64,000 nt of DNA from positions 1,426,001-1,490,000 of the forward strand of contig NZ_CP041406.1 of assembly GCF_014905135.1 (NCBI RefSeq). The letters run 5' to 3'. The stretch is from Sulfurimonas paralvinellae (GTDB taxonomy: Bacteria > Campylobacterota > Campylobacteria > Campylobacterales > Sulfurimonadaceae). Shown piece after piece: positions 1 to 64,000 of this stretch; positions within the stretch are counted from its first letter, which is position 1; the number at the start of each line of letters is the position of its first letter. The position numbers were made by a program, and so were the translations under genes. The notes beneath the pieces are model-generated. The model was not told the origin of the DNA. It worked only from the letters and a program-made list of their open reading frames with translations, and did no database searches.

Positions 1-1096
1 CTTTTGGTATCTTTTGTCCAATGAGCTTTTCTATCTCTTTAATGTCAAATTTTTCATAGATATCAATAAGACTGATAGCTTCACCTTCACGGCCTGCACG
101 TCCTGTTCGCCCTACTCTGTGAACATAATCTTCCGGAATGCTCGGCAGTTCATAGTTAATGACATACGGCAGCTCTTCAATGTCAAGTCCGCGTGAGGCG
201 ATATCTGTTGCTACAAGGACTTTGAATTTTCCCTCTTTAAACTGCGTGAGCGTTTTGAGACGATTTGCTTTTGTTTTGTCACCATGGATCACACCACACT
301 TGAGACCGTCTTTTTTCAGCTCCTCGGCAAGTTCATCCGCACTCGATTTTGTTCGTGTAAAAACCAAAACCTGTGGAAAGTTGCGTGAGCCGATGAGATA
401 GGCAAGAAGTTCCGCTTTGCGTGCAGTATCAACCTGATAGGCTATCTGGTTGATCGTATCGACCGTTGTGTTCTTCTTTGCCGTCTCGATAAATGCCGGC
501 TTTGTCAAAATAAGTTTGGAGAGTTTACGTACTTTGTCCGAAAATGTTGCAGAAAAGAGTAGCGTCTGATGTCTCTTTGGCAGCAGCGGATGAATCTTTC
601 GAATATCTTTTGTAAATCCCATATCCAGCATTCTGTCTGCTTCATCAAGCACAAAGATCTCGACATCATTAAGATTCAAACCATTTTCAATATGTTCAAG
701 CAATCGTCCCGGCGTGGCAATGACAATCTCTGTCCCGCTTTTAAGACGCTGGCGCTGTTTTTGAAGATCTTTGCCGCCGACCAAGATATCTGTCTTTATA
801 TCCATATATTTTGCATAGGCTGTGATATCTTCATAGATTTGTATAGACAACTCACGTGTAGGAGAGAGTATGACAGCACGAATACCTTTATCTTCTTGAT
901 GTTTACGAAGACGCTGCAATATCGGCAAAGCAAAAGCAGCTGTCTTTCCCGTTCCCGTCTGTGCTGTCGCGAAAATGTCTTTTTTTTGTAAAACCAAAGG
1001 GATGGCCCTTCGTTGTATTATTGTTGGTTCACTGTAACCCAGATCGTCTATGGCATTAAGTAACGGTTTAAATACACCCAGTTTTTCAAATGACAT
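1..1096 (-). CDS. DEAD-box RNA helicase, RhlE-like (partial, C-terminus outside window)
   Basis: ATP-dependent RNA helicase that remodels RNA in the cytoplasm. The visible 365 residues hold both RecA-like lobes. Seen: a Q-motif region near residues 21-33 (GYSEPTIIQ), Walker A AQTGTGKT at 45-52, PTREL, the DEAD box near residue 151, SAT near 181, and late motifs including HRVGRTGRAGR. The ATG start is preceded by AAGGATAAC, a good ribosome site. The reading frame runs off base 1, so the tail, often basic in RhlE proteins, is not seen. It is divergent from the GGDEF/EAL gene. Family assignment is firm; the exact paralogue (RhlE versus another DEAD helicase) is inferred from overall similarity. 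Confidence 0.93.
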   Translation of the reverse strand, partial: MSFEKLGVFKPLLNAIDDLGYSEPTIIQRRAIPLVLQKKDIFATAQTGTGKTAAFALPILQRLRKHQEDKGIRAVILSPTRELSIQIYEDITAYAKYMDIKTDILVGGKDLQKQRQRLKSGTEIVIATPGRLLEHIENGLNLNDVEIFVLDEADRMLDMGFTKDIRKIHPLLPKRHQTLLFSATFSDKVRKLSKLILTKPAFIETAKKNTTVDTINQIAYQVDTARKAELLAYLIGSRNFPQVLVFTRTKSSADELAEELKKDGLKCGVIHGDKTKANRLKTLTQFKEGKFKVLVATDIASRGLDIEELPYVINYELPSIPEDYVHRVGRTGRAGREGEAISLIDIYEKFDIKEIEKLIGQKIPK

Positions 1097-1202
1097 TGTT
1101 ATCCTTATCTCTTTTATAAAAAGATTTTAGCATAAAGATGCTGTCTTAAAGATAACTGTAATAAATGTGATAATAAAATTTAATAGTAACGTGTGATATA
1201 TT

Positions 1203-1220
1203 TGTGATATAATTCTCACA
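1203..1220 (+). promoter_or_regulatory. -10 box inside an 18-bp palindrome, with upstream TGTGATA repeats
   Basis: TATAAT at 1208-1213 lies in the centre of TGTGA-N8-TCACA (1203-1220). Two more TGTGATA copies occur upstream at 1166 and 1192. It is the likely promoter of the GGDEF/EAL gene, about 35 bases before its ATG. The palindrome suggests a repressor or activator site, but the factor is unknown. Confidence 0.5.
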
Positions 1221-1246
1221 AAAAGATAATATTAGGCACCCAGAGA

Positions 1247-3100
1247 ATGATAGCAACGTATAAAAATTATTTTAATGATCTCTCTCAGTTAAACAAGCTT
1301 GAATTTGATTCCAAGAAGCTGCGTGAGATCTCTATCATCATTGTTCCCATGCTTATAGGTCCCATCAGTTTTGTCTGGGCACTTATCTACCTTATTTATG
1401 GCCAATATACTGCGGCATCTGTTCCTATACTATATAGTTTTATTTCACTTTTCAATCTTTGGCATTACAAGAGAACGAATAATCTGCTTGCAGTGCAAAA
1501 AACACAGATGTTTCTTGTACTGATCCTGCCGTTTGTACTGATGTGGATACTCGGAGGTTTTGCAAACAGCAGCTACGTTATGGTCTGGGCATTTTTTGCT
1601 CCTATAGCAGCCATTATTCATGAAAAACGAGGGGAGGCAAAGTTTTGGCTGCTTTCATTTTTGGGACTAATGGCTTTTTCTGTTTTTATCGATCCCTGGC
1701 TCATTGCCCATAATGAGCATCTCATGCCAAAAAGTGCACAGGAGATCTTTTTCTTTTTAAACATATCGGCATCGCTTACAGGTATCTACTATCTGCTTAA
1801 ATTTTTTGTCTATAATAAAAACAGAAATATAAATGCAAAACTAAAAGCCAAAAATGAACAACTTTTAGAGTACACAAAAGAGCTCCAAACTATGCTTTAC
1901 ACGGATTCCCTCACGCAGTTAAAAAACAGAGCCGCATTAGTAAAGAAGAAAAATGAAAAAGAAGGGGCATCACTCATTCTTATCAATATTGACAGATTTT
2001 CCCAAGTCAATGACCTTTTTGGCGAAAACTTCGGAAACAAAGTTCTCATTGCTTTTAGTGCTCTACTGCAAAAGATGCTGCAATCACATCAAAGTTGTGA
2101 GCTTTACAGACTCAGTGGTGATGAATTTGTCATTCTTTCTTATGAGCAGGACACGCAAAAACTGACAAAGAACATTAAACAACTCATAGGTTACATTAAT
2201 GAACATCCACTTGAGATTGATGAGCAGGAAATTTCACTCAACATTACCGTAGGTATCTCTCGTGAAGATGCTTCACAACTGCTTCCAACGGCCAATATGG
2301 CGATCAAATCTGCGCGCCGCAGTAAAAGAAATCTTGCTTTTTACACGCAAAAACTTTCACTCAATGACGAATATGAAAACAATATCCACTGGATTAAAGA
2401 GATGCGGGATGCTATAAAAGAAGATAGAATACTTCCCTACTTTCAACCAATTATGGATAATGAAACCCATACTATCTATAAATATGAAACTCTTCTACGC
2501 CTCATTGACAGAAATGGTAATGCCATCGCACCCGATAATTTTCTGGAAATTGCGAAAAAATCAAAACTCTATAAACAACTGACACGTATCGTTATAGAAA
2601 AAAGCTTTGCAGCTTTTAAAGATACTGACTATGATTTTTCTATCAATCTGACCATTGATGATATTCTCGACAAAAAAATAACGGCTATGATATTTGAAAC
2701 ACTGGAACATTATGATATTTCCAAGCGGGTTATCTTTGAAATCGTCGAAAGTGAAAGTATAGAGAACTTCGACAAAGTCGAAGCCTTTATCAATAAAGTC
2801 AAATCGTACGGCTGCAGGATATCAATAGATGACTTTGGAACCGGCTACTCGAACTTTGAGCATCTCATGAAACTACAGGCTGATTACATTAAAATTGACG
2901 GCAGTATCATCAGTGAGATCGTTCACAACAAACGCTCCGAGCTTATCACCTCCGTTATCGTGGCATTTGCAAAAGAGATGCAGATTGAAACGATTGGCGA
3001 ATATGTTGAGACAAAAGAGATACACGACAAACTCATCACTCTTGGCGTCAATAAATCCCAAGGCTACTATTTCGACAGACCTCAGCCAGATTTACCGTAA
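1247..3100 (+). CDS. Membrane GGDEF/EAL cyclic-di-GMP protein
   Basis: Predicted to make and/or degrade cyclic di-GMP at the inner membrane. The first ~195 residues contain about six hydrophobic segments. A GGDEF domain follows with the signature as SGDEF (290-294), then an EAL domain. The EAL signature reads ETLLR (E414), and the downstream metal and catalytic motifs are present: SINLT, FEIVESE, DDFGTGYSN, ADYIKIDG and SQGYYFDRP. The EAL half therefore looks competent as a phosphodiesterase. The S-for-G change leaves cyclase activity uncertain, because SGDEF occurs in some active enzymes. No periplasmic sensor domain is recognisable. The ATG is preceded by AGAGA, a weak ribosome site. Confidence 0.9.
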   Translation: MIATYKNYFNDLSQLNKLEFDSKKLREISIIIVPMLIGPISFVWALIYLIYGQYTAASVPILYSFISLFNLWHYKRTNNLLAVQKTQMFLVLILPFVLMWILGGFANSSYVMVWAFFAPIAAIIHEKRGEAKFWLLSFLGLMAFSVFIDPWLIAHNEHLMPKSAQEIFFFLNISASLTGIYYLLKFFVYNKNRNINAKLKAKNEQLLEYTKELQTMLYTDSLTQLKNRAALVKKKNEKEGASLILINIDRFSQVNDLFGENFGNKVLIAFSALLQKMLQSHQSCELYRLSGDEFVILSYEQDTQKLTKNIKQLIGYINEHPLEIDEQEISLNITVGISREDASQLLPTANMAIKSARRSKRNLAFYTQKLSLNDEYENNIHWIKEMRDAIKEDRILPYFQPIMDNETHTIYKYETLLRLIDRNGNAIAPDNFLEIAKKSKLYKQLTRIVIEKSFAAFKDTDYDFSINLTIDDILDKKITAMIFETLEHYDISKRVIFEIVESESIENFDKVEAFINKVKSYGCRISIDDFGTGYSNFEHLMKLQADYIKIDGSIISEIVHNKRSELITSVIVAFAKEMQIETIGEYVETKEIHDKLITLGVNKSQGYYFDRPQPDLP

Positions 3101-3152
3101 AAAAGATATACTTTCAAAATATATTATTTTTACATACTATCTAAGATTTGGC

Positions 3153-3641
3153 ATGATACGAAAAACACTCAAAAAAACCTCTTCACATAAAAAGCTCCGG
3201 GACTTTATAAAAAAGTACAAAATTCCGCCTGAATATCTCTCGACAAGCAGAAAGATGATCTCACGCGGTGTCCTCATCGGGCTATTTATCGCTTTTATCC
3301 CTATGCCGATGCAGATGGCAGCCGTACTTCTTTTTGTTCCATTTGTCCGTTTCAATGTCCCTATTGCCCTTGCTATGTGCTGGCTGAGCAATCCTATTAC
3401 CATGCCGCCAATGTATTACATGGAATATCTCACGGGCTCTTTTCTCTTAGGCATTCAGCCAGAACCGGTTCAAATGACGCTGGAGTGGTTTAAAGACAAT
3501 ATGGGCAATATCTTCATACCACTCTATTTCGGCACAGCAATGTACTCCATATTCGGTTCACTTGCCGCTTATTTTCTAGTCAACTACTTATGGAAACTCT
3601 CTGTTCACCGAGACAGAAAACTTAACAGAAAAGATAGATAA
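3153..3641 (+). CDS. DUF2062 family membrane protein
   Basis: A 162-residue protein of the DUF2062 family, function unknown. A basic N-terminus is followed by hydrophobic segments with the family-like stretch around SRGVLIGLFIAFIPMPMQM and a conserved LSNPITMPP motif. The open frame continues upstream into the EAL gene in another frame. The ATG at 3153 was chosen because it is the first start after that gene's stop and matches the expected family N-terminus. It lies 52 bases behind the GGDEF/EAL gene and probably shares its transcript. It meets the opposing DUF1294 gene stop-to-stop with no spacer. Confidence 0.75.
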   Translation: MIRKTLKKTSSHKKLRDFIKKYKIPPEYLSTSRKMISRGVLIGLFIAFIPMPMQMAAVLLFVPFVRFNVPIALAMCWLSNPITMPPMYYMEYLTGSFLLGIQPEPVQMTLEWFKDNMGNIFIPLYFGTAMYSIFGSLAAYFLVNYLWKLSVHRDRKLNRKDR

Positions 3642-3935
3642 TTATCCTAAAAAATTAAGTTCATCAACCTGCGTGAAGTAGCAGAGTATCCCTGCTATCC
3701 ACAGAAAAAGTATGATGATGTGTTTGATAAGAAAAGAGCTTTTTGAGATTTTGTGATGAAAAATCGCCATGGCGAGCGTTGCACCTAAAAAACCGCCAAT
3801 GATTGAAAAAGTATGCAGCTCACGCTCAGAGATCCTTCTGGCTTTTGTTTTTGAAGCAATGAATTTATCGTAGCCGTAAATCAAAAAAGCCAGAAGATTG
3901 ATAAAAAGGAAATAAAAAAGGATGACCTTCTGCAT
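3642..3935 (-). CDS. DUF1294 family membrane protein
   Basis: A 97-residue small membrane protein of the DUF1294 family, function unknown. Hydrophobic segments flank the characteristic NLLAFLIYGYDKFIASK stretch and an IGGFLGATLAM glycine-rich stretch. The preferred ATG (3935) overlaps the lgt stop codon as TGATG, a typical translational-coupling arrangement; a TTG codon one position upstream is less likely. It is the last gene of the lgt transcript. Confidence 0.75.
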   Translation of the reverse strand: MQKVILFYFLFINLLAFLIYGYDKFIASKTKARRISERELHTFSIIGGFLGATLAMAIFHHKISKSSFLIKHIIILFLWIAGILCYFTQVDELNFLG

Positions 3936-4714
3936 CAAGCTCTTTTTCGTAGTGAATAGAGAACTAAAAAGAGTCCAAGAAGCAAGAACGGAATGCTTAA
4001 CAGTTGTCCAGTATTAAGCTCGATTCCAAGCGAATAATCTGCCTGTCTTGTTTTAACAAACTCAACAAGAAAACGCACCGTAAAAACAAGTAGCAAAAAG
4101 AGACCGAATAAAAAGCCAGATTTGAGATTTTCATGATATTTTTTATAGATAAATGTAAGTATAAAAAAGATAATGAAATAGGAAAATGCTTCATAGAGCT
4201 GTGCAGGATGACGCGGTATATTGTCAACTCGGCTAAAAACAACAGCCCAAGGCACATCGGTAGGTTTTCCAAGGATCTCAGAGTTCATAAAATTGCCCAT
4301 ACGGACAAAAAAACCAAAAAGAGCCGTAGGAATAACGAGTCTGTCAATCAGCCACATAAAGTCAATCTTGTACTTTTTACAGCCAAGATAAAGGGCAATC
4401 AAAACACCCAAACCACCGCCGTGAGAAGCAAGACCGCCTTCCCAGACAGCAAATATTTTCATAGGGTGGGCAAGATAATAATCAGGATCGTAAAAAAGAC
4501 AGTGTCCAAGTCTTGCACCGATGACAATCCCGATGATGGCATAGATAAAAAGCGGCTCTATTGTATTTTCATCTTTGCCTTCCAAACGATAGACACGCTT
4601 CATAAATTCCAACCCTGCCAAAATGGCAGTTGCAAATAAAACACCATACCAAAATACATGCACAGGACCAAGAGAAAGCGCTATCGGGTCAGCGTCCCAG
4701 ACAAAATGCTGCAT
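3935..4714 (-). CDS. lgt: Prolipoprotein diacylglyceryl transferase
   Basis: Moves diacylglycerol from phosphatidylglycerol onto the lipobox cysteine of prolipoproteins, the first step of lipoprotein maturation in the inner membrane. The 259 residues are the usual length. Seen: multiple membrane segments, ASHGGGLGV (the HGGGL motif), the Lgt signature VRMGNFMNSEILG, and HPAQLYEAF. The ATG follows the upstream gene's TAG directly (TAGATG), so it is co-translated with the Fe-S oxidoreductase. A DUF302 lipoprotein near 62 kb is one plausible substrate in this window. Confidence 0.96.
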   Translation of the reverse strand: MQHFVWDADPIALSLGPVHVFWYGVLFATAILAGLEFMKRVYRLEGKDENTIEPLFIYAIIGIVIGARLGHCLFYDPDYYLAHPMKIFAVWEGGLASHGGGLGVLIALYLGCKKYKIDFMWLIDRLVIPTALFGFFVRMGNFMNSEILGKPTDVPWAVVFSRVDNIPRHPAQLYEAFSYFIIFFILTFIYKKYHENLKSGFLFGLFLLLVFTVRFLVEFVKTRQADYSLGIELNTGQLLSIPFLLLGLFLVLYSLRKRA

Positions 4715-5998
4715 CTAATCTCTCAAAGAATCAGCGATAAGCTCAATTGGGTTTTTAAAAACCGTCTCTACTCCGGCATAGTTCATTGAAGCATTTATCT
4801 GCATACGGCAGGCCGAGCACTCCGCACTGACAATTTCAGCCTTTGTCTCTTTGATCATTGCCGCTTTTGGCACACCTACCGCTTTTGCAAAGTGATACTT
4901 CTCAGACTGCATTGTCACCCCGCCAAATCCACAACAGGCATTGGGGTCACTCATCTCTACTATTTTATAATTTTGGCGAATGAGATTTCTCGGCTCTTCA
5001 TGTATTCCCTGCATTTTTTTGGCATGACACGGATCATGATAAGTGACGATTTTTGTGTTTTGTTTTTTCTTCGCTAAGATTGATTCAAGTTCTGTATGAT
5101 GCTGCAGCCACTCTGTCGCCATAAAGACCTTTTTCATCACTTTGCGTGCACGCTCCTGCCACTCCGGCTGGTCATGAAAATAATGTTCATAGTCAATTTT
5201 GAGCATAGCCGAACATGTCGCTTCAGGCACTAAGATAGCTTCAACATCATCAGAAAATTTTTCAAAGTACTCGATGTTGAACTTGGCATTATGATCTACC
5301 GTATCAAAGTCACCCGTAAAATAAGCAGGTGCCGAGCAGCACTTCTGACTTTTTGCCAAAAAGGCATCGATCTCGAGGTGCTCAAGTATCTCTAAAAGAG
5401 AATCCCCGATATTACGAAAGTTATAATTTCCAAGACAACCGATAAAGATCGCAACTTTACGTTTACCGCCATTGTCGATATTTTCAGGATGTGCGTTTAA
5501 AAACGAGGTTTTTTTCAAACTTGGCAGCAGTCTGTCGGCTTTTAACATCGGCAGATTGAAACGTGAATGCATCGAATCGATATCCGCTTTTATCTTAAAT
5601 CCGCAGGTCTGAAATACCCAGCCGAGTTTAAAGGCAATATCATTGAGCCAACGGTGACGCAACAGAAGAAAAAATGCTTTTTTATACCATGCAATTCCGA
5701 ATTTTTGAGCGATATCCGCACGTGCCTGCTCGATTATCATGTCAGTAGGCAGTGATTTTGGACAGACTTCAACACAGGCAGTACACAAAAAACATGATTC
5801 AAAAATATCTTTCGCTGTTTTGTCGAGTTCAAGATTACCACGCTTGTAAGCACCTAAAAGATCGATAAATCCACGAGGTGAGGTCACCTCATCGGCGTTG
5901 ACACGGTGAATGGTACATACAGGAATACACTTCCCGCATTTCACACAATCATCGGCTATTTTATCGAAACTAAAAATATCTTCTGGTTTTTTATCCAT
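4715..5998 (-). CDS. (Fe-S)-binding oxidoreductase, GlcF/LutA-type with two CCG domains
   Basis: Electron-transfer subunit related to the glycolate/lactate oxidase iron-sulfur subunit and HdrB. The N-terminal region carries two [4Fe-4S] motifs, CVKCGKCIPVC and CFLCTACVEVCP. Two cysteine-rich CCG domains follow: IGCLGN with CCSAPAYF, then DPCHAKK with CCGFGGV. No FAD-linked partner lies beside it in the window, so the substrate cannot be named. GlcF, LutA or a heterodisulfide-reductase-like role are all possible. It starts with ATG two bases after hemN stops and runs straight into lgt, forming hemN-FeS-lgt-DUF1294. Confidence 0.85.
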   Translation of the reverse strand: MDKKPEDIFSFDKIADDCVKCGKCIPVCTIHRVNADEVTSPRGFIDLLGAYKRGNLELDKTAKDIFESCFLCTACVEVCPKSLPTDMIIEQARADIAQKFGIAWYKKAFFLLLRHRWLNDIAFKLGWVFQTCGFKIKADIDSMHSRFNLPMLKADRLLPSLKKTSFLNAHPENIDNGGKRKVAIFIGCLGNYNFRNIGDSLLEILEHLEIDAFLAKSQKCCSAPAYFTGDFDTVDHNAKFNIEYFEKFSDDVEAILVPEATCSAMLKIDYEHYFHDQPEWQERARKVMKKVFMATEWLQHHTELESILAKKKQNTKIVTYHDPCHAKKMQGIHEEPRNLIRQNYKIVEMSDPNACCGFGGVTMQSEKYHFAKAVGVPKAAMIKETKAEIVSAECSACRMQINASMNYAGVETVFKNPIELIADSLRD

Positions 5999-6000
5999 TA

Positions 6001-7371
6001 CTATACCGTTTTTGAAAATGTTTTTGAACTGCCTGCATGTTGCTGCATATAAGCATCAAAAGGCATTGCAATATTACGAATGAGTAGTGTTCCAGTCTCG
6101 CTACACTCAATATGCTCATCAGATACTGAGATAAGATCTTCTGCAGCAAAAACTTCAAGCTCACGCAGTGCATCTTCGAAATATACCTTAAATTCTACAT
6201 CGAACAAAGATTCAAATCTTTTAATGTCCAATTTAAAGTTGCTCATAAGCTCCATAATGACATATTGACGGATCATATCATCATCACTGAGCATCACACC
6301 GCGCTCAAAAGGTAATTTGCCGGCATCTATTGCCGCTTCATACGAAGGCATATCTTTAAAGTTCTGTGCATAATAATCAACACCCTCGCCTATAGAAGTA
6401 AGTCCTACACCGATGAGATCTGCACCGCCTTTTGTTGTATAACCCTGGAAGTTTCTGTGAAGCTCCCCTTTTTCAATCGCTTTGAAAAGTTCATCGTCAG
6501 GTTTTGCAAAGTGATCCATCCCAATCATCTTGTAACCATTTGACGTTAAGAAATCTATGGTGTACTGCATAATAGCAAGCTTCTCGTCCGGTCTTGGCAG
6601 TGTCGTTTCATCGATCTTACGCATTGTCTTTTTCAGCCATGGTACGTGAGCATAATTAAATACGGCAAATCTGTCAGGGTTAAGCGTTAAAGCTAGATCA
6701 AGCGTCTCTTTAAAGGTGTCAAGCGTTTGAAACGGCAGACCGTAGATCAAGTCCACATTGACAGAGTGCATGTTGTACTTGCGTGCAAGGTCCATTGCAT
6801 CTTTTGTGACGTTGTAGGGCTGAATACGATGAACCGCCTGCTGCACTTTTTCATTAAAATCTTGAATACCGAAGCTCACGCGGTTAAACCCGTGACCTGC
6901 CATCACTTTCATCTGATCTTCATTGATATGACGTGGATCTATCTCACAGCTTATCTCTGCATCATCTGCAAAATTTGGAAAATATTTCTTTATCTCGGTA
7001 ATGATCTCATCCAACTGCTCGGCAGAGAAGAACGTAGGTGTCCCCCCGCCAAAGTGCATCTGGATAACTTCACGATTCATGTCCAAATGTTTTGAAAGAA
7101 TTGCAAGCTCACGTTTAAGATAATCCATATAGCGCAGCATCTTATCTTCTTTCGAGGTAAAGACGACATTACAACCGCAGAAATAACAAGCATTTTTACA
7201 AAAAGGAAGATGAAAATAAAGGCTTAAAGGACGAGAAGAGTCTTGAGATTCCAACTTTTTAATATAATCATCATATAAAAAATCATCTTTAAACTCCAAA
7301 GCTGTCGGATATGAAGTATATCTCGGTCCCGGTTTTGAGTATTTTGTAAATTTTGCGAAATCTAGTTCCAT
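6001..7371 (-). CDS. hemN: Oxygen-independent coproporphyrinogen III oxidase
   Basis: Radical-SAM enzyme that decarboxylates coproporphyrinogen III to protoporphyrinogen IX during haem synthesis without oxygen. The 456 residues match the family. The N-terminus has the typical GPRYTSYPTA stretch. The radical-SAM cluster is in FCKNACYFCGCN (CxxxCxxC), followed by HFGGGTPTF and the C-terminal HemN domain. Anaerobic haem synthesis suits a microaerobic or denitrifying organism that also matures a cbb3 oxidase. It is the first gene of a four-gene minus-strand operon. A foldback element lies upstream. Confidence 0.95.
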   Translation of the reverse strand: MELDFAKFTKYSKPGPRYTSYPTALEFKDDFLYDDYIKKLESQDSSRPLSLYFHLPFCKNACYFCGCNVVFTSKEDKMLRYMDYLKRELAILSKHLDMNREVIQMHFGGGTPTFFSAEQLDEIITEIKKYFPNFADDAEISCEIDPRHINEDQMKVMAGHGFNRVSFGIQDFNEKVQQAVHRIQPYNVTKDAMDLARKYNMHSVNVDLIYGLPFQTLDTFKETLDLALTLNPDRFAVFNYAHVPWLKKTMRKIDETTLPRPDEKLAIMQYTIDFLTSNGYKMIGMDHFAKPDDELFKAIEKGELHRNFQGYTTKGGADLIGVGLTSIGEGVDYYAQNFKDMPSYEAAIDAGKLPFERGVMLSDDDMIRQYVIMELMSNFKLDIKRFESLFDVEFKVYFEDALRELEVFAAEDLISVSDEHIECSETGTLLIRNIAMPFDAYMQQHAGSSKTFSKTV

Positions 7372-7409
7372 CGTTATTTTCCTGTCTTATTTTGTAATGC
7401 TTCTGTATA

Positions 7410-7486
7410 GTTGTTTAGATATTTGTAAATTTTAGGCTCAGACCGAAGGGAGGATTTGTCCTGAAATTTATAAATATCTAACCAAC
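7410..7486. repeat. Foldback element between the msbA-like gene and hemN
   Basis: A 27-base arm (7410-7436) pairs with 7460-7486, with 24 matches plus two G-T wobbles. The 23-base loop contains CCGAAGGGAGG (7443-7453). The same 11-mer sits at the centre of the larger foldback element at 41216-41486. It may act as a terminator or structured spacer; no ORF is inside. Confidence 0.6.
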
Positions 7487-7542
7487 GGCACGATTTTAGT
7501 TATCGTGATTATGGCCAAAAAGTGTTGAAGAACTCATAAAAG

Positions 7543-9255
7543 CTACTCTTTAAGCTCTCCAGCTAACCTTTGAAATACCTCTGAACTCTCTAAAAGCTCA
7601 CTATATGTTCCGCTTGCCACTATCTCGCCCTGCTGCAGTACCAGTATCTTGTCAGCATGCTCTATAGTAGAGAGTCTATGTGCAATCGTGATAGTTATTT
7701 TGTCTTTTGTATAGGCATCAAGCGCTTTTTGTATGCGTTTTTCACTCTCGTTATCAAGCGCAGAGGTTGCTTCATCAAAAAGCAGCAGTGATGCATGTTT
7801 ATAAATTGCACGGGCGATGGATATACGCTGGCGCTGTCCGCCTGAAAGATTACTTCCTGCCTCACTCATCATCGTATGTATGCCATCTTCTAGCGCCATT
7901 GCAAACTCATAAGCATCGGCAAGCTTCAGCGCTTCTATAACTCTCGCTTCATCTATCTCCTCTTCGCCATAAGCGACATTCGCAGCCAAAGAGTCCTGAA
8001 AGATGTACACCCGCTGTGTAACAAGTGCTATATGATGTTTGAGTGATGCAAGATTATACTCTTTGATATCGACATCATTTATCTTCACAACGCCTTCATC
8101 GGGATCATAAAAACGAAGCAGCATCGAAATAAAAGTAGATTTTCCACCGCCGCTGTCCCCAACAAGCGCGATCTTTTGTCCATCGTTTATTTTTACATTT
8201 ACATTACGCAGAGCATAACTGCCTTCATACATCAATGAAACATCTTTAAACTCAACAGTTTTAATATCTTCATCCAAAATTTTTGTACCATCAACAATAG
8301 TTGGTTTTGTATCAAGGACATCAAAAACACGCTCACTTGCCGCTAAGGCATCCTGAATCTTTGCATATGTCCCGCTGAGTTTACGAATCGGCTCGAAGAC
8401 AAGCCCTACCGCTGTAATGAATGCCGTAAATTCTCCGACTGTCATTCGCCCTTCAAAGACCTCTTTGCCGCCGACATAGATAACCGCTGCAAGCCCGGTA
8501 ACGCCGAGCATCTCCATTAAAGGCGGAACAAGCGCACCGACATAAACCGTTTTCATATTTATCTTAAAGAACTGCCAGTTATGCTCACGAAAACGCCCCA
8601 GCTCAAACTCCTGTGTATCATTTGCTTTGATGATCTCAGAGTTGTTAAAAACTTCTGTCAGACGGGTAACGATATCGGCATTTTTTTCCTGAGCTCGGTG
8701 AGAATATTTTTTAAGTCGCCTAGCAATGCTCATCAACGGAATAATAGCCAAAGGCACAACTACTAAAGTGTAAAATGAAAGCATTGGATTTAAGTATATG
8801 ATATAGCCTACTAGTGCAATAACCGCCAAAACATCACGAAACAGATCCGGCAAGATATTTGCTACAAAGGTCTGAATGCGCCCAATGTCATTGGTAACAC
8901 GTGAAATAAGCTCTCCACTTCGATTAATGTAAAGATACGCCATATCCTGCGAGATAATGTGTGAAAGCAAGATCTCACGAAAACGCGTCACAATACTCTG
9001 TCCGATATACTCCATAAAAACAGTCTGAATATATTTTCCGACTGCCTTGGTCGCATAGATCCCGATCAATCCGAACGGAATGAGATAAAGCATCTCCTTT
9101 TTCTTCGCAATGAACATATCATCCATCAGAGGCTTCATAATCTGCGCCGATGCCGCCGTGGATATGACAATCAATATACCGCCAAAGATGACAAGCATGT
9201 AGTAAAATTTATACTCTTTTATATAAGGCCAAAATCGTTTTATTATCTCTATCAA
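7543..9255 (-). CDS. msbA: ABC transporter, MsbA-type lipid A/glycolipid flippase
   Basis: Half-size ABC exporter (about 570 residues) with six membrane segments then an ATPase. By family it flips lipid A-core or another lipid-linked glycan across the inner membrane. Seen: Walker A GDSGGGKST, signature LSGGQRQRISIARA, Walker B LLLFDEATSALD, and the H-loop AHRLST. The TTG at 9255 was chosen because GGAGAG lies five bases upstream and yields IEIIKRFWPYIK, a usual MsbA-like beginning. The longer frame starts with TTG at 9291 and has no ribosome site. Its position at the edge of the glycan/LPS locus supports a glycolipid substrate, though other lipid exporters share the architecture. Confidence 0.85.
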   Translation of the reverse strand: MIEIIKRFWPYIKEYKFYYMLVIFGGILIVISTAASAQIMKPLMDDMFIAKKKEMLYLIPFGLIGIYATKAVGKYIQTVFMEYIGQSIVTRFREILLSHIISQDMAYLYINRSGELISRVTNDIGRIQTFVANILPDLFRDVLAVIALVGYIIYLNPMLSFYTLVVVPLAIIPLMSIARRLKKYSHRAQEKNADIVTRLTEVFNNSEIIKANDTQEFELGRFREHNWQFFKINMKTVYVGALVPPLMEMLGVTGLAAVIYVGGKEVFEGRMTVGEFTAFITAVGLVFEPIRKLSGTYAKIQDALAASERVFDVLDTKPTIVDGTKILDEDIKTVEFKDVSLMYEGSYALRNVNVKINDGQKIALVGDSGGGKSTFISMLLRFYDPDEGVVKINDVDIKEYNLASLKHHIALVTQRVYIFQDSLAANVAYGEEEIDEARVIEALKLADAYEFAMALEDGIHTMMSEAGSNLSGGQRQRISIARAIYKHASLLLFDEATSALDNESEKRIQKALDAYTKDKITITIAHRLSTIEHADKILVLQQGEIVASGTYSELLESSEVFQRLAGELKE

Positions 9256-9311
9256 GTTCTCTCCAATAAATAAGTTCCTTATTTTATCCAATTCACTGTT
9301 AAATATTAATT

Positions 9312-9320
9312 TGCTATAAT
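9312..9320 (+). promoter_or_regulatory. Extended -10 promoter TGCTATAAT
   Basis: Extended -10 element TGCTATAAT, 16 bases before the GT9 ATG, with no convincing -35 box. The same nonamer precedes the kinase gene at 28834. Confidence 0.6.
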
Positions 9321-9336
9321 TACAGAAAAGTGCCTA

Positions 9337-10434
9337 ATGAAATACCCATTCCATATTATTGCCAGAAAAAAAATTTCAGATTTTCTTAATGCTTTTCTTG
9401 CTAAATTTTCTAGAAATAAAAACTTGCCTACCTCTTTGAATAATAAAGAGATTGAGACCATTGTCATTATTCGACCTAATTATCGAATAGGCAATCTTAT
9501 CTTTCTGACTCCATTTATCAATGAATTGCAAAAATATTTTCCGCATGCAAAAATTGATATTATTGTGGGTCTAAAATTAGCTGGTAATATTTTAGAACCT
9601 ATGCCAAATGTGAATAGGATTATAGATATACCTCGAAAAATGCTCCTCCATCCACTAGCTTTACTTTCCTACATTAAACAAACACGAAAAACAACCTATG
9701 ATCTAGCAATAAATATGTCTGGACCTTCAACAAGTGCTCAAATCGTCACATCATTACTTAAAGCAAACAATAAAGTGAGTTTTCAAGGAGCAAAAAAACT
9801 ATGGACAAAACTCACTCATCTGCAAGTGAGAGGTCAAAAACATTATAATCATATGGGATTAGAGAGTCTTGAGTTTTTACGTTTCTTTCAAATCCCTTTT
9901 CCAAACGAGACACCTACACTTGATATTAAATTAACACAAGAGGAAAAGGAAATAGCAAAAAAGGATTTTACGACACTTTTCCATAATCATAATATTTCAT
10001 CAAATAAAAAAGTAATTGCTATTTTCAGAAATGCAAGATTTGATAAGAAAATCAGCGATAATTGGTGGAATGAATGGTTTGAAGCACTGATCAACCTTGA
10101 TAATGAAATAACTGTCATTGATATACTTTCTCCAGATATTCCCAAAAAGCTAAACAGTAATGTCCTGAAATACTCTAACAAAAACCTGCGTGTACTAGGT
10201 GCATTTTTTACACTTTGTGACCTTTTTATCAGTGCTGACACTGGCCCTATGCACTTAGCTGTTGCCTCACAAGCAAAGGTGCTTGCTCTTTTTAACAAAA
10301 CAGATATTGCAACGTATGGTGCCCTTGGAACGAACAACACAACTATAGATATTGAAGATCTTTCAGCTCAAGATGTAGCAAAGATCACATTAAAGAAACT
10401 CTCTAATCAATGTGATCCTTTAAGAAAGATATAA
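9337..10434 (+). CDS. Glycosyltransferase family 9 (heptosyltransferase-like)
   Basis: ADP-heptose:LPS heptosyltransferase-type enzyme of 365 residues, cytoplasmic or membrane-associated, expected to add a sugar to LPS core or a related glycan. The N-terminal half begins IIRPNYRIGNLIFLTPF, the family nucleotide-sugar entry motif in altered form. The C-terminal half has SADTGPMHLAVASQAKVLALF, the conserved donor-binding region. The true acceptor and donor are unknown. It is a single gene with its own promoter, and its last 28 bases overlap the convergent ligase gene. Confidence 0.8.
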   Translation: MKYPFHIIARKKISDFLNAFLAKFSRNKNLPTSLNNKEIETIVIIRPNYRIGNLIFLTPFINELQKYFPHAKIDIIVGLKLAGNILEPMPNVNRIIDIPRKMLLHPLALLSYIKQTRKTTYDLAINMSGPSTSAQIVTSLLKANNKVSFQGAKKLWTKLTHLQVRGQKHYNHMGLESLEFLRFFQIPFPNETPTLDIKLTQEEKEIAKKDFTTLFHNHNISSNKKVIAIFRNARFDKKISDNWWNEWFEALINLDNEITVIDILSPDIPKKLNSNVLKYSNKNLRVLGAFFTLCDLFISADTGPMHLAVASQAKVLALFNKTDIATYGALGTNNTTIDIEDLSAQDVAKITLKKLSNQCDPLRKI

Positions 10435-11768
10435 AGTATAAAAAAGAACATTCCTGCTCCAATTATCTGTAACATTATCTGCTTATCATTCAAATTTCTA
10501 AGAATTGTTTGTCTATTTTTTTGAATAAGTGTGATACTTAACATTACAACCCATAATGGCATAAAAAAACGTAAATTAAACTGTGTTGTCAAGATTCCAA
10601 AAGCAACTGTTAATGTTGTAAAGACCATAATAAATCGCAACTCTTTATCTTCTTGCTTATAACGAAATATTTGATAGAAGATATTTAAAAAGACCAGAAG
10701 CCCAACAAAACCTAATTTCATGAAAGTTGAAAAATACTGATTATGTTCATGTGGTTGCTTACGGCCCTCCCATTCCTTTGGTGCAGTGTCACGTATTACA
10801 TCCATAGAATCACCTGTTCCAACACCAAACACTAAATTATTTCCGATCGCTTTCATGCCATAGTAGTACATCCCTGCCCTGATTCCCATAGATGTATTGA
10901 AATTCGGATCTTTTGACAATAGTTGTTTAGCACTTAAAGTTGTCTGTTGTACTTTCTGTTGTAATATAGGGCTGGTTTCAAGAGCAATACCAACTACAAG
11001 TATTACAAAAGTCAATCCAATAATAGCCCATTTTCTTAAATAAAAAATAGCTAATATCAATAACAACAATATAAAGGTCACATAACCCGTTCGTCCACCT
11101 GTCACAAAGATATTTGCACTTGCTGTGAATATAAAGATACTCATAAATATTTTTACGATCAAAGGCTTATGACTCAAATATATCTGTTGGGCCAACAATA
11201 TAACAACTAAAGAAAGAGCAACACCATAATGTATATGATTTAAAAATGGAGATGGATCCACTGGAGTTGGTGCTTCATATATGGTTACCCCCAATAAAGA
11301 GAATTTCCACGGAAGAATATGTAAAATCATTCCATAAGATATTATTTCACTTAAAAGCATTCCAGAAATAAAAGCCGCCAACACTCTTTTAATATATCTG
11401 CCATCTACAAAAGAATAAAACACTATTAAATAAAGTCCATACTTGATACTTTTAACCCAACGTAATCCTTCTTTAATATTTTCACTCCAAAGTAATCCCA
11501 ATACATATATTACAAATAAATAGACAAAAGCTCTTACAACTTGATTTTTCCATGCTTCTTTTAAATAGTATTTTACATCTCCTCTGATAAAAAAGAGTAT
11601 TAATATTGCAATAAATATTTTAGCTTTAATACTCTGAGCTATTGGCAAAAAAAATGCATATAATACAAGCAGATTATTCATCCAAAGCGTAAGTGTATCT
11701 TTATTTTGTATGATTGATTTTAACTTTTCCAAGAAAAGCATGTATTTTGTTGAAATTGCATACATCAT
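10407..11768 (-). CDS. O-antigen ligase / Wzy_C family membrane protein (WaaL-like)
   Basis: Polytopic membrane protein of 453 residues with about ten or more hydrophobic segments. The long periplasmic loop contains the family motif around QPHEHNQYFSTFMKLGFVG, where the histidine is typical of Wzy_C proteins. By family it either ligates O-chain from undecaprenyl carrier to lipid A-core (WaaL) or polymerises repeat units (Wzy); sequence alone does not separate these. The ATG at 11768 overlaps the upstream YrbL-like gene's stop as TGATG. It is the last gene of the seven-gene minus-strand glycan operon. Confidence 0.8.
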   Translation of the reverse strand: MMYAISTKYMLFLEKLKSIIQNKDTLTLWMNNLLVLYAFFLPIAQSIKAKIFIAILILFFIRGDVKYYLKEAWKNQVVRAFVYLFVIYVLGLLWSENIKEGLRWVKSIKYGLYLIVFYSFVDGRYIKRVLAAFISGMLLSEIISYGMILHILPWKFSLLGVTIYEAPTPVDPSPFLNHIHYGVALSLVVILLAQQIYLSHKPLIVKIFMSIFIFTASANIFVTGGRTGYVTFILLLLILAIFYLRKWAIIGLTFVILVVGIALETSPILQQKVQQTTLSAKQLLSKDPNFNTSMGIRAGMYYYGMKAIGNNLVFGVGTGDSMDVIRDTAPKEWEGRKQPHEHNQYFSTFMKLGFVGLLVFLNIFYQIFRYKQEDKELRFIMVFTTLTVAFGILTTQFNLRFFMPLWVVMLSITLIQKNRQTILRNLNDKQIMLQIIGAGMFFFILYIFLKGSH

Positions 11769-12331
11769 CAATCCTTTATATATTTATTGAAAAACTTAAT
11801 CCATCTTCGCAAAATTTTCTTACGCGCAAAATAAGGAATTTTGTTTGGAAATTTAAAAAAAGCAACGTCTCCAAGTCCATCAATCAAAACCAATTCTGCA
11901 TTGTTTTCGTCAAGACGTCTTCGTAAAATATTTTTTGGCATCATCCCATAATTAAAGATAATAAGATTATCTAAAAAATATTGTTTATATTCTTCCAATT
12001 CATCTCTATAAGGTTTTATACCATCTCGCTTCATATAGTATTCAAAGCTTTTAGAAACAGTCCCATCGAAATCTTTTACAAGATCAACAATCATCCCTTT
12101 TCCTTTATCTGTTTCAATTTCTCCATAAAAGCGAGGAAGATGTTTGTACAAGTTTTTTTGATTTTTTCTTTTTTGAAGTTCTTTATAGTATGTAATTTCT
12201 ATATCACTTTGCTTAGAACGTCCCTTCTCTCTGTCATAACTAATTTTGATAATTTTCTCTGGGTCTTGCGGGTGCAGATAACACACCCGTTCATTTCCTT
12301 TTCCCAAAATCTCATTAGGTAGTGTAATCAT
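11768..12331 (-). CDS. YrbL-family kinase-fold protein (copy 2)
   Basis: A 187-residue protein matching the YrbL/PhoP-regulatory-network family (PF10707), whose fold is related to protein kinases. It starts LGKGNERVCYLHPQDPEK, typical of the family. Kinase-like catalytic-loop residues can be seen as YGMMPKNIL, and a DFG-like site as LIDGLG. Biochemical function is not established. In this operon a role in phosphorylating a glycan or its precursor is my inference. It overlaps the neighbour upstream as TAATG. A diverged paralogue lies four genes upstream at 15683-16300. Confidence 0.75.
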   Translation of the reverse strand: MITLPNEILGKGNERVCYLHPQDPEKIIKISYDREKGRSKQSDIEITYYKELQKRKNQKNLYKHLPRFYGEIETDKGKGMIVDLVKDFDGTVSKSFEYYMKRDGIKPYRDELEEYKQYFLDNLIIFNYGMMPKNILRRRLDENNAELVLIDGLGDVAFFKFPNKIPYFARKKILRRWIKFFNKYIKD

Positions 12332-13653
12332 TACACTTCTCCTTTTATTATTTTTAACATTAAATCTACCGATTTTTCAACCTCTGTGTCTGTATTCACA
12401 TAAGTATAAACTCTATAAGGCTTTTGAAGATAAATTTCAAAAAGATAATTTCGATATGCTTCGATGCCTTCTTTGTTTAGTTCATCTTTTCGCTTGAGAA
12501 TTTTCTCCGTTGGTGCATCAAAATGAAAAATCATATAAGTACGTGGAATAAATTTTAAAAGAGATTGCCAATTTTTCCTTAGGTATGCTTTTCTCTGCTT
12601 TAAACGTAAGTTTATTATTAAATATTCATCAAAATATCTATCTACAAATACTGTTTTTTTACTAAAAAAACTGCTTACAAATCTAAAAGGAAAAAGGAGA
12701 AGAGCATTAAAAAGTACAAATTCACCATACACCTCATCAATTTCTGTCTTCCCTATCTCAACCTCTGGCACAACTTTGGTAACTCGTCTTTTTAAAAGTG
12801 GAAGAAACAGACGATAGAGAGGAGAAGAACGAAATGTTTTTTTAAATCTAAAGGAACTAAAATGCTTTTTGTCCTCATCTATAATCTTTTGGACAATTGT
12901 AGTTTTGCCAACACCATCTGCTCCCTCAACTGGAATAATTCGTACTTTTTTAAATAGCATTCTTCTTGTTCTGTCTACAGTTGCCCAGTACTTTAAAGGA
13001 AACTCTTCTAGCATATTTAGCAAATTTTTTTCTTTTAATATACCTTTACTGCATAATATAATGTTTGCCTTATGAGCGACTTTTTTAATATCTTCTCTTT
13101 GTTCTTGTAGATCTTTAAACAATAGATAATATTCATCATGATTCTCTTGAAGCATCAGAGTGTAATATTTTATTCTTTCTTGAACAAGCGGTGTCGTTAT
13201 TTTTTTCTTTCCTGTATAGAGATGAGAAAGGTAATAAAGAGCTTCTATCTCTAAAGAAAGACGAAAACTATTTTTATCTTTTTGAATATGCTGCTGTAAT
13301 ATATTTGGAAAAATATATCGCTGTGTTCTACCATAAGGATCATCTACAGATAAAAAATTCCAAATTTCTAAAGCGATTACCTTGTTGTCTTCTTTATCAT
13401 AGATATTTATATCTACTTTAGCATGCTTTTTTCTTGAAATACTAAAGGAAGTACCTGTTTCTACTCCCAATTCAAACATTATTTTTAAAAGTTCATGATT
13501 ATAATGAGGGTGAACAAAAAAATCATAATCTCCGCTATAAGATATTTCTTCAGAAATTTCTCTCGGCCGCAATAAGACAAGAGGAATATCTGCAGATATA
13601 ACTTTTTGTAGAAAAAGTTGAAAAATTGTGACTCCAGTTTTTAAATTTTTCAA
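12331..13653 (-). CDS. Fusion of nucleotidyltransferase-like and thymidylate-kinase-like P-loop domains
   Basis: A 440-residue two-part protein. The N-terminal part (~1-150) resembles nucleotidyltransferase-fold proteins, with SYSGDYDFFVHP as a GSxDxD-like site. The C-terminal part begins with Walker A VEGADGVGKTT (about 241-250) and continues like thymidylate kinases, including a VDRYFDEYLI (DRY-like) segment. Proteins of this kind occur in polysaccharide loci, but I know no defined reaction. The start is TTG, two bases after the GT8 stop codon, with AGGG upstream; no better start is visible. A surface-polysaccharide modification role is inferred from context. Confidence 0.65.
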   Translation of the reverse strand: MKNLKTGVTIFQLFLQKVISADIPLVLLRPREISEEISYSGDYDFFVHPHYNHELLKIMFELGVETGTSFSISRKKHAKVDINIYDKEDNKVIALEIWNFLSVDDPYGRTQRYIFPNILQQHIQKDKNSFRLSLEIEALYYLSHLYTGKKKITTPLVQERIKYYTLMLQENHDEYYLLFKDLQEQREDIKKVAHKANIILCSKGILKEKNLLNMLEEFPLKYWATVDRTRRMLFKKVRIIPVEGADGVGKTTIVQKIIDEDKKHFSSFRFKKTFRSSPLYRLFLPLLKRRVTKVVPEVEIGKTEIDEVYGEFVLFNALLLFPFRFVSSFFSKKTVFVDRYFDEYLIINLRLKQRKAYLRKNWQSLLKFIPRTYMIFHFDAPTEKILKRKDELNKEGIEAYRNYLFEIYLQKPYRVYTYVNTDTEVEKSVDLMLKIIKGEV

Positions 13654-13654
13654 A

Positions 13655-14530
13655 TTATGCCCTATTAAACAACATAGTTATATTCTTTTTAATTATATTT
13701 GAAAAATTTTTATCTGGTTCTACATAATCTTTAAAAGGTGTAAGAGCAAGATACTTCCAATATAGATATCTAAATTTATTTCTACTTTTATAATGCCACG
13801 GTTTTCGACCACCAGTATAATGAATCACAATTGGATTATAATATGCTTCAAGAATTTCTTCTTTAGAAAAATATTCATTTTTTAAAAAGCTTTTTCTGAC
13901 ATATGAACTAATCGCATTATATTTTAATGGTGCTTTTTTAAATTTACCATTTATTGCAGCATTGATAACATCCTGGTCCAAGAAAAGTAAATCATCAATA
14001 GTTTGCAGTATTTTTATATACTTTTCATAAAAGTTATCTTCCTTCATTTTTTGTAAATTTAGCACCATTGATCCATTATTAAGATATCTTGACCTCGGAT
14101 CCATTTGTAGTGATATGTGTCTGTCAAACAGTTTCCAATCTTCTACGCCTATTACATAATTATCTTCAAAATCTTGATCATAAAATTCTTTAATAGAACC
14201 ATTAACAACTACATCCACATCAAGATAATAAATTTTTGCTTCATTTATAAGCTTCGGAATTAATAAATTATAATAAACAACCTTTGTCTGTCTACCTTTG
14301 GTTGGAACATCAGCAAACACACTATCTTCAACTTCCAAAAAAACAAGTTTACATTTATATGGACTCACTAAATCTTTTAATATGAGCTTGTCACCCCCTG
14401 CAAGTCCATCAAAAATAATATATACTTTAAAGTCAAGCTCTTTATTGTTTTCTAAAAGAGAGATAAGAGTCACACAGGCATGTTGCAAATAAAGTTTATT
14501 AAATGCGACAACAATATTATATTTTTTCAC
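13655..14530 (-). CDS. Glycosyltransferase family 8
   Basis: Retaining GT-A enzyme, likely LPS galactosyl- or glucosyltransferase type. The N-terminus KKYNIVVAFNKLYLQHACVT is family-typical. The metal-binding DxD lies in YYLDVDVVVNGS and the C-terminal donor motif in HYTGGRKPW. The GTG at 14530 was chosen because GGA lies six bases upstream and the protein then begins at the conserved strand. The longer frame begins with TTG at 14548 without a ribosome site. A spacer of about 76 bases separates it from the preceding GT4 gene, the largest gap in this operon. Acceptor and donor are unknown. Confidence 0.85.
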   Translation of the reverse strand: MKKYNIVVAFNKLYLQHACVTLISLLENNKELDFKVYIIFDGLAGGDKLILKDLVSPYKCKLVFLEVEDSVFADVPTKGRQTKVVYYNLLIPKLINEAKIYYLDVDVVVNGSIKEFYDQDFEDNYVIGVEDWKLFDRHISLQMDPRSRYLNNGSMVLNLQKMKEDNFYEKYIKILQTIDDLLFLDQDVINAAINGKFKKAPLKYNAISSYVRKSFLKNEYFSKEEILEAYYNPIVIHYTGGRKPWHYKSRNKFRYLYWKYLALTPFKDYVEPDKNFSNIIKKNITMLFNRA

Positions 14531-14606
14531 ATATATTCCATTATTCAATTTAAATTTTTTACTTATTCTAACATAAAACTATAAAGACAATGTCAGTGAA
14601 TCATTT

Positions 14607-15686
14607 TCAATAAAGTAGAGCTAAATATTCGTTAGTCTCTCTTTCAGGTGCAAATACTTTTTTTGCAATTTCTTTATTTGCTTGTGCTTTTTTCTTTTCA
14701 CTGACTAAATTCTGAGCAATAAAAAGAAGACGTTCTTTGAGTGCATCGAGACTCTTATCTTCTACTAAGTGAATATGAAATCCCATCTCTCCAAAATTTG
14801 AAATTGCAGTATTGTCAAAAGCCAATACAATAATACCATGCGAAATAGCTTCCATCATAACATTTCCATAACCTTCATCTGGTGTCGGAAAAATAAATAT
14901 ATCATGTTTTGGATATTCATCATAAATCTTGTCAGTAAAACCATTAATATGTATTTTATCAGCATATGTGATCGAACACAGCAATTGATTCAATTTGTTG
15001 CCATATTTCGAATCACTGGGACCAAAGTTATCAAAGGAGAAATCAATTTTATGATCATGAAGAGTTTGACAGGCAAGAATCGCATTATCAATACCTTTTC
15101 CTGATGTTACACGACCAGCATGCAAAAGTCTCAATACATTCGATGTAGTCGACTCCATAGTGGAGATTTTTTTTGCCAAGGATGGAACAATTACAGTAGT
15201 TTTTGTGTTTTTCCCAAATGGGATAATTTTCTGTATATTCCCTAGCATATATTTTGAAATTGCTACGTGTGTTGAAACATTAGAATAAACAAGTCTGTGA
15301 AACCAATCTTTTTTAGGATGCGATTTTATTGTTCCATGGCGAACAATAAGATTAATATCAAGTCCCAAAAATGCAAAGTAAAGAGATTTCATCTCTGATG
15401 CCCCTACAAATATGACATTTTTAATCCCTTTATCTTTAATAATCTTTCGTACTCCAAAAACAATAGAAGGACTAAGCAGTGTCGTTGAGAAGTTAATTGC
15501 TTCATACTTTAGGTTTGTATAATCTGGATTTTCTTTGCACTGCGTATGAATGAAAGTATCTTTTTTAATAATATATGTTATGTCTGTCTCTTTTGAAAGA
15601 TTATTTGCAAGCTTTGTAGCAGCTAATTCCATGCCACCTATATGATGAGAAAGACATATGAGAGCCGTAGGAGATTTTTTTTTCAT
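14607..15686 (-). CDS. Glycosyltransferase family 4 (GT-B)
   Basis: A 359-residue GT-B glycosyltransferase. The N-terminus has CLSHHIGGMELAA, the GGxE/A loop common to GT4. The C-terminal domain has LLHAGRVTSGKGID (donor-binding RxxxxKG) and the EX7E-like motif as DEGYGNVMMEA. Likely transfers a sugar from a nucleotide donor onto the growing glycan on the inner-membrane cytoplasmic face. ATG overlaps the upstream YrbL-like gene's stop as ATGA, so the two are translationally coupled. Sugar specificity cannot be read. Confidence 0.85.
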   Translation of the reverse strand: MKKKSPTALICLSHHIGGMELAATKLANNLSKETDITYIIKKDTFIHTQCKENPDYTNLKYEAINFSTTLLSPSIVFGVRKIIKDKGIKNVIFVGASEMKSLYFAFLGLDINLIVRHGTIKSHPKKDWFHRLVYSNVSTHVAISKYMLGNIQKIIPFGKNTKTTVIVPSLAKKISTMESTTSNVLRLLHAGRVTSGKGIDNAILACQTLHDHKIDFSFDNFGPSDSKYGNKLNQLLCSITYADKIHINGFTDKIYDEYPKHDIFIFPTPDEGYGNVMMEAISHGIIVLAFDNTAISNFGEMGFHIHLVEDKSLDALKERLLFIAQNLVSEKKKAQANKEIAKKVFAPERETNEYLALLY

Positions 15687-16300
15687 AACTGATTTTCCGA
15701 TTCTATTAGTAATATTTTAAGATTTTTATGATATTTGCTTGAACATCTCTTTTTCAAAGTCCAAATAAAATGTTTCCAACTTTTATTGATCTTCTTTTTT
15801 GTAAAAAAATCAATATTATTTAATGCTTTAAAACGATTTGGATATGCCAATCCATCAATAACAACAAGTTTACCTCTTTCATTTGAACTTTTTTGATATA
15901 CAATATTTACAGCATTTAAATCTTTAACATAGATTAGTTCCGTAAATAAATATCTTTTTAATTCAATCAACAAATCAATAAACTTTTTAAGTTCATCCTC
16001 CGAGGTTAAAATCCTAAAATAGTGATCAAGAGAGTGTGAAATATTATCATCATTATCTCGTATAAGTTCAACTACTTCCGCTTCACCTTTATTACTCGCT
16101 TGTGTACCATAAAATCTAGCCACCATCGCCCATGATATATCTCTTTTCAATAAAAATTGATAATATGAAATCTCACGATGACTCTCTTTATTATTCCCCG
16201 AAATAACCACCTTGAGACATTTGTTAGGATCTTCTGGGTGTACATAACAAGCTCTATTAGTACCGGCAGCTATAAAGTGAGTATCATTAAGAGTAATCAT
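15683..16300 (-). CDS. YrbL-family kinase-fold protein (copy 1)
   Basis: A 205-residue YrbL-like (PF10707) protein. The opening AAGTNRACYVHPEDPNKC matches copy 2 in pattern. The kinase-like catalytic loop reads VKDLNAVNIVYQ with D and N in place, and the DFG-like site reads VVIDGLAYP. It is clearly related to the protein at 11768-12331 but strongly diverged, so the two are unlikely to be a recent duplication. It overlaps both neighbours as ATGA and sits between an epimerase and a GT4 enzyme. Substrate unknown; sugar or lipid phosphorylation is inferred. Confidence 0.75.
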   Translation of the reverse strand: MITLNDTHFIAAGTNRACYVHPEDPNKCLKVVISGNNKESHREISYYQFLLKRDISWAMVARFYGTQASNKGEAEVVELIRDNDDNISHSLDHYFRILTSEDELKKFIDLLIELKRYLFTELIYVKDLNAVNIVYQKSSNERGKLVVIDGLAYPNRFKALNNIDFFTKKKINKSWKHFIWTLKKRCSSKYHKNLKILLIESENQL

Positions 16301-17157
16301 AGAGTAGATGTAAAGGATTCAATATAATCTTGAAGTTTGTGTTTTGGCTTCCATCCCAGTGCTTCTGTTTTTGCTGTAACAACATCTGCAACCATTCTAT
16401 TTCCTTTTCTCTCAGGAAGCATTTCAATCTTTCCTCCAAACATTTCGGCAACTTCAAGAATACTATACGCTTCTCCACTGCCAATGCCAAATTCATCGCC
16501 ATACCCATTTTCTCCGACAAGTATCAAACCATCGATAATATCATCTATATAGGTAAAATTACGCTTTTGTGTTCCAGGACTGACAATTGTAAGAGGTTCA
16601 CCTTTTTTCATCTTTTCTTTAAATAAAGCGATAAGTGTGGCGTATTTCCCACTTTCAATTTCTCGAGGACCATAAACGTTGTAAAAATATGTAATAGCAT
16701 AGGGTACATTGAACCAATTACCATAATTCATTACAAGTTCTGTATTTGTAGCCTTTGTCCAAGCATATGGAGAAGCACTCCTACCCAAGCCACCATCTCC
16801 AAATTTTGTAGAACTTCCGGCATAGAGTATTTTACATCCTGCTTTACGAACAAATTCTAAAACGGCAAAGATACCATCTTTATTATACTTCCATACCTTG
16901 TCAATATCATCAAAACTCTGTTCAACCCGTGAGTACTCTCCGAGATGATATACCATATCGGGAGTAAATTTTATTAATTTAGCAATGTTTGCAGTATCTC
17001 CTTCAATATAAGTAACATTGTCCACATGATTGTCTTTAGAACCTGTAAAATAGTTATCCAGAGAATAGACTTCATTGTTATTATCTTGCGCTAAACGTTC
17101 ACATAAATGTGAGCCAACAAAGCCGGCACCACCGGTTATTAAAATACGTTTTTTCAT
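16297..17157 (-). CDS. NAD-dependent sugar epimerase/dehydratase (extended SDR)
   Basis: A 286-residue extended short-chain dehydrogenase acting on a nucleotide sugar in the cytoplasm. Seen: the nucleotide-binding loop GGAGFVGSHL at the N-terminus, a serine-rich active-site stretch AGSSTKFGD, and YAWTK as the YxxxK pair. It then has YFYNVYGPR and a KRNFTYIDD region as in UDP-glucose 4-epimerase-like proteins. It is shorter than classical GalE (about 330), so the exact substrate is unclear. First gene of the operon running to the O-antigen ligase; AAGG lies before its ATG. Confidence 0.8.
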   Translation of the reverse strand: MKKRILITGGAGFVGSHLCERLAQDNNNEVYSLDNYFTGSKDNHVDNVTYIEGDTANIAKLIKFTPDMVYHLGEYSRVEQSFDDIDKVWKYNKDGIFAVLEFVRKAGCKILYAGSSTKFGDGGLGRSASPYAWTKATNTELVMNYGNWFNVPYAITYFYNVYGPREIESGKYATLIALFKEKMKKGEPLTIVSPGTQKRNFTYIDDIIDGLILVGENGYGDEFGIGSGEAYSILEVAEMFGGKIEMLPERKGNRMVADVVTAKTEALGWKPKHKLQDYIESFTSTL

Positions 17158-17173
17158 TACACAACCTTAGAAA

Positions 17174-17179
17174 ATTATA
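17174..17179 (-). promoter_or_regulatory. -10 box for the epimerase-ligase glycan operon
   Basis: TATAAT on the minus strand, 17 bases before the epimerase ATG, in a 99-base divergent intergenic region. No clear -35 box. The opposing sulfatase-family gene has no equally good -10. Confidence 0.5.
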
Positions 17180-17256
17180 CTGCCAGGATTTTACTCTAAT
17201 ATCACTTAAATTAAGAATGAAAGTGCTAGTATTTCATTACTTAAAGGATTTTTAGA

Positions 17257-19254
17257 TTGACTGACAACAAATTTTACTATTTTGGCCTACTTAGAAATAT
17301 TCTATTATTAGAAATTGTTTTTTTATTCATTATGTCACTTTTTCGGACACTTTTTTTTCTTTTTGCACCCCTGAAAATAGAAGCGACGTTTGTAAATTAT
17401 CTTGAAACTTTTCTTTTTGGTTTACGACTAGACCTTTCAGTATTAGCTTACGTTTTTGCTCTATCTTTTCTCTTTTTATCGACTGCATATATTTTTAGAA
17501 AATATCTCTCTTTAAAAATTATTCAAACGATTTTACTCATCTATTTTTTTCTCACTTTTATACTTATATCCTTAATTATTGCTACAGATATCGGTTTTTA
17601 CTCATATTTTGCTGATAGAGTAAATATTATGATCTTTGGAATTATGGATGATGATACAAAAGCATTATGGGAGATAGCTGTAAAAAACTACAATCTTACA
17701 TTCGTTTTTACTGCTGTGTTACTCTATATGATTGCCATTTATAAACTGGTTTCTACATTTCTTTTCAATATAAAGCCCATACACTTAAGCAATTTCGGGC
17801 TTCTAAAACACATTACAACCTTTTTATTTATTGCCGTACTTACATTTTTAGCTATCCGTGGCTCTTTTGGTACATTTCCAATTTATCACTGGACGAGGGA
17901 TGTTACAGGTAACAACTTTTTAAACAAAGTATCTAAAGATAGCACTTACTTGCTTTTACAAGCATACAGAGAGTATAAAAAAAGTAAAAAAGGGCAACGA
18001 AACTACATTAAAGAGATGGGTTACTCCGGACATATAGAGGATGCTTTTAAACTATTGTCATCGAAAAAAGAGATAAATAGCACAAACCTCTACCAAGCCA
18101 TCACTTATAAAACACCATCTAACCTTCTCCTTGAAAAACATCCTGTCAATGTTGTTATCATCATGGTAGAGAGTTTTGGCACACCAATTTTAAAATATCA
18201 AAGTGAAACATTTGATATTGAAAGAAGGTTAAAAAAACATTTTCAGAGCGATGATATACGTTTTAAAAATTTCATATCTACAGCAAATGGTACAATTGTT
18301 TCCATGGAACCGATGCTTCTTAATCTCATAGCAAGACCAGGTAGCGTACCTTACGGGCAAAGTCTTTTTAGTGGAATCTCATTCAAACAGGCAGGAGCAA
18401 AGGTTTATAAGAAAAAAGGTTATGAAACATCTTACATATATGGTGGTGACCTCTCTTGGCGTAATGTTGGTAGATTTTTTCCAAGACAAGGCTTTGAACA
18501 TGTTGAGGGAAAAGCAAAGATCGAAGAAGAACTTCACCTTGATCCTGAGCTTGCAACACATGATTGGGGTGTATATGACAAATATCTTTATAATTACATT
18601 TACAAAAAACTTAAAAATGCAAGAAAACCACAACTCATCTATGCAATGACAACAAACAACCATCCTCCTTATGTTATCTCAAAAGAGTACAAATCTAAAA
18701 AACTAATTCTTTCAAAAGAATTAAAAAAGCATTTAAAAGGAGACTTGGATTTAATTAAAAAAAGATTGTACGATTATCAATATGCTCTTGATATGGCTGG
18801 AAGATTTTTAGATATGATTAAATCTTCTCCTTTAGCTAAAAACACAGTAGTCGTTATAACTGCTGACAACAATACAATAGAAGGCTCCATGAACTATGAC
18901 AACTTTTTACAAGAGTCAAAACAGATTCCTTTTTATATCTATATGCCAAAGAGCATTAAACCAAAAAATATAGATTTATCAACTCCGGGATCACATAAAG
19001 ATATTTTCCCAACACTCTACAACCTAACACTCTCCGATACTTCTTACATAGCTGTTGGTTCTAATTTACTTGATAAAAATATTACACATTGTGGCTTTAA
19101 CAACAGTGGCATTATTGTTTCACGAGAAGGAGCCTTTATGCTCAATAAGCCACAAAATCAAGAAGAGCAAAAGTGTCAACAACTATATAAGGCTTCTTTG
19201 GCTGTAACAGACTACTTAGTTAAAACACAACTACATCAAAAGGATAAAAAATGA
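17257..19254 (+). CDS. LTA-synthase/sulfatase-family phosphotransferase (altered metal site)
   Basis: A 665-residue member of the alkaline-phosphatase superfamily with about five N-terminal membrane segments and a periplasmic catalytic domain. Family members transfer phosphoglycerol or phosphoethanolamine to surface glycans. Seen: MVESFGTP (E305, metal ligand), a candidate nucleophile in TANGTIVSME (T346), HDWGVYD, and TTNNHPPY. The usual Asp-His metal pair appears as Asp-Asn (D537, N538) in TADNNTI, so activity needs testing. TTG start with AAAGGA eight bases upstream. It overlaps the second family member by four bases (ATGA). Confidence 0.8.
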   Translation: MTDNKFYYFGLLRNILLLEIVFLFIMSLFRTLFFLFAPLKIEATFVNYLETFLFGLRLDLSVLAYVFALSFLFLSTAYIFRKYLSLKIIQTILLIYFFLTFILISLIIATDIGFYSYFADRVNIMIFGIMDDDTKALWEIAVKNYNLTFVFTAVLLYMIAIYKLVSTFLFNIKPIHLSNFGLLKHITTFLFIAVLTFLAIRGSFGTFPIYHWTRDVTGNNFLNKVSKDSTYLLLQAYREYKKSKKGQRNYIKEMGYSGHIEDAFKLLSSKKEINSTNLYQAITYKTPSNLLLEKHPVNVVIIMVESFGTPILKYQSETFDIERRLKKHFQSDDIRFKNFISTANGTIVSMEPMLLNLIARPGSVPYGQSLFSGISFKQAGAKVYKKKGYETSYIYGGDLSWRNVGRFFPRQGFEHVEGKAKIEEELHLDPELATHDWGVYDKYLYNYIYKKLKNARKPQLIYAMTTNNHPPYVISKEYKSKKLILSKELKKHLKGDLDLIKKRLYDYQYALDMAGRFLDMIKSSPLAKNTVVVITADNNTIEGSMNYDNFLQESKQIPFYIYMPKSIKPKNIDLSTPGSHKDIFPTLYNLTLSDTSYIAVGSNLLDKNITHCGFNNSGIIVSREGAFMLNKPQNQEEQKCQQLYKASLAVTDYLVKTQLHQKDKK

Positions 19255-21119
19255 CACTTTTTTTAAAGCGTTACTTTAAACTATTTCTACTGGCATACAT
19301 AATCGTTCTTCTTACAAAAATACTTTTCGCTTTTTACTTGAAAGAGAACTATACAACTTATAATATATCAACAATTCTAGGTGCAATTTTTGCCGGTTAT
19401 AAGTTTGATTTTGCAACCAGTGCTTTTATCGCATTATTAGGAAATTTTTTTGATTTTAACAAGCGTTTTTATGCAATTGCAAGTTCTTTTTTTCTGACAT
19501 CCCTTTTCCTATTACAGATTAGTGATATTTTATATTTCAAAGAAGCCGGTCGTCATATAGGCTATGAAGTACTTGATGCCCTAGTTGATGCAAAAAGTTT
19601 AGTGATGACTGCGATTACGCAAGATGGTATTTTAACCATTGCTGCACTTATAATATCTGTCATTCTCTTTATTGTTTTTTATAAAATATTTTCACATTGT
19701 CAAAAAGAAAAAATAAACAAATACTATATAGCTAAACAACTCTTCCTAATTTTACTAACTATATTTTTCATACGAGGGATGTTTCAACATATTCCTCTTA
19801 ATCCTTGGCAATCAAATATTCTAGGTGATGCAAAACTTGCTCCGTTAGTGCTTAATGGAACATATAACACAGTATTTGCATTGGGAAGCAAAAGTAAAAA
19901 GTTAACAATGGAAAAAATACAAAAACCATCAAAAGGAGAGATTACACAATCATTCGAAGAACTCTATAGTGATAGTAATGCCACAAGTAATTTTCCACTA
20001 CCGCTTATAAAAAACAAGCCCAATATTGTTTTATTCTTTTCTGAAAGTTGGAGTGCCCATTATATGAAACCTTATGGTTATCAGGCTGAAACAACTCCAA
20101 ATTATGATGCACTCCTAAAACAATCTCTTCATCCTATTGTCATGATTGCCAATGGACATAGAACAACAGAAGGAATCTTTGCCGTAACAGCATCAATGCA
20201 AAACCCATTAGGGCGTAGCGTAGCTAAAACAAATCTCCAATATAATCATTTTACATCCATTATTAATGAACTCAATAAGATTGGTTACAACAGTATCTTT
20301 TTTCAAGGAACGGCTAAAGAAACGAGTGGTACAGGCAGTCTTGCACAGCAAATGGGATTTAAAAAATCATATGGTAAACGTGATGTCAAAAAGAGAATTT
20401 TTGAAGAAAATGATTGGGGTATCCATGATTTTGATCTTTATAACTTTGCGATGAAAAAGTTGGAACAGACGGATAAACCCTTTGTCATTGGTATTAATGG
20501 GGCAACTACACATAATGACAAATTACCAAAGGGGATAAAAGTAATACACTTTACAGACACTTCATTTAACATTCGTTTAAATGTACTGCATTTTGCGGAT
20601 GCCGCACTTGGAGATTTTGTCAAAAGAGTTCAAAAAAAATATCCAAACACTATTTTTGTACTATTTGCAGATCATTGTGGAGGCGGTCTTAGTGGAACAC
20701 TTGAAAACTACGAAATACCTTTTGCTATCTATGCACCACAATATATAAAGGCCAAAAAGCTTGATCATGTTATGTCACAACGGGATATTGCGCCAACACT
20801 ATATGATATGATTATAGGAAGTTACAAAAAAGATCGTTTACCATTTAGCGGTAAATCAATATTTAGCGATAAAAGATTTTTTGCTGATTACTATCGAAGT
20901 GGTATTTTAGGCTGGATCGAAAATAAAAAGATAGTAGAAATAAATTTGCAAAACAGTACGTACAATTGCTATGTAATGAAAAATTTTCAAAAAGTTCCAA
21001 CACAATGTACACAAGAGTATGAGAAACTAAAAAAACATGCTCTAAGCTTTACATATACCTCTCAAAAACTACTTTTTGAGGACAAAACAAATGATTTTTC
21101 AAGGTATCGTTATAAATAG
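19251..21119 (+). CDS. LTA-synthase/sulfatase-family phosphotransferase
   Basis: A 622-residue paralogue of the preceding gene. It has N-terminal membrane segments and a periplasmic catalytic domain. Seen: FFSESWSAHYMKPYG, the nucleophile region NGHRTTEGIFA, HDFDLYNF, and an intact Asp-His metal pair in FADHCGG (D474, H475). By family it probably transfers phosphoglycerol or phosphoethanolamine to LPS or another glycan; neither donor nor acceptor is determined. Strong AAGGA site and ATGA overlap with the first copy. It ends five bases from the convergent sugar ketoisomerase gene. Confidence 0.82.
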   Translation: MTLFLKRYFKLFLLAYIIVLLTKILFAFYLKENYTTYNISTILGAIFAGYKFDFATSAFIALLGNFFDFNKRFYAIASSFFLTSLFLLQISDILYFKEAGRHIGYEVLDALVDAKSLVMTAITQDGILTIAALIISVILFIVFYKIFSHCQKEKINKYYIAKQLFLILLTIFFIRGMFQHIPLNPWQSNILGDAKLAPLVLNGTYNTVFALGSKSKKLTMEKIQKPSKGEITQSFEELYSDSNATSNFPLPLIKNKPNIVLFFSESWSAHYMKPYGYQAETTPNYDALLKQSLHPIVMIANGHRTTEGIFAVTASMQNPLGRSVAKTNLQYNHFTSIINELNKIGYNSIFFQGTAKETSGTGSLAQQMGFKKSYGKRDVKKRIFEENDWGIHDFDLYNFAMKKLEQTDKPFVIGINGATTHNDKLPKGIKVIHFTDTSFNIRLNVLHFADAALGDFVKRVQKKYPNTIFVLFADHCGGGLSGTLENYEIPFAIYAPQYIKAKKLDHVMSQRDIAPTLYDMIIGSYKKDRLPFSGKSIFSDKRFFADYYRSGILGWIENKKIVEINLQNSTYNCYVMKNFQKVPTQCTQEYEKLKKHALSFTYTSQKLLFEDKTNDFSRYRYK

Positions 21120-21124
21120 ATATA

Positions 21125-21529
21125 CTATCCATTTTCTCTTGTTTTGTCTAAAAATGTTGGATAACTATGAATATAATCAGTTGCATCATATAAGGTATCT
21201 GCCATAACTAAAAGGACACAATCTGGACTAAAATCATGCATAGTTCCCCAAACTAACGCATCTTGAAAAAGTCCTACATTTGGTTTATTTAACTTAAATG
21301 TCATTTGTATCTTTCCAGTATCTAAAGTAACTTTACAGCTACCACTTACTGCTATCAAAAATTGCTTTGTTTTATAATGAGCATGATTTCCTCTTGGCAC
21401 TCCTTCTTGAGTACCATAAATATAAAAAATTCTCTGTATATCAAATGGTATCTGTTTATTTGCTTCAAGAGCTACAAGCTTCCCTCTATTGTCACCTAAT
21501 ACTTTTAGTTCTTCTAATGTTGCTATCAT
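21125..21529 (-). CDS. dTDP-4-oxo-6-deoxyhexose 3,4-ketoisomerase (FdtA/QdtA-like)
   Basis: A 134-residue cupin of the WxcM-like family. These enzymes convert dTDP-4-keto-6-deoxyglucose to a 3-keto sugar, FdtA giving the galacto and QdtA the gluco isomer. Seen: ALEANKQIPFDIQRIFYIYG near the start and the active-site pair in GVPRGNHAHYKTKQFL. The ATG at 21529 overlaps the rmlB stop as ATGA; ten extra residues upstream in the frame lie within rmlB and were dropped. Which of the two products is made cannot be told by eye. Last gene of the six-gene amino-sugar operon. Confidence 0.85.
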   Translation of the reverse strand: MIATLEELKVLGDNRGKLVALEANKQIPFDIQRIFYIYGTQEGVPRGNHAHYKTKQFLIAVSGSCKVTLDTGKIQMTFKLNKPNVGLFQDALVWGTMHDFSPDCVLLVMADTLYDATDYIHSYPTFLDKTRENG

Positions 21530-22572
21530 CTTACAATTCCATATTTCTCTAAGTACCAATCAACAGTCTTAAGAATTCCACTATCAAAGTTCTCATCTGC
21601 TTTCCAGCCAAGCTCATTCTCTACTTTTGTAGCATCAATAGCATAACGCCTATCATGTCCTGCTCTGTCTTCTACGAAAGCAATAAGTTCTTTATAGCTA
21701 TCTTTGTCTATTCTTTCTTTAGGAGGAACTTTTTCATCAAGTATAGTTGTGATAGCATCGACTATCTGAAGATTTGTTCTTTCATTTCTTCCACCTATAT
21801 TATATACATTGGCTTCCTTACCTATGTGGTAAACCAAATCAATTCCCTTACAGTGATCAAGAACATAGAGCCAGTCTCTAATGTTCTTACCATCTCCATA
21901 GATAGGGATATTCTCACCTGTTAAACATTTTCTGATGATAATAGGGATAAATTTCTCATCATGTTGTTTTGGTCCATAGTTATTGGAGCAATTTGTGATA
22001 ACAGTATTGAGTCCATAAGTTTCTTGGTAAGAACGCACTATCATATCACTGCTTGCTTTACTTGCAGAGTATGGAGAGTTTGGGGCATACGGTGTATCTT
22101 CTGTAAAGAGGTCTTTTGGATCATCACTGAGTGTTCCATAGACTTCATCTGTTGATATATGGTGAAATCTACACTCTTGATACTCTTTATAATAAGTAAA
22201 AGGTCTTTCCATCCACTTTTTCTTTGCTACATCTAAAAGTGTAAAAGTTCCATTGACATTTGTCTCTACAAATACACCAGGATTTTTGATAGAGTTGTCA
22301 ACATGGCTTTCTGCTGCAAAATGAATCACACCCCGCACATCATACTCATCAAATATAAATTCTACAAGTTCTCGATTACAGATATCACCTTTGATAAATT
22401 TGTATCGTGGATTATTTTCTACCTCTTTTAGGTTTTCTAAATTACCTGCATATGTTAATAAATCTAAATTAACTACATTGTAGTTTTCATATTTGTCTAT
22501 AAAATATGGAACAAAGTTACTTCCGATGAAACCTGCACAACCTGTCACTAAAATTGTTTTATTCTTATTCAT
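21526..22572 (-). CDS. rmlB: dTDP-glucose 4,6-dehydratase
   Basis: Makes dTDP-4-keto-6-deoxyglucose from dTDP-glucose using bound NAD. The 348 residues are standard. Seen: [10 protein letters not shown], the [11 protein letters not shown] signature, ISTDEVYG with catalytic Asp-Glu, YSASKAS (YxxxK) and NNYGPKQ. No rmlC or rmlD is present, so the intermediate is not going to L-rhamnose here; the ketoisomerase and aminotransferase beside it point to a 3-amino-3,6-dideoxyhexose. Starts inside the end of rmlA (8-base overlap). Confidence 0.96.
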
Positions 22573-23434
22573 CGTCTACCAACTCCTTGAGATACTCCCC
22601 ATAACTATTTTTACTAAGTGGTTTTGCTATTTCCAGTACTTTCTGTTTATCGATCCAGCCATTATTATATGCTATCTCTTCCAAACAGGCTATTTTATAA
22701 CCTTGCCTATATTCAATTGTTTGAACAAATCTTCCTGCGTCAAGTAAACTATCATGTGTACCTGTATCAAGCCAAGCAAATCCACGACCCAACAGTTCTA
22801 CTTTTAATGTACCTCTTTTTAGATACTCCTCATTAATAGAAGTAATCTCCAATTCTCCTCTAGCTGACGGCTTTACACTTTTTGCAATTTCAATAACATC
22901 ATTATCATAAAAATATAATCCGGTTACAGCAAAATTTGATTTTGGATTTTTCGGTTTCTCTTCAATACTTAAAACATTCATATTTTTATCAAACTCAACA
23001 ACACCAAATCTATGAGGGTCACGAACTCTATACCCAAATATTTTAGCACCTTGTTTTATTTTAGCAGCTTCTCGTAATGTCATAATAAATTCATTTCCAT
23101 AAAAAATATTATCTCCTAAAATAAGACAAACACTATCATTACCGATAAAAGACTCACCAATAATAAATGCTTGAGCCAAACCATCGGGAGAAGACTGTAC
23201 AGCATAGTGAAGTTTCACACCCCAATTATGTCCATCTCCAAGCAATTCTTTAAAATTTTCAATATCTTGAGGTGTCGTTATTACAAGTATTTCCCGTATA
23301 CCTGCCAACATTAACACTGATAAAGGATAATATATCATCGGTTTATCATATACAGGCAATAACTGCTTACTGACTGAACGAGTGACAGGATAGAGTCTCG
23401 TACCGCTTCCCCCTGCTAGAATAATACCTTTCAT
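22565..23434 (-). CDS. rmlA: Glucose-1-phosphate thymidylyltransferase
   Basis: Joins dTTP and glucose-1-phosphate to dTDP-glucose, the entry step of the pathway. The 289 residues begin with [17 protein letters not shown], the nucleotide-binding loop, and contain [23 protein letters not shown] and EEKPKNPKS. The ATG at 23434 overlaps the upstream aminotransferase stop (TAATG); five further upstream residues in the frame were not used. Followed by rmlB with overlapping ends, so expression is coupled. Confidence 0.97.
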
Positions 23435-24522
23435 TATAAATACTCCCAATCATTAATTACCTCACACACCCTATGAACATCCTCTTTTGTATGAAAATAT
23501 GAAATAGGCAAACTTAGTGTTGTATCATGAATTGCTTTACTGATTGGATAATCTCCATCTAAAATACTTCTATAAGCTTTTTGTTCATGCGGTGCAACAG
23601 GATAATGTATCTGCGTTTCTATATTATTATCTAAAAGATATTTTTGAAGTGCATCTCTTTTGGAATGCCGAATATTAAAAATATGATAAACATCAAAATA
23701 ATCATCTTCACAAATTGGTTTAATCACACGATTATCCAGATTTTGCATGTAAACTTGAGCAAGATCTCTTTTGTGCTGTGTAATTTCATCAAGTATTTCA
23801 AGTTTTATAGATAAAAAACCTGCTTGAAGTTCATCTAAACGTGAATTATATCCTATCTCGTCATTATAATATTTTTTTGTACTTCCATAATTTCTAAGTG
23901 ACTTTAACTTTTGTACATATGTTTCATCTTCAGCTACAATTGCACCGCCATCACCCAAGGCGCCAAGATTTTTTGTCGGATAAAAACTAAAACATCCCAC
24001 TCCAAAACTTCCTGCTTTTTTTCCTTTATACATTGCACCATGTGCTTGTGCACAATCTTCTATAATTTTCAGTTTATATTGATCAGCTATTGCTGTTATA
24101 CTATCCATATCACACATTTTTCCGTAAAGATGAACAACTAAAATAGCTCTTGTCTTATCCGTTATTTTCTCTTCTATTTTACTAGGATCAATATTATAAC
24201 TATGAATATCAGGTTCAACCAAAACAGGTTTCATTCCACTACGAACAATGGCAAGAATAGTTGCAATATATGTATTGGAAGGCACAATAATTTCATTTCC
24301 CTGCTCAAAATCAAAAGCATCAATAGCTAATGTCAGTGCATCAAGACCAGAAGCAACTCCTACACATTCTTTTGTAGTACAAAATGCAGCAAATGCCTCT
24401 TCAAACGATGAAACATTATTTCCAAGGATATACCAGCCACTCTCTAAAAAATTACGAAAGCTCTCTTCATAGCGTCGAAAAAGTATTCTATTTACTTGTT
24501 TTAAATCTTCATATTTAATCAT
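23434..24522 (-). CDS. DegT/DnrJ/EryC1 aminotransferase (FdtB/QdtB-like)
   Basis: PLP-dependent sugar aminotransferase of 362 residues. With the neighbouring ketoisomerase it is predicted to convert dTDP-3-keto-6-deoxyhexose to dTDP-3-amino-3,6-dideoxyhexose. Seen: [37 protein letters not shown], and the PLP lysine in [15 protein letters not shown]. The C-terminal part has IQIHYP-like text as [14 protein letters not shown] overlaps the upstream GT4 stop as ATGA. The N-acyltransferase that usually completes this pathway (FdtC/QdtC) is not visible in the window. Confidence 0.88.
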
Positions 24523-25628
24523 ACTATCCCCTGTAAAATTGAACCTAACTTCTCAAACTGTAAGTAATTAGAAAACTTCTCTTGACATTTCATCATACCT
24601 GCATGAGCAATAGTATTTAATAGCGCTTCATCATTTTGTAGTCTTTCAAGTTTTCGTGCTAAATCATCACTATTGCCCATTTCAAAAAGCAAACCGGTTT
24701 TTTCATCATCGATAATCTCAACAACACCGCCGCTATTGGAACCAACTACTGCAGTACCCATCTGCATAGCTTCGATGACAACAAGTCCAAATGTCTCACG
24801 TCTTGATGCCATTACAATTACATCACATGCCTGAAAGAAATGATGTGGATTTTTCATAAAACCCAAAAAATGTACACGTGATCCTACACCTAAATCAGCT
24901 GCCATTTTTTGTAGTTTTTGAATATAGCCTTTGTCCATTTCATGTCCTACAAAAAACACTTCAGCATTTTTTTGTTGCATTTTGGAAAGTGCTTCTATAA
25001 GTAAATATTGCCCTTTTGCTTCGTTTATTCGCCCAACCATACCAATATTAAAAATATCCTCACGCAGGCCTGTTTTTTCTTTAAATGCTTTTAATTCAGG
25101 TGCTTCTAAAAGCTCAGGCTTATCTGAACCCATATAGAGCACTTCTATTTGGGGGCGTATATCTTGCGGTATGAACTTTTCTAACTGCTCTTTTACTTGA
25201 TAAGTTACAGGCAGCATCAAATCAATATTTTTATATAAAAATCGATGATAGAAATCATCTTTAAAACGTGTCATCGTCATATTACGTGTTTGTACGACTT
25301 TCGGTCTCTTCTTGGAAAGCAGCTTACTAAGCACTACGAGAGGCAAGTCTTTTGTCCAGTGTACATGAATTACATCCACATTCTTTTCATCGATAATATT
25401 AGCCAACTGTTTTGCCGCACCAAATATTAAAAGATTGGATTTTTTTTCAAGAGCAATATAACTATCTTTTCCATCTTCATAATATTGTTCTAATTTACCA
25501 TTTTTATTGATAATAGAGATTACTTTAAATCTATCTTTTAAAGCTTTTGCTGCACGCACCATATAAAGTTCCAAACCACCTAAATCAGGGGACATACATA
25601 ATTCTAAAAGGACTTTTTTATTTTTCAT
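24519..25628 (-). CDS. Glycosyltransferase family 4 (GT-B)
   Basis: A 369-residue GT4 glycosyltransferase. The N-terminal domain has SPDLGGLELYMVRAA. The C-terminal domain has GMVGRINEAKGQ (donor binding) and the EX7E motif in ETFGLVVIEAMQMG, then GSNSGGVVEII. Probably transfers one sugar of the glycan whose amino sugar is made by the adjoining genes. It carries a copy of the octamer CTCACGCA at 25059, the only one between 6.2 and 26.7 kb. ATG lies inside the end of the GT2 gene (11-base overlap). Confidence 0.87.
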   Translation of the reverse strand: MKNKKVLLELCMSPDLGGLELYMVRAAKALKDRFKVISIINKNGKLEQYYEDGKDSYIALEKKSNLLIFGAAKQLANIIDEKNVDVIHVHWTKDLPLVVLSKLLSKKRPKVVQTRNMTMTRFKDDFYHRFLYKNIDLMLPVTYQVKEQLEKFIPQDIRPQIEVLYMGSDKPELLEAPELKAFKEKTGLREDIFNIGMVGRINEAKGQYLLIEALSKMQQKNAEVFFVGHEMDKGYIQKLQKMAADLGVGSRVHFLGFMKNPHHFFQACDVIVMASRRETFGLVVIEAMQMGTAVVGSNSGGVVEIIDDEKTGLLFEMGNSDDLARKLERLQNDEALLNTIAHAGMMKCQEKFSNYLQFEKLGSILQGIV

Positions 25629-26361
25629 TTTCTTGCATCTCCACCATTAAAGCATATTTCATATAAGAACTAAAAGCCGATATCATAGCCACATTCCAGC
25701 CAACCAAACCATCGAACATGCCTCTCTTTAAAATCAACGTCTTAAACAGTGCACCGGTTCCATGTAAAAAAGGATCGAATCTGCTCGCCCGTTTTCCATC
25801 TTCAAAGGCCAATTTCGCACCGCGAGTTATAAATTTATGAGAAGTTTTAATCATCTCACCAAAATTTGCATAGGAGAAGTGAAGCATATCGGCATCTAAA
25901 TCTTTTACATTTGTAGTCTCTACTTTTGCGTGTCCGCCAACTGTTGAAAAACCACATTTTTTACGATTATAAAGTCGTATTACTCTATCAGGATACCACA
26001 ACCGGACAAACTGCTTTCCAACATATGTTTTTCTTGCAAAACTAAAAGCATCATAAGGCGTATTTTTCAAATCTAAACTTTTTATAGCTTCTATAGCATT
26101 TACATCAAGTCTCTCATCCGCATCAATACTGAGAATCCAGTCATTTTCAGCTAATGGCGCACCGAATGCCTTTTGTCCACCATCACCAAGATAAGGTTGT
26201 TTTATAACTTTTGCACCGAGCGACTCGGCTATTTCGCATGTTTTATCACTACTGAGCGAATCTACAACCAACACCTCATCACAGACTGTTTGCACGGACT
26301 TAATGACTTTTTCTATATTTTTTTCTTCATTAAGAGTAATAATATTTGCAGTAATTTTCAT
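25618..26361 (-). CDS. Glycosyltransferase family 2 (WaaE/KdtX-like)
   Basis: A 247-residue GT-A enzyme similar in layout to LPS core beta-glucosyltransferase WaaE/KdtX. Seen: ANIITLNEEKNIEKVI at the N-terminus, VVDSLSSDKT, the metal site SIDADERLD, and the WYPDRVIRLYNRKKC region characteristic of the WaaE group. The C-terminus has a hydrophobic amphipathic segment that may touch the membrane. First gene of the amino-sugar operon, divergent from the PIG-L gene. Donor and acceptor not known for this organism. Confidence 0.85.
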   Translation of the reverse strand: MKITANIITLNEEKNIEKVIKSVQTVCDEVLVVDSLSSDKTCEIAESLGAKVIKQPYLGDGGQKAFGAPLAENDWILSIDADERLDVNAIEAIKSLDLKNTPYDAFSFARKTYVGKQFVRLWYPDRVIRLYNRKKCGFSTVGGHAKVETTNVKDLDADMLHFSYANFGEMIKTSHKFITRGAKLAFEDGKRASRFDPFLHGTGALFKTLILKRGMFDGLVGWNVAMISAFSSYMKYALMVEMQENEK

Positions 26362-26415
26362 AAACTTATTTTACCATAGTAAACTTTCGATACAATTTCA
26401 TAAGGAGTTATCTAT

Positions 26416-27687
26416 ATGTTTTATATCATTTTTCTTTTTGTATTATTTTATCTTGTAATAATTGTTAAACGAGCAAAACAGTATAAATACAATACAAAAG
26501 AAGATTATCTTTACGACTTAGAAAAAAACTTTATTCAGAATATAAATCTAAATGATAAAATTCATCTGACAAATGACAAATATGACACACTTTTTTTACA
26601 AATAAAAATCAAACCAAGTTTTTTTTCTTACTTTATTCAACCCTGCATAACTATCAATGGTGTAAAACATTTTTTTGAATATGGTGCGGCAGGTATTCGC
26701 TATGTGAATTTCTCTCACGCAGGGGAAACAACAGAAATAAAAGGTAATATATCACTTCAATCAAAATCTGCTAGGCTTTATGGGTATAAAAATAATATAG
26801 ATCTAGAAAATGACACTATTCTTATTCTTGCTCCTCACGCAGATGATGCAGAACTTGCAGCTTTTGGACTCTACAAATCAGCAAAGAATGTAACAATTGT
26901 TACTATTACAGCAGGCGAAAGCGGAGTTTGTAACTATTGCGATCTTTATAAAAACAATAAAGAAAAAAGTGCTTTAAAAAAAGGATCCTTGAGGACTTTT
27001 GATGCACTTACTGTTCCAATGCTTGGAAATATACCTTATACGAATTCACTAACATTGGGCTATTTTGGCTCAAGTTTACAAAAAATGGCTGAAAATCCCA
27101 GACAAGCTGTAAAGTCAAAAATAGATACTATTGAGAATATGGAACCATTTCGCAAAGTCTCTCATGCAAAGGTAAAGTTGGACAACAATGTTTTACCTAC
27201 CTATACTTCTTTATTAAAAGATCTCAACGATCTTATTACACAACTTAATCCAAATATTATTATCACACCTCATTCACAAATAGACTCTCACGCAGATCAT
27301 AAACAAACAACATATGCAGTGAGAAACATACTGAAAAGAACTCATAAAAAAATAAAATTTCTTTTATACACCAATCATCTGGTCAAAAGTGAAATATACC
27401 CACTTGGGGATATACACTCAGCCGTCACTCTTCCACCAAACTCTAAAAAATTTGATTTTGACTCTATCTATTCCTTTGCACTCGATGAAGAACTTCAAAT
27501 TGATAAACTCTTTGCACTTGAAGCCATACATGACTTAAAAGACTCTACAATACAGATATCTCTTAAAAAATCATTGATTCATTTGAAAAAAATGTTTATG
27601 AGAGTTATTACGGGTAAGGACAAAAGTTATTTTAGAAGAGCAGTTCGTGCAAACGAGCTCTTTTTTATAAGTGATAAACCTCTTTAA
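26416..27687 (+). CDS. Membrane-anchored PIG-L/LmbE-family deacetylase
   Basis: A 423-residue protein with one N-terminal hydrophobic segment (about 1-18) and a zinc-dependent N-acetylsugar deacetylase-like domain. The metal site appears as LAPHADDAELAAF (the family HPDDE motif in variant form), with a second histidine motif HSQIDSHADHKQT. About 130 residues before the domain are unassigned. In a glycan locus it may deacetylate an N-acetylhexosamine on a lipid-linked glycan. Excellent AAGGAG site eight bases before ATG. It contains three CTCACGCA octamers, one encoding part of the active-site PHAD. It overlaps the convergent GT4 gene by 23 bases. Confidence 0.8.
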   Translation: MFYIIFLFVLFYLVIIVKRAKQYKYNTKEDYLYDLEKNFIQNINLNDKIHLTNDKYDTLFLQIKIKPSFFSYFIQPCITINGVKHFFEYGAAGIRYVNFSHAGETTEIKGNISLQSKSARLYGYKNNIDLENDTILILAPHADDAELAAFGLYKSAKNVTIVTITAGESGVCNYCDLYKNNKEKSALKKGSLRTFDALTVPMLGNIPYTNSLTLGYFGSSLQKMAENPRQAVKSKIDTIENMEPFRKVSHAKVKLDNNVLPTYTSLLKDLNDLITQLNPNIIITPHSQIDSHADHKQTTYAVRNILKRTHKKIKFLLYTNHLVKSEIYPLGDIHSAVTLPPNSKKFDFDSIYSFALDEELQIDKLFALEAIHDLKDSTIQISLKKSLIHLKKMFMRVITGKDKSYFRRAVRANELFFISDKPL

Positions 27688-28813
27688 ATCTTTGCACAAC
27701 AAATGCCGGCTGAAACTTCTGAAGATATTTATCGAAGTCAATATCTACCCCATTTTTCAAAACTTCAACAATTTTTGTTGCCAAAACTTCTTTATCAAAA
27801 TCAACCCTGTAGTGACGTAATTCACCACACATGATATCTTCTGGACCACCAACGGTTTTCACTGAGACTATAGGAGTATGACAGGCCAATGTCTCAAGTA
27901 AAACATTTCCCAAGCCTTCAGCTTTTGAAGTAAAAACAACTAACTTAGCTGCTTTAACCCAAGGATAAGGATTCGAAAGTGCTCCAAGCATTATGATATC
28001 ATCTTCTAACGAATAACTTTGAATCTGCTTTTTTATATCTTCATATTTAGGTCCATTCCCAATAATAACCAATTTTTTATTAAGAGAGAGTTTTGTTTTT
28101 GCATAATTATACGCATCAATAAGCAAGCCAACATTTTTATTTGGTGTTATCCTTCCAAAATATAAAATATACTCCTCATCAATATCCGGCACATACTCTA
28201 ATGCTCTTTGTCTCACTAGCGCAACATCCATAGGATTATAAATCACATTGAGCGATTTTGGCTGAAAATGTGCAATTTTTGCGACTTCCTCTATTTTTCT
28301 TTTAATGCCATTTGAGATAGCAATAATATGCTTTTGATCATACAATCGCCTTAAAAAAAAGTTTTTAATGATACCGCCTGTAAAAATAAACATGCTTACG
28401 GAGACCTGTTTAAGCCTATCATCTTTCAACATCCAAACTGATTCAAAAGTTCCCTGACCTCTTAATATAATAAGGTCAAACTTACCATATTTACGTTCAA
28501 GTTGATATATTTTATATTTAAATATCCATGATGCAAACATTCCATGCCAAAAAAAATAACTATGTCGTATTAATATATTTGCTAATTTACAATAAATCAT
28601 CCAGACTAATCCAATAACAGAAAGTTTCATAAATTTTTCTATATCAAAATGATGTAAATAAACATTCTCTTTTGGTTTCAAGGCAGCATTTTTACTTCTA
28701 AAATATATAAGATGGCTTTCATGACCTTCATCAGCAAAAGCTTGCGCAATATTAATAGCAGAACGTTCCATACCACCTATTTTCAAACTTCTCACGACAA
28801 CTGCTACTCGCAT
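27665..28813 (-). CDS. Glycosyltransferase family 4 (GT-B)
   Basis: A 382-residue GT4 enzyme. N-terminal RVAVVVRSLKIGGMERSA is the GT4 acceptor-domain loop; the C-terminal domain has YFGRITPNKNVGLLID and a SKAEGLGNVLLETLA form of EX7E. The ATG at 28813 was chosen because AAAGGTAGAG precedes it and the protein then begins at the first beta strand; 25 further residues in the frame reach over the promoter region. Divergent from the kinase gene. Overlaps PIG-L at its end. Confidence 0.86.
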   Translation of the reverse strand: MRVAVVVRSLKIGGMERSAINIAQAFADEGHESHLIYFRSKNAALKPKENVYLHHFDIEKFMKLSVIGLVWMIYCKLANILIRHSYFFWHGMFASWIFKYKIYQLERKYGKFDLIILRGQGTFESVWMLKDDRLKQVSVSMFIFTGGIIKNFFLRRLYDQKHIIAISNGIKRKIEEVAKIAHFQPKSLNVIYNPMDVALVRQRALEYVPDIDEEYILYFGRITPNKNVGLLIDAYNYAKTKLSLNKKLVIIGNGPKYEDIKKQIQSYSLEDDIIMLGALSNPYPWVKAAKLVVFTSKAEGLGNVLLETLACHTPIVSVKTVGGPEDIMCGELRHYRVDFDKEVLATKIVEVLKNGVDIDFDKYLQKFQPAFVVQRFKEVYHL

Positions 28814-28833
28814 ATACTCTACCTTTCTAAAAA

Positions 28834-28842
28834 TGCTATAAT
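28834..28842 (+). promoter_or_regulatory. Extended -10 promoter TGCTATAAT
   Basis: TGCTATAAT, identical to the element at 9312-9320, within the palindrome GCTATAATAGC. It lies 28 bases before the TTG of the kinase gene and between two divergent genes. Confidence 0.6.
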
Positions 28843-28870
28843 AGCATATCAAATAAAAAAGAGAGTTAAG

Positions 28871-29614
28871 TTGTCTTATAAGATACAATTAAATCCTAAA
28901 TATAGTCAGTTTAAAGAAGAACTCATTAGCATTCAAAAAACTTTTCAAACTTCCAATGAAAGTATTCATAAAGCAAGAAATGAGCTAAAGATTATAGAGT
29001 TCCATGGTATCAAATGTGTCGTCAAATCTTTTAAAGTTCCTCATATAATTAACCGTGTTGCTTACACTTTTTTTAGAGAAGGAAAAGCTAAAAAATCTTT
29101 CTTAAATGCAATGAAACTACTGGAGTTAGATGTCCCCACGCCAGAACCCATAGGCATCATAGAATTTTTCTCTGCAGGGTTACTGCGTGAGAGCTATTTT
29201 ATATCTGTATATGAACCCTATGATTTTACAATCCGTGAAGTTTTTCATCATAAAGTAAAAAATACTGAGCAGATTTTAAAAGAGTTTGCAGATTTTACCT
29301 ATGCTATACATCAAAAAGGTGTTTGGCATGTGGATTATTCACTTGGAAATATTCTTATCACACAAGAAAATAAGCACTATAAATTTTCACTTGTTGACAT
29401 CAATAGAATGAATTTTAAAAATATTACACCACAAGAAGGTCTTAAAAACTTTAACAAGTTTTGGCCAAAATATGAAGAAGATCTTCCAATAATTGCAAGA
29501 GAATATGCAAAACTTACAAATATAGATGAAGATCAGGCCATACATACAATTACTACGGAATCTAAGAAGCTTGAAGACATTGTCAATTTAAAACGTAAAC
29601 TAAAAGCTAAATAA
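28871..29614 (+). CDS. Lipopolysaccharide kinase (Kdo/WaaP family)
   Basis: A 247-residue protein kinase-fold enzyme of the Kdo/WaaP family, which phosphorylates LPS inner-core sugars in the cytoplasm. Seen: FHGIKCVVKSFKV (ATP lysine region), the catalytic loop HVDYSLGNIL and the DFG-like LVDINRM. The TTG at 28871 was chosen because it follows the promoter and has GAGAG five bases upstream; the longer open frame runs back through the divergent gene and cannot be translated from this promoter. Which sugar is phosphorylated (Kdo or heptose) is undetermined. Confidence 0.78.
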   Translation: MSYKIQLNPKYSQFKEELISIQKTFQTSNESIHKARNELKIIEFHGIKCVVKSFKVPHIINRVAYTFFREGKAKKSFLNAMKLLELDVPTPEPIGIIEFFSAGLLRESYFISVYEPYDFTIREVFHHKVKNTEQILKEFADFTYAIHQKGVWHVDYSLGNILITQENKHYKFSLVDINRMNFKNITPQEGLKNFNKFWPKYEEDLPIIAREYAKLTNIDEDQAIHTITTESKKLEDIVNLKRKLKAK

Positions 29615-29684
29615 CTGTAATCAATTTTTACTTAAGTACATTTAAGATAATATTTGATAAATTTTACACAGATATAGGATAGTC

Positions 29685-30872
29685 ATGAATATAACAATAG
29701 CGGGAACAGGTTATGTTGGACTTTCCAATGCTATACTTTTAGCACAGAACAACAATGTGATAGCATTGGATATTATTCCAGAAAAAGTCGCGCTTATAAA
29801 CCAAGAGAAAAGCCCAATTGAAGATACAGAGATAGAGGCTTACCTTCCAAAAGCCATACAATCTGGAAAGTTAAAAGCGACAATAGATAAAGAGAAAGCT
29901 TACAAAAATGCTGATTTTGTAATTATTGCGACACCTACAGATTATGATCCTATTACAAATACATTTAACACAAAAAGTATTGAAATGGTTATTAAAGATA
30001 TACTACAGATCAATCCAAATGCTTTAATGATAATAAAATCAACTATTCCAATAGGTTATGTACTTGAAACTCGCAAAAAATTCAATATTGAAAACCTCAT
30101 ATTCTCTCCAGAATTCCTTCGTGAGGGAAAAGCACTTTATGACAACCTTCATCCCAGTAGAATAGTTGTAGGAGAAAAAACACAAAGAGCACAGACTTTT
30201 GCAAATTTACTTCTCGAAGGAGCAGAAAAAAAAGATGTACCTCTACTTTTTACCAATCCAACTGAAGCAGAAGCTATCAAGCTTTTTGCCAATAACTATC
30301 TTGCTATGAGAGTTGCATATTTTAATGAACTTGATTCTTATGCTTTAGCGACAGATCTCTCAGCAGAGGAAATTATCACAGGCATTGGATATGATCCTAG
30401 AATTGGTCTTCACTATAATAATCCAAGTTTTGGATATGGGGGGTACTGTCTTCCAAAAGACACAAAACAACTTGTGGCAAACTACAAAAATGCCAATGTT
30501 CCAAATGCTGTCATTGAAGCGATTGTGGTTTCTAATACAATTAGAAAAGAATTTATTGCTGAACAAATTATAAAACAACTCGGCAATAAAAAAATTGTTG
30601 GAATTTATAGACTTATAATGAAAGAAGGTAGTGATAATTTTAGAAGTAGTGCTATAGAGGATATCATCAACTACTTAAAATCAAAAAAGGTTGAAGTTAT
30701 TATCTACGAGCCTGTTTTAAAAGAGAATAAACACGACGGGCTTGAAGTTATAGCAGAGCTTCAAAACTTTAAAAATCGTAGCGATGTCATAGTAGCCAAC
30801 AGACTCTCAAAAGAGCTTCTTGATGTTAGCGAAAAAGTTTTCACAAGAGATATTTTCAACAGTGATAGCTAA
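29685..30872 (+). CDS. ugd: UDP-glucose 6-dehydrogenase
   Basis: NAD-dependent oxidation of UDP-glucose to UDP-glucuronate, a precursor of acidic glycans. The 395 residues fit the short Ugd type. Seen: Rossmann loop [45 protein letters not shown], and the catalytic cysteine in [14 protein letters not shown]. Other UDP-sugar dehydrogenases (UDP-ManNAc, UDP-GlcNAc) share these motifs, but length and the [10 protein letters not shown] text favour UDP-glucose. AGGATAGTC precedes the ATG. Ends at a rho-independent terminator. Confidence 0.9.
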
Positions 30873-30877
30873 TGTTT

Positions 30878-30906
30878 AGGAACTATAAATTACATAGTTC
30901 CTTTTT
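30878..30906 (+). terminator. Rho-independent terminator after ugd
   Basis: Perfect 9-bp stem AGGAACTAT/ATAGTTCCT with a 7-base loop, then five T. It starts five bases past the ugd stop and overlaps the last codons of the convergent GT9 gene. Confidence 0.8.
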
Positions 30907-31848
30907 CACTTCTTCAAACATCTCTTTTCTCTTAGCTTCATCCTGCGGCAGCATATAGTGTTTTTGCAGTTTTTCATCGCCTATACTTTTCCAACGTTTG
31001 GAACTTGCAAAGTTTGAATCTCCAAAAAATGTCAGTGTTGCTGTACCAACCAAAGACGCTAAATGATAGGTTCCCGTAGATGTTGAGACAAAAAGTTTAA
31101 AGTTACTTATCAGTTTTGCAAAATTAACAATGCCGTCATTCGAGGGGTAAAAAATCACATCCTCATTTTTAAGCCGCTCACTCATATCTTCTTTCAATGC
31201 TATTTCATCAGGGCCGAACGTAAGCACTATCTGGTATTTCTTCTGCGTAAGCATTGCTCGTATAAGTTCTTCATACTCATCCAAGTTCCAGTTGGCATCA
31301 GATGAACCGCCAAAACCGACATGAAAAGCAACTACTTCCTTTGTAATGCCATGTTCTTGAGAAAATTTCACATAGAGCTCTTTTGCATCATTGAATCGGA
31401 GCAGCGGCTTTGGATATTCCAAAATTATATCAGGAAATACTTCACGAGCCAGTGCCAAATTGTACTCAAACTCCGCCATTTTCACCTCTGAACGTCGTTG
31501 TTTAACTCTATGATTGTAAAATATTTGTGCGATTTTCGTTGCAGGTGCATAGCGTGAGGGAATTCTTGCTAAGAACTGTGCCAAGGCTACACGTGTATTG
31601 GAAAAAAGTGTCACAGAAGTATCAATATGCAGCTCTTTTATCTTGCGTGAGAGTTCAAAAACAGAACTTTTGCCATCATCAACAATTACCTCATCAATAA
31701 AGTCACAATTCTGAGTAAGAGCTTTGTTTAAAGGAGCCACCAGAGCAATGATTTTATTATTGGCATTATAATGTTTCAGCACATACATACTCGGCAATGC
31801 TGTTATGAAGTCACCTAATTTATCTGTTCGTACAACTAATATATTCAT
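30883..31848 (-). CDS. Glycosyltransferase family 9 (heptosyltransferase-like)
   Basis: A 321-residue ADP-heptose-type glycosyltransferase. N-terminal NILVVRTDKLGDFITALP is the family motif with the GD pair that contacts heptose. The C-terminal domain has FHVGFGGSSDANWNLDEY and STSTGTYHLASLVGTATLTFFG. Likely an LPS inner- or outer-core heptosyltransferase, complementing waaF two genes away. It has no clear ribosome site, and a -10-like TAAAAT ends six bases before the ATG, so it may be leaderless. Divergent from the barrel-like gene. Confidence 0.85.
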   Translation of the reverse strand: MNILVVRTDKLGDFITALPSMYVLKHYNANNKIIALVAPLNKALTQNCDFIDEVIVDDGKSSVFELSRKIKELHIDTSVTLFSNTRVALAQFLARIPSRYAPATKIAQIFYNHRVKQRRSEVKMAEFEYNLALAREVFPDIILEYPKPLLRFNDAKELYVKFSQEHGITKEVVAFHVGFGGSSDANWNLDEYEELIRAMLTQKKYQIVLTFGPDEIALKEDMSERLKNEDVIFYPSNDGIVNFAKLISNFKLFVSTSTGTYHLASLVGTATLTFFGDSNFASSKRWKSIGDEKLQKHYMLPQDEAKRKEMFEEVKKELCNL

Positions 31849-31854
31849 ACAGTA

Positions 31855-31878
31855 ATTTTATCTTAAAGTAGGTATAAT
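31855..31878. promoter_or_regulatory. Back-to-back -10 boxes very close to both start codons
   Basis: TAAAAT on the minus strand (31855-31860) ends six bases from the GT9 ATG. TATAAT on the plus strand (31873-31878) ends seven bases from the other ATG. Such spacing would place transcription starts at or next to each A of ATG. Confidence 0.45.
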
Positions 31879-31885
31879 CACGCTT

Positions 31886-33175
31886 ATGAAAGAACCTTTT
31901 GCATGGGATGATTATTCCGACCAGCCGGCACTACTGAAAAATAGAGCATACAAAAAAACGATGCGCAAACGTGAGAGCCGATCTTTACTTTACACTATCG
32001 TTTCTTCTTTGCTATTTATTCCTCTCTCACTTTTGGCCATGCCTTTTGTCAAGCGTAAAGAGATAGATACGAGCAAATTTTTCTCTCTAGTTGTTGACTT
32101 TGAGAGAGAGCCTTCCCTCACGCAGGAGCTTATTGACGAGCTTGGAGTTGAGAGTATCTTACTGCGTCTTAAACTTTGGGAGATGCATAAACTGCCTGAA
32201 CTTAAAAATTTCATTCAAAACAACAGCAATAAAAAGATCATCTTAAAAATCATGCAAGACCGAGAGCATGTAGAAGATCTGAAACTTTTACAAAAAAACC
32301 TAGAAACCATTTTTACAGAGTTACAGCAAAACGTAAATGTTTTTGAGATCGGCTCAACAATAAACCGTTCAAAATGGGGGTTTTTCTCTGTAAGAGAGTA
32401 TCTGCATTTCTACAAAGTCGCCTATGATCTTAAAAAATCAGATTTTCCAAATATAGAACTTATCGGCAGCGGTGTTATCGACTTTGAATTCCACTACACG
32501 GCTCACACACTTTTTAACTTTTGCAAATGCAAATACGACGGCATTGCTTCGTTACTCTATGTTGACAGACGCGGTGCACCGGAAAATACACAACTTGGAT
32601 TTAGCCTTATAGATAAGATAGCACTTCTAAGTACTATGGTATGGCTTTCACCAAAGACGAAACAAAAACTCTACATCACGGAGACAAACTGGCCCATAAG
32701 CAGCACTGCTCCCTATGCACCTACGAGCGAATATGAGTGCGTGAGCGAAGAGCTGTATGCTGACTTCATGCTGCGTTACTATCTTTTGGCGTTTGCCACA
32801 CAACAAGTTGACAGTGTCTCATGGCATCAGCTTATCGCTCCGGGGTACGGACTGATCGACAATCGAGAAGGCATTAGAAAACGAGAAGCTTATGATACGT
32901 ACAAGTATATGCTCAATATCTTGAAAACTGCTCAATTTTTGCGACTTGATATCAAAAGAGGCTACTATATCATACAGTTCTGGGTCAATGAACAGCTGTT
33001 GCAAATCCACTGGTCCATGAATGAAACCACACTCAAAAATGAAGACTTCTTTGAAGTTTATTCAAAAACAGGACAAAAGATAGAAGACGAGATACTTGAG
33101 ATCGGCTCTTCTCCTCTGTATATCTTTATCACCAAAGAGGTCGGTCAAAAAGTTAATGCAAGTGAGCGAATATGA
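31886..33175 (+). CDS. Membrane-anchored glycoside-hydrolase-like protein
   Basis: A 429-residue protein of uncertain function. Residues about 34-55 form one hydrophobic anchor after a basic N-terminus. The rest reads like a clan-A glycoside hydrolase barrel: alternating strands, NVFEIGSTINRSKWGFFSVREY (cut here to the key GSTINR region), IGSGVIDFEF, and a candidate catalytic Glu in LYITETNWPIS. It overlaps waaF by four bases (ATGA), so it is co-translated with LPS core synthesis. It could trim or bind a glycan; no named family is claimed. Confidence 0.65.
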   Translation: MKEPFAWDDYSDQPALLKNRAYKKTMRKRESRSLLYTIVSSLLFIPLSLLAMPFVKRKEIDTSKFFSLVVDFEREPSLTQELIDELGVESILLRLKLWEMHKLPELKNFIQNNSNKKIILKIMQDREHVEDLKLLQKNLETIFTELQQNVNVFEIGSTINRSKWGFFSVREYLHFYKVAYDLKKSDFPNIELIGSGVIDFEFHYTAHTLFNFCKCKYDGIASLLYVDRRGAPENTQLGFSLIDKIALLSTMVWLSPKTKQKLYITETNWPISSTAPYAPTSEYECVSEELYADFMLRYYLLAFATQQVDSVSWHQLIAPGYGLIDNREGIRKREAYDTYKYMLNILKTAQFLRLDIKRGYYIIQFWVNEQLLQIHWSMNETTLKNEDFFEVYSKTGQKIEDEILEIGSSPLYIFITKEVGQKVNASERI

Positions 33176-34149
33176 AAATACTGATAATTTTACCAAACTG
33201 GCTTGGTGATGCCGTCATGGCAACACCTGCCATTGAACTTTTGGCAAAGCACTACCCTCACGCAAGGTTTACATTTATAGGCTCGTATGTCAGTATTGAA
33301 GCATTGAAACACCATCCACTTTGCGAAAAAGCGATTGTCGATGAGACAAAAAAAGCATCATCACGTCTGCTTGCGACTTATAAACTCGCACGTGAGCTTG
33401 GACCTTTCAACATGGCCATCACCTTTCGTAATCAGCTGCACTCTTCACTACTGCTTCGCTTCACGGGCACCGTACTTACCATTGCCAAACGTTCATGGCA
33501 TTCCATGTTTCTTCTCTCTCATACACCAAAGATAAAAGCCGATAAACATCTCGTTAAGCAGTATGCCAAACTTGCCATGACAAATGTGAGTGATTTTTCC
33601 TTTGATGAAATTGGACCTCTGAAGCTCTACATTGAGCCGAAAGATTTTGAAAAACCAACACTCGGCATCAATGCCGGAGCTACCTACGGCAGTGCAAAAC
33701 GCTGGTATCCCGAACGCTTTGCCCAAGTGGCAACTGATTATGCCGACAAATATGACATCATTATCTTTGGCGGACCAAATGAAGTGGAAATGGCAAAAGA
33801 GATTGAAAACAATCTCAAAACTTTGGGTATCACAAATTACACAAACCTTGCAGGAAAAACAAACATAGAAGAGCTCTGTGCCAATATAGGCGGCTGCTCA
33901 CTCTTTATCACCAATGACAGTGGTCCTATGCATGTGGCAGCTGCCTATCAGGTTCCGACAGTCTCTATTTTTGGTCCGACAAAGTACAAAGAGACATCCC
34001 AATGGATGAATGAAAAAAGCAAGCTGGTTCGGCATGAGATGGAGTGCAGTCCATGTATGAAAAGGGAGTGTCCGCTTGGACATCACGAGTGTATGAAGAG
34101 TATTACAGCTTCAGAGGTGAGTGAAGCTGTAAAAGAGTTAGATTCCTAA
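33172..34149 (+). CDS. waaF: ADP-heptose:LPS heptosyltransferase II
   Basis: Adds the second heptose to the LPS inner core at the cytoplasmic face. The 325 residues are typical. Seen: ILPNWLGDAVMATPAIELL at the N-terminus, INAGATYGSAKRWYPERFA, TNDSGPMHVAAA, FGPTKYKETSQW, and the C-terminal cysteine-rich CSPCMKRECPLGHHECM of WaaF. ATGA overlap with the preceding gene. The last codon is shared with the convergent YfaZ-like gene through CTAA. Confidence 0.95.
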   Translation: MKILIILPNWLGDAVMATPAIELLAKHYPHARFTFIGSYVSIEALKHHPLCEKAIVDETKKASSRLLATYKLARELGPFNMAITFRNQLHSSLLLRFTGTVLTIAKRSWHSMFLLSHTPKIKADKHLVKQYAKLAMTNVSDFSFDEIGPLKLYIEPKDFEKPTLGINAGATYGSAKRWYPERFAQVATDYADKYDIIIFGGPNEVEMAKEIENNLKTLGITNYTNLAGKTNIEELCANIGGCSLFITNDSGPMHVAAAYQVPTVSIFGPTKYKETSQWMNEKSKLVRHEMECSPCMKRECPLGHHECMKSITASEVSEAVKELDS

Positions 34150-34733
34150 AAACCTATTTTAAATCCTATGTACCAAGAAGAGTTGTAAGTAAAATCGCCA
34201 TTTCTACCTTCGTAATCAGTATCAAGTTTTCTATAACCAACTGTCAGGTTACCATTTTTGATAAGTTCAATGTCATAACTTAAACGGTATTCCATAAAAC
34301 TGTCTGCTTTTGAAAATGCAAGTACTGAAGGTGCATAGTATAACTGACCATTAAGATGCATAGGTACAAAATCTGCTGCCGGAATTCTGTATGAAAATTC
34401 CAATCCTAAAGGAACAGAAGTAAAATCTTTTGTATGATTCAGTTTTGCTCCTAATCCAACTTTCATACCATGATTGCCAATTGGTCGCATCATCAGGAAA
34501 TTCACCTCATAAAACGGGTCAATATCTGCATGTTCATCATCAGAATGATCCGCATCGGCATTTAAAAATCTACCGCCTACGAACATTGTATTTGGTTCAA
34601 CAGCATCGTTAAACTGTCCTATATCAAACTTAGCATTAAGTTCCAAATCTTTATCATTAATATTAATTTCACCTGTATGCATTGCAAATGCTGCAACAGT
34701 TGCTGCACTTAAAAGTGTCATTTTCTTTAACAT
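34146..34733 (-). CDS. YfaZ-family outer membrane protein
   Basis: A 195-residue predicted outer-membrane beta-barrel of the YfaZ type. A signal peptide spans about residues 1-18 (LKKMTLLSAATVAAFAM). The rest has alternating strands and ends in a terminal phenylalanine (YIGFKIGF), as expected for assembly by BAM. Function unknown in the family. The first ATG has AAGGACAGAC directly upstream, inside the end of hldE, so it appears translationally coupled to heptose synthesis. Confidence 0.75.
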   Translation of the reverse strand: MLKKMTLLSAATVAAFAMHTGEININDKDLELNAKFDIGQFNDAVEPNTMFVGGRFLNADADHSDDEHADIDPFYEVNFLMMRPIGNHGMKVGLGAKLNHTKDFTSVPLGLEFSYRIPAADFVPMHLNGQLYYAPSVLAFSKADSFMEYRLSYDIELIKNGNLTVGYRKLDTDYEGRNGDFTYNSSWYIGFKIGF

Positions 34734-36157
34734 GTCTGTCCTTGTATCTTTTCTATAGTTTTTGTTGTACTTTTGCCATCGACAAAGTCCACAAGTTTCA
34801 ATTCTCTAGCAAATTCTGTACCCACAACAGTCTTTCCTTCGTAATCTCCGCCTTTTACAAGCACATCCGGAGCTATCATTTTTATAAGTTCATACGGTGT
34901 ATCTTCTTCAAAAGGTACTACAAAATCGACCGCTTCAAGTGCTGCAAGCAAATAAGCTCTATCTTCTGCGACATTGACAGGACGCGTCGGCCCTTTGAGA
35001 CGTGAAACAGAAGCATCGGAGTTTAACCCGACGATTAAGACATCCCCAAAACTTTTAGCGATTTGAAGATACTTCACATGACCCACATGCAGAATATCAA
35101 AACAACCATTTGTAAAGACGACTTTTTTGCCCTGTGTTTTATAACGCTGTACAATGGCATCGATCTCTTCAAATGTTTTGATGTGTGCATCGGAAGTACT
35201 TTTATGCAGGCTTGCTTCATACTCTTCTATCTCATCTATCGTAACCGTAGCCGAGCCGATCTTACCGACAACGACACCCGCTGCAAGATTTGCAAACTGT
35301 GCTGTTTCATCAATATCTTTCCCTGCACTCAGGGCATAGGCAATAGAAGCAATGACCGTATCTCCTGCACCCGTTACATCAAAGACCTCTTTGGCAACAG
35401 TCGGAAAACGTTTCAACTCATCATCATAGATAGCGATACCATCTTCAGAAAGCGTAATGAGTGAAATATCCAAGTCACACTCACTCTTTAACGTAAGCAA
35501 AGCCTCTTTGAGTGAACCTTCGTCATCTATCTTCATTCCTGTTGCGAACTGTGCCTCTTTTTTATTTGGTGTAAGCAGGTAAGCACCTCTGTATTTACTA
35601 AAATCGCTCCCCTTTGGATCGACCAACACTTTCACGCCATTTGCATTTGCCAATGCAATGACACCCTGACATAAGGTCTCAGTTAAAACACCTTTACCGT
35701 AATCTGAGAGTATCAGTGCATCATACTCTTTTATACCCTCTTTGATAGAATCCAAAATTTTCTCTACTGATACATCTTCAATGGCATCTTTACTCTCTTT
35801 ATCATAACGTAATATCTGCTGACTTACGGCTATGACGCGACTCTTTTTCGATGTCTTGCGTCCTGCCTGAATAATAAGCTTCTGCGTATCTACGGCTATC
35901 TCACGCAGCATCTCACGCAGCTCTTCTCCATTGGCATCATCACCGATAACACCGGCGACACTTACCTCTGCACCCAAAGCTTTGAGATTATTTATGACAT
36001 TTCCTGCTCCGCCAAGTACCGTTGTCTCTTTTGCGACATCGACTACCTGTACAGGAGCTTCCGGGCTTATGCGTTCACAGCTTCCCCAGAGATAATGATC
36101 TATCATCAGATCCCCAAGAACTAAGATATTGGGCTTCGCCTCTTTTAAGATATTCAT
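34727..36157 (-). CDS. hldE: Bifunctional D-beta-heptose 7-phosphate kinase / 1-phosphate adenylyltransferase
   Basis: Two steps of ADP-heptose synthesis in one 476-residue protein. The N-terminal PfkB-type kinase (1 to ~315) has GDLMIDHYLWG, GGAGNVINNLKALGA and the catalytic GAGDT in DVTGAGDTVIA. The C-terminal cytidylyltransferase-fold domain (~340-476) has TNGCFDILHVGH and the GLNSDASVSRLKG segment. Overlaps hldD by one base (TAATG). Carries two CTCACGCA octamers 12 bases apart at 35902 and 35914. Confidence 0.97.
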   Translation of the reverse strand: MNILKEAKPNILVLGDLMIDHYLWGSCERISPEAPVQVVDVAKETTVLGGAGNVINNLKALGAEVSVAGVIGDDANGEELREMLREIAVDTQKLIIQAGRKTSKKSRVIAVSQQILRYDKESKDAIEDVSVEKILDSIKEGIKEYDALILSDYGKGVLTETLCQGVIALANANGVKVLVDPKGSDFSKYRGAYLLTPNKKEAQFATGMKIDDEGSLKEALLTLKSECDLDISLITLSEDGIAIYDDELKRFPTVAKEVFDVTGAGDTVIASIAYALSAGKDIDETAQFANLAAGVVVGKIGSATVTIDEIEEYEASLHKSTSDAHIKTFEEIDAIVQRYKTQGKKVVFTNGCFDILHVGHVKYLQIAKSFGDVLIVGLNSDASVSRLKGPTRPVNVAEDRAYLLAALEAVDFVVPFEEDTPYELIKMIAPDVLVKGGDYEGKTVVGTEFARELKLVDFVDGKSTTKTIEKIQGQTC

Positions 36158-37164
36158 TATTTTTTTACTTCTGTTTCATAAATGCGTTTAATCTCTGGAA
36201 CATAAGCCTTGATGCCCTCTTCCATCTCATAAGCAGGCGCATATCCTAGGTACTCTTTCGTATCTTCTATATCTGCCTGCGTAAAGAACTGGTACGATCC
36301 GACATAAGGGTTTGGAATATACTCACACGTTGCCGATGTGCCAAGCTCACGCTGCAAGATATCAACGATATCTTGGAAACTTCTCGCTTTTCCTGTTCCT
36401 ACATTGTAAACACCGCTTTTTTTCGGAGCCATCGCTTTGATATTTGCCTGAATGATATCTTCTATATAGATAAAGTCACGCAGAATTTTGTCACTGCCTT
36501 CAAAAAGACGCGGATTTTTACCTGCTAGAAGCTGATGACCAAATTGCAGTACCATAGAAGCCGTCGTATTTTTAAAATACTCACGTGCGCCATAGACATT
36601 AAAATAACGAAGTCCGACGATGCTGATATCTGAATTTTTCATATAATCGTAGGCGATGTTATCCATCATCACTTTTGAAAAGCCATAGACATTATTTGGA
36701 TCTTCATGCCCCACTTTAAAAGTGTCACTGCCTCCATACGTTGCTGCAGAAGATGCATAGATCATATTGGCATCGTGTGCCACTGCAAGATCGAGCAGAT
36801 CTTTAAAAGCATTTACATTTGTCTTTATCATAAGATCCTGCTCTAATGCAGTCGTGTCGGAAATAGCCGCTTCATGGAAAATGTAGTCGAACTTATAATT
36901 GACCTCAAGGTCCAAAAGCAGGTCCTTATCATTGATATCTCCACTGATAACTTCACCATTAAAGCCAATGAGATTTTTAAAATGTCCAAATGATTTTAAA
37001 TTTCCGTTACTTAAAGTCTCACCGCTTCGAAAACTGTCAAGAACGACGACATGTGCATCCGGATGATTCTCTTGAAAGTAAAAAGCAAGGTTGGCACCGA
37101 TAAAACCTGCCCCTCCAGTTATCAGTATTGTCTTATCTTTTAGATCTTCTTCAATATATTTCAT
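36157..37164 (-). CDS. hldD: ADP-L-glycero-D-manno-heptose 6-epimerase
   Basis: Final step of ADP-heptose synthesis; an extended SDR using NADP. Seen: ILITGGAGFIGANLAF, HEAAISDTTALEQDLM, YASSAATYGG and the YGFSKVMMD YxxxK pair, then RYFNVYGAREYFKN, characteristic of HldD. The 335 residues match. The ATG is preceded by GGATAGAAA. First gene of hldD-hldE-yfaZ, divergent from the cytochrome gene. Confidence 0.96.
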   Translation of the reverse strand: MKYIEEDLKDKTILITGGAGFIGANLAFYFQENHPDAHVVVLDSFRSGETLSNGNLKSFGHFKNLIGFNGEVISGDINDKDLLLDLEVNYKFDYIFHEAAISDTTALEQDLMIKTNVNAFKDLLDLAVAHDANMIYASSAATYGGSDTFKVGHEDPNNVYGFSKVMMDNIAYDYMKNSDISIVGLRYFNVYGAREYFKNTTASMVLQFGHQLLAGKNPRLFEGSDKILRDFIYIEDIIQANIKAMAPKKSGVYNVGTGKARSFQDIVDILQRELGTSATCEYIPNPYVGSYQFFTQADIEDTKEYLGYAPAYEMEEGIKAYVPEIKRIYETEVKK

Positions 37165-37240
37165 TTTCTATCCATAATAAATTAATTTTAATAAAATGAT
37201 ACCTTTTAATTCATTAACAAGTATTTAAGAATTTAACTAA

Positions 37241-37246
37241 TATAAT
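37241..37246 (+). promoter_or_regulatory. -10 box of the cytochrome c gene
   Basis: TATAAT 30 bases before the cytochrome ATG, in a 112-base divergent spacer; the surrounding sequence is strongly AT-rich and has no good -35. Confidence 0.5.
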
Positions 37247-37276
37247 GCAGATGAAACTTTATATCAAGGAAATAAA

Positions 37277-37564
37277 ATGAAAAAAATCGTAATCGCTTCA
37301 ATCGCTACTTTAGCATTAGTAACAGCTGCATCTGCTGCAGTAAATGGAAAAGCATGTGCTGCATGTCATGGTGCTAACTGGGAAAAACACGCTATGGGTA
37401 AATCTAAAGTTGTTGCTGAAATGAGTCACGCTGATATCGCTGCTGCACTTAAAGGTTACAAAGCTGGAACTTTCGGTGGACCAATGAAAGGTGTTATGAA
37501 AGGTCAAGTAGCACGTTACTCTGATGCTGATTTAGAAGCTTTCGCACAAACTATCGGTAAATAA
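37277..37564 (+). CDS. Periplasmic monohaem cytochrome c (c553-like)
   Basis: A 95-residue secreted class I cytochrome c. The signal peptide runs about 1-20 with likely cleavage after ASA. The haem site is CAACH near residue 27-31, and a distal Met is available in GGPMKGVMKG. Likely carries electrons in the periplasm, plausibly to a cbb3 oxidase, given ccoS and ccoI next door. CAAGGAAATAAA precedes the ATG. Monocistronic, between a -10 box and a clear terminator. Confidence 0.9.
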   Translation: MKKIVIASIATLALVTAASAAVNGKACAACHGANWEKHAMGKSKVVAEMSHADIAAALKGYKAGTFGGPMKGVMKGQVARYSDADLEAFAQTIGK

Positions 37565-37572
37565 TTACCTTT

Positions 37573-37600
37573 GAATCACCTTTTTAGGTGATTCATTTTT
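37573..37600 (+). terminator. Rho-independent terminator after cytochrome c
   Basis: Perfect 9-bp stem GAATCACCT/AGGTGATTC with a TTTT loop, followed by ATTTTT. It ends just before the convergent ccoS stop codon. Confidence 0.88.
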
Positions 37601-37605
37601 CTACA

Positions 37606-37824
37606 TTATTCTGGTTTATATGCCTTTTTTCTTAACTCTTCTTTTTTACGTTCAAGATTTGCAGCATCATTAAGATCCTCTACTCCATCGAACTTCACAG
37701 CATTTAAAAATTTCTCTTCATCATCGAACTGTCCTTTTTTTATTGCCCATATCAAAGCAACAACAGCAATACTTCCCAAAAAGATGGAAACTCCAAGCAT
37801 CATAGCTATAATCCAATTACTCAT
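37606..37824 (-). CDS. ccoS: cbb3-type cytochrome oxidase assembly protein CcoS
   Basis: A 72-residue single-span membrane protein needed for cofactor insertion into cbb3 oxidases. The hydrophobic segment lies near residues 3-27, followed by AIKKGQFDDEEKFLN, the conserved CcoS motif (KxGQFDDxE). AAGGATAAAAA precedes the ATG. It directly follows ccoI, the usual pairing. The oxidase structural genes (ccoNOQP) are not in this window. Confidence 0.93.
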   Translation of the reverse strand: MSNWIIAMMLGVSIFLGSIAVVALIWAIKKGQFDDEEKFLNAVKFDGVEDLNDAANLERKKEELRKKAYKPE

Positions 37825-37833
37825 TTTTTATCC

Positions 37834-40224
37834 TTATTTGTATCCAATTTTTATTCGTAGAGAATTACCAACAACTAGTAGAGAACTGACACTCATTGAA
37901 ATAGCTGCTATAAGCGGTATGATGTAGCCAGCCATTGCTAGTGGAATAGTAATGCCGTTATAGACAAGAGAAAGCCAAAGATTCTCTTTTATCATTGTAA
38001 ATGTCCGTTTTGAAATCTTAAAACTGTCATAAAGAGAGGCAAATGTGTCATTTAAAAGGACAACATCACTGACTTCAATGGCGATATCACTGCCGTTACC
38101 CATAGCGATGGCAATATCCGAGCTGGCAAGCGCTAAAATATCATTGACACCGTCGCCTGCCATCACAACTGTTTTTCCTCTTGCATGCAGTGATTCTATA
38201 TAATTCGCTTTTTCTTGTGGTGTCATTTGAGATTCCAATTTTTCAATACCAACCATCGAAGCGACTCTTTGTGCACTTTTTGCATGATCTCCTGTCAGCA
38301 TGACAACATCGATTCCCATCTTCTTGATTTTGCTAATCGCCTCTTTTGCATCCTCACGCGGCATATCAAAAAGTTCATATTTTCCTAAAAGTTCATCGTC
38401 ATAGGCAAAATAGAACTCACTGTTGTGGCTTGAACTGTCAACATCGATGCCGACAGCTTTCATCAATTTTGCATTACCGCCTGCGAGCATTTTACCTTTA
38501 TACATTGCCGTCATCCCCTGAGAAGCAATATTTTTAAAGCTCTCAAGCAGATAACATTTCAGTGTTTCATCATAGATATGATCGGCTACTGCCTTGGCGA
38601 TCGGATGTTTTGAATTGAGAAGCAAAGAGTTCAGCAGTGAAAGGTCAAACTCTTTTTCTATGACACTGCTGACAACTTCTGGATGCCCCTGGGTGATCGT
38701 ACCTGTCTTATCAAGCGTCAAGACATCGGCTTTTGCCATCGTTTCAAGTTGAGCCGCTTCTTTAAAGAGTATCCCTTTTTTTGAAGCGATAGAGAGTCCT
38801 ACAAGAGTTGCCACCGGTGTAGCAAGTGCCAAAGCACATGGACAGGCAATGACTATCACGGCAATTGCGATCATAAACGACTGTTCAAAATTCGCTGAGT
38901 AAAGATACCAGCCGACAAATGTAAAAAAGGAAAGTGCGAGAATGACCGTCGAGAAGTATTCACTAAGCTTGTTGGCGAGTTGCTGAATACGAGGTTTGTT
39001 GTTCATCGCATTTTCAAGCAGTGAGACAATATTGCTCATTGTCGAATGCGCATAATCTTTCGTTGCCATATATTTTATATCTGCATCGATGCTCACCGTG
39101 CCGCTGATGACTGTATCACCTTTTGTTTTAAAGATCGGCTCACTCTCTCCTGTCAAACTCGATTCATCAAAATTCCCACTGCCCTCAATGATCTCACCGT
39201 CAATAGCGACACGATCACCGCTGTTTAAAAGAATGGTCTCGCCAACAAGAACATCATTGACATTTTTTGTTACAATCTTTTCATCTTCAATAACCTGAAC
39301 ATCACTCACAAGATGCTGGCTCATGATATCAAGCGTATCGGCAATACTTTTCTTTGAAAGCACCTCTAAGAACTTACCGACAAGCACAAAAGTAACAATC
39401 ATCGTAACCGAATCAAAATAGGCCTCGCCATTTCGTGTCAGTGTGATATAAATAGAATAAATGTAAGTTAAAAGTGCACCCGTAGCGACAAGCGTATCCA
39501 TATTGACCGTTTTTGTCTTCATACCGTAGTACATACCTTTAAAAAAAGGCCAGCCGCTATAAAAGAGAACAGGTGTAGCAAGAACCCACTCTCCAATATT
39601 GAGAATATTCTTTATATCGCCGGAGATTCCTGTAAAGTATCCCGCATACTGTGCAACCATGATAGTCATCATATTCATCGTTGCAAATACGGCAACGGCT
39701 ATTCGCACATAGTAGTCTTTTCTCTCTTTGTTGGCTTTTTCTTCCTGCAGGGAGGCATCATAAGGGTAGGCATTGTAACCAATGGCACGTATCATGTCGA
39801 TGATGGCGGAAAGTTTTACTACATTATCATCCCAAACAATCTTGGCTTTGTTGTTTGTATAGTTGATATTCGTGGCAATGACGCCGTCCATATTTGTCAA
39901 TGCCTTTTCGTTCAGCCAGACACACGCAGCACAGTGAATACCTTCAATGATAAGCGATACTTCTAAGAAACCGTCTTCTCCCTTTTTGACAAAACGTTCA
40001 TAAAATGCCGGTGTATCAAAGTTTGCAGAATCTTCATACTGCTGTGAAGGTGGTGCAAGTTTTTCTGAACCGAGTTTTTGATAGAAGCCGTCAAGCCCCT
40101 GATCTCTCAAAAGATGAAAGACACCCTGACAGCCGTTACAGCAAAAGTAATGCCCGTCATCTTCTATCATGACCTCTTTGGAAAATTCTAAATGGCAATG
40201 ATCACACGCAATTTTTTCAGACAA
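37834..40224 (-). CDS. ccoI: Copper-translocating P1B-type ATPase for cbb3 oxidase (CcoI/FixI)
   Basis: A 796-residue inner-membrane copper exporter that supplies copper for cbb3 oxidase assembly. The N-terminus has a Zn-ribbon-like pair CDHC/CCNGC, then a heavy-metal-associated site GIHCAACVW. The core has eight predicted membrane segments, TGES, the ion-binding ACPCALAL, DKTGT (phosphorylation), KHPIAKA and GDGVND. This N-terminal layout is typical of FixI/CcoI rather than CopA. It starts with TTG, with AGGA about ten bases upstream, and overlaps the asparaginase-like gene by eight bases. Confidence 0.92.
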   Translation of the reverse strand: MSEKIACDHCHLEFSKEVMIEDDGHYFCCNGCQGVFHLLRDQGLDGFYQKLGSEKLAPPSQQYEDSANFDTPAFYERFVKKGEDGFLEVSLIIEGIHCAACVWLNEKALTNMDGVIATNINYTNNKAKIVWDDNVVKLSAIIDMIRAIGYNAYPYDASLQEEKANKERKDYYVRIAVAVFATMNMMTIMVAQYAGYFTGISGDIKNILNIGEWVLATPVLFYSGWPFFKGMYYGMKTKTVNMDTLVATGALLTYIYSIYITLTRNGEAYFDSVTMIVTFVLVGKFLEVLSKKSIADTLDIMSQHLVSDVQVIEDEKIVTKNVNDVLVGETILLNSGDRVAIDGEIIEGSGNFDESSLTGESEPIFKTKGDTVISGTVSIDADIKYMATKDYAHSTMSNIVSLLENAMNNKPRIQQLANKLSEYFSTVILALSFFTFVGWYLYSANFEQSFMIAIAVIVIACPCALALATPVATLVGLSIASKKGILFKEAAQLETMAKADVLTLDKTGTITQGHPEVVSSVIEKEFDLSLLNSLLLNSKHPIAKAVADHIYDETLKCYLLESFKNIASQGMTAMYKGKMLAGGNAKLMKAVGIDVDSSSHNSEFYFAYDDELLGKYELFDMPREDAKEAISKIKKMGIDVVMLTGDHAKSAQRVASMVGIEKLESQMTPQEKANYIESLHARGKTVVMAGDGVNDILALASSDIAIAMGNGSDIAIEVSDVVLLNDTFASLYDSFKISKRTFTMIKENLWLSLVYNGITIPLAMAGYIIPLIAAISMSVSSLLVVGNSLRIKIGYK

Positions 40225-40699
40225 CTTGAAATTTTCCTATTGCTGGATTTTTTTTGAGTTCCTGCCATGGTTTGACATAACCGTTCATGCAGATATAGAC
40301 ACCTGCTATCTCTTGCACCTCAGCAAAACCTATTGCCATACCGAGATTAAAACTTGCTTCTGATCTGTCAATGCTGTAAGGCTTCATAGCACCTGTGAGT
40401 ACAATCACCCTGTCATCAAAAAGCGTATCAAGAAACTCTGCCGTTTCATCCATTGTATCTGTTCCATGAACAAGTACGAACTCTGCTTCATCCGATTCGG
40501 CTATGATGCTTGCAATGCGTTTTCTGTCTTCTGTATCCATATCAAGGGAGTCTTTATAGACAACACCCGCAAGCATATAGTGATGCTTAACCGAAGCCAT
40601 TATCTCATCGATGGCATCATTGTCATAAGGCACTTCCAAAACACCCGTTTCTTCATTGTAGCGTTTATTAAATGTTCCGCCGCTATTAAGTATTAACAT
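40217..40699 (-). CDS. Single-domain asparaginase-like protein
   Basis: A 160-residue protein equal to only the N-terminal domain of type I/II L-asparaginases, which normally run about 330 residues. The catalytic parts are present: LNSGGTFNKRY (first Thr), VHGTDTMDETAEF (second Thr-Asp) and VLTGAMKPY (Lys). No C-terminal domain follows; the gene ends and ccoI begins. It could be a minimal amidohydrolase, possibly working as an oligomer, or have another role. The short form appears whole rather than broken: good ATG, no frameshift, tight operon fit three bases after gmhB. Confidence 0.78.
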   Translation of the reverse strand: MLILNSGGTFNKRYNEETGVLEVPYDNDAIDEIMASVKHHYMLAGVVYKDSLDMDTEDRKRIASIIAESDEAEFVLVHGTDTMDETAEFLDTLFDDRVIVLTGAMKPYSIDRSEASFNLGMAIGFAEVQEIAGVYICMNGYVKPWQELKKNPAIGKFQVV

Positions 40700-40702
40700 T
40701 GT

Positions 40703-41215
40703 TCACTTCCAAATTTCATCTAATTTTTTTACAATTTTTGTCGCTTTTGAGTTGCTCACGCAGCCGCTCTCATCCAAAAGATAGTTCTCACGCAGACCTG
40801 CATTGAGACCTGCTTCAATATCTCTCTCTTTATCCCCTATCATAATAGAGTTTTGCAGATCCACATCAAACTCACCTGCCGCTTCCAAAAGCATTCCCGG
40901 TTTTGGTTTACGGCATTCACACACTCCTGATATTTCAGGGTGATGCGGGCAGTGATAGACCTTTGTAATAGTTACACCATTGTTTTTAAGCACTTCTAGC
41001 ATCCACTGCGTGAGCTTTTCAAAATCTTCTTCTGTATAAAATTTTCTGGCAATTCCAGACTGATTCGTTACAACAAAAATCAAATAACCTAAATCTTGAT
41101 AATGACGGCAAAGCTCGAAGATACCATCAATAAATTCAAAATCCTCTTGCTTGTAAAGGTACTCTTTTTCAACATTTACAACACCATCACGATCTAAAAA
41201 AAGCGCTTTTTTCAC
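40703..41215 (-). CDS. gmhB: D-glycero-beta-D-manno-heptose 1,7-bisphosphate 7-phosphatase
   Basis: HAD phosphatase removing the 7-phosphate in ADP-heptose synthesis. The 170 residues begin KKALFLDRDGVVN (catalytic D8, D10) and contain VVTNQSGIAR, the zinc site in CPHHPEISGVCECRKP, and IGDKERDIEAG. The start is GTG, immediately next to a foldback element whose arm supplies the upstream AAAGAGG ribosome site. Three CTCACGCA octamers lie within it. It continues into the asparaginase-like gene. Confidence 0.95.
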   Translation of the reverse strand: MKKALFLDRDGVVNVEKEYLYKQEDFEFIDGIFELCRHYQDLGYLIFVVTNQSGIARKFYTEEDFEKLTQWMLEVLKNNGVTITKVYHCPHHPEISGVCECRKPKPGMLLEAAGEFDVDLQNSIMIGDKERDIEAGLNAGLRENYLLDESGCVSNSKATKIVKKLDEIWK

Positions 41216-41486
41216 TAGACCTCTTTCCTAACCTCTGATACTCTTCAGTAAATTATACTATATGATAGTCAAGGCGGATGTTCTTCAGCGTAGCCATAAC
41301 TACGGTGAAGGTTATTCAACGCAGAATATCTTATTGTATAGTTTACCCGAAGGGAGGGTTAAAAAGAATCAATCTTGCACAAAAGTTTTCATCACCGTAG
41401 CTATGGCTACGCTTCAAAAAACATTTTGCACAATCTTAACTCTTTTTAGCCCTCTGAAGAGTATCAGAGGTTAGGAAAGAGGTCTA
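41216..41486. repeat. 271-bp foldback (MITE-like) element between gmhA and gmhB
   Basis: Perfect 33-bp terminal inverted repeats: 41216-41248 and 41454-41486, beginning TAGACCTCTTTCC. Inside is a second inverted pair of 21 bases with one mismatch (41288-41308 and 41392-41412), and CCGAAGGGAGG near the centre (41347). Flanking GTG/GTG may be a 3-bp target duplication. It contains no convincing ORF. The gmhA stop codon lies inside the right arm. A transposed non-autonomous element is the likeliest reading. Confidence 0.8.
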
Positions 41487-42068
41487 CACACCATCCCCAA
41501 AAGTCTCTTTTTCAATGATATCACAGATGATATGACCAATAAGAATGTGTGACTCCTGAATACGCGGTGTAGAGTTTGAAGGAACAACAAGTGCAACATC
41601 AGCCATTTTTGCCATCTCACCACCGTCACGACCGGTCAGTGCTACTGTTGTTATCCCTTTTTTCTTTGCACTCTCAAAGGCTTTAATAATATTGACAGAG
41701 TTGCCCGACGTAGAAATACCGATGAAGATATCTCCCTCTTGCCCCATCCCTTCAAGCTGACGTGAGAAGATTTGATCATATCCATAGTCATTTCCGATTG
41801 CAGTTAGGTTTGAAGTATCGGTTGTCAGTGCCAAAGATGGAATAGATGGTCTGTCAAAACCGTAACGCCCGACAAGTTCAGCAGCAATATGCTGTGCATC
41901 AGCAGCACTACCGCCATTACCGGCTAAAATTGTTTTTTTATCGCCTTTATAGAGATCGACACACATCTGTGCGACTTTTTCAATCTCATTCAAGAGGGCT
42001 TCATTTTCATAGATAGCCTGTTTGGTTTCATATGATTTTTTTATCTGATCTTTAATGTAGTTTTTCAT
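41484..42068 (-). CDS. gmhA: Sedoheptulose 7-phosphate isomerase
   Basis: Converts sedoheptulose-7-phosphate to D-manno-heptose-7-phosphate, the first heptose step. SIS-domain protein of 194 residues: AGNGGSAADAQHIAAELVG, ALTTDTSNLTAIGNDYGY, and ISTSGNSVNIIKA. The second ATG (42068) was preferred because a minus-strand TATAAT at 42082-42087 would start transcription at about 42075, past the first ATG, and GGA lies upstream of the second. Its stop codon lies in the arm of the foldback element. Zinc and catalytic histidine/glutamate positions appear intact (ESHILIGHIICD). Confidence 0.94.
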   Translation of the reverse strand: MKNYIKDQIKKSYETKQAIYENEALLNEIEKVAQMCVDLYKGDKKTILAGNGGSAADAQHIAAELVGRYGFDRPSIPSLALTTDTSNLTAIGNDYGYDQIFSRQLEGMGQEGDIFIGISTSGNSVNIIKAFESAKKKGITTVALTGRDGGEMAKMADVALVVPSNSTPRIQESHILIGHIICDIIEKETFGDGV

Positions 42069-42081
42069 AAGAGATTCCATA

Positions 42082-42087
42082 ATTATA
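42082..42087 (-). promoter_or_regulatory. -10 box for gmhA
   Basis: TATAAT on the minus strand in a long AT-rich run after the aclA terminator; no -35 box seen. Its position argues for the inner ATG of gmhA. Confidence 0.45.
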
Positions 42088-42148
42088 ATATATAAAATAA
42101 TAGCATAGAATTGATTATAAAAAGGTGGTTTTTAGAAGTGAAGCAATT

Positions 42149-42181
42149 AAAAAAAGACTAAAGAGCAAAAAGCTCTTTAGT
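42149..42181 (-). terminator. Rho-independent terminator after aclA
   Basis: Perfect 10-bp stem ACTAAAGAGC/GCTCTTTAGT with a 5-base loop, followed on the minus strand by C and seven T. It starts 22 bases beyond the aclA stop. Confidence 0.9.
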
Positions 42182-42203
42182 AAAAGATGTTAAAGAGAAA
42201 AAA

Positions 42204-44018
42204 TTAAAGTTTTTCTGCTTTTTGAACATCGTAAAGTATATCATCCATTGGGTGACGATACATTGGCATTGCAAGACGTTTTTCATCAAGTACGTGACCA
42301 ATGAAACCGATTGAACGACCAACAATGAAGAATGCATTGAGTGTACCTGATTCGATAAACTCATTGATCTCTTCTTCAGAGTAACCAAGAGCTCTCCACA
42401 TATCTACCATTAAGATACCGATAGTACCGTCAACGTTTAAGATAAGGTTCTCTTTTTTACTTGTAGTCAATGCTTCAACAGTTTTTGCATAGTCAAGAAG
42501 TGAATGACTTGGGAAATGTTCAGCTGCATAGTTCATAAGACCAGTTACACGTAAGTCTGGATTTTTTAATGATTTAATACGGTGACCGATACCTGGAATT
42601 GGCACACCTTCTTTTTTCATATAACCTAAGAATTCAGCTGGCGTCATGTTGTTGTCATCTGCATATTTGAAATATTTGGCAGCACCATCGATTGCACCAC
42701 CGAATCTTGGACCGATAGTCAATAGTCCAGTCACTAATGCTTCAACAACAGATTTACCCGCACGTGCTGTAACTTTTGCATTATGCGCACCTGAAACAGC
42801 AGGACCATGGTCAGCAACAGTTTTGATAACAGTCTCAATGAAGTCCGTAGCCCATTTTGGATACTGTTTTTTGAACCATAGAAGTGAAATAACATCACCG
42901 ATACCTTTACCTGTATCTGGAGTGGCAACTGATGAGATTGGGAAACCTGCATATGTCGCTTCTTCGCCTCTGTCATCAGAGATAGTACAAATGAAGTTTT
43001 TAGGACGACGTACTTTAGGCACTGTGTTTATCTCTGGCTCTTCAATTTCACCGATAACGCCTTTTGCTTTAAGGTCACTGTATACTTCCATAATAGTTGC
43101 CGGCAGGTCATTAAAAGTAGCCGGAACGTGAATACCTGCTTCTGCCATTGCTCTGTTTTTCGCTTCAGCTGTCTCCATGTCACCATTTGCAGATGCACCT
43201 GCGTGACCGAATTGAACACCAGAGTCATAATACTTAGCAATTGTACCGATACACCAAGCAATAATTGGTTTAGTAATCTTTCCAGATTTAACTGCCTCTA
43301 TTACTTTATACTCTTCAGTACCACCAACTTCACCTAGTAAGATCATGTATTTTACATCATCATTTTTTTCCATACGAAGTAAGTTGTCAATGAAAACTGA
43401 ACCAACAAATCTATCACCACCGATAGCTACACCTTCAGCAATACCATCTGCATTGATAGCAATGATGTTAGAAAGTTCATTAAAAAGACCACCCGAACGA
43501 GTTACAAGTCCACATGAACCAGCACGATGTAGTTTTGAGTTAATAATATTCTCAATAGTACCACCGATATTTGCGATTTTAAATGCACCAGGAACAATCG
43601 CACCAACAGTCGCCGGTCCAATTACAGTTACATTTAATTCTCTTGCATATGCATTCATACCACGAGCAAGTCTCTCAGGAATACCTTCTGCTGTAATCAT
43701 GATCGTTTTAAATCCACCAAGATTTAAAGCTTCCATTGTTACATCATAAGCAGTTCTGAATGATGCAAAGTTTAAAAGTACATCAGCTTGCGGCTGTGCA
43801 GCTTTTGCTTCTGTTGTACTTTTGTAAAGTGGTATCATGATTTCATCACCACCCCAAAAGAATTTTTCAAACTTGTTTCCGCTTGTAGGTGCAACGATAG
43901 CTGCAACAGATGGTTTCTCTCTTTTGATTGTGTAATCATAATCAAGCATTCTTTGGATAGCAGTTTTGTTGTTATTCCAAAAAATCGCTTGTGTATCTCT
44001 AGTAAATAATTTTCCCAT
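42204..44018 (-). CDS. aclA: ATP-citrate lyase, large subunit
   Basis: With AclB cleaves citrate to acetyl-CoA and oxaloacetate using ATP and CoA, the key reaction of the reductive TCA cycle. The 604 residues match the bacterial AclA. The N-terminal two thirds resemble succinyl-CoA synthetase alpha, with the phospho-histidine region FGHAGASANGD. The C-terminal third is citrate-synthase-like: SGAHNAKVTARAGK, FGGAIDGAAKYF and PGIGHRIKS. AAGGAGAAGAG precedes the ATG, nine bases after aclB. Presence strongly implies autotrophic CO2 fixation. Confidence 0.97.
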   Translation of the reverse strand: MGKLFTRDTQAIFWNNNKTAIQRMLDYDYTIKREKPSVAAIVAPTSGNKFEKFFWGGDEIMIPLYKSTTEAKAAQPQADVLLNFASFRTAYDVTMEALNLGGFKTIMITAEGIPERLARGMNAYARELNVTVIGPATVGAIVPGAFKIANIGGTIENIINSKLHRAGSCGLVTRSGGLFNELSNIIAINADGIAEGVAIGGDRFVGSVFIDNLLRMEKNDDVKYMILLGEVGGTEEYKVIEAVKSGKITKPIIAWCIGTIAKYYDSGVQFGHAGASANGDMETAEAKNRAMAEAGIHVPATFNDLPATIMEVYSDLKAKGVIGEIEEPEINTVPKVRRPKNFICTISDDRGEEATYAGFPISSVATPDTGKGIGDVISLLWFKKQYPKWATDFIETVIKTVADHGPAVSGAHNAKVTARAGKSVVEALVTGLLTIGPRFGGAIDGAAKYFKYADDNNMTPAEFLGYMKKEGVPIPGIGHRIKSLKNPDLRVTGLMNYAAEHFPSHSLLDYAKTVEALTTSKKENLILNVDGTIGILMVDMWRALGYSEEEINEFIESGTLNAFFIVGRSIGFIGHVLDEKRLAMPMYRHPMDDILYDVQKAEKL

Positions 44019-44027
44019 CTCTTCTCC

Positions 44028-45368
44028 TTACTTTTCTTCTAATGCCATACGCACGATATCTGTAACGTGTGTTTCCGGACCAAATACATGGATCTCAAGA
44101 CCTAATCTGTCCGCAGCTTCTTTGATGTCTTTTAAACCTTTTTCATAGTTTGGTCCACCACGACGAACGTAGATTTTAACACCAACTTCTTTCATTTTTT
44201 CTGCATACTCTTCAAATGCCTGAATGATACCAGTAAATGTTTTCGCTACATCTGTAAAGTTTGCGATAGCTCCACCGATGATTAAGATTTTATCACGACC
44301 TTTAGGGTCTTTTTCTCTTGTCATTAAGTCAAGAAGTGTTTCAGCATAGAACTTAGTCTCACCTGTAGTCGGACCACCTGAATACTCACCATAATTTGCA
44401 AGGTCTTCAATTCCTGCAAAGTCAGCAATAGTATCAGCATAAACAACTGAAGCACCACCACCGGCAACCATTGTCCATATTCTAGCTTCCGGTTTTAACA
44501 ATGTAAGTTTTAAAGAAGCACCAGTTTTAGCATCAGCTTCTTCAATAGCTTCTACTTCAGGAGATTTTGATTCCATTCCAAACGCAGTCGGATATTCAAC
44601 ATCACCCCACTCTTCAACCATCATAAATCCGGCTGTATCATCAAGTTTTGCAACCATATCCAAAAGTTCAATTTTACTGCCTTGCATTACAAATGGGTTG
44701 ATTTCAAGATATGCGAAGTTGAGTTCACGATATGCTTTAAAGAATCCTATTGCAAATTTTGCGAAATTTTCTTTATCTTCTTCTTTTACATCAGCTGGAA
44801 TATTAGCTTTGATCTTCTCTGCTATCTCTTCTTCTGTTGCAGTAATCGGGAATGCTACTTCTGTAACTTTTTCTTCCCAGCCCTCTTCAACTTCCATACC
44901 ACCTTCAGCTGACATATAAAGAACATCTTGATCACCAACAACAGTAGCAGAAATATAGTACTCTTCTGATTGGTCATGAGGAGTAAAAGGCTCAACAATA
45001 AAATGAGTTAATTTGTCTACTTTTGGCTCACCGGTCGGTGTGTCGCCATCAAATGAAAAATATACTGATTGATCTTCTTTTGCTTTTTCATCAATCCAAG
45101 CTGCAGCTTTTTCTAAAGTCACATCACCCGGTTTTTGATCTTTAAAAAGAACAAGTCCATTTTTACCACGCTTACCAAATAACATATCTGGTTTTACAAC
45201 TAATGGTTTTTCTTTCAACCATGGTTTTTCTTTTGCAGCTTCAAGCAGTTCAGCACCTGATGTTACTAAAACTGTTTCATATGCATAAGTAAAATCCGGA
45301 AAGTATTTATTCCAGTGTTTTGCTAAAATCGACTTTGCGTCATATTCTCGTATCGCTTTTTGAGCCAT
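44028..45368 (-). CDS. aclB: ATP-citrate lyase, small subunit
   Basis: Partner of AclA. The 446 residues carry an ATP-grasp domain like succinyl-CoA synthetase beta, starting with KAIREYDAKSILAKHW, then PLVVKPDMLFGKRGKNGLV and YLEINPFVMQG, followed by a CoA-binding/ligase domain with GGGASVVYADTI, YSGGPTTGETKFYAETLL and IIGGAIANF. Order aclB then aclA on one transcript is as in known Campylobacterota. A GGGAG ribosome site precedes the ATG; an extended -10 lies upstream. Confidence 0.97.
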   Translation of the reverse strand: MAQKAIREYDAKSILAKHWNKYFPDFTYAYETVLVTSGAELLEAAKEKPWLKEKPLVVKPDMLFGKRGKNGLVLFKDQKPGDVTLEKAAAWIDEKAKEDQSVYFSFDGDTPTGEPKVDKLTHFIVEPFTPHDQSEEYYISATVVGDQDVLYMSAEGGMEVEEGWEEKVTEVAFPITATEEEIAEKIKANIPADVKEEDKENFAKFAIGFFKAYRELNFAYLEINPFVMQGSKIELLDMVAKLDDTAGFMMVEEWGDVEYPTAFGMESKSPEVEAIEEADAKTGASLKLTLLKPEARIWTMVAGGGASVVYADTIADFAGIEDLANYGEYSGGPTTGETKFYAETLLDLMTREKDPKGRDKILIIGGAIANFTDVAKTFTGIIQAFEEYAEKMKEVGVKIYVRRGGPNYEKGLKDIKEAADRLGLEIHVFGPETHVTDIVRMALEEK

Positions 45369-45398
45369 AGAAACTCCCTATTTTGATATTTAGGGTTA

Positions 45399-45407
45399 AT
45401 TCTAGCA
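45399..45407 (-). promoter_or_regulatory. Extended -10 promoter of aclBA (TGCTAGAAT)
   Basis: TGCTAGAAT on the minus strand, 30 bases before the aclB ATG; only one mismatch to the TGCTATAAT elements seen at 9312 and 28834. Confidence 0.5.
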
Positions 45408-45447
45408 TAAACTCATTTAATAAATATCTTTGCTTTCTCTTAACTTT

Positions 45448-46650
45448 CTATTTGCTTTGTTTATTGTTTAATTTAGTAACATTGGCTTTATAAAGAATTT
45501 TATTTTTGTAACGTATAGTAACATTTGAATCTACCTGACTCTTTAAAGGCTGTTCTTTTAAAATATTTTTTGTGCACTTTTTTATGCCGTAAAAACGTAA
45601 TCTCTGCTGCATTTTCTTATCTGTTGACACACAGTTAATACCGTTGGCTTGTAAATCTGCAGCGAGTTCTTTAGCTACATTCACATTGTAGGCAAAATTC
45701 TTTTTCGGATTATCAAGAACGAGATAGAGTTCTTTGTTAAAAAAGACCACAAGAGTATTTAATATCAGAAGAATAAAGGCAAGGATGAATATTGCCCTGT
45801 ATCCGCGTCTATGCTCTTTTAGACGCACTTTATACGAACTTGCGAAGGTCTGTCCAGCCAAAGGCAGAGCAACAATAAGATATGGTGCAAAATGCTCAAT
45901 ATTTACTTTCTGTCGAAACGAAAGAAGCAGTGAAAAAAGAAGCGCCGTTGCAGCAATATACCAGAGCTTATCTCTCTTGTCAGCAAGATAACGTCTATAA
46001 AGAACATAAAAAAGATAGATAAAAATGACAGGTGTAAATATGGCACTGTAAACACCGATAGTATCTAAAAAGTGCCCTCTAGGAAAGCCGTGAATGTCAA
46101 AACCGTAGAGATAGGATGAGAGAAAGAAAAGAAAGACATTATATGTAAACTCTTTTTTCTTGTTATGAAACAGAGAGTAAAGAGCAAGTCCCAAAAAGAG
46201 GTATACAAATCCCACATCTACAAGTGCATAGACAAAAAGCAGCAGGTAAATGAAAAATTTTGAACCCTTAGGTTCAAGATAGAGATAAAGCAACAGACCA
46301 AAAATAATAAGTCCTGCATGATTGACCATCAATGCAGAGCTGACAACTCCCGGCAAAAGAACAAAGGTAAGCAGCAGCCAGAGTCTGTTTCTCTCTTCTT
46401 TGAGATAGCGTCCTGAAATAAGATAAATTAAAACAGCACTCATAAGGTGCATTATGATAAAAACAAAACGAAGTCCAAAATCATTGTGCCCAAAAAGTGC
46501 CAATGAACTTTTCACCAGAAGTTGTAAAAAAGAGAACTCTCCATATAATATAGAGGCACCGCTTGAAGATATGGATATATGAGTGGCTTCAAAAAAGAGA
46601 ACAAGTGCATCTATTCCTAAAATTAGAAATAAGATGATTTTATATTTCAT
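45448..46650 (-). CDS. Polytopic membrane glycosyltransferase-like protein (ArnT/PMT type)
   Basis: A 400-residue protein with about nine or ten membrane segments and a soluble C-terminal ~100 residues. Its N-terminal region, LALFGHNDFGLRFVFIIM after a first segment, resembles the periplasmic loop and second helix of lipid-linked-sugar transferases of the ArnT/PMT/GT39-83 group. The expected acidic residue of the first loop is not obvious, so activity is uncertain. It overlaps trpG by four bases (ATGA), an odd partner. No substrate is proposed. Confidence 0.6.
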   Translation of the reverse strand: MKYKIILFLILGIDALVLFFEATHISISSSGASILYGEFSFLQLLVKSSLALFGHNDFGLRFVFIIMHLMSAVLIYLISGRYLKEERNRLWLLLTFVLLPGVVSSALMVNHAGLIIFGLLLYLYLEPKGSKFFIYLLLFVYALVDVGFVYLFLGLALYSLFHNKKKEFTYNVFLFFLSSYLYGFDIHGFPRGHFLDTIGVYSAIFTPVIFIYLFYVLYRRYLADKRDKLWYIAATALLFSLLLSFRQKVNIEHFAPYLIVALPLAGQTFASSYKVRLKEHRRGYRAIFILAFILLILNTLVVFFNKELYLVLDNPKKNFAYNVNVAKELAADLQANGINCVSTDKKMQQRLRFYGIKKCTKNILKEQPLKSQVDSNVTIRYKNKILYKANVTKLNNKQSK

Positions 46651-47216
46651 ATTTTTAAGAAATTTCCTATCATTTCATGTCCATACTCGCTCATAATAGA
46701 CTCTGGATGAAATTGCACACCATAAATATCTTTGTCTTTTATCTTGAGTGCCATAATCTCTTCGTCATCTGTAGAGTATGCCGTCGGTTCAATTGTATCT
46801 GGCAGTGTGTTTTTATCTACTATAAGCGAATGATAACGGGTAGCGACGAATTCAGAAGGCAAATCTTTAAATATCTCGCAAGAACCGCTCTGTTTCATAA
46901 CGGATGTTTTACCATGCATCATATTTTTAGCACGAACAACATCACCGCCAAAGACCTGAGCAATGCTTTGATGTCCAAGACAAATGCCTAAAATAGGGAC
47001 TTTGTCTTTAAAGTGTTTAATAACATCGAGTGTGATACCGGCCTCATCAGGTGAAGCTGGACCTGGAGAGATGATTATTTTTTCAGGGTTGAGCAATGCT
47101 ATCTCTTCCACACTCATCTCATCATTTCTGATGATCTTCAAGTCAGCCCCAAGTTCGCGGCAATACTGAACAATATTGTAAGTAAAACTGTCATAATTAT
47201 CTATCATTAAAATCAT
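46647..47216 (-). CDS. trpG: Anthranilate/aminodeoxychorismate synthase glutamine amidotransferase subunit
   Basis: Class I glutamine amidotransferase that feeds ammonia to TrpE and/or PabB. Seen: MILMIDNYDSFTYNIVQY, SPGPASPDEAG, the catalytic cysteine in GICLGHQSIAQ, and the His-Glu pair in GVQFHPESI. The 189 residues are typical. No synthase large subunit lies in the window, so trpG versus pabA cannot be settled and one protein may serve both. There is no ribosome site, and a TATAAT ends six bases before ATG, suggesting a leaderless message. Confidence 0.93.
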   Translation of the reverse strand: MILMIDNYDSFTYNIVQYCRELGADLKIIRNDEMSVEEIALLNPEKIIISPGPASPDEAGITLDVIKHFKDKVPILGICLGHQSIAQVFGGDVVRAKNMMHGKTSVMKQSGSCEIFKDLPSEFVATRYHSLIVDKNTLPDTIEPTAYSTDDEEIMALKIKDKDIYGVQFHPESIMSEYGHEMIGNFLKI

Positions 47217-47222
47217 AGATTG

Positions 47223-47228
47223 ATTATA
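47223..47228 (-). promoter_or_regulatory. -10 box placed for a leaderless trpG message
   Basis: TATAAT on the minus strand; six bases separate it from the trpG ATG, so transcription should begin at or beside the A of ATG. No Shine-Dalgarno sequence is seen upstream. Confidence 0.45.
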
Positions 47229-47264
47229 ACTTGATTGCTCTTTTATTTTTCTTATCTACCGCAA

Positions 47265-48065
47265 TTACTCTTGTATCTCTTTTTGGTTGGTAAGCTGCTG
47301 CAGATAGTTCGATATATTGATAAGTGAAAATGTCACCAAAAATATCATAAGCCCCGGAAAGAAACTCACCCACCATGCAATTTCCACTACATCTTTACCG
47401 CCGCTTAAAATCGTACCCCAGCTCATCTGCGGTGCAACGATGCCCAGACCTAAAAAGCTAAGACCGGACTCTGCAAGTATAGCGCCGCCGACACCAAAAG
47501 TAAAGCTGACAAAAAAGATAGGTGCCAGAAGAGGTGCATAGTACTTCAGCAGTATCTTTGATCTCTTGACTTTAGCGATGTTCAGTATTTTTATATAGGG
47601 CTGTGATGTAATCTTAAAACTCTCAGAACGAATAAGGCGTGCAGTTGTCATCCAGCCTGTAACAGAGATGATAACAATAAGCACCAAAGCAGAAGCATTA
47701 ACATAGGAAACCAATGCCAAAAGCAAAAAGAATGTTGGAAATGTCAAGAAGAGATCTACAATGACAATAAAGCTCTTATCAACTATGCCGCGAAAATAGC
47801 CAGCAATAGAGCCTAACAAAAACCCTATAAAAGAAGCGATAAATGCACTGCCAACGCCAATAATCAAAGAAACTTTTCCACCCTCTATCAAACGAGCCAA
47901 AATATCTCTGCCGAGTCTGTCTGTACCGAGAAGGTGCGCTGTTGAAGGTGCTGACAAAATTGCATGAGCATCTAGCGTATAAGGACTGAGCGTATAAAAA
48001 AAAGAGCCGAAAAAGGCAAAGAAAAAGATGCCGACAAGTAAAAAGATACTGACTCTGGGAAGCAC
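47265..48065 (-). CDS. ABC transporter permease, DppC/OppC type
   Basis: Inner-membrane permease of a peptide/nickel-type ABC importer; 266 residues, about six membrane segments. Seen: SAPSTAHLLGTDRLGRDILARLI (the DppC family signature, key part GTDRLGRD), a LDLFLTFP-like stretch as VDLFLTFPTFFLL, and the EAA-loop ending LAESGLSFLGLGI. Neither binding protein, DppB-type permease nor ATPases are in the window, so the substrate is unknown. The GTG start follows the flgK stop by one base (TAAAGTG), so it may ride on the flagellar transcript. Confidence 0.85.
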   Translation of the reverse strand: MLPRVSIFLLVGIFFFAFFGSFFYTLSPYTLDAHAILSAPSTAHLLGTDRLGRDILARLIEGGKVSLIIGVGSAFIASFIGFLLGSIAGYFRGIVDKSFIVIVDLFLTFPTFFLLLALVSYVNASALVLIVIISVTGWMTTARLIRSESFKITSQPYIKILNIAKVKRSKILLKYYAPLLAPIFFVSFTFGVGGAILAESGLSFLGLGIVAPQMSWGTILSGGKDVVEIAWWVSFFPGLMIFLVTFSLINISNYLQQLTNQKEIQE

Positions 48066-48066
48066 T

Positions 48067-49950
48067 TTACTGTTTGATTCCTAAGAGTGTCTGCATCATC
48101 TGATCTACTGTTGTAATAACCTTGGCCGCCGCACCGTAAGAAGTTTGATACTTAATGAGATTTGTCATCTCTTCATCAATACTCACTTTCGAGACTGAAT
48201 TATACTCAAGCTCTGTTGAGTTAAATTGTGCTGTTACCGTATCGTTCCTTGTAATGGCCGCATTTGTACTGATACCGACATAGGTTGCCGTAATGTCAAA
48301 CATACCATAAACAGTAGTATCATATTCCTGATTTCCTACGTCAAATTTATAAGACTCAAACTGCTGTTGTATCATATTTAACGCAATTCTGTTATCACCG
48401 GCAGCGGAAGAGAAGCCTGCATGTATTTTTGTCGGATTGTCACTCAGTTCAGTATTTAGTTTGATATTTTGTGCATTATCCCCATCAAAAAACCTGTGCA
48501 GTCCAAGTGCACCGGCAAAATTACTTCCCGATGCAAATTTTTCAGACGTAAGTTCATCTTTAATAGCAAAAGTATAGCCCATCGATTCCGATTGAGGGTC
48601 AATTCCCAACTCCAGACGCAACGTTCCGTCTGCCGCCGTTTGAAAATTATAAGTTATAAAATCGTCAATGTCATTATTGGCATTTGAATCACCATTATCA
48701 TCGACAACTGCCTTTATCTGACCTTCAATAGAATTAGACCCAGCAATACCTGACATTGAAGTCGCGTAGTCAATATTGATCTTTCTCTGTGCCACTTCAT
48801 TGCCGTCTACATCATAAACAATGATATTAAAAGCACCCGGTGTAACATTTAAAGGAGAATTCACCAAAGAACTCGTCGGACCAATGTCAGCTAAAACATT
48901 CGATGACATTTTGGTTGTTGCACTCTCGGCATAAAGATTATTCGTACTCTCGACCAAGCCTTTTGCAAAAGCATCCAAATCGGATACTACCTGTTGTAAA
49001 ACGCCGTCTGTCGGCATGCCGCTAGTCGTATCGATTTTGCCTCCACGCAAATCAAAAAGCGCCCCTATCTTTCCATTTGTAACTTTCTCTTCAAAAGGAA
49101 TCAAAACACCATCTTGTCTTTCATAACTCAGTGAATAAAAACCGAATTCATTATCTTCTTTTGAAATTTTGAGAGGATGGTACGAGCTGCCGTCTACGAT
49201 ATTAAAACCGTTCACACTCAATGTATAGCTTCCTGAACTTGTATTTGAGTTACTGTCTATTTGAATGTTCGACTCCAACTGTCCTTGTTTGACAGTAGCA
49301 CCTATGAGCCGTGAGAGACTTCTTTCTATAACATTTCGTTTATCACGCAGATCATTAGCCTCATAGCCTCCACCAGCTTCCGCCACTTCAATGGAAATGT
49401 TCAAATCAGCCAGTTGCTTTGCCAAAGAGTTGACTTCATCGACATTAACAGCAAGCTGATCGTTTATCTGCATCTGAAGGTCTTTTACCTGAGCTTGTGT
49501 TTGACCAATATGTTTTGAGAGTGTTTCTGTCTGTTTTGCAAGGGCGACTTTTATGGCATCATTATCCGGATTATCGGCGAATGTCTGCCACATATTGTAA
49601 TACTCCGCAAGATCAGCTTTAATGCCGACACCATCTATCTCTGGAAAATATGTAGAAAGCTCTTCAAGTGTCTGTTTTTCAAAATCGCTGTACTCTTTAT
49701 CTGCCGAGACACCACTGTATCTGTCAAAAACAAAATTATCAAACACACGCTTGATATCTTCGATCTGCGTACCGTTACCTACTTGCCCTGGTCTGGTCTG
49801 CAGCGGCGTAGCTGCAGAAGTGATGACACGCTGTCTCGTATAGCCGTCTACTTCGGCATTTGAGATATTGTGTCCAGTTGTATTGATGCCGACCTGTGCT
49901 GCGTTTAAGCCGCTGTATCCAATGCCGAGTGTATTGAAAATCGATGCCAT
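48067..49950 (-). CDS. flgK: Flagellar hook-associated protein 1
   Basis: First hook-filament junction protein, exported through the flagellar channel. The 627 residues show the expected ends: N-terminal SIFNTLGIGYSGLNAAQVG with NISNAEVDGYTRQRV, and C-terminal coiled-coil TNLIKYQTSYGAAAKVI ending in MMQTLLGIK. The middle is variable. Starts one base after flgN stops. Last flagellar gene of the flgI-J-M-N-K series. Confidence 0.97.
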   Translation of the reverse strand: MASIFNTLGIGYSGLNAAQVGINTTGHNISNAEVDGYTRQRVITSAATPLQTRPGQVGNGTQIEDIKRVFDNFVFDRYSGVSADKEYSDFEKQTLEELSTYFPEIDGVGIKADLAEYYNMWQTFADNPDNDAIKVALAKQTETLSKHIGQTQAQVKDLQMQINDQLAVNVDEVNSLAKQLADLNISIEVAEAGGGYEANDLRDKRNVIERSLSRLIGATVKQGQLESNIQIDSNSNTSSGSYTLSVNGFNIVDGSSYHPLKISKEDNEFGFYSLSYERQDGVLIPFEEKVTNGKIGALFDLRGGKIDTTSGMPTDGVLQQVVSDLDAFAKGLVESTNNLYAESATTKMSSNVLADIGPTSSLVNSPLNVTPGAFNIIVYDVDGNEVAQRKINIDYATSMSGIAGSNSIEGQIKAVVDDNGDSNANNDIDDFITYNFQTAADGTLRLELGIDPQSESMGYTFAIKDELTSEKFASGSNFAGALGLHRFFDGDNAQNIKLNTELSDNPTKIHAGFSSAAGDNRIALNMIQQQFESYKFDVGNQEYDTTVYGMFDITATYVGISTNAAITRNDTVTAQFNSTELEYNSVSKVSIDEEMTNLIKYQTSYGAAAKVITTVDQMMQTLLGIKQ

Positions 49951-49951
49951 C

Positions 49952-50380
49952 TTATACTCTCACTTCCATGATAGTAGAATCTTTTGAGGCTACTTTTTGA
50001 TAGCCCTGCATCTCTGTCGGGACAAGTCTTTCTAAAAAGCTGTTATAAAGATTGCTGACTGTGAGGACAAGTTTTGCATATTCTTTATTGACTTTATGAA
50101 GGTTGGAGAGTTCTGTTTTTAAATCTTCGAGTTGTTTATGCTGTTCTTCATTTAAAAGGTTTGGAAGTTCAATATCTGGATTTGATGTCATTAAGGATGA
50201 TATCTCATGGTCAATCATCGCTTTTTTTGTTTCAAAGGCTTTAAGTTTTTCTTCTTTGAGTGACAGTCTGTCAAATTGAGGGTCATGTTCTGCTTTTTTT
50301 ATATCTTCAATATCTGACTGAGTTATTTTAATCAAGTCTCGTAAATCTTCCAAAGTATTTTGTAAGTAATGAGAAAGCAT
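49952..50380 (-). CDS. flgN: FlgN-like flagellar export chaperone
   Basis: A 142-residue, mostly helical protein with long heptad-like stretches, placed between flgM and flgK. FlgN-family proteins hold FlgK and FlgL for export. Sequence similarity is low, as usual for FlgN, so position carries much of the assignment. The ATG at 50380 was preferred because the G-rich run GGGGG lies about six bases upstream; the longer frame starts with TTG at 50386 with no spacer to that run. Confidence 0.7.
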   Translation of the reverse strand: MLSHYLQNTLEDLRDLIKITQSDIEDIKKAEHDPQFDRLSLKEEKLKAFETKKAMIDHEISSLMTSNPDIELPNLLNEEQHKQLEDLKTELSNLHKVNKEYAKLVLTVSNLYNSFLERLVPTEMQGYQKVASKDSTIMEVRV

Positions 50381-50405
50381 CTCCAACCCCCGTATTTTAT
50401 TATTG

Positions 50406-50615
50406 CTAAAGTAACTCGTCCGCCATTTTTTCAGCTAATGCCGACAAGTCAACTTTATACTCTCCGGCTTCTATAGCCTCTTTGAGTTTTTCTATTTTGT
50501 TCTGACTTCCGTCTTGCGACGTTGTCAACTTTGCGTTTGCCTTAACTTCTTTATTTTCATTCAAACTGTTTGCAAAAGCACTGCGAACAGCTGAAGAGTT
50601 GATATTTGAAATCAT
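50406..50615 (-). CDS. flgM: Anti-sigma-28 factor FlgM
   Basis: A 69-residue negative regulator that binds FliA (sigma-28) until hook completion. The C-terminal half NKIEKLKEAIEAGEYKVD, then LSALAEKMADELL, is the conserved FlgM sigma-binding region. The N-terminus is short and polar, as in Campylobacter FlgM. AAGGATAAAAT precedes the ATG. It has an 85-base upstream spacer with its own promoter candidates. Confidence 0.92.
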   Translation of the reverse strand: MISNINSSAVRSAFANSLNENKEVKANAKLTTSQDGSQNKIEKLKEAIEAGEYKVDLSALAEKMADELL

Positions 50616-50645
50616 ATTTTATCCTTCTACTCTGTAAAGTATTTC

Positions 50646-50662
50646 ATTATACAGCTATATCG
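50646..50662 (-). promoter_or_regulatory. Candidate sigma-28 and sigma-70 promoters of flgM
   Basis: On the minus strand CGATAT (50657-50662) follows a T-rich run, close to the Campylobacter sigma-28 -10 CGATWT. TATAAT (50646-50651) lies six bases downstream. Either would allow flgM-flgN-flgK expression separately from flgI-flgJ. Confidence 0.4.
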
Positions 50663-50700
50663 ACAAAACTACGATTTTCTAAACCTAAATCGCAAATATT

Positions 50701-51009
50701 TTATGCCTTATCCCGGCTGAGATAATCATAAAGCATTTGTGAAAAACCAAAACTTCCCGCACTCGCTTTTGAAAGTTCATCTCTGTACATCGATTTGTAT
50801 ATCTTCTCCCCCGGATCTTTTTGTGATGAGAAAATATCTTTTTCATCTTTCATCGCATTGTCCAAAAGCATTTTGACAATGATAGCCTCAAAAGCATCCG
50901 TCTGTTTACGCAGTGCTTTATCCTCTGCGTGAGGATCGATTTTTGGTATATCTTTGTTCTGTGTCACAAGCTGTGCCTGAGCACTGAGAGCATTCAATCC
51001 ATAATTCAT
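50701..51009 (-). CDS. flgJ: FlgJ rod-binding domain protein
   Basis: A 102-residue periplasmic rod-scaffold protein corresponding to only the N-terminal rod-binding domain of FlgJ. Seen: KALRKQTDAFEAIIVKMLLDNAM and EKIYKSMYRDELSK-like text (KIYKSMYRDEL), typical of the domain. The muramidase half found in enteric FlgJ is absent, as is normal in Campylobacterota, where another hydrolase opens the wall. Overlaps flgI by one base (TAATG). Confidence 0.88.
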   Translation of the reverse strand: MNYGLNALSAQAQLVTQNKDIPKIDPHAEDKALRKQTDAFEAIIVKMLLDNAMKDEKDIFSSQKDPGEKIYKSMYRDELSKASAGSFGFSQMLYDYLSRDKA

Positions 51010-52055
51010 TATATTACCTTCAGTTCAGCCGAGATACTGCCCGCACTTTTCATCGCTTCTAAAATAGAGATGATGTCCTTTGGTGTCGCTCCGAGTTTTT
51101 GCAGTGAACGAACAAGGTTGGCAACTGTCGTTGTCCCTTTTTTCGTATAGACCTCATTTTCATTCATGCCTATCACCAAATTATTATCGACTTTCATAGA
51201 ACCGCTTGGCTGTGACGGGGTATCTTCTTCAACTATTTTAATAGTGATATCTCCATGTGTCAAGACAATAGGTCTGAGTTGTATATCTACTCCAGCAACG
51301 ATAGTTCCAGTTTTTTCATTGATGATGATCTTTTTCTTCGGTTGATAGTTCATATCGATATTTTGAACTTCTGCCAAAAACTCGATCATCGAACGATTTT
51401 TCGGGCATTTTAGCTTAATGCTGCGTGAGTCCATCGCCACCGCTACTTGTGTGTTATAGTAAGCGTTGATGGCTTTTTGTACAGCCACGGCATTTTCAAA
51501 ACCGGCATCCTTTAAAGAGAGGGTCGCATACTTTTGATGGAACATATCGATATTTATCTCACGCTCTATAAAACCGCCGTTAAATACGATCCCTGTTGTC
51601 GGATGCGTCTCTGCGCCGTTACCTCTTTGATTAAGCCCGCCGATGCTCAGCGGTCCCTGTGCCAATGCATAGATTTTCCCATCGACCCCTTTAAGCGGCG
51701 TCATCAGGAGTGTTCCTCCCTCAAGGCTTTTTGCATCACCGATGGAAGAGACCGTTACATCAAACTTGTCACCCTGACGTGCAAAAGGTTTCATTGTCGC
51801 TGTAACCACAACCGCCGCAACATTCTTTGATTTGATATCAATAGGATTCATATCTATGTTCATGGCTTTTAACATATTGGAGATAGACTGAAGTGTAAAT
51901 TTTGAAGTCGTACCGTCACCCGTCTTTTTCAAACCCACAACCAAAGAGTAACCGATAATCTGATTTTCCCGAACACCTACAATGCTTGAGACATCATTGA
52001 TCTTTGTTGCATGCAGTGCTGATAGAAAAAGTAAAAAAGTAAAAAGATATTTCAT
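51009..52055 (-). CDS. flgI: Flagellar P-ring protein
   Basis: Forms the periplasmic P-ring around the rod. A signal peptide KYLFTFLLFLSALHA precedes TKINDVSSIVGVRENQIIGY, the conserved start of mature FlgI. Seen further: GLKKTGDGT, GGTLLMTPLKGVDGKIYA and the C-terminal VRSLQKLGATPKDIISILE. The ATG at 52055 gives a spacing of about nine bases to AAGGA; the upstream ATG at 52061 is too close and the longest frame starts inside the promoter. A sigma-54 promoter lies 35 bases upstream. Confidence 0.96.
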   Translation of the reverse strand: MKYLFTFLLFLSALHATKINDVSSIVGVRENQIIGYSLVVGLKKTGDGTTSKFTLQSISNMLKAMNIDMNPIDIKSKNVAAVVVTATMKPFARQGDKFDVTVSSIGDAKSLEGGTLLMTPLKGVDGKIYALAQGPLSIGGLNQRGNGAETHPTTGIVFNGGFIEREINIDMFHQKYATLSLKDAGFENAVAVQKAINAYYNTQVAVAMDSRSIKLKCPKNRSMIEFLAEVQNIDMNYQPKKKIIINEKTGTIVAGVDIQLRPIVLTHGDITIKIVEEDTPSQPSGSMKVDNNLVIGMNENEVYTKKGTTTVANLVRSLQKLGATPKDIISILEAMKSAGSISAELKVI

Positions 52056-52089
52056 TTGCATAAATCCTTGCGCTATTGACAAGAATTTA

Positions 52090-52103
52090 GCAATTTTTAT
52101 TCC
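52090..52103 (-). promoter_or_regulatory. Sigma-54 promoter of flgI (GG-N10-GC)
   Basis: Minus strand TGGAATAAAAATTGCT fits TGG-N8-TTGC with GG and GC spaced by exactly ten bases. It overlaps the rsmD stop codon. Expected start of transcription is near 52078, giving a short leader to flgI. This fits the RpoN-controlled middle class of flagellar genes known in Campylobacterota. Confidence 0.75.
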
Positions 52104-52702
52104 ACTTCAGGTGAGACGAGATAGGTTAAGGATGTATTACCGAATTTTTTGGACTTTTTAATGGAGTATACGCCTAGAGTCTGAGGAATCTCCAATCCCG
52201 TCATATGCTCTATGATAATCATCTCAACATTTTCAATCGGCAGTGATTTTATGAGTTGCATCGTCTTGTCATAGATATCTTCCATCCCTTCTCGAATGCT
52301 AAAAGGCGGATCTATATAGAAGTAGGCTTTTGTTTTGGCTTTTTTCAATCGTGCAACAACCTGCGTGATATTTTCAAAACTGTCACCCGCAAAGACTTCA
52401 CACTCAGAAGGGTTTGTGAGTGAGATATTCTCTCGTAAGACCTTCACGGCATCCCTGTCTTTTTCCATAAAGTATATCTGTTTCGCTCCTCGGCTGAGTG
52501 CTTCAAGACCAATGGAGCCTGAACCCGAAAACACCTCAACAAACGTTGCACCTATGATGTCAAACTGCAATGTATTGAAAAAAGACTCCAGAACGATCGT
52601 TTTTGAACTGCGTGTCGTTGTTTTGGATGGCAACTGAAGAGTTTTTCCCTTATATTTTCCGGCGATGATTTTTTTTGTCAATTTTTTGGAACTATTTTTC
52701 AT
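52097..52702 (-). CDS. rsmD: 16S rRNA (guanine(966)-N2)-methyltransferase
   Basis: Methylates G966 of 16S rRNA using S-adenosylmethionine. The 201 residues have IIAGKYKGKTLQLP near the start, the Rossmann SAM site FVEVFSGSGSIGLEALSRGA, and the catalytic YIDPPFS (DPPF/Y motif). The ATG lies within the end of the upstream 126-residue protein (11-base overlap). Its stop codon is embedded in the flgI sigma-54 promoter. Confidence 0.93.
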   Translation of the reverse strand: MKNSSKKLTKKIIAGKYKGKTLQLPSKTTTRSSKTIVLESFFNTLQFDIIGATFVEVFSGSGSIGLEALSRGAKQIYFMEKDRDAVKVLRENISLTNPSECEVFAGDSFENITQVVARLKKAKTKAYFYIDPPFSIREGMEDIYDKTMQLIKSLPIENVEMIIIEHMTGLEIPQTLGVYSIKKSKKFGNTSLTYLVSPEVE

Positions 52703-53072
52703 AAAATGCTTTTACTGCCCTTAAGATATTTGCCTGATACTCCTGCGTCAGGAACTCGATGCGTTTTTCTAAGATGGAAAAGTCCATTGATTCCTCTTCA
52801 TCATACTCTTTTTTTATCTCCAATGCCTCTTCTTCTTTACCGTAAAGTTCTTCATATCTCTTCTCAAGAGCTAAAATAAGCTGTGATTTTGAAAAAGGTT
52901 TCTGCAAGTCTGCATCTGCTTCACTGCCAATATAAAAGCAGCGTTTATCTCCAAGACAGGCCTCATCTCGAATGATAATATCACACTTCTTCGAAGCACT
53001 CAAATATTTGTTCAAAAACAGTTCTAACGACTTTTGCAGCAGTGGTGATTGACACTCAACAGCAACTCTCAT
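52692..53072 (-). CDS. Hypothetical protein, 126 aa
   Basis: Not recognised. The protein starts RVAVECQSPLLQKSLELFL, includes IIIRDEACLGDKRCFYIGS, which reads like a receiver-type strand pattern, and ends with a charged, helical region (residues ~75-126, rich in E and K). No signal peptide or membrane segment. Tight spacing with the exonuclease upstream (two bases) and rsmD downstream (overlap) supports it being a real gene. A degenerate CheY-like or regulatory fold is only a guess. Confidence 0.7.
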   Translation of the reverse strand: MRVAVECQSPLLQKSLELFLNKYLSASKKCDIIIRDEACLGDKRCFYIGSEADADLQKPFSKSQLILALEKRYEELYGKEEEALEIKKEYDEEESMDFSILEKRIEFLTQEYQANILRAVKAFYEK

Positions 53073-53074
53073 AT

Positions 53075-53791
53075 TTATCCTTCCAGGTAGTACTCGATCG
53101 AGTACCGCAGATCATCATCCAGATTTTCCAAATGCAGCATCCACATCAGATAGCCTCTGTCATTGATGGCGATATCTTCAATGTATCTGCCACTATACTT
53201 GCCAAACGAAAACTTCTCAAGCAGCACATTCTCAAAACTGAGCCTGTTCATCTCTTCAAGCGTTGTCATCTGCGTGAGATAATCAAAAAGCAGTTTGATA
53301 ACAGCGGCATCACTCAGTGCATGATGTGAAATCAAAGCATCTTTAATTCCACACTCTTCTTTGAGCTTTGCTTCATTTTTGTAAAGTTTCAGCTCATAAT
53401 GCAAAAACTCCAGTGTAAATACTTCACACTCAGGAATAAGATGCTTCACGACTTTCAATGTATCTATAATTTTACCATGCCATATTAAACCGACATCTTG
53501 CAGTTTGTCCAGAACAAAAGCCATGTTATGGACTATGATGGTATTCTCTTCTCTGTTATGCTGCTCTAAAAAAGCATATGACTCACTCTCACGCAGAGCA
53601 GGTTTTTTGGCGATCATCTCATTGGTAATGTTGTGCAGTGCTGAAGCCGATGGAGGAATTTTCTTGCCTTCATTGACAAGTTCATAGTGGCTGCTCACAC
53701 ACTTTTCATCTTCAAAACAGAGCATACCCAAAGAGCATATCTTATCCTCTTTTTCATATCCCGTTGTCTCTATGTCTAAAAATATCAACAT
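53075..53791 (-). CDS. DEDDh 3'-5' exonuclease (DnaQ-like) with a C-terminal DUF3820-like region
   Basis: A 238-residue exonuclease. Catalytic acids: FLDIETTG (D, E) at the N-terminus, HNMAFVLDKL (D) and HHALSDA (His and D). The last ~50 residues, FSFGKYSGRYIEDI through RGYLMWML, match the pattern of DUF3820, often fused to nucleases. Likely in DNA or RNA repair/turnover rather than replication proofreading, as no polymerase gene is near. The ATG at 53791 is preceded by AGGATAGTGAA; the longer frame from 53815 lacks that spacing. Confidence 0.85.
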   Translation of the reverse strand: MLIFLDIETTGYEKEDKICSLGMLCFEDEKCVSSHYELVNEGKKIPPSASALHNITNEMIAKKPALRESESYAFLEQHNREENTIIVHNMAFVLDKLQDVGLIWHGKIIDTLKVVKHLIPECEVFTLEFLHYELKLYKNEAKLKEECGIKDALISHHALSDAAVIKLLFDYLTQMTTLEEMNRLSFENVLLEKFSFGKYSGRYIEDIAINDRGYLMWMLHLENLDDDLRYSIEYYLEG

Positions 53792-54339
53792 TTCACTATC
53801 CTGATGTTCTTGCATCGTCCCGTCATAAAGATGAACGAGAGATAGCCGCCTGCCAAGATAAAGCCATACAGTACATAGATATTAAACCAGTCAAAGAGTG
53901 CCTCATATGGTGTAAACAGATAAGTTGCAATGAGGGCGAGCACCATAAAACTTCCCACTATCCAGATAAGCAGCATAAACCATTTCCGCCAGACTTTTAC
54001 GAGATTACCATAGCCGACAGGATCTATGTAACCCCTGCTTGGCTCATCTTCTTTGGCACATTTTTTAAGTCGCAGCACATATCCTGCGTGAGGACGATTG
54101 AAAAGATACTTGACACTTCGAAAAAGAGCAACGAGCAGAGCAAGATTCAAAGAGATAAAAAACCAGAAACGAAAAAGTTCCCAAAGGGCTGTTTTTATCT
54201 CCGGATCGAGAGCCGGCACTCCCTGTTTTATATAAAGCATGACAGTTATCAAAGATGCAAGGACAGCACCTAAAAAGAGATTGCATAAAACTACACGCAG
54301 TGCCCAAAAAAACCACAGTTCAAAATAAAATCTTTGCAT
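53785..54339 (-). CDS. Hypothetical integral membrane protein, 184 aa
   Basis: Not recognised. About four hydrophobic segments (near residues 8-35, 55-75, 120-145, 150-172), with a positively charged cytoplasmic loop between the second and third carrying CAKEDEPSRGYIDPVGYG. No enzyme motif seen. It abuts the coiled-coil gene upstream (stop and start adjoin) and overlaps the exonuclease downstream by seven bases, so the cluster is one transcript. Confidence 0.75.
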   Translation of the reverse strand: MQRFYFELWFFWALRVVLCNLFLGAVLASLITVMLYIKQGVPALDPEIKTALWELFRFWFFISLNLALLVALFRSVKYLFNRPHAGYVLRLKKCAKEDEPSRGYIDPVGYGNLVKVWRKWFMLLIWIVGSFMVLALIATYLFTPYEALFDWFNIYVLYGFILAGGYLSFIFMTGRCKNIRIVKC

Positions 54340-54756
54340 TTAAAAACGCTCTAACATTCCGTGATAATGCTCTAAAGTCATAAAACTCTTCTCAAATCTG
54401 TAACGAAGAACAAACTCAACAATTCTCTCACGCAATGCTTCATCAACGCTCTCCACTCGACCAAAATAGGCAAGAGAGATGTTTTTACTCTTTACAGCAG
54501 CATTTTTATCATAGGCAATAGCTAAGATTTGTAGATATTTTCCTTCTTTTATCGCACCGAGATTCTCTTCTTGTAGAGATATTCCAGAGAGATTGATCGC
54601 TTTAAAATCAAAAAGATCTTCCACGTTTTTTACTTTTTCATCAATGCCAACCTGCTCAAAGAGTTCACGTAGACGTTCAAGATTTTTTTTTCGTGCAAGT
54701 TCATAAGAAGATATCTTATTTGTTAAGTTTTTTAGTCTCTCTAATGCTGAGCTCAT
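54340..54756 (-). CDS. Hypothetical helical protein, 138 aa
   Basis: Not recognised. The first ~45 residues form an amphipathic helix or coiled coil (SALERLKNLTNKISSYELAR), the rest is mixed alpha/beta with FDFKAINLSGISL. No export signal. First gene of a five-gene minus-strand string ending with rsmD; divergent from murA. Real coding is supported by tight packing and the good ATG. Confidence 0.7.
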   Translation of the reverse strand: MSSALERLKNLTNKISSYELARKKNLERLRELFEQVGIDEKVKNVEDLFDFKAINLSGISLQEENLGAIKEGKYLQILAIAYDKNAAVKSKNISLAYFGRVESVDEALRERIVEFVLRYRFEKSFMTLEHYHGMLERF

Positions 54757-54816
54757 CTTCTTTTAACTTCCCTTTAATACTAACATTTAGTTAATCGTAG
54801 TATAGCAAATTTAAGA

Positions 54817-54822
54817 TATAAT
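54817..54822 (+). promoter_or_regulatory. -10 box of murA
   Basis: TATAAT 32 bases before the murA ATG, in a 98-base divergent spacer; no strong -35. Confidence 0.5.
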
Positions 54823-54854
54823 ACCGCAATTTTATTAGACAAGTAAAGAGAAAT

Positions 54855-56123
54855 ATGGACTACTTAAAGATCAAAGGCAAAGCTGTACTTAACGGGAAGA
54901 TACAAATCTCCGGTGCAAAAAATGCTTCACTTCCACTTATTGCGATGACCATTTTGGCAAAGAACAGTGTCTCAATTAAAAACCTGCCATCAGTTGCAGA
55001 TATAAACACCCTGTTAAAACTTCTCTCAAATTTGGGAGCTGATTGTGAATTTTTAAAAGATCGAGTTATCGTAGATACATCTTCGATCAACGAAACAAAA
55101 GCAACCTATGATATTGTCAAAACGATGCGCGCTTCTATCTTAGTTTTAGGGCCGATACTAGCTCGTTTTGGACACTGTGAAGTTTCACTTCCGGGTGGCT
55201 GTGCCATTGGACAGCGTCCTATCGATCTGCATCTCAAAGCTTTAGAGCAGATGGGTGCAAAGATAGCGATAAAAGCCGGTTATATAGAGGCAAGAGCACC
55301 ACAGGGACTGCAAGGTTGTGAGATCATCTTTGATAAGATTACAGTAACAGGAACAGCGAATATTGTTATGGCTGCAGCACTCGCCAAAGGTGAAACGACC
55401 ATAGTCAATGCGGCGCGTGAGCCTGAAGTGGTCCAGCTCTGTGAAGTACTGCGTGATAGCGGCGTAGAAATAGAAGGTATCGGTACCGCAGTGTTAAAGA
55501 TACAGGGCACAAATGGCGAACTTTTAAATATACCCGAGTTTAGCATCATTCCTGATAGAATCGAAGCAGGAACCTATCTCTGCGCAGGTGCTATAACACG
55601 ATCCCAGCTCACTATCACCGATGCAGAACCGGAACATTTGGGTGCTGTTATTGCAAAACTTGAAGAGATGGGATTCACACTTGATGTTCAAAAAGAGACA
55701 ATTACAATCTTCCCAACACAAACCATCAAACCTGTCAAGATCGTAACTCAGGAGTACCCTGCTTTTCCAACAGATATGCAGGCACAGTTCATGGCACTTG
55801 CAACGCAGGCAGATGGTGTTTCCATCATTGAAGAGCGTCTTTTTGAAAATAGATTCATGCATGTGAGTGAACTGCAGCGTATGGGTGCGGATATTTCCCT
55901 TAACGGACATACAGCAACCATCAACGGAAAGAGCGATTTAAGCGCCACAGATGTTATGGCAACCGATCTCAGAGCTTCAAGTGCATTGGTTTTAGCCGCT
56001 CTTGTAGCCAAGGGAGATACCAATGTACACCGTATCTATCATTTGGATCGCGGCTATGATTCCCTAGAAACAAAACTCAAGAACGTAGGAGTAGAGGTAA
56101 ATAGACTTAAAGAAGGCCTCTAA
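54855..56123 (+). CDS. murA: UDP-N-acetylglucosamine 1-carboxyvinyltransferase
   Basis: First committed step of peptidoglycan synthesis: transfers enolpyruvate from PEP to UDP-GlcNAc. The 422 residues match. Seen: [33 protein letters not shown], and the catalytic C116 in [12 protein letters not shown], the fosfomycin-sensitive cysteine form. Monocistronic with its own promoter. Its stop codon shares CTAA with the convergent hspR stop. Confidence 0.97.
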
Positions 56124-56497
56124 TCCTCTTCAAATATGATCATTTCATAGATGCTTTTTTTCGTTACAAGAGCTTTATCCGGTGAAACGGAACGGGCATT
56201 TTTCGCTGCTTCTACCTCATGACGAAGATTTGCTATCTCACGCTCCATCTCATCAACATTCTCTTTTAAGCGTAAAATAATATCTACACCTGCAAGGTTG
56301 ACGCCAAGCTCACGCGTTAAGCGTAAAATCAACTTAATTCTGTCTATATCACGCTGTGAATAAAGTCGTATTCGCCCGTTTGAGCGTGAAGGTGTAATGA
56401 GATTTTCTCGCTCATACTGGCGCAGTGTCTGCGGGTGAATATCTAAGATCTTCGATACGATACTGATTAAGTATACCGGTTCATCGTAATGGTGCAT
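56120..56497 (-). CDS. hspR: MerR-family heat-shock repressor
   Basis: A 125-residue HspR-type transcription repressor. The N-terminal MerR helix-turn-helix reads [27 protein letters not shown], with [18 protein letters not shown] after it (key part NGRIRLYS). A short coiled-coil follows. In Campylobacter and Helicobacter, HspR represses cbpA-hspR and chaperone operons with DnaK or other co-factors. It lies 14 bases after cbpA, and a HAIR-like operator overlaps the cbpA promoter, so autoregulation is very likely. Confidence 0.94.
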
Positions 56498-56511
56498 ATT
56501 CTACTCCTTTA

Positions 56512-57417
56512 TTAGAGTGATTTTGGTAGTTTTTCTTTCATCAACTCTACCAAATCACTGTCTAAATCTTCAACTTTCGGGTTGACGATATTTGCTTTAA
56601 GGTAAAGATCACCTCGCTGTTTTGTTTTGCGGTTCATTGCACCCATCTCTTTCACACGGAAACGCTGTCCGTTCTTTGTATTTTGAGGAATTTTAAGTTT
56701 GATCTCTTTTTCCAATGTCTGTACAGATATCTTATCACCGAAGAGTGCTGCATAAAGCGGCACATCTATCGTTTTTACAAGATCATCTCCTTCTCTTTCA
56801 TATTCAGGAGATGGAGCTACGGTGATTTTTAAGAACAGGTCACCCGCTCTTCCATTTTGCGCATGCCCTTTTCCTCTGACACGTAATTTTTCTCCACTCT
56901 TCACACCTGCAGGTATTTTGATATCAAAACGTTCTCCGTTGATAGATACAGAATGTGTTCCGCCGAGAATAGCCACATTAAATGGAATAGTGACTTTCGC
57001 TTCAATATCTAGATTTGGTTCCTGATGGAAACCACCTCCTCCGCCGAAGCCGCCAAATCCGCCGCTGCTGTATGATTGGCGACCGCCACCGCTGAAGCCG
57101 CCAAATCCACCACCGCCGCCGGAGAACATTTGACGAAGGATTTCATCAAGATCTACATTGCCTCCTTGCGATTGTGAGAAGTCATGGAAGTTTTGACCGC
57201 CGAACATTTGATCCCCAAACTGATCGTACTGCGCTTTTTTCTCTTTGTCACTCAAAACTTCATAAGCGGCATTTATCTCTTTGAATTTTTCTTCACAATC
57301 CGCTTCTTTACAAATATCAGGGTGATATTTTCTAGCTAACTTTCTATATGCTTTTTTAATCTCAGATTCACTTGCGTTCTCTGAAACTTCTAATGTCTCG
57401 TATAATGATTTGCTCAT
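56512..57417 (-). CDS. cbpA: J-domain co-chaperone CbpA
   Basis: DnaK co-chaperone. The N-terminal J domain has HPD at residues 32-34, followed by a Gly/Phe-rich linker (about 92-130, many GGGFGGF units) and two C-terminal beta domains. No zinc-finger CxxCxGxG repeats, so it is CbpA not DnaJ. A CX4C pair (C36, C41) sits next to HPD, which I do not recognise as usual. Start is ATG preceded by AGGATAGAAAG. Promoter with a HAIR-like operator upstream; cotranscribed with hspR. Confidence 0.95.
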
Positions 57418-57459
57418 CTTTCTATCCTATAATTGTTAAGTTTATTTTCTTTAAGCAGA

Positions 57460-57489
57460 ATTATATCATAAGAGTTGAGTGTATGTCAA
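57460..57489 (-). promoter_or_regulatory. Sigma-70 promoter of cbpA-hspR
   Basis: Minus strand TTGACA (57484-57489) and TATAAT (57460-57465), both perfect, with an 18-base spacer. It is the only perfect -35 I found among the promoters checked. About 42 bases of leader before cbpA. Confidence 0.85.
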
Positions 57490-57494
57490 TCAAC
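57474..57494. promoter_or_regulatory. HAIR-like HspR operator
   Basis: GTTGAGT-N7-AATCAAC fits the HAIR consensus CTTGAGT-N7-ACTCAAG in 11 of 14 positions, with the TTGA/TCAA cores and the 11-base core spacing intact. It covers the -35 box and spacer of the cbpA promoter, a position suited to repression. Confidence 0.7.
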
Positions 57495-57616
57495 TATAAA
57501 GTATTTTTTAGAATTTTCTACTATCGGTAAATATAATAAAAAAGATATAAAAATTAAAAGAGTGATGGAGTTGCAAGGGCTGAAAGAGGAGGTGCACTCA
57601 TGTGCCAGACGAAAGA

Positions 57617-57639
57617 AGCAACGCAGCAAATGCGTCGCT
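57617..57639. terminator. Hairpin after purH, possibly bidirectional
   Basis: 9-base stem AGCAACGCA/TGCGTCGCT with one wobble on the minus strand and a 5-base loop. Minus-strand tail TCTTTC is weak; the plus-strand tail ATTTTGATTTTT is better. It lies 10 bases past the purH stop, so it may end purH, a plus-strand short RNA, or both. Confidence 0.5.
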
Positions 57640-57649
57640 ATTTTGATTT

Positions 57650-59188
57650 TTAGTGTAAGAAGTGGCGGATGTTTGAGAAGTATAAACTCATCCCATGCTC
57701 ATTAGCTGCTTCGATAACCTCATCGTCACGGATACTTCCACCTGGTTCGATGACATTTTTCACACCGGCTGCAGCTGCAGCATCGATAGAGTCACGGAAT
57801 GGGAAGAATGCTTCTGAAGCAAGTGCACAACCACTGACATCAAGACCCATCTCTTTTGCTTTTTTAAGTGCACACTGTGCAGCATCTACACGGCTTGTCA
57901 TACCCATACCGACTGCTACCATTGCTGCATCTTTAACATAGACAACACAGTTTGATTTTGTCAAACTCGCTACTTTATAAGCGATCTCAAGATCTTTCAT
58001 CTCTTCTGCGGTTGCTGCATTTTTAGAAACAAGTTTTGCATTTTTCACTTCATCATCATTGACTTTATCTGCATCTTGAAACACAAAGCCGCCATCGATA
58101 TGTTTGAAATCTTTTTTATCATTGGCAAGAACAAGTTTATCATGTCCCATCTCAAAAAGCTTGATACGCTTCTTAGCAGCAAATACTTCCTGAGCTTCTT
58201 CAGTAATGCGACCTGCTATGATGACTTCAAGAAAAATTTCATTCATCTTCAGAGCAAGTTCTTTTGTAACAACACCATTGACAGCTACTACACCGCCAAA
58301 TGCTGAGACAGGATCACATTTAAGTGCTTCCGTGTAAGCGTCAACTAAATTGTCACGAATGGCAAATCCACAAGGATTCCCGTGTTTTGTGATACAAACG
58401 GCATTGTCATCACCAAATGCAGAGGCAATCTTCACCGCACCGCTCAAGTCATTCAAGTTATTAAAACTCGCTTCGCCTTTAAGTGTTTTAAAATTATCAG
58501 AATAGTGTCTGTCAAATTCGTACAGCGCACCTTTTTGGTGTGGGTTTTCCCCATAACGCGTGTCCATCACTTTGTTACCGACGATAAACTGTTTCTCACC
58601 AAATCCTGAGTTGAAACGCTCGTTCATATAGTTGGCTATCATAGAGTCATACGCTGCAGTATGTTCATACGCTTTTATCATAAATCCGCGGCGGAACTCT
58701 TTTGTATTTTTTTCATTTTCAATTGCATCAATGACAACATCATAATCTTCAACATTTGTTACGATAATGACAGAATCAAAGTTTTTAGCAGCACTTCTTA
58801 CCATTGCAGGTCCACCGATATCAATGTTTTCAATAATATCATCAAAGTCATCTGTACGTTCAATCGTCTCTTTGAACGGGTAAAGGTTGACACAAACCAA
58901 ATCGATCGCTTCAACACCAAGTTCTTTTGCTTGGTCTAAATGACTCTGCTTATCTCTACGATGAAGGATACCACCGTGTACATATGGGTTCAAGGTTTTA
59001 ACACGTCCCTCAAAACACTCAGGAAATTTTGTCACCTCATCAATCTCGATTGCCGCTACTCCCTGCTCACGCAGGAGTTTATATGTTCCGCCTGTTGAGA
59101 TGATCTCGTATCCGTTTTTCACCAACGATTGACAAAACTCTACTACACCTGTTTTATCACTCACACTTACCAATGCTCTTTTTGCCAC
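57650..59188 (-). CDS. purH: Bifunctional AICAR transformylase / IMP cyclohydrolase
   Basis: Last two steps of purine synthesis to IMP. The 512 residues comprise an N-terminal MGS-like cyclohydrolase ([40 protein letters not shown]) and a C-terminal transformylase ([36 protein letters not shown]). The start is GTG with GAGGA seven bases upstream; no ATG fits as well. Expressed from its own spacer, divergent from the diguanylate cyclase. purL lies 3.3 kb away on the same strand. Confidence 0.97.
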
Positions 59189-59247
59189 AGTACAATCCTC
59201 ATAAAATAATTAGTATAAAATAATATCGAAAAAGAGATTATGAATTT

Positions 59248-60525
59248 ATGAAATCTTTAAACAATTTATCGTATTATGTAAGTATGATGAATGATTTGGA
59301 TTATAAGACATTGTTTGAGTCCGCAAATGTTGCCATGGCAGTTATTGAGCAGGATTCATCAATATCTTTGGTAAATAAAACAGTTTTAGAAATGTTTCAA
59401 ATACAAGAGAGTGAGGTTATCGGCACATCCTTTCTTCAATGGATATATGAAGAAGATCGTGACTTTTTGAAGACAAATCATCAAAAAAGAATGCAGGGAG
59501 ACGACGCTGCACTTCCTAAGAGTTATGAAGTCAGAATGCTACATCAGGACTCTATCATCTGGGTTTCTCTGTATGTTCGTTACATCAAAGAACTTAACAA
59601 GTCCATTGTCAGTTTTACCGATATTACTTACATCCATAATACAGAAGAGCAGCTTCAAGAACAGCTCAATGCACAAAATGCTCTTCTGTCTGCCATACCC
59701 GACTTGATGTTTGAGCTCTCCTTAGAGGGTGTTTACCTGAATATCTGGGCACACAATTCACAGGAACTGACTGCAAACAAAGAGCTACTTCTAGGAAAAA
59801 AAGTCACTGATGTACTTGAAGAATCTGCTGCACAGAAAGTTATGCAGGCTATCGAAATAGCATATAAAAAAGGAAGCTCATTTGGAGAACAGATCCAACT
59901 CAAAACACCAAGTGGAGATCTTTGGTTCGAGCTCTCATCGAGCAAGAAAGAGAATCTTAACAGTGAAGCAACTGTCATTATGCTCTCAAGAAACATTACC
60001 GATAGAAAAGAGTTGGAGATGAAACTCTTACACCTTTCCCGCCATGATTCTTTGACAAATCTTTACAACAGAAGAACACTCGAAACACTCTTACAAAAAG
60101 AACTGCATCGTTCCCAAAGATACAAAACACCGTTGAGTATCTGTATGCTTGACATCGACTTCTTTAAAAAGATAAATGACACCTATGGACACGCTACTGG
60201 AGATGATGTACTTAAAAAATTGGCAGATGTACTTAGAGAAAGCCTGCGTGATACAGACTATGTAGGACGGTATGGAGGAGAAGAGTTCGTTATTGCCTTA
60301 CCTGACACCTCTTTAAACGATGCAGTGGAATTTGCCCAACGTCTACGAAAAAAAGTTGCAGCAATATCCTGTCATCCTGAAGAAAAAGAGAGTTTCAATA
60401 TAACCATCAGTCTTGGTGTAGCTGAGCTAAACAGTGAAAATAATACCGTAGATAAAATACTTGAAGCTGCGGACAGTGCCATGTACAGGGCGAAAGAGAG
60501 TGGAAGAAATTGCGTAAAAATATAG
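59248..60525 (+). CDS. Diguanylate cyclase with two PAS domains
   Basis: Cytoplasmic sensor-cyclase of 425 residues. Two PAS domains (about 18-130 and 140-258) precede a GGDEF domain. The active site reads GGEEF at 343-347, which is competent in known cyclases, and the inhibitory I-site RxxD is present as RDTD at 334-337, five residues before it. No membrane segment is seen. It should make cyclic di-GMP in response to a PAS-sensed cue such as redox state. pfkA starts inside its last codons (16-base overlap). Confidence 0.92.
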   Translation: MKSLNNLSYYVSMMNDLDYKTLFESANVAMAVIEQDSSISLVNKTVLEMFQIQESEVIGTSFLQWIYEEDRDFLKTNHQKRMQGDDAALPKSYEVRMLHQDSIIWVSLYVRYIKELNKSIVSFTDITYIHNTEEQLQEQLNAQNALLSAIPDLMFELSLEGVYLNIWAHNSQELTANKELLLGKKVTDVLEESAAQKVMQAIEIAYKKGSSFGEQIQLKTPSGDLWFELSSSKKENLNSEATVIMLSRNITDRKELEMKLLHLSRHDSLTNLYNRRTLETLLQKELHRSQRYKTPLSICMLDIDFFKKINDTYGHATGDDVLKKLADVLRESLRDTDYVGRYGGEEFVIALPDTSLNDAVEFAQRLRKKVAAISCHPEEKESFNITISLGVAELNSENNTVDKILEAADSAMYRAKESGRNCVKI

Positions 60526-61481
60526 CTATCCTCTGTTCGGGAGGTGATGTTTCAGGAATGAATCCTGCACTTAAACATTTTGTCGAGTATGCTCTAAAAA
60601 ACTCCCTGAATCCTTTTTTTGTCTATGACGGTTATGAAGGTTTAATTGACGACAAAATAGACAAGGCTTCTTACTGTGACGTAGCAGGCATCATAAACAA
60701 AGGCGGCACAAAAATAGGCTCCTCACGCAGCAGACGTTTTATGCAAAAAAAGTACAGAGCCATTGCTAAGCAAAACCTCGATCACCATAATATAGAAATG
60801 CTCGTCGTTCTTGGAGGAGACGGTTCATTTCGCGGAATGGACATCTTTTATAAAGAGCATGGCGTGAAATTCTGCGGCATTCCTTCCACGATTGACAATG
60901 ATATAGCCGGAACTTCCTACTGTCTAGGTGTTGATACCTCACTCAACATCATACGAACCGCCATCGATGCCATTCGAGACACTGCATCTTCATTTGGACG
61001 TGCTTTTGTCATTGAAACAATGGGGAGAGAATGCGGTTATCTCGCACTTGTCTCGGCACTTACTTCCGGTGCAGAGCTGTGTCTCATCCCTGAAGTTCCT
61101 TATAATTTAGAACAGTATGAAGAAAGTTTTAAAAACCAGATAGCAGCGGGTAGAAAATATTTTCTCGCCATAGTATCCGAAGGTATCAAAGAAGATGTAA
61201 GAGAGATTGCCCAATGGTTTGAGGAAAAAGTCGGCATTGAAGCAAGGGTCACCATTTTAGGCCATATGCAAAGAGGCGGCAACCCAACTGTTTACGACAG
61301 GCTCATGGCATACAAATTTGTATCTCACGCAATAGACGGCCTTTTAAATGAACAGCATGACAGTGTCATCTGTTACAATGACGGCGGCTTCACGCATAAA
61401 AGCATTCAGGATGTCGCGTTTCAAAAATATCAGCTCGACAGCGAATTGCTTTGCCACTTACAGGATTTATACAATGTATAA
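60510..61481 (+). CDS. pfkA: 6-phosphofructokinase
   Basis: Phosphorylates fructose 6-phosphate. The 323 residues follow the bacterial PfkA pattern: AILCSGGDVSGMNPAL, VVLGGDGSFRGMDIF (ATP-type glycine), IPSTIDNDIAGT (catalytic Asp), ETMGRECGYLAL and ILGHMQRGGNPTVYDR. The position that is Gly in ATP enzymes and Lys in pyrophosphate enzymes is Ser here (PSTIDND), so the phosphoryl donor should be tested. TTG start with GGAAG upstream, within the cyclase gene's end. Confidence 0.92.
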   Translation: MRKNIAILCSGGDVSGMNPALKHFVEYALKNSLNPFFVYDGYEGLIDDKIDKASYCDVAGIINKGGTKIGSSRSRRFMQKKYRAIAKQNLDHHNIEMLVVLGGDGSFRGMDIFYKEHGVKFCGIPSTIDNDIAGTSYCLGVDTSLNIIRTAIDAIRDTASSFGRAFVIETMGRECGYLALVSALTSGAELCLIPEVPYNLEQYEESFKNQIAAGRKYFLAIVSEGIKEDVREIAQWFEEKVGIEARVTILGHMQRGGNPTVYDRLMAYKFVSHAIDGLLNEQHDSVICYNDGGFTHKSIQDVAFQKYQLDSELLCHLQDLYNV

Positions 61482-61785
61482 ACTCAGTTACTATGTACCG
61501 GAAGTTGCTAAAGAGAAAACGAAATCCGCTCTCTTTGCAGCGGGTGCAGGTATGTTTGAGAACTATGAAAATTGTTCCTTTGAAACTTTGGGGCAGGGAC
61601 AGTTTAAACCTATAGGCAATGCAAATCCTTACATTGGTAAAAAAGGTGTCATTGAATATGTCGCAGAGTATAAAGTTGAAATGATATGTCGTGATGAGTT
61701 GATAAAAAAAGCGGTAGAGGTTTTAAAAGAAGCACACCCCTATGAAGAGGTGGCTTATGAGGTGATCAAGCTAGAAGATTTCTAG
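61474..61785 (+). CDS. NIF3/YqfO-like small domain protein
   Basis: A 103-residue protein equal to the CutA-like inserted domain of YqfO/NIF3 proteins (NGG1p-interacting-factor-like). Seen: YKLSYYVPEVAKEKTKSALF, GAGMFENYENCSFETLGQG (key part GAGxxxNY) and AHPYEEVAYEVIKL, the family end. Function unknown; metal binding is suspected in the family. The ATG at 61474 overlaps the pfkA stop by eight bases; the longer open frame is inside pfkA. Shares CTAG with the convergent lipoprotein stop. Confidence 0.82.
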   Translation: MYKLSYYVPEVAKEKTKSALFAAGAGMFENYENCSFETLGQGQFKPIGNANPYIGKKGVIEYVAEYKVEMICRDELIKKAVEVLKEAHPYEEVAYEVIKLEDF

Positions 61786-62369
61786 AAGTCACCTTGTGCA
61801 GCACGTGAAGGGATTTCTTCCATCGCAGTTTTAACTTTTGCTGCAAGTTCACCCATTTTTTCAGGAAGTGGATATCCACCGTGAATTGCAAGATTCAAGT
61901 CCATAGTAATAAGGTATGCACTACCGTCACCGTATTGAACATACATAATTCTACAAGGCATAAATCCACCGAAGTATCTAGAGTGATTCAAGAAAACTTT
62001 AGCAATATACAGTGAGCATAAAGAGAAGATTCTCGCTTCTTTAACCTCTGTAGGTTTTGCGTCTTCTTTTGTGAACATTTTCACATAGCCGGTTACACGC
62101 ATATTGTACTCTTCTGCCAATGCATTGATAGATTCTTTTACATCATCACCTGTAATATCTTCAGCAACTTTGTACTCTTTCATCATCGCTTTAGCCGGGT
62201 CACCATCTTCTACAACTTTTGTGAACATTTCATCATATGCCGCCATAGCACCGTCATCTAGCTTGTGTTGACCAGTTACAGCTGTCCAACCCATATGCAT
62301 TGTAGAACACCCTGTTGCAAAAAATGCAAAACTCGCTGCTATTAATGCAGTTAATAAACTTCTTTTCAT
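61782..62369 (-). CDS. Lipoprotein with DUF302-like domain
   Basis: A 195-residue predicted lipoprotein. The signal peptide ends in the lipobox FATGC with C21 as the acylated cysteine. The C-terminal ~90 residues resemble DUF302: SLCSLYIAKVFLNHSRYFGG, FMPCRIMYVQYGDGS and NLAIHGGYPLPE. DUF302 proteins have no settled function. The central segment is acidic and helical. AAGGAAATTAA precedes the ATG; its own promoter lies 29 bases upstream. Confidence 0.8.
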   Translation of the reverse strand: MKRSLLTALIAASFAFFATGCSTMHMGWTAVTGQHKLDDGAMAAYDEMFTKVVEDGDPAKAMMKEYKVAEDITGDDVKESINALAEEYNMRVTGYVKMFTKEDAKPTEVKEARIFSLCSLYIAKVFLNHSRYFGGFMPCRIMYVQYGDGSAYLITMDLNLAIHGGYPLPEKMGELAAKVKTAMEEIPSRAAQGDF

Positions 62370-62397
62370 TTAATTTCCTTTATCTAAATTATGTGAG

Positions 62398-62403
62398 ATT
62401 ATA
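62398..62403 (-). promoter_or_regulatory. -10 box of the DUF302 lipoprotein gene
   Basis: TATAAT on the minus strand with TTTACT 16 bases upstream as a weak -35. Confidence 0.5.
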
Positions 62404-62491
62404 CACTTATAAAGATAAAAGTAAATTGATTTTTTAAATTATATTGGGAGAAGATTTTAATAAGATATACTTATATAACAAACCATAATAC

Positions 62492-62517
62492 AAAAGGTGA
62501 AGAAAAAATCACCTTTT
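62492..62517 (-). terminator. Rho-independent terminator after purL
   Basis: Perfect 9-bp stem AAAAGGTGA/TCACCTTTT with an 8-base loop, beginning eight bases past the purL stop; tail TTTTG on the minus strand. The rest of the 156-base spacer holds only the lipoprotein promoter. Confidence 0.75.
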
Positions 62518-62525
62518 ATATAGAT

Positions 62526-64000
62526 TTACAGGTCTTGTTCTACGACGCGTTTGAAAGTATTGAAGTAGTTATCTTTGAGTCTGTCCATACTCATACTTAC
62601 ATTGTTTATTTTAACTGTGTCACCACCGACGACACCTATCTTTTCACATGCAAGATCACCGACCATAGCTTCAAAAGCTTCGGCATTTTCAGGTTTAACT
62701 TCAATGATAGCTCGGCTCATAGACTCTGCAAAAATATCTCTCTCATCCGTCACACTCATACTGACATCACAGCCAAGTCCGGAAGTTGCTGCCATTTTAG
62801 CCAACGCAATAGCGACACCGCCGCTGCTTGCATCTTTTGCACACTCTAAAAGATGCTTTTTATTGGCTTCTATGACCAGATCCCACAGAGCCAACTCTTT
62901 GGCATAATCAATCTCAGGAAGTTTGCCGGCAACAGTGCCGCACATCTCTTTCATATATAAAGAACCACCGAATTCGCTTTTGCTTTCACCGACAAGGTAG
63001 AGTTGGTTGCCTTCATTCTGGAAGTTCGACATCAACACATTGTTTTCATCATCGTTGACACCGACCGTTGCTATAGAAGGCGTCGGGAAAACAGAAACAC
63101 CGTTCGTTTCATTATAAAGAGAGACATTTCCGCCGATAACAGGAGTAGTAAGTTCAGCACATGCTTCTTTAATACCAAGACACCCTTCGCCGAACTGCCA
63201 CATCACTTCAGGATTTTCAGGGTTTCCGTAGTTTAGACAATCTGTAATCGCCAAGGGACGTGCACCCGTCATTGCGACATTTCTTCCAGATTCAATAACC
63301 GCAGCAGCCGCTCCGCCTTTTGGATCAACATAACAGTAACGTACATTACAGTCTGCCGACATTGCCAGAGCTTTACCGTTCTCTTTAACACGGATAACAG
63401 AAGCGTCAAGCTCTCCGCCTTTTTTTACCGTATTTGTCTGTACCATAGAGTCATACTGTGTATATATCCATGATTTATCTACCACTTCCATAGATTTTGT
63501 AAGTTTTTCAAAAGCTTCTTGATTCTCTACTTTTGGAAAATCATCGATAGATATATCTTTGATAAGATCAAGATACTGTGGTCGCTTCATTGGACGGTTC
63601 AATTCAGGTGCTTCTTCACTTACAGGATCAACAGGGACTTCTGCTACTTTTTCACCGTGCCAGAAAAGTTCCATATTTCCGGTATCTGTCACCTCACCGA
63701 TAACCGCTGCATCAAGATCCCATTTTTCAAATATCTTGATGATCTCCTCTTCACTTCCTTTTTTTGCACATAGAAGCATACGTTCCTGGGATTCTGAAAG
63801 CATAAAATCATACGGAGTCATTCCCTCTTCACGGGCAGGCACTTTGTCAAGATGCATGATCATACCGCTTCCTGAACGTCCGGCCATTTCAAACGATGAA
63901 GATGTCAGACCTGCTGCTCCCATATCCTGAATACCGACAACATGATCTGTTTTGAAAAGTTCTAAACAAGCTTCAAGCAGGAGTTTTTCAGTAAAAGGAT
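62526..64000 (-). CDS. purL: Phosphoribosylformylglycinamidine synthase, PurL (partial, N-terminus outside window)
   Basis: Large subunit of FGAM synthase in purine synthesis. The visible ~491 residues are the C-terminal two thirds of a small-type PurL. Seen: KTDHVVGIQDMGAAGLTSSS, PVDPVSEEAPELNRP, the second half-domain with YCYVDPKGGAA, TDCLNYGNPENPEV, GVAIALAKMA and the last domain. The frame continues through base 64000 without a start, so the methionine near 63923 is internal. It ends at a terminator hairpin. Confidence 0.95.
   Translation of the reverse strand, partial: PFTEKLLLEACLELFKTDHVVGIQDMGAAGLTSSSFEMAGRSGSGMIMHLDKVPAREEGMTPYDFMLSESQERMLLCAKKGSEEEIIKIFEKWDLDAAVIGEVTDTGNMELFWHGEKVAEVPVDPVSEEAPELNRPMKRPQYLDLIKDISIDDFPKVENQEAFEKLTKSMEVVDKSWIYTQYDSMVQTNTVKKGGELDASVIRVKENGKALAMSADCNVRYCYVDPKGGAAAAVIESGRNVAMTGARPLAITDCLNYGNPENPEVMWQFGEGCLGIKEACAELTTPVIGGNVSLYNETNGVSVFPTPSIATVGVNDDENNVLMSNFQNEGNQLYLVGESKSEFGGSLYMKEMCGTVAGKLPEIDYAKELALWDLVIEANKKHLLECAKDASSGGVAIALAKMAATSGLGCDVSMSVTDERDIFAESMSRAIIEVKPENAEAFEAMVGDLACEKIGVVGGDTVKINNVSMSMDRLKDNYFNTFKRVVEQDL

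What the first reader, a model, noticed from the sequence alone, without database searches (positions are those of the whole stretch)
41216..41486. 271-bp foldback element with perfect 33-bp arms inserted between gmhA and gmhB
Outer arms are identical inverted copies beginning TAGACCTCTTTCC; an inner 21-base pair has one mismatch; the centre holds CCGAAGGGAGG. GTG flanks both ends, consistent with a 3-bp target duplication. Perfect arms imply a young or selected element. It lacks any transposase, so it would be non-autonomous (MITE-like).
Basis: seen in the sequence. Interest (0 to 1): 0.7.

Follow-up and report, generated by a model that had tools for sequence, protein, structure and literature searches.

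The report
Mobile foldback element with RNA-hairpin core
A 269-base piece of mobile DNA without genes of its own has landed between two sugar-synthesis genes of a Sulfurimonas bacterium; it is moved by borrowed IS5-type transposases, and its folded core belongs to a widespread, apparently undescribed family of hairpins found in mobile elements with quite different ends in several bacterial phyla.

Summary
The foldback is real: perfect 33-bp arms, folding z about -13 (DNA) and -15 (RNA). It is one of 6 dispersed copies in the genome. All six sites are empty in congeners. The 16-bp end matches IS5-family insertion sequences. Across the genus family, 10 of 32 copies with these ends have an exact 3-bp (ANT) target duplication. 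The 3-bp GTG duplication at this copy is probably coincidental: family boundaries are AGAC...GTCT, 269 bp.

The surprise is the interior. 60 of 79 consensus pairs show two-sided changes. The same core occurs behind two unrelated IS5-type ends, with 3-4 end swaps on the core tree. Its apical motif GCGTAGC-CRTA-GCTACGGTGA lies, often in many copies, inside inverted-repeat elements with quite different ends in at least six phyla. It matches no Rfam family and I found no paper on it.

One strand folds much better than the other in nearly every copy and phylum, also without the tip, but the terminal arms show no comparable bias. That points to selection on RNA. Hairpins A and B carry the RNA-like strand in opposite orientation. 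Function in the cell is inferred, not shown.

The parts
41216..41248 (+). left terminal arm; the outer ~16 bp (AGACCTCTTTCCTAAC) are IS5-type ends (TIR1)
41454..41486 (-). right terminal arm, perfect inverted copy of the left arm; also supplies the TAG stop of gmhA (41484-41486)
41249..41345 (+). hairpin A; RNA-like strand is + (folds better than its complement in 38/41 family copies)
41287..41308 (+). tip of hairpin A, AGCGTAGCCATAACTACGGTGA
41346..41354 (.). small central hairpin CCCGAAGGG between A and B
41355..41453 (-). hairpin B; RNA-like strand is - (folds better than its complement in 41/41 family copies)
41392..41412 (-). tip of hairpin B, TCACCGTAGCTATGGCTACGC on + (GCGTAGCCATAGCTACGGTGA on -), the motif conserved across phyla
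40703..41215 (-). gmhB-like gene; GTG start abuts the left end of the element
41484..42080 (-). gmhA gene; last codons and stop at the right end of the element

Best explanation
This is a copy of a non-autonomous mobile element (a MITE) of Sulfurimonas. Its ends are those of IS5-family insertion sequences that duplicate a 3-bp ANT target, and a transposase supplied in trans by such an IS moved it. Shown: dispersed copies, matching IS ends, target duplications, empty sites. Inferred: the act of mobilisation, since no transposase remains in this genome. Between the ends lies a selected cargo: two long imperfect hairpins, A and B, closed by the arms. They belong to a hairpin family that also sits inside elements with quite different ends in other phyla; in Sulfurimonas the same core has exchanged ends several times. 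Folding is strongly better on one strand (+ for A, - for B), so the core is most likely selected as RNA. I infer that host transcription through the element, in either orientation, makes one correctly oriented hairpin. My preferred working mechanism is that this hairpin acts in cis as a stable, probably nuclease-processed module which makes insertions tolerable inside operons and in front of genes. That last step is a hypothesis (about one in three); MITE plus RNA-level selection on the core is the claim scored here.
For: Mobility: 6 copies at 6 sites in the own genome; all six sites are empty in relatives (gmhA-gmhB in 28-30 congeners; the other five, L003 the least cleanly); TSD statistics, TIR1 3 bp p 0.003, TIR2 4 bp 9/15 p < 5e-5. 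Ends: the Sulfurospirillum plasmid pSulSP has an IS5-type transposase tail followed by GTTATGAAAGAAGTCT, identical to TIR1; an intact Acinetobacter IS5-family IS has AGACCTCTTGCGAAAG at both ends and an ATT duplication; a G016 remnant with TIR1 hits PF13359. TIR2 = end of an NF033581 IS5-family IS. No PF01609 or PF13359 in the own genome. Core: 95.8% of 3230 cells paired (shuffles 77%), 577 two-sided cells (shuffles 164), slid structures 37-52% paired. End swaps: label changes 4 times on the core tree (bootstrap 3-4); the L103 (TIR2) core is 96% identical to the L042 (TIR1) core. Spread: tip motif in at least 119 contigs, 15-33 copies in several MAGs against 0 for the reversed control, 38 of 42 non-Campylobacterota sites flanked by inverted repeats above the 99th percentile of random sites. 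RNA strand: B better on - in 41/41, A better on + in 38/41; outside Campylobacterota the same strand better in 45/46, and in 44/46 with the tip removed.
Against: No expression data. Counting G-U against A-C in the consensus pairs alone does not single out the - strand for B; most of the G-U excess on + comes from one invariant column pair. Apical loops on the TCAC strand are often UNCG-type (UACG, UUCG), which would favour the other strand at the very tip. With shuffle z-scores the strand bias outside Campylobacterota weakens to 34/46. The strand bias could partly reflect base-composition skew. The TIR1 IS in Sulfurimonas itself is only a remnant. Several phylum records are metagenome bins, some single-copy, and the Gemmatimonadota site shows no element. 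Well-supported branches alone force only one change of end type on the core tree.
Confidence: 0.72

Rival explanations
1. Ordinary MITE whose structure has no role of its own: only the ends matter, and arm pairing is kept by replication template switching between inverted repeats.
For: Arms evolve in concert within copies; deletion derivatives consisting of arms only exist, one in the own genome with AAT/AAT duplication, so the core is not needed to sit at a duplicated site; template switching is known to create and maintain hairpins (PMC8794818).
Against: Template switching gives no strand asymmetry, yet A and B fold better on one strand in 38/41 and 41/41 copies while the arms do not show it comparably; it does not explain a 21-nt tip kept across phyla behind different ends or near-constant length, 264-271 bp in most copies.
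Confidence: 0.17
2. The conserved core works as DNA: a hairpin or cruciform on one strand during replication, recognised by a host or transposon protein that helps movement.
For: Tip conserved in sequence beyond pairing, patchy distribution typical of mobile DNA, element stable as single-stranded DNA.
Against: Strand-asymmetric folding through G-U pairs is an RNA signature; arms-only derivatives also lie at duplicated sites.
Confidence: 0.1
3. A fixed chromosomal structured RNA of the gmhA-gmhB operon, not a mobile element.
For: Strong covariation.
Against: The junction is 9-13 bp with no element in 28-30 congeners; five other dispersed copies.
Confidence: 0.01
4. REP/REPIN-type palindrome moved by a RAYT (Y1 tyrosine) transposase.
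For: Palindromic, intergenic, GTAG occurs in the tip.
Against: Long terminal inverted repeats identical to DDE-type IS5 ends plus 3- or 4-bp target duplications; GTAG lies inside the stem, not at its foot.
Confidence: 0.02

Closest known systems
Bacterial MITEs such as Correia elements (Neisseria), ERIC, QMITEs (Coxiella), Chunjie
   Same: 100-300 bp, no genes, terminal inverted repeats, short target duplications, intergenic, transcripts predicted to fold strongly; Correia transcripts are cut by RNase III and QMITEs yield small RNAs (review PMC10969869)
   Different: Those families are described from one or few genera with their own ends; here one structured core is shared by elements with different IS ends in several phyla, with end swaps inside one genus
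IS5-family insertion sequences with ANT duplications (e.g. the IS on Acinetobacter plasmid pALWED3.6)
   Same: Same terminal sequence AGACYTCTTKC..., same 3-bp ANT duplication
   Different: The element carries no transposase and its interior is not IS-derived
REP/REPIN elements and RAYTs (GTAG-tagged palindromes, PMC3733652)
   Same: Short palindromic intergenic repeats, GTAG present
   Different: Movement marks are those of a DDE transposase; GTAG is inside the stem
Structured RNAs carried by mobile elements (HEARO/IsrB RNA, IS110 bridge RNA; from own knowledge)
   Same: Conserved RNA structure linked to transposons
   Different: No linked protein gene, no Rfam match, and hitchhikes with unrelated ends

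Membership tests
MITE (non-autonomous DNA transposon) | under ~500 bp, no transposase gene, terminal inverted repeats | tested here: met
   269 bp, 33-bp perfect arms, no ORF of 100 aa or more in it
MITE (non-autonomous DNA transposon) | multiple dispersed copies and empty sites | tested here: met
   6 copies in the own genome, all sites empty in relatives
MITE (non-autonomous DNA transposon) | target site duplication | tested here: met
   Family: 10/32 TIR1 copies identical 3 bp, p 0.003; 9/15 TIR2 copies identical 4 bp. At this copy only 2 of 3 bases match (ACT/ACA)
MITE (non-autonomous DNA transposon) | ends shared with an autonomous element | tested here: met
   IS5-family ends in Sulfurospirillum and Acinetobacter and a Sulfurimonas remnant; not in the own genome
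MITE (non-autonomous DNA transposon) | interior derived from the parent IS by deletion (typical, not required of all MITEs) | tested here: inconclusive
   Interior is a conserved core shared by different ends and shows no likeness to the IS remnants read here, but no intact TIR1 IS of Sulfurimonas was available to compare
IS5-family mobilised, ANT-target subgroup | demonstrated transposition in trans | not testable with these tools
   needs a transposition assay
REP/REPIN with RAYT | GTAG at the foot of the stem-loop, no target duplication | tested here: not met
   GTAG lies inside the stem; target duplications present
Known structured RNA (Rfam 15) | match above gathering score | tested here: not met
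   none; weak miRNA-type matches reflect hairpin shape only
Functional RNA (general) | covariation above controls and strand-specific folding | tested here: met
Functional RNA (general) | expression | not testable with these tools
   no transcriptome data held

The most novel reading that the evidence does not exclude
The core is a new, phylum-crossing class of selfish structured RNA cassette. It is a long hairpin with apical motif GARGCGUAGC-CRUA-GCUACGGUGAGG that repeatedly acquires new transposon ends, so the lineage being selected is the RNA core and the ends are interchangeable vehicles; in Campylobacterota two such hairpins are packed in opposite orientation so that either strand yields one.
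Probability: 0.4. Interest if true: 0.87.

Novelty: new variant of a known kind. Interest (0 to 1): 0.74.

Why it matters
Bacterial MITEs are usually seen as decayed IS remnants whose inside does not matter. Here the inside is the conserved part and the ends are what changes. If the RNA reading holds, a widespread structured RNA has escaped annotation because it is scattered over elements with different ends, and how bacterial MITEs spread and are tolerated becomes testable with one compact motif.

Tried and rejected
Fixed RNA of this operon: rejected, site empty in relatives. Rfam: no family. An autonomous partner in the own genome: none. Partner IS for the ends seen in other phyla: PF01609 loci from ten of those genomes carry no matching ends, so their transposases remain unidentified. 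Viral spread: 0 matches in viral contigs. Plasmids: no element-length match. An outward promoter in the left arm: TATAAT-like boxes occur in some copies but are not conserved, and the scan shows no excess. Small arms-only palindromes as a separate ancestor: better read as deletion derivatives, some keeping a core remnant (L111, L118); the G018 pair at contig ends may be an assembly artefact. RAYT/REP: see rivals. Literature: no paper prints the tip sequence or describes this family.

Full report
The foldback at 41216-41486 has perfect 33-bp arms and two inner hairpins whose tips are inverted copies of each other with one mismatch. It folds far better than dinucleotide shuffles (z -13.1 as DNA, -15.1 as RNA). 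It lies between gmhB (start GTG at 41215, - strand) and gmhA (stop at 41484-41486). The gmhA stop is supplied by the element's right end.

It is mobile. The own genome holds six full copies. In all 28-30 congeners whose gmhA-gmhB junction could be read, the two genes are 9-13 bp apart with no element. For the other five own copies, flanks joined without the element match relatives continuously or nearly so (L003 least cleanly). Over 32 copies with this end type the two flanks show an identical 3-bp duplication in 10, usually AAT or ATT (shuffle mean 4.7, p 0.003). The present copy has ACT/ACA.

The ends are those of IS5-family insertion sequences. A degenerate PF13359 transposase in a congener (G016) begins about 50 bp from a perfect copy of the end. 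A second G016 contig carries the end next to a transposase tail reading KYRNRRKRFGLRFNLI. A closely similar tail is followed by GTTATGAAAGAAGTCT, the exact complement of the end, on a Sulfurospirillum plasmid. An Acinetobacter plasmid carries an IS annotated as IS5 family with AGACCTCTTGCGAAAG at both ends and ATT on both sides. The own genome has neither PF13359 nor PF01609, so the element is an orphan there.

The interior is the surprise. Copies were found in 17 of 60 relatives, all in the same genus, which contig lengths identify as Sulfurimonas. Two end types enclose the same core: TIR1 (AGACYTCTTKCATAAC, 3-bp ANT duplication) and TIR2 (GGGCAYCTCTAAAAACC, 4-bp duplication in 9 of 15). TIR2 belongs to a different IS5-family IS (NF033581, 173.6 bits against a cut-off of 140). 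On a tree of the core alone the end type changes four times (bootstrap 3-4; the best-supported branches alone force one). The TIR2 copy L103 has a core 96% identical to the TIR1 copy L042. So ends and core are exchanged.

The core is structured: outer stem, hairpin A, a tiny CCC-NNN-GGG hairpin, hairpin B. In 41 copies, 95.8% of cells pair, 60 of 79 pairs have changes on both sides, and 577 cells carry such changes against 164 in shuffles. Slid structures reach only 37-52%. Inner parts of the arms differ between copies but match within a copy (pairing 87-88% within, 59-67% between). Template switching between inverted repeats can do this without selection (PMC8794818), so pairing alone does not prove function.

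The tip reaches far beyond the genus. Viral contigs gave none. With two mismatches allowed, Flavobacteriales bins hold 27-33 copies, a Planctomycetota bin 31, a Marinilabiliaceae and a Staskawiczbacteria bin 15 each, and the reversed control none. Outside Campylobacterota the motif sits in the middle of elements mostly 160-195 bp long with inverted-repeat ends that differ between groups. 38 of 42 sites exceed the 99th percentile of random sites for flanking inverted repeats. The Gemmatimonadota site does not and should be discounted. Among 249 high-quality Campylobacterota genomes only 8 match, some weakly: patchy, as for mobile DNA.

The strand test points to RNA. In 45 of 46 non-Campylobacterota windows the strand reading GCGTAGC...GGTGA folds better than its complement, usually by many kcal/mol. 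Many of these become near-continuous rods through G-U pairs. With shuffle z-scores the count is 34 of 46; with the tip replaced by a neutral loop it is 44 of 46 by energy. In Sulfurimonas, hairpin B is better on the - strand in 41 of 41 copies and hairpin A on the + strand in 38 of 41. The terminal arms alone show no comparable bias. Opposite orientation of A and B means that either transcript contains one RNA-like hairpin.

Caveats. Consensus-pair counts of G-U against A-C do not by themselves single out the - strand for B. The apical loop on the other strand is often UNCG-type. No expression data are available. Many of the windows are copies of one family and are not independent. Bins can be contaminated, although different ends and high copy number in several bins argue against that for the main cases.

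Neighbourhood. Over 48 copies, the gene on the A side is transcribed away from the element in 37 of 46, against 23 of 43 on the B side (p 0.012). In the own genome several copies abut a start codon, and the purine-rich element end (GAAAGAGG or GAAAGAAG) then stands where a ribosome binding site should be. If the whole element is in the mRNA, that site is locked in the outer stem. Cleavage of the stem, as RNase III does in Correia elements (PMC10969869), would change the outcome. This is the basis of the working mechanism and is inference.

Verdict. The element is a MITE moved by IS5-type transposases: strongly supported. Its core is a conserved structured module that swaps ends and occurs in several phyla: supported. 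Its selection as RNA: supported by folding asymmetry, not by expression. Its cellular role: open.

Noticed in passing
own genome G000:C1:295736-295788 (L108): A 51-bp hairpin consisting only of arms (TAGACTTCCTGCAAAACTCC...), with AAT on both sides: a core-less derivative at a duplicated site.
   Followed up: partly
L001, L002, L003, L004 and L025, element ends: Several copies sit 0-3 nt in front of a start codon, so the element end (GAAAGAGG or GAAAGAAG) takes the place of the native ribosome binding site.
   Followed up: partly
L189/L201 and the Flavobacteriales loci L193, L194, L202: Other palindromic repeats near the core elements carry CAAGGC.../...AACGCAG motifs like hairpin A of the window element (e.g. 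L201 upstream GATGCAAGGCG...GCAACGCAGCAG), hinting at a related A-type family in Bacteroidota.
   Followed up: no
G011 (complete genome): 31 DDE_Tnp_1 matches, including many identical IS copies, some with frameshifts or stops: an IS-rich congener in contrast to the own genome, which has none.
   Followed up: no
L182 (G020:C55): Internally deleted IS5-family element with both TIR2 ends and TATA on both sides, an intermediate between IS and MITE.
   Followed up: partly
L039 and L118: Internal deletion derivatives joining hairpins A and B, or cutting into the arms, at short direct repeats, as expected for unstable palindromes.
   Followed up: no
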